In this document: positions 1 to 10,050 of the stretch, piece by piece
How the letters are laid out: every line of letters starts with the position of its first letter
How positions within the stretch are numbered: position 1 is the first letter of the stretch
Source of the DNA: Oscillospiraceae bacterium
Lineage (GTDB): Bacteria > Bacillota > Clostridia > Oscillospirales > Oscillospiraceae
Direction of reading: 5' to 3'
Assembly: GCA_021199595.1 (NCBI GenBank)
Contig: JAJQHT010000020.1
Span: 3,628 to 13,677, forward strand
DNA length: 10,050 nt
Notes under the pieces: generated by a model
What the model saw: only the letters and a program-made list of their open reading frames with translations
Databases searched by the model: none
What the model was told of the DNA's origin: nothing
Translations under genes and position numbers: made by a program

Positions 1-19
1 CTTTTTTACTTTTTTTGTT

Positions 20-49
20 GTTGGGTTGCTTAAGCATACAGCACCCAAC
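20..49. repeat. Inverted repeat downstream of the two-component operon
   Basis: Bases 20-29 and 41-49 are complementary: GTTGGGT plus GC on the left, with one bulged T at 27, pairs with GC plus ACCCAAC on the right around an 11-base loop. The left arm also starts an 8-bp palindrome, GCTTAAGC (28-35). A second GC-rich element, CCCCG-CCG-CGGGG, follows at about 49-61. For the minus-strand operon that stops at 73 these stems lie just past the last gene, but on that strand the stem is followed by A-rich rather than U-rich sequence, so a normal intrinsic terminator is not supported. The T-rich run at 2-16 on the plus strand could be the tail of a terminator serving a gene left of the window. Bases 1-72 contain no gene that I can support. 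Confidence 0.45.
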
Positions 50-72
50 CCCGCCGCGGGGGGGGGCCCGGC

Positions 73-813
73 TTATTCCTCGCGCTCCAGACCGCGCCAT
101 TTCATCAGGGCGAGATATGTCTCTCTCGCGGAGGTCAGACGATCCCGGCCTATGGGGAGAACCTGGCCATTGTCCAGCAAAACGCTGCGGGAGGTAATTT
201 TCTGGATGTAACGGTAATTCACAGCGAAGCCCTTGTGGATGCGGATAAACCCCATGGGAATAAGCTGCTGCTCCAGCTCATGCAGGGAGGTGCGAATCAG
301 AAACGGCTCGTCCTCGTCCACAAGAAACAGCTTCTGGGTCTTGCCTGCGGCCTCGATATATAAGATGTCGTCCGGGCCGAAGGCGCGGTGAACGCCCTGC
401 GTGTTTTGCAGCACCACGCGGCCAACACGCTGGTGCAGGCTCTGGACATAGGCGTCCATGACGCCGGGCAGCTCCTGGGAGAAATGCGCCTTGCGGATGA
501 AGCTCCAGGGGTGGGCCTCAAAGACCTCATAGACCCGCTCCTCCATGTTGGAGACATAGATGATGTCGGCTGAGCAGTCCTGCTGCCGAAGAAGCCGGCC
601 AAGCAGAACGCCGTCCATGTCCGGCATATCGATGTCCAGGAAGATGAGCTGAACGCTCATGTGTCCCAGCGCTGTCAGCAACTCCCCGGCGGAGGCGGTG
701 GGCAGGATTTCCGCGTCTATCTGGAGGCTGCGGCATATTTGAGAAACCTCTCTCTCCATGACGGCGCGAAACGCCGGGTCGTCGTCGCACAGTGCGATTT
801 TAAAGCGGCTCAT
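73..813 (-). CDS. LytTR-family response regulator
   Basis: This 246-residue protein is a two-component response regulator with an N-terminal CheY-like receiver and a C-terminal LytTR DNA-binding domain, the AgrA/LytR/VirR architecture and usual length. In the receiver, the acidic pocket is Asp10-Asp11-Asp12, the phospho-acceptor is Asp60 in FLDIDMPDMDG, the switch Ser is Ser88 (YVSN) and the conserved Lys is Lys108. The LytTR part runs from about 135 to 240 and shows the family signatures ILYIEA, FIRIHKGFAVNYRYI and LPIGR. The ATG at 813 is preceded by GGAGGAGG, which lies in the last codons of the kinase gene; the kinase stop and this start overlap as ATGA, so translation is probably coupled. 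Such regulators bind pairs of direct repeats and usually activate. A matching repeat pair lies at 2278-2314 in front of the divergent secreted-protein genes, which I infer to be its targets. The family call is secure; the target is inference. Confidence 0.95.
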   Translation of the reverse strand: MSRFKIALCDDDPAFRAVMEREVSQICRSLQIDAEILPTASAGELLTALGHMSVQLIFLDIDMPDMDGVLLGRLLRQQDCSADIIYVSNMEERVYEVFEAHPWSFIRKAHFSQELPGVMDAYVQSLHQRVGRVVLQNTQGVHRAFGPDDILYIEAAGKTQKLFLVDEDEPFLIRTSLHELEQQLIPMGFIRIHKGFAVNYRYIQKITSRSVLLDNGQVLPIGRDRLTSARETYLALMKWRGLEREE

Positions 814-2141
814 GGTTCCTCCTCCATATACAGCATGGCGTCCGTGGTGAAGTAGCCCCCGTCTACGCGGAACGTGACGAAGCCGTCATATTTTTCCGCG
901 ATGCGGCGGATAATGGGGATGCCGAAGCCGTGGGCGGCGGGGTTTTTCTTGGTGGTGGTAAGGTTGCCCGCTGTCACATCCTCGGCCACGGGGTTTTTCA
1001 CAGAGATGAAAAGGCAGCCCTTTTCTGTGTGCAGCGTAGCCCGCACCTGGCTGCCCCCGGCCCGGACGCAGCCCTCCACGCTGTTGTCCAGCATATTGGA
1101 CAGCAGAGAGCAAAGGTCTTCGTCCGCAATGCCTATCCGCTCCGGCACGGCGGCTATCACGTCCAGCCTCACCCCGGCAGCCTTGGCGGCTGCGGCCTGA
1201 TGGGCAATGACGGAGGTAATGACCCCGTTCGGACAGCGAAATTCCTCCAACAGCGGCAGGCTTCGCCCGGCGAAATCCTTGAAATACTGCTGGAGCTGGT
1301 CATACTGTCCCTCGCGCAGGAAGGTCTCCATGACGGAAAAGTGGTTTTTCAGCTCATGCCGAAGGCTTTGATATTCGCGGTACAGCGCCTCTGTCCGCTG
1401 GTAAAACTCCTGATCCTGCTCAAATCTGGTCTGCATGGCGGCCATTTCCGAGGCCCGGCGGTGCTCCTTCACCAGCACATGATAGAGATAATATATCATG
1501 AGGTTCACCACAAAGAAGGCTGGCAGAATGATACTCAGAACGACGTCCTGCCCCAGAGAGAAGTTGCTGTGGCCGCTTAGTATGCGAACGGCGAACAGAC
1601 AGGCCACGGAGATGACGGCAATGACGAGCATGGAAAGCCAATAGGCCGCAGGCATCCGCGCCGACCCGTCCGGCCGAAAAAGAACGATGACCGCAAGTGC
1701 TGCCGCCAGCAGCAAAAACTGGCATATGTTCACCCAGGTCAGGGACATCAGCGGCATGAATATCAGAGAGCTGATGGACTGCGCCCAGTTTATCTCCGCT
1801 ACCACGGCGGAGGCCATGACTATTCGTATGTGCGCGGGCTGAGGGCTTAATACTGCGGCGAAGAGAATGATAAGTCCCGTCAACAGCAGATGCGTGGCAA
1901 CGCCTACGGCGGTGAAGCCGGATACCATGGGCAGCATAAAAGAATATGCCACCGCGCCCACAAGGCAGGTGCCAAGCATTTTTCCTGCCAGCCGCAAAAG
2001 CGCCTGCCGACCCAGACTGTCATAACCCAGAACCAGCGCCGCCAGTGCCAGCGGGATAAGAAAGCTCTGATAAAACGCGCCGGAAAACCAAAGGACGTTC
2101 GTCTGCAAGACGCGCCAGACTGTGGAAAGGTATACGGCCAC
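810..2141 (-). CDS. AgrC-like sensor histidine kinase (GHKL ATPase type)
   Basis: This 443-residue membrane kinase is the partner of the LytTR regulator. The N-terminal half (about residues 18-220) has six or seven hydrophobic segments, as in AgrC-type sensors. A linker rich in charged residues (about 223-258) leads to the phosphorylation site His262 in the motif LRHELKNH. The GHKL ATPase follows, with the N box LLSNMLDNSVEG (Asn349, Asn353) and the G box HGFGIPII (Gly405, Gly407). I start it at GTG 2141, because AAAGGGGG lies 7 bases upstream and a near-consensus promoter at 2173-2201 lies inside the longer TTG-started frame (to 2249), which has no ribosome site. The stop overlaps the regulator start by 4 bases. 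Its signal is unknown: no AgrD-like peptide or AgrB-like protease gene is present nearby, so it could sense a peptide encoded elsewhere, a small molecule or an envelope state. The GHKL assignment is firm; start choice is strong. Confidence 0.93.
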   Translation of the reverse strand: MAVYLSTVWRVLQTNVLWFSGAFYQSFLIPLALAALVLGYDSLGRQALLRLAGKMLGTCLVGAVAYSFMLPMVSGFTAVGVATHLLLTGLIILFAAVLSPQPAHIRIVMASAVVAEINWAQSISSLIFMPLMSLTWVNICQFLLLAAALAVIVLFRPDGSARMPAAYWLSMLVIAVISVACLFAVRILSGHSNFSLGQDVVLSIILPAFFVVNLMIYYLYHVLVKEHRRASEMAAMQTRFEQDQEFYQRTEALYREYQSLRHELKNHFSVMETFLREGQYDQLQQYFKDFAGRSLPLLEEFRCPNGVITSVIAHQAAAAKAAGVRLDVIAAVPERIGIADEDLCSLLSNMLDNSVEGCVRAGGSQVRATLHTEKGCLFISVKNPVAEDVTAGNLTTTKKNPAAHGFGIPIIRRIAEKYDGFVTFRVDGGYFTTDAMLYMEEEP

Positions 2142-2148
2142 GCGGCAT

Positions 2149-2156
2149 CCCCCTTT
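2149..2156 (-). promoter_or_regulatory. Ribosome binding site fixing the kinase GTG start
   Basis: On the minus strand AAAGGGGG stands 7 bases before GTG 2141. The TTG 108 bases further upstream that opens the same frame has no purine-rich site. An ATG directly after this site is in another frame. Confidence 0.75.
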
Positions 2157-2172
2157 TTGTTCATTAACAATA

Positions 2173-2201
2173 ATTATAACGAAAAACAATGTCCATGTAA
2201 A
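2173..2201 (-). promoter_or_regulatory. Promoter of the two-component operon
   Basis: Read on the minus strand, TTTACA (2196-2201, five of six matches to the -35 consensus), a 17-base spacer and a perfect TATAAT (2173-2178) form a housekeeping sigma-A-type promoter. Transcription should begin near 2166, giving a leader of about 25 bases with the ribosome site in it. The match suggests steady expression of the sensor pair without needing an activator; the direct repeats at 2278-2314 are some 77 bases upstream of its -35 box. Confidence 0.85.
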
Positions 2202-2277
2202 GTAGGAAAGGTGCGGTACAGGGGATAAAACGACCTTGTGATTCGTCAAAGTGAATAAAAAACCGGCGCGGCAGAGT

Positions 2278-2314
2278 GTGTTGTTTGTGCCGGATTTGTG
2301 TTGTTTGCGCCGGA
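2278..2314. promoter_or_regulatory. Direct-repeat operator, candidate LytTR binding site
   Basis: GTGTTGTTTGTGCCGGA (2278-2294) is repeated as GTGTTGTTTGCGCCGGA (2298-2314): 16 of 17 bases match, with a period of 20 bases, about two helical turns. LytTR regulators are known to bind two direct repeats about 21-22 bases apart on one face of the helix, upstream of the -35 box. Here the second repeat ends four bases before the -35 of the rightward promoter. The position in the divergent region next to a LytTR gene makes that regulator the obvious candidate. The binding assignment is inference. Confidence 0.7.
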
Positions 2315-2318
2315 ATGA

Positions 2319-2347
2319 TTGAATCCAAGAAGAAATTTTTGTAAAAT
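2319..2347 (+). promoter_or_regulatory. Promoter of the secreted-protein operon
   Basis: TTGAAT (2319-2324, four of six -35 matches), a 17-base spacer and TAAAAT (2342-2347, five of six -10 matches) point rightward to the hydrolase gene at 2406. The expected start of transcription is near 2354. The imperfect -35 box next to the repeats at 2278-2314 fits a promoter that depends on an activator. Confidence 0.65.
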
Positions 2348-2362
2348 AATTGTCACAATAGC

Positions 2363-2378
2363 GCAGCGTATCCGCTGC
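2363..2378 (+). other. Stem-loop in the leader of the hydrolase mRNA
   Basis: GCAGCG (2363-2368) and CGCTGC (2373-2378) form a perfect 6-bp stem with the four-base loop TATC, close to the predicted 5' end of the message and 14 bases before the ribosome site at 2391-2398. No U run follows, so it is not a terminator. It may shield the 5' end or influence translation; this role is a guess. Confidence 0.4.
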
Positions 2379-2405
2379 ACAGCAACCATGAAAGGGAGAA
2401 CGATT

Positions 2406-5400
2406 ATGAAGAAGCTTATCAGTCTGATGCTTTGTCTGTGCATGGCGCTGGCGCTTTGCGTGCCGGCAGCTGCCAGCGGAGAGGCATCTGCGGAAACGGC
2501 TCAGGCTGTGGATGAATATGCCGCGCTGAGCCTGGAGGGCGCTTCGTGGACGCTGGATGAGAGCGTTTCCGCCTGGTGCCTTACCGGCGTGACATACTGC
2601 CTTGAACCGGTGGCGGGCAAGGAGGTCATGAATATCTTTGTCCCCGCCGCCTATATGACGGAGGACGGCGAGCTTACCAGCGCGGTGGTCAACGGCTATA
2701 ACGCGCAGACCGCGCCCATCATCTATGTGGTGGACATGGGCGGCTATGCGGAGGCCAACGCTGTCAGCGCTTCGCGGGTGGCGGATTATCTGGCCGCCGG
2801 CTATGTGGTGGCGTCGCCAAGCACCCGCGGCAAGGCCACGACGGATGAGGACGGCAATTTTGTCGGCAAGGGCGCGGCCAGTCTGGCAGACCTGAAGGCC
2901 GGCGTGCGGTTTTTGAAGTATAACGACGATGTCCTCGCTGGTAGCGCGGAGATGATTGTTGTGACTGGCACCAGCGCCGGCGGGGCCATGTCCGCGCTGC
3001 TGGGAACCACCGGGAATAATGCCGCTTATGACGAGTATCTCGAGGAGATTGGCGCTATCATGACCGAGGGGGACGACGTTTACGCCTGCCAGTGCTATTG
3101 CCCCATTACTTCTATGGAATATCTTGATGAGGCGTATGAGTGGTATGTATACGGCCAGACCGAATATAACGGAACGGAGCTGACCGAGTTCCAGCAGCAG
3201 CTCAGTCTTGATCTCGCGGCGCTGTACCCCGACTATGTAAATTCCCTTGGCCTGGTGGATGGCGACGGCAACGCGCTCACACTCGACGGGCTGCGTGAGG
3301 GCAGCTATTACGACTATATCGTTGCGCTCCTGGGGGAGAGCCTGGCCGCTTATATTGAGGAAAACTATTCCACCACGGTTTCCGGCATGAGCTCTTATAC
3401 TTATATTGATGAGGAGGCGGCTCAGGCCTATATCGACGAGCTGAACGCGGACGGCGAGTGGGTGAGTATGGAGACCACCACAGCCTCCGTCAGCACCGGC
3501 CCCAGTACGATTGTGGAATATGTCTCCGGGGTGAGCTGCACCGTTGCCAGTCTGGATGATTTTGTGTCGGCCCTGTATCCGAGAGGGAAGAGCTGCCCGT
3601 CTACGGACGCGCTGGATTATTCAGGCGCGGCGAACCAGGTGTTCGGTACGGCGGATACAGACCTTGTTCATTATTCCACTGTCATTGCCAGCCTGCTGGA
3701 AGAGAACGACTACAGCGGGCTTGCGGGCTATGAGGAGGATTATGCGGCGAGCTATGCCGAGGCATATGACCATGAGGACACAGTGGCGCTGCTGAATCCC
3801 CTGAATTATTTGCAGGACAGCGACACAGCCGCCTATTTCCGCATCCGGGTCGGTACCGCCGATGAGCACGCTCCCGTGACCCAGAGCCTGAATCTGGCCC
3901 TGGCTCTGGAAACCTATACGGATGCCACGGTGAACTACGCGTTTGCTTGGGAGCAGCCCCATGGGGAGGCGGAGATAAACGCCAATGACCTCATGGACTG
4001 GATAGAGCGCATCTGCAAGTTTGAGGCGGAGAAGACTGACGACCGGATAGCCGAGCTGCTGAATCTGGACAATATGGAATACACCTGGAATCTCTCCGGC
4101 TCCGGGGACAGCGCGTATTATGTTCTATCGCCCATCGTAGAGGTGGCGAATCCTGAGCTTGCCGATTATCAGGGTCTGAGCGTGGCCATTCCCGCCTATT
4201 ACGTCAAGGGCGTGAATGAGGACGGCAGCCTGGAATTTGACTATGATTACGAATTTGAAAACCCCAACGGCGTGACCTATACAGCCGCCACGGCTCCCAT
4301 TATTGTAAATACCGGCGCGGCAGGCTATTCCGCCGGAACGACCAGTCAGGCCGGGGGCAGCTATGTGGCCTATGGTTATATTAATGTGGCCTGCGGCAAC
4401 CGGGGCAAGAGCCTTTCCGCGGTGAACGCCAGCGGTGAAAGCTACTACTGCGGCGACGCGCCCTATTGCCTGGTAGACCAGAAGGCGTGTGTGCGGTGGC
4501 TGAAATACAACATCGCCCTCGGAAACATCTGCGGCGACGCGGAGCGCATCGTGTCCACCGGCGGCTCCGGCGGCGGCGCACACAGCCTGATGCTGGCCGC
4601 TACGGGGAACAACCCGGACTTCTATCCTTATTTGGAGGAATCCGGCGCTATCATGCGCTATACGGACGAGAGCGGCAATGTGATTGAAATTTCTGACGCC
4701 ATCTGGGGCTGCTGCCCTTACAGCGCTATCACGAATCTGGAAGAGGCCAATATGGCCTATGAGTTTGAGAGCGGACTTGCCGCCGGGGATGCGCTGCTTT
4801 CCCGTTATTCCGAGTTCCGGCAGATACTGAGCCAGGGCGAGAGCGAGGAATATATGGCCTATATCAATGCCCTGGGCCTGACCTACGACATAGACGGCGA
4901 TGGGGAGCGGGAGACGCTTTCCATCGAATACGACAGCGAGACCGACACCTGGTCGGGCACCTATATCGAACTTATGGAACAGGTAGCGGAGGAGCAACTC
5001 GCCTGGTATGTGAACAATATTCCCGATGATGAATATGACTGGGTTTATTCCTTCGAGGGGGAGACCAACGGGGAAGCATATCTCCTGGGCGATTATGCCA
5101 GCTCCAGCGCCTCCGGCGAGGCCAGCAGCCAGACCGAGGGCTATGCCAGCGAATCCGACGGCACGGCCGGCGGCACAGGAAATGACCTGACCGACTGGGT
5201 CACCTACTGGTTCAATGAGGACGGGCAAATTGAGATTGACTTTGACATTGCCGATTTCATGACCTATCGCGGCCGCAGCAAGACGAACCCCTCCTTCGAC
5301 GACCTTGACCTCGGTCAGGCGGAGAATCAGGAGTTTGGCGATGAGGATCAGGACTTCAAGCACTGGGACATCCATGTGCTGAATGCCATGGACGAGTATT

Positions 5401-5777
5401 ATGACGAGCTGGCCGCCGCATACGACGGAGATGCTACGCTGTATGACAGCTTTGAGGAGCTGTATGAGGCGTATAAGGCCGATATTGAATCCACGCTGGC
5501 AGGGGATAAATACGGTCAGAACATCGTATACCTCTATAACCCCCTGAACTACATTCTTGACCCGGAGACGGAGCTGCCCGCCTGGGTGCATATTGTCCAC
5601 GGCACGGCGGACACAGACAGCAGCGTTCTTATCTCCATGAACGACGGCGTGGCCTTTGACATGATGGGTGTGAACAGCTATTTTGCCTGGAGCTGGGACG
5701 ACCACCATGTTGCCGGTGACCCGGTGGGAACCACCATGCAGGGCTATATTGACGCCATGGTGCTGGCCGGTTATTGA
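2406..5777 (+). CDS. Secreted tandem subtype-B tannase-like esterase
   Basis: This 1123-residue exported protein has two successive alpha/beta-hydrolase domains resembling subtype-B tannases (tannin acyl hydrolases, which split galloyl esters) and related feruloyl esterases. ATG 2406 is chosen because AAAGGGAG lies 7 bases upstream and the protein then opens with a signal peptide, predicted cut after Ala23 (VPAAA/SGEAS). Domain 1 (about 30-545) has the nucleophile Ser190 in GTSAGG, the family segment CYCPITSMEYLDEAYEW, candidate Asp486 (VGTADEH) and His519 (QPHGE). Domain 2 (about 560-1123) has Ser721 in GGSGGG, a matching CCPYSAITNLEEANMAYEF, Asp1069 or Asp1071 (HGTADTD) and His1100 or His1101 (DDHHVAGD). 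Both share an RGK segment and NPLNY. A Ser/Gly/Glu-rich linker (898-917) lies in the probable lid of domain 2. Known subtype-B enzymes have one such domain of roughly 470-500 residues, so the doubling is unusual. There is no LPXTG or lipobox. Substrate is not determined; another aromatic or acyl ester is possible. Confidence 0.85.
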   Translation: MKKLISLMLCLCMALALCVPAAASGEASAETAQAVDEYAALSLEGASWTLDESVSAWCLTGVTYCLEPVAGKEVMNIFVPAAYMTEDGELTSAVVNGYNAQTAPIIYVVDMGGYAEANAVSASRVADYLAAGYVVASPSTRGKATTDEDGNFVGKGAASLADLKAGVRFLKYNDDVLAGSAEMIVVTGTSAGGAMSALLGTTGNNAAYDEYLEEIGAIMTEGDDVYACQCYCPITSMEYLDEAYEWYVYGQTEYNGTELTEFQQQLSLDLAALYPDYVNSLGLVDGDGNALTLDGLREGSYYDYIVALLGESLAAYIEENYSTTVSGMSSYTYIDEEAAQAYIDELNADGEWVSMETTTASVSTGPSTIVEYVSGVSCTVASLDDFVSALYPRGKSCPSTDALDYSGAANQVFGTADTDLVHYSTVIASLLEENDYSGLAGYEEDYAASYAEAYDHEDTVALLNPLNYLQDSDTAAYFRIRVGTADEHAPVTQSLNLALALETYTDATVNYAFAWEQPHGEAEINANDLMDWIERICKFEAEKTDDRIAELLNLDNMEYTWNLSGSGDSAYYVLSPIVEVANPELADYQGLSVAIPAYYVKGVNEDGSLEFDYDYEFENPNGVTYTAATAPIIVNTGAAGYSAGTTSQAGGSYVAYGYINVACGNRGKSLSAVNASGESYYCGDAPYCLVDQKACVRWLKYNIALGNICGDAERIVSTGGSGGGAHSLMLAATGNNPDFYPYLEESGAIMRYTDESGNVIEISDAIWGCCPYSAITNLEEANMAYEFESGLAAGDALLSRYSEFRQILSQGESEEYMAYINALGLTYDIDGDGERETLSIEYDSETDTWSGTYIELMEQVAEEQLAWYVNNIPDDEYDWVYSFEGETNGEAYLLGDYASSSASGEASSQTEGYASESDGTAGGTGNDLTDWVTYWFNEDGQIEIDFDIADFMTYRGRSKTNPSFDDLDLGQAENQEFGDEDQDFKHWDIHVLNAMDEYYDELAAAYDGDATLYDSFEELYEAYKADIESTLAGDKYGQNIVYLYNPLNYILDPETELPAWVHIVHGTADTDSSVLISMNDGVAFDMMGVNSYFAWSWDDHHVAGDPVGTTMQGYIDAMVLAGY
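5098..5126 (+). repeat. SGEAS-coding linker shared with the neighbouring gene
   Basis: Within the hydrolase gene these 29 bases match 28 of 29 bases at 7977-8005, the C-terminal tail of the next gene, in the same reading frame. They encode the core ASSSASGEAS-type linker in the lid region of the second hydrolase domain. The long near-identity in genes that are otherwise unrelated suggests exchange of a short segment or a common source. Confidence 0.7.
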
Positions 5778-5808
5778 TAGCGGAACCGGCACACAATCCA
5801 TGAAATAT

Positions 5809-5838
5809 GCCGGGGCGCAGGCCCGTCCCGGCTATTTT
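5809..5838 (+). terminator. Possible weak intergenic terminator or processing hairpin
   Basis: GCCGGG (5809-5814) pairs with CCCGGC (5827-5832) around a 12-base loop, followed by TATTTT. A competing stem GGGC/GCCC (5813-5816 with 5821-5824) lies inside. It falls 31 bases after the hydrolase stop and before the next ribosome site. The U run is short, so partial termination or mRNA end protection, lowering output of the downstream genes relative to the hydrolase, is more likely than full termination. Confidence 0.4.
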
Positions 5839-5869
5839 AAAAAATTCGATTGAAAAGGAGCGTAAGGTA

Positions 5870-8044
5870 ATGAAGAAGCTATTGGCACTTATCCTTATGG
5901 TGTGCATGGTGCTTTCCCTCTGCACGGCGGCCTTCGCCAGCGGCGAAGCCTCCGGCGAGGCATCTGCGGAGAGCGAAACCGCCTATTACACCACGGAGGA
6001 CATGGAGCCGTCCAGCTATGCCTATCAGGTATCCGACACGGGCCGTCAGTCCAAGGACGCGGGCCACGTCTACATCGGCTACGACATAGAGGACGGCGAG
6101 CTGGTGGCGGAGGAATCCGCCTGGACGGAGGAGGACGCGGCGTCCTTCACCGCGGACGGGGAATACGACGCCGTCATCGACATGGACGTGGAGGTGGAGG
6201 GCGCCGGATTTACCTCCGTGCGTTCCACGGGGGACAGCACAGTGTACATTACCGGCGACTATTACATCCACGACGACATGGACGGCTATTACGCCTCCGA
6301 CTTCACCGGCACCGGCGTGTCCTTTATCTCCAACCTGGGCAGCCATATGGTCATTGAGGACGTGAATTTCACCTCCGAGGGCTTTGTGCGAGCCTTTGCC
6401 ATGTGCTATGGCACCAAGATGAGCATGAGCGGCTCCGCCGATGCGGTCTCCACGGTGCTGGACATCCGCAACTCCACCGTCACCACCTACGGCAAATATG
6501 CCTTTGACGCCTGGGAGGGCTATACCTCCAGCGCGGACACCTCCATCATGATCACCCCGCCCTATGTTCTGGGCATTTATGGCGGCATCCGCACCATTAA
6601 CGTCCTGGGTACCCGGTCTACCCTTATTATTGAGGGTTCCAGCCTGGCCTCCGGCGGGTGGGGCGTTCTGTCCTCCGACGGATGCGACACCCCCTATTTC
6701 TGGATCATTGACACCACCCTTTCCGCCATCCCGGAGAGCGAGGGCGGCATGAACAGCGGCTGGGCCATCTTAGGCTATGACGAGGACGCCTATGGTTCCG
6801 CGTATGGCTCCTATCTCATCGGCGACGCCCAGGAGTATTTCTACGGCGTGAACTTTGAGGGCCTGACCTACTGCTCCATCCTGACCGGCGGCGACGCCTT
6901 CATCGACAGCATCCACGCCGGTGACGAGATAGACCTGCTGGACGCCGCCACGGACGAGGTCATCCGCACCTATACGGCGGAGGAGGACGTCATCTCCCAT
7001 GTGAACACCGTGTTCGGCTGGATGGCCCACAACGAGGGCACCATCACCGTGGGCGACGTGGTCGTCACCCCGGCGGAATGTGTGTTCCTGTATAAGAGCG
7101 CGGACGTGGCCTTTACCCTGGACGGCACCACCGCCCAGCCCGGCAACGGCATCCTTCTGCAAATGATGGACAACGACGACAACGGCTTCTCCACTTATCA
7201 GACCGAGGCCGCCGGTGTTCAGACCGAGGCCGCCAGCATGAACGTGTCCTATGCCTTCACCACGGACACCGCCGTGCAGGAGGGCAAGACCTATTATGAG
7301 CGGGTGGACGAGGACACCTATGTGGAGGTGGAAAATCCCACCGACGAGGGTACTGTGGATTACTATGAAAAGACCTACAGCGGCAACAACGTGACCCTCG
7401 ACCTGATGAACAACGATTACGAGGGCGACATCTGGAACGCCACCGGCTATTACAGCGAAAACGGCGACGTGCTGACCGTCACCCTGACCGACGCCGCCCT
7501 GACGGGCCGCATCTGCCTTTCCACCGCGCCTCACGCCATCTCCCTGGAAGGTCGGGACGTGGAGGAGGTCATAGCCGCCATCGACGCGGCCAATGCCGAT
7601 AACGCCGCCATCGTCTATGGCGATTCCGACGGCCTTGACCCCATCGAGTATGAATTCCTGGATGCGGACGGCAACGTCTGTGAGCAGGAGGACGCCGCTT
7701 ATATCCACTTCACCAAGTGGAGCGTGAACCAGTATTATCTGCTGGGCCATGTGGAGAACTTCGTGAACGTGAACGGCGCGGCGAACATCAATGTCATCGT
7801 GTCTGAGGGCAGCACCTGGACTGTCACCGAGGAGAGCGTCATCAGCTATCTGAAGGCGGAGGGCGATGTCTACGGCACCCTGACGGAAAATGACGACGGC
7901 ACCATCACCCTGATGCCCGGCGACGAGCTGATCCCCGCCGGGGAATACGGCGTGCAGGCTGTGGTCGGCTCCGCCTCCAGCTCCAGCGCCTCCGGCGAAG
8001 CCAGCGGCGAGGCGTCTGGTGAGGCGTCCGGCGAAGCATCGTAA
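5870..8044 (+). CDS. Secreted beta-helix-like protein with SGEAS repeat tail
   Basis: I do not recognise a characterised function. The 724-residue protein starts at ATG 5870, 9 bases after AAGGAG. A signal peptide is predicted to be cut after Ala23 (AAFA/SGEASGEAS). Residues about 60-400 are rich in Gly, Ser, Thr, Asp and short alternating strands with recurring S-T-V and N-S-T turns, the look of a right-handed parallel beta-helix. A motif G239-x-R241 followed by GWGVLSSD (263-270) is also found in the next protein. Residues 465-501 carry an apparently inserted GKTYY...YYEK module. A late segment around Trp650 (GSTWTVTEES) matches GSVWTVSAES of the next protein. The end is four SGEA units plus a final Ser. 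No catalytic motif, LPXTG, lipobox or transmembrane tail is visible, so the mode of surface retention, if any, is unknown. The gene sits 92 bases after the hydrolase, probably in one operon. An adhesin, glycan-binding or scaffolding role is possible but unproven. Confidence 0.85.
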   Translation: MKKLLALILMVCMVLSLCTAAFASGEASGEASAESETAYYTTEDMEPSSYAYQVSDTGRQSKDAGHVYIGYDIEDGELVAEESAWTEEDAASFTADGEYDAVIDMDVEVEGAGFTSVRSTGDSTVYITGDYYIHDDMDGYYASDFTGTGVSFISNLGSHMVIEDVNFTSEGFVRAFAMCYGTKMSMSGSADAVSTVLDIRNSTVTTYGKYAFDAWEGYTSSADTSIMITPPYVLGIYGGIRTINVLGTRSTLIIEGSSLASGGWGVLSSDGCDTPYFWIIDTTLSAIPESEGGMNSGWAILGYDEDAYGSAYGSYLIGDAQEYFYGVNFEGLTYCSILTGGDAFIDSIHAGDEIDLLDAATDEVIRTYTAEEDVISHVNTVFGWMAHNEGTITVGDVVVTPAECVFLYKSADVAFTLDGTTAQPGNGILLQMMDNDDNGFSTYQTEAAGVQTEAASMNVSYAFTTDTAVQEGKTYYERVDEDTYVEVENPTDEGTVDYYEKTYSGNNVTLDLMNNDYEGDIWNATGYYSENGDVLTVTLTDAALTGRICLSTAPHAISLEGRDVEEVIAAIDAANADNAAIVYGDSDGLDPIEYEFLDADGNVCEQEDAAYIHFTKWSVNQYYLLGHVENFVNVNGAANINVIVSEGSTWTVTEESVISYLKAEGDVYGTLTENDDGTITLMPGDELIPAGEYGVQAVVGSASSSSASGEASGEASGEASGEAS
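7199..7234 (+). repeat. 15-bp direct repeat with 21-bp period
   Basis: CAGACCGAGGCCGCC occurs at 7199-7213 and again, unchanged, at 7220-7234, encoding Gln-Thr-Glu-Ala-Ala twice in frame. It lies just upstream of the GKTYY module (7262-7372), so it may be a small recent duplication at the edge of an inserted segment. Confidence 0.75.
7262..7372 (+). other. Inserted GKTYY-YYE module inside the beta-helix protein
   Basis: Residues 465-501 of the 724-aa protein read with the spacing D-T-x4-GKTYY, then Y-V-x-V-x-x-P, then D-YYEK. From memory, similar short modules recur in phage tail or capsid proteins and bacterial surface proteins of gut Firmicutes. No counterpart is seen at the equivalent place in the paralogue encoded at 8136-10050. 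The domain border and the family link are inference. Confidence 0.45.
7991..8041 (+). repeat. Fourfold SGEA peptide repeat at the C-terminus
   Basis: Four consecutive 12-base units each encode Ser-Gly-Glu-Ala, closed by a last Ser codon and the stop. The serines use tcc, agc, tct, tcc and tcg, and Gly, Glu and Ala codons also vary. Synonymous drift with a constant peptide suggests that the peptide, not just the DNA, has been kept. Confidence 0.9.
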
Positions 8045-8072
8045 GGAGAGCGTACGGCTTCCTCAATCGAGT

Positions 8073-8091
8073 CTTTTCCCGGCGGGGGAAG
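8073..8091 (+). other. Intergenic mRNA stem-loop
   Basis: CTTTTCCC (8073-8080) can pair with GGGGGAAG (8084-8091) across the three-base loop GGC, with two G-U pairs. It lies between the two beta-helix genes, is not followed directly by a U run, and so does not look like a terminator. The remaining intergenic sequence to 8123 is T-rich and leads into the ribosome site; I see no convincing separate promoter. Confidence 0.3.
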
Positions 8092-8135
8092 TCGCATTTA
8101 CTCAGTTTATCATTTCATTTTTTAGGAGGAATTAC

Positions 8136-10050
8136 ATGAAGAAGACACTATCTATTATCCTGGCCCTGGCGCTGGCGGTATGCCTGTGCGTGCCGGCCCT
8201 TGCCAGCGGGGAAGCCAGCGGCGAGGCGTCCGCCGTGGAGGCGGTCATCACCGTTACCGACGGCGCGGCCACTCTGAACGAGGATTACCTCGCGGAGCAT
8301 GAGATCGAAATGAGCTACGACGCCCTGGATGACTCCGGCGTGGACGGCCTGGTGCTGGATACCAGCGATATGCTGGTCTCTGCCGTGGCGGTCAGCGGGG
8401 ACGATTCCGTGTTCACCATCTCCAATGCGGAGATCCACCTGGGCGTGAACGAGGAGACCGCCTATGTGGCCAGCAGCACCACCGCGGGCAGCGGCGCACT
8501 GGTCAGCAGCGGCACCCTTTACATCACGGACAGCGCCATCACCGTGGACGGCGGGGCCAACGGCGCGGAGGGCGGTCACTATGCGGTGGAGGCCTACAGC
8601 ACCGGCACCCTGGTGGTGAACAACTCCTCCATGATCCAGACCGGGCGCGGCGGCGCGGACGGCCTGACCGATGAGAGCAACGAGCCCGGCTCCAACAACG
8701 GCCTGCTGATTGCCGGGTATGCCCGTTCCAGTATGTCCATCGGCGCGTCTCAGACCTATTATTATAACTCCTATGTGGAGACCGAGGGCTGGGCCGCCAT
8801 GTCCACCGACTCCGCCAGCGGTGGCGGTTTGGACTTCTATTCCTATAATTCTGAGGCCTATGCCGTCTCCGGCGGCTATGGCATTTACGCAGACTCCAGC
8901 TGCCGTGACTGGCTGTATGCCACCACCCTGCGGGGCGCGGAGCATGGTGTCATCATCTCCAATAACGGCGCTGTCCATGTATACAGCGGCGCTTCCGCCA
9001 CCGAGGAGGACGCGCTGGCCTATTACCCTGAGGATGGGGAGCTGACCGATGCCGGGAGCCTTATCGAGGCCGGGCGCAACTGCTTCTATATCCACTCTCC
9101 GGGTACCGGCTCCGCCTTCGGTCAGCAGGCGGTGGTGGAGGTCATGGATTCCACCCTCCGCACCTCTGAGGAGCTGAACGACCAGCAGACCCTGGTGGAT
9201 TACGCCGAGAAGTACAGCCAGGGCGTGGCGGATTATCTGGACTTCATCCGCGGCTCCATCATCCTTGTCAAGTCCCACTCTGCGGACATCGACCTGACCA
9301 ACGTGGAGATCGACAGCTATTCCAACACCATTCTTATGACCGCCCTGAACGCGGACAGCTCCAGCCGGTATCTCTATACCGACAAGGAGGACACCGCCAC
9401 CAGCCTGACCATGACCGACATGGACGTGACCGGCGACGTGAAGAACTACGACTATCAGCGCAATGTGGAGATCCTTCTGGACAACACAAGCTGGAACGGC
9501 GCGTCTCTTGTGTGGGATGCGGAGGACTGGAATGCCTATTGGGATTACGCGGAGGGCATGGACAGCGTCTACTGGTGCAGCCTGGACGCGGAGACCTATA
9601 ACGTGGCCCACCACGGCACCGCCCTGACCCTGGAAAACGGCTCCGTCTGGACAGTCAGCGCCGAGTCCCAGCTTGACAGCCTGACCATTAGCGCGGACAG
9701 CCAGGTCATCTATGGCACAGCCACCGTGGACGGCGAGGCCGTCACCCTGGAGGCCGGGCAGACCTACGAGGGCGAGATCGTCATCACCGCCGCCGAGGGC
9801 GCTTCCGATGAAGTCGCCGATGCCGCTGCCGACACCGGCGCGGCCAGCGTGGAGGAGGCTTATGTGGAGTATATCCATGAGTGGCTCCTGGCGGAGCTGG
9901 AGGTCAACTCTACCCTGACTGAGGATCAGGTGGAGAACGAATTCATGCCCCTCATCGAGGCGGGGGACTACACCACCTTCCCGGCAGAGATGCTTTATGG
10001 CGGAATGCTGAACTCCGGCGTTGCCATGACGTTTGAGGAGTTTGCTGCCC
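8136..10050 (+). CDS. Secreted beta-helix-like protein, 3' end outside window
   Basis: The frame stays open from ATG 8136 to the window edge (638 complete codons). AGGAGG at 8124-8129, six bases before the ATG, and a signal peptide predicted to be cut after Ala23 (VPALA/SGEASGEAS) fix the start. Residues about 30-550 have the short repeated strands with Gly, Ser, Asn and Asp turns expected of a right-handed parallel beta-helix, for example LYITDSAITVDGG and LVVNNSSMIQTG. Arg197 followed by GWAAMSTD (218-226) and GSVWTVSAES around Trp505 match the protein encoded at 5870-8044, so the two are paralogues. From about residue 572 the character changes to acidic, probably helical sequence (EYIHEWLLAELEV), perhaps a separate C-terminal domain that continues outside. 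No catalytic residues can be named. It is 91 bases after its paralogue and presumably belongs to the same operon. Function unknown; a surface or secreted binding protein is a reasonable guess. Confidence 0.85.
   Translation, partial: MKKTLSIILALALAVCLCVPALASGEASGEASAVEAVITVTDGAATLNEDYLAEHEIEMSYDALDDSGVDGLVLDTSDMLVSAVAVSGDDSVFTISNAEIHLGVNEETAYVASSTTAGSGALVSSGTLYITDSAITVDGGANGAEGGHYAVEAYSTGTLVVNNSSMIQTGRGGADGLTDESNEPGSNNGLLIAGYARSSMSIGASQTYYYNSYVETEGWAAMSTDSASGGGLDFYSYNSEAYAVSGGYGIYADSSCRDWLYATTLRGAEHGVIISNNGAVHVYSGASATEEDALAYYPEDGELTDAGSLIEAGRNCFYIHSPGTGSAFGQQAVVEVMDSTLRTSEELNDQQTLVDYAEKYSQGVADYLDFIRGSIILVKSHSADIDLTNVEIDSYSNTILMTALNADSSSRYLYTDKEDTATSLTMTDMDVTGDVKNYDYQRNVEILLDNTSWNGASLVWDAEDWNAYWDYAEGMDSVYWCSLDAETYNVAHHGTALTLENGSVWTVSAESQLDSLTISADSQVIYGTATVDGEAVTLEAGQTYEGEIVITAAEGASDEVADAAADTGAASVEEAYVEYIHEWLLAELEVNSTLTEDQVENEFMPLIEAGDYTTFPAEMLYGGMLNSGVAMTFEEFAA

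Follow-up and report, generated by a model that had tools for sequence, protein, structure and literature searches.

In the Bacteroidetes, the LES is a short acidic peptide that stands directly after the cut of the lipoprotein signal peptidase. It has a lipidated Cys at +1 and is associated with surface exposure. Gram-positive surface proteins possess Ala/Ser/Thr-rich or serine-rich linkers that are O-glycosylated. Fam20C-type phosphorylation takes place at S-x-E, and CotH proteins are spore-coat kinases. To our knowledge, no post-cleavage tag that is read by an enzyme has been described in gut Clostridia. The peptide SGEAS was initially noticed after the predicted signal-peptidase cut of three exported proteins of an Oscillospiraceae bacterium. 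The observation is confirmed here and is larger than was first noted.

Genes and SGEAS Copies in the Window

The window, which is the whole stretch of 10,050 nucleotides that was analyzed, encodes the three proteins P1, P2, and P3 on the forward strand. P1 (2406..5777, coding to 5774; 1,123 aa) was identified through NCBIfam and PDB matches as an exported, tandem tannase-like α/β hydrolase. It passed the curated cut-off of the NCBIfam subtype B tannase family NF041556 (479.2 bits against 300) and fell below that of subtype A (482.4 against 550 bits). Tannase chains of the PDB match it as well, the best being 6yq4 (E 7.2e-59). P1 is like the subtype B tannases in this score and differs from them in being tandem and acidic, with tag and linker motifs. 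P2 (5870..8044, coding to 8041; 724 aa) is an exported protein that matched no Pfam family and no curated NCBIfam family over its cut-off. It falls in the same sequence cluster as P3 and thereby groups with the beta-solenoid family of the clade. P3 (8136..10050) is truncated by the contig end. Scanning 2200-8200 for promoters and terminators had no decisive outcome, and PADLOC returned no result.

The fold of P3 was taken from a complete orthologue in genome G004. Its 639-residue model is a predicted right-handed beta-solenoid with a strand ladder (mean pLDDT 82.7), followed by a small helical C-terminal module. Foldseek found no match for the beta-solenoid model at E 0.001 or better; the best was 4ru4 (4.1e-3, TM about 0.2). 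The pertactin/UpaB-like and tailspike beta-solenoids belong to the same fold class and are weak Foldseek matches, and the orthologue model differs from pertactin/UpaB-like systems in having no autotransporter barrel. The helical module is incomplete in P3 (approximately 9835 to the contig end at 10050, forward strand). It is common to unrelated exported proteins of the clade, and a search against solved structures gave one match only, at E 9.6. The initial annotation considered P1 unrelated in fold to the other two proteins. For P3 this holds, an α/β hydrolase standing against a predicted beta-solenoid; for P2 the evidence goes as far as its clustering with P3.

There are ten SGEAS copies in the window, all within P1, P2, and P3, and none in the other four frames. 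Signal peptides were scored by a home-made rule rather than by SignalP. The putative signal peptide of P1 (2406..2474, forward strand) is cut after Ala23, and translation gives an N-terminus of MKKLISLMLCLCMALALCVPAAA^SGEASAETAQA. P2 reads ...CTAAFA^SGEASGEASAE and P3 reads ...CVPALA^SGEASGEASAV. As had been described, SGEAS makes up residues 24-28 of all three proteins, after an A-x-A at 21-23, and is doubled in P2 and P3. On the forward strand, the N-terminal copy of P1 lies at 2475..2489 (AGC GGA GAG GCA TCT), and the doubled SGEASGEAS adjoins the cut at 5939..5965 in P2 and at 8205..8231 in P3. The further copies that had been reported were also recovered. One lies in a Ser-rich linker of the hydrolase (aa 903-907; 5112..5126, forward strand), and four overlapping copies close P2 as an (SGEA)4-S array that is flush with the stop codon (7991..8041, forward strand). 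The units of this array are the same in protein and differ in codons.

Reading of the sequences agreed with the earlier claim that lipobox, LPXTG, and C-terminal membrane anchor are absent, P3 itself being cut by the contig end. The features of a sortase substrate, namely an LPXTG-like signal, a hydrophobic stretch, and a basic tail, were missing from the ends of P2 (...SGEASGEAS), of P1 (...YIDAMVLAGY), and of the complete P3 orthologues, which finish in ...MTFEEFAAQY without an anchor.

Distribution of the Tag

Within a genus of uncultured gut Oscillospiraceae, the tag is frequent in one branch. A codon pattern for ASGEAS occurs 33 times in genome G000, against 0 for a backwards control, and a looser pattern gave 70 occurrences against 13. 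Among 35 congeneric genomes, the ASGEAS codons are abundant in ten (19-48 matches, here called rich) and the other 25 (poor) have 0-2. When 393 further genomes of the order were sampled, one had the longer pattern ASGEASGEA; within the order sample this pattern was present only in G000 (9) and G060 (1). In an RpoB tree covering 20 of the 35 genomes, a single branch parts rich from poor with support of 100/99. This pattern is consistent with one gain or one loss within the genus. Homologues of the beta-solenoid family were found in all ten rich genomes and in none of the 25 poor ones. Two congeners without the tag have other acidic sequences after the cut.

Residue Order and Conservation

The motif is both position-specific and sequence-specific, and several counts support this. 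In the exported sets of four genomes SGEAS occurs 33, 50, 48, and 15 times, although the genes had been fetched for SGEA and first copies are thus biased. These letters can be arranged in 59 other orders, none of which exceeded 10, and the most frequent ones overlap in letters with tandem or neighboring SGEAS copies. A second SGEAS more than 50 residues away in one protein occurs 6, 7, 8, and 0 times in the four genomes, and never with the other orders. The tag was also present when it played no part in retrieval. Of 28 beta-solenoid homologues fetched without using it and with a visible N-terminus, 17 start with S-G-E-x-S-G. In 15 rows found by the domain alone, Ser+1 and Glu+3 are aligned throughout, and Ser+5 and Gly+6 in 14 (one by gapped alignment only). 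Positions +7 and +8 are not conserved (5/15 and 7/15).

Reciprocal-best pairs below 60% identity (n=34, partly chosen by motif and including some paralogues) are 72% identical at +1..+6, 37% at +7..+25, and 40% beyond +26. Of the identical residues in these pairs, 52% differ in codon. Silent changes are likewise common inside (SGEA)3+ arrays, where 69 of 108 codon comparisons differ. For the +1 serine, some families or subfamilies use AGC and others TCN, and so the copying around of one DNA segment is unlikely. In close pairs (>80% identity, n=77) the corresponding values are 94% at +1..+6, 92% at +7..+25, and 95% beyond.

The initial annotation held that the motif would be only low-complexity drift if it were scattered in homologues or lost freely in close relatives. 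The outcome is divided. Copies are also found in linkers and at C-termini, and some orthologues have none. Near-variants such as SSEAS, SDEAS, SEEA, TGEAS, and SGEPS are common. The P3 homologue of G016 starts SDETVMS, without the tag. Among the tannase-3 orthologues, two of five rich-clade rows carry the tag or a near form, and here the tag has the appearance of an insertion that separates the signal peptide from the domain.

Carrier Proteins and Candidate Readers

Carriers are mostly exported proteins, and in them the motif prefers the mature N-terminus, the extreme C-terminus, and linkers, with the peptide kept while codons vary. They include beta-solenoids, tannases, a GDSL lipase, a nitroreductase, and a C26 peptidase, among others. 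The fetched loci contain 104 gene calls with SGEA. A type I or lipoprotein signal is present in 78 of them, the 5' end is missing from 12, and 14 are other; on inspection, 12 of these 14 read as exported or membrane proteins. Of 71 complete carriers, 40 have the motif no more than 15 residues from the cut, where random placement would give 3.9, and 20 have it among their last 16 residues, where 3.4 would be expected. It is also found in mid-protein linkers and deep inside some lipoproteins. A systematic 228-kb sample of G004, with cuts corrected by eye, had SGEA near the cut in two of 16 signal-peptide genes. Eight families with no sequence relationship to one another have the motif after the signal peptide. 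It had been argued that ancestry of a domain does not explain the motif, and these unrelated carriers bear this out and rule out shared ancestry of one domain family as the cause.

Co-occurrence of a transpeptidase had been proposed as a check. Sortase matches are present in 34 of the 35 congeners (32 over the cut-off), in rich and poor alike, and sortase was rejected since its distribution does not follow the tag. One CotH protein ends in REASGEASR, which prompted consideration of a CotH kinase reading S-x-E. CotH, the sole kinase family examined, was found in 4/10 rich and 3/25 poor genomes, and five rich genomes that are 94-97% complete lack it. This distribution rules out CotH as a general cause.

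Possible Role of the Motif

SGEAS, with the core S-G-E-x-S-G at the mature N-terminus, is best explained as a lineage-specific, disordered, acidic, Lys/Arg-free spacer of the exported proteome, a reading with about an even chance of being correct. With such a spacer, the early mature region at the signal-peptidase site could be open, acidic, and devoid of Lys/Arg, which would suit Sec translocation and cleavage. In the gut, it may also help the ends of the chain and the junctions between domains to stay flexible and soluble and to offer no sites to trypsin. It would have been reused during the clade's expansion of its beta-solenoid surface-protein family, and other exported enzymes may have acquired it as well. 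Under this reading, no dedicated partner would have to recognize it. The fixed order of SGEAS counts against a plain spacer, in which small and acidic residues should be free to vary in order. The K+R content of the G004 sample is 2.8%, against 5.5% in G002 and 5.9% in G043, but this may only reflect which proteins are present, because the tannase-3 orthologues (2.6-4.2% in rich and 3.6-3.9% in poor genomes) do not show the difference. Trypsin avoidance as a lineage-wide trend was rejected for this reason.

A dedicated recognition tag, for modification or for sorting, is possible. SGExSG could be an acceptor site whose serines are O-glycosylated or phosphorylated by a clade-specific extracytoplasmic enzyme that marks or protects exported proteins. 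The fixed order, which goes beyond composition, the conserved Ser+1, Glu+3, Ser+5, and Gly+6, the mostly exported carriers, the tandem C-terminal arrays, and the resemblance of S-x-E to the site used by Fam20C, a secretory kinase of animals, all favor this, while the distribution of CotH and the dispensability of the tag in some orthologues weigh against it. It is a tentative and rather unlikely reading. More broadly, SGExSG may mark an undescribed protein-tagging system of one gut lineage, in which a clade-specific enzyme or receptor would read fresh N-termini and C-terminal copies and then modify, anchor, or assemble the proteins, together with the beta-solenoid expansion and the helical module. 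This can likewise be given only modest odds.

Drift without function, by copied signal-peptide ends and short tandem slippage, is improbable. The near-variants, tandem copies, and untagged orthologues would suit it, as would the close pairs, where the tag is kept no better than the rest, and the two untagged congeners with other acidic sequences. Against it are the low-identity pairs, which keep +1..+6 with differing codons, and the two kinds of +1 serine codon. A LES-like signal for sorting to the wall or for assembly into a surface structure is very doubtful: the tag does directly follow the cut in sequence-unrelated families and its clade coincides with that of the beta-solenoid family, but C-terminal, linker, and deep lipoprotein copies do not fit a strict N-terminal signal, few signal-peptide genes of the G004 sample are tagged near the cut, and sortase does not track the tag.

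Close relatives that have or lack this fixed mature N-terminal peptide of many unrelated exported proteins form a natural pair for comparison. As nothing more than a spacer, the tag would show how uniform the linker "dialect" of a lineage can become and would caution against calling such repeats sorting signals. An enzyme that reads it would make the tag a handle on how gut Clostridia display surface proteins such as tannases.

Comparison with Known Systems

SGEAS is like the LES in being a short acidic peptide after the cut that is common to unrelated exported proteins of one lineage. It differs in following mostly type I signal peptides, in occurring also at C-termini and in linkers, and in belonging to the Oscillospiraceae. 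There is no Cys+1; in the window and in the beta-solenoid family, Ser is at +1 after A-x-A. With the Fam20C and CotH systems it shares S-x-E, which every SGEAS contains, and carriers that are mostly exported. It differs from the CotH systems in that CotH does not co-occur with the tag. The O-glycosylated Ser-rich linkers are similar in being disordered stretches, small and rich in Ser, that lie between domains or at ends. SGEAS likewise appears disordered and is placed at ends and between domains, as indicated by the motif positions and by one model, that of the G004 orthologue, in which three stretches have pLDDT <50, among them residues 17-32 and the linker 556-568. What sets SGEAS apart from these linkers is a fixed order of five to six residues that includes Glu.

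The tag in the window and its position on proteins

Three adjoining genes on the forward strand of the window encode the exported proteins P1, P2 and P3, whose mature chains all start with SGEAS behind an A-x-A at residues 21-23. This is as the initial annotation had placed it, and the four repeats that it saw closing P2 appear in the translation as four overlapping copies at the C-terminal end. SGEAS is found 10 times in the window, with every copy in frame within these genes. P1 is a tandem tannase-like hydrolase. P2 had no matching protein family in family profile searches and groups with P3 in sequence clustering. Upstream of P1 is a divergent pair, a LytTR response regulator and a GHKL histidine kinase (73-2249, reverse strand).

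The location of the motif was counted in 71 complete signal-peptide carriers from four genomes, with lipoproteins included and each orthologue counted separately. It lies within 15 residues of the cut in 40 carriers (3.9 expected from random placement) and in the last 16 residues in 20 (3.4 expected). Genome G004 alone has 25 such carriers, 15 with the motif near the cut and 8 with it in the last 16 residues. The C-terminus is known in 94 carriers; 21 of these end in SGEAS with no more than two residues beyond, and in 10 SGEA is found close to each terminus. Other copies occupy linkers preceding C-terminal modules. Gene and signal-peptide calls come from home-made rules, the genomes are incomplete MAGs, and the orthologues are not independent.

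Distribution among genomes

In the window's own genome, G000 (65% complete), a codon pattern for ASGEAS has 33 matches vs 0 for the backwards control. Across 35 genomes of the genus there are 19-48 matches in 10 (rich) and 0-2 in 25 (poor), and each of eleven order-level genomes has 0 or 1. The longer pattern ASGEASGEA was found only in G000 (9) and G060 (1) among 394 genomes of the order, a sample that takes in G000 and 42 genomes from other genera of its family. A scan for A-x-A-S-G-E-A-S-G-E-A in genomes of 84,980 species, a set that may lack records close to G000, returned 34 stretches. Eighteen are titled Oscillospiraceae, and in six of these the motif falls at a signal-peptide cut, five recognized by the rule and one by eye; the rule places none of the remaining 16 at a cut. 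An RpoB tree was built from 20 of the genus genomes, 9 of them rich and 11 poor (RpoB was not matched in G000), and one branch in it splits rich from poor with support of 100/99. Because the tree is unrooted, a single gain and a single loss of the tag both fit.

Of the families searched for in all 35 genomes, the P3 beta-solenoid family coincides exactly with the tag: the 10 rich genomes have 17-27 matches apiece, and the 25 poor ones have none. Tannase homologues are present in 10/10 rich and 3/25 poor genomes. CotH, considered as a candidate partner of the tag, is present in 4/10 rich and 3/25 poor genomes, and is absent from five rich genomes that are each 94-97% complete.

Proteins that carry the tag

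Carrier loci were fetched from G000 (every place matched), G004 and G015 (all matches listed) and G016 (12 stretches among the matches listed). They contain 104 gene calls with SGEA: 66 with a type I signal, 12 with a lipoprotein signal, 12 without a 5' end and 14 others. On inspection, 12 of the 14 were read as exported or membrane proteins, whole or in part, among them a flavoprotein with a Tat signal and the outer loop of a sensor kinase; those of loci L034 and L096 are unplaced. The motif or SSEASGEAS directly follows the cut in beta-solenoids, tannases, a nitroreductase, a C26 peptidase and a 5'-nucleotidase-domain protein. A GDSL lipase has SGEAG there, and the motif is at this place also in an unnamed family of 215 aa and in a protein that combines a signal peptide with a membrane segment at its C-terminus. 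These eight families are unrelated in sequence, which bears out the earlier view that domain ancestry does not explain the shared motif.

Nitroreductases and C26 peptidases are usually cytoplasmic; here, the nitroreductase (L065:2768-3400) and the C26 peptidase (L061:2663-3781) bear signal peptides as well as the tag. The Tat-signal flavoprotein (L101:1068-2807, reverse strand) has ASASGEASGGAS at its C-terminal end, which means that the tag at this end extends beyond Sec substrates. Two more carriers of the motif are a carbohydrate-binding Cthe_2159 protein and a member of the CotH family (L042, L099).

When 228 kb of G004 were sampled systematically, SGEA was near the cut in 2 of 16 signal-peptide genes, allowing for cuts misplaced by the rule, so the tag is limited to a minority of exported proteins. 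SGEA at any position is present in 5/16 signal-peptide genes and in 5/154 others, one of the latter being an exported tannase (L160) overlooked by the signal-peptide rule. In two poor congeners, sampled at 200 kb each, none of the signal-peptide genes (11 and 13) has SGEA after the cut; acidic post-cleavage stretches are also common in these samples.

Residue order and conservation

Exported proteins of the fetched loci contain SGEAS 33 (G000), 50 (G004), 48 (G015) and 15 (G016) times. Its letters can be arranged in 59 other orders, of which no one exceeds 10 in the same proteins of the four genomes, and the commonest of these overlap in letters with SGEAS or its tandem repeats. Because the motif was the basis for fetching the loci, first copies are biased and second copies less so; SGEAS recurs at a distance of more than 50 residues 6, 7, 8 and 0 times in the same genomes, and other orders never.

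To avoid this bias, a set was drawn by searching with the P3 domain alone (30 loci, with the N-terminus visible in all but L301 and L303). By eye, S-G-E-x-S-G stands at +1, the first residue after the cut, in 17 of these 28 beta-solenoids; 22 fit the less strict pattern [ST]-x-E-x-S-G. The remaining six start with SDETVM (G016), SEEFTD (four orthologues, with the tag about 20 residues in) and TSDASG (with the tag further in). Fifteen rows were kept for alignment. Left out were five near-copies of the P3 group, all tagged, three members of the L295 group (TSEASG, TGEASG, TGEASG), three of the L304 group (SEEFTD), and L309 (TSDASG) and L310 (SSEASG), whose G004 orthologues were already included. 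S-G-E-x-S-G opens 12 of the 15 rows, nine of them exactly SGEAS. Ser24 (+1) is kept in 15, Gly25 in 12, Glu26 in 15, Ala27 in 11, Ser28 and Gly29 each in 14 (one of these rows aligning only with a gap), Glu30 in 5 and Ala31 in 7; the L295 member kept has Ser at +1, and another choice gives counts one lower. Since Ser24 to Gly29 are mostly kept and Glu30 and Ala31 poorly, the conserved core, as judged from these rows, is the hexamer S-G-E-x-S-G.

Reciprocal-best pairs below 60% identity (34, chosen partly by motif and some paralogous) are identical at 72% of +1 to +6, 37% of +7 to +25 and 40% of the rest, and 52% of the identical +1 to +6 residues use different codons. The corresponding identities are 74, 49 and 66% in 19 pairs at 60-80%. 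In 77 pairs above 80% they are 94, 92 and 95%, so the tag is not specially conserved in close pairs. Arrays of at least three SGEA units have silent differences in 69 of 108 codon comparisons. Together, the distant-pair identity, the codon variation and the silent changes in arrays point to selection on the SGEAS peptide, short of proof.

Tannase-3 orthologues can be without the tag. Their N-termini in rich genomes are SGEASG (G034), SGEPSG (G033), AEED (G004 and G032; also G031) and DGAEG (G016), and AEGGSD in the poor congeners G002, G009 and G045; the tag or a near form is thus in 2/5 rich and 0/3 poor rows. As the domain directly follows the cut in the poor orthologues, the tag looks like an insertion. 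The initial annotation had regarded free loss in close relatives as a mark of low-complexity drift. Such absence is seen in three of the five rich tannase-3 rows and speaks against a strict tag.

Possible role of the tag

The most economical account is that SGEAS is the standard spacer of this lineage. It would be a disordered, acidic stretch of small residues, free of Lys and Arg, located at chain termini and hinges in exported proteins. Since Sec substrates avoid positive charge early in the mature chain, such a spacer may be favourable directly after the signal-peptidase cut. The fixed order S-G-E-x-S-G exceeds what a spacer needs, and on this ground a modification site is retained as an unlikely but live reading. 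Drift alone is somewhat more doubtful; it suits the looser linker copies better than those at +1. A sorting signal, for which the fixed order also speaks, is improbable. These likelihoods were left as they were after the N-termini were recounted (17 of 28 in addition to 12 of 15). Sortase, a transpeptidase of the kind whose co-occurrence had been suggested as a check, does not follow the motif, with a match in 34 of the 35 genomes of the genus.

C-terminal modules and the beta-solenoid

Lys and Arg are very scarce in the exported proteins of the G004 sample (L141-L160) and in P1-P3. They make up 2.8% in the G004 sample vs 5.5 and 5.9% in G002 and G043, and P3 has a single stretch of 196 residues with neither. 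A C-terminal tail, EIPADLEPGEEPPGGFGGID, is common to the C26 peptidase and other exported proteins, with L313 matching its last residues, and a second common tail is DGLGDNPPDGLGGGSLGDPMK. Loci with these tails are L061, L035, L313, L023, L028, L089 and L051.

In motif-rich genomes, a C69 peptidase, short exported proteins and beta-solenoids have in common a helical module at the C-terminus, some 70 residues long (consensus ...EEAYxEYLHEWLxAE...ENEFMPLIEAGDYTTFPAEML...MTFEEF). It is located at 9835-10050 of the window (start approximate, cut by the contig end), L070:1783-2022, L080:1446-1685 (reverse strand) and L062:6220-6459 (reverse strand). Four helices are predicted; the best match to solved structures has an E of only 9.6, and this is possibly a new attachment module.

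The predicted fold of P3 is a right-handed beta-solenoid, which a linker joins to a small helical module. The model is that of the orthologue in G004 and was built with 30 homologues (mean pLDDT 82.7). A structure search with this model gave weak matches to tailspikes and pertactin, and P3 has a profile match to UpaB (E 3.6e-5).
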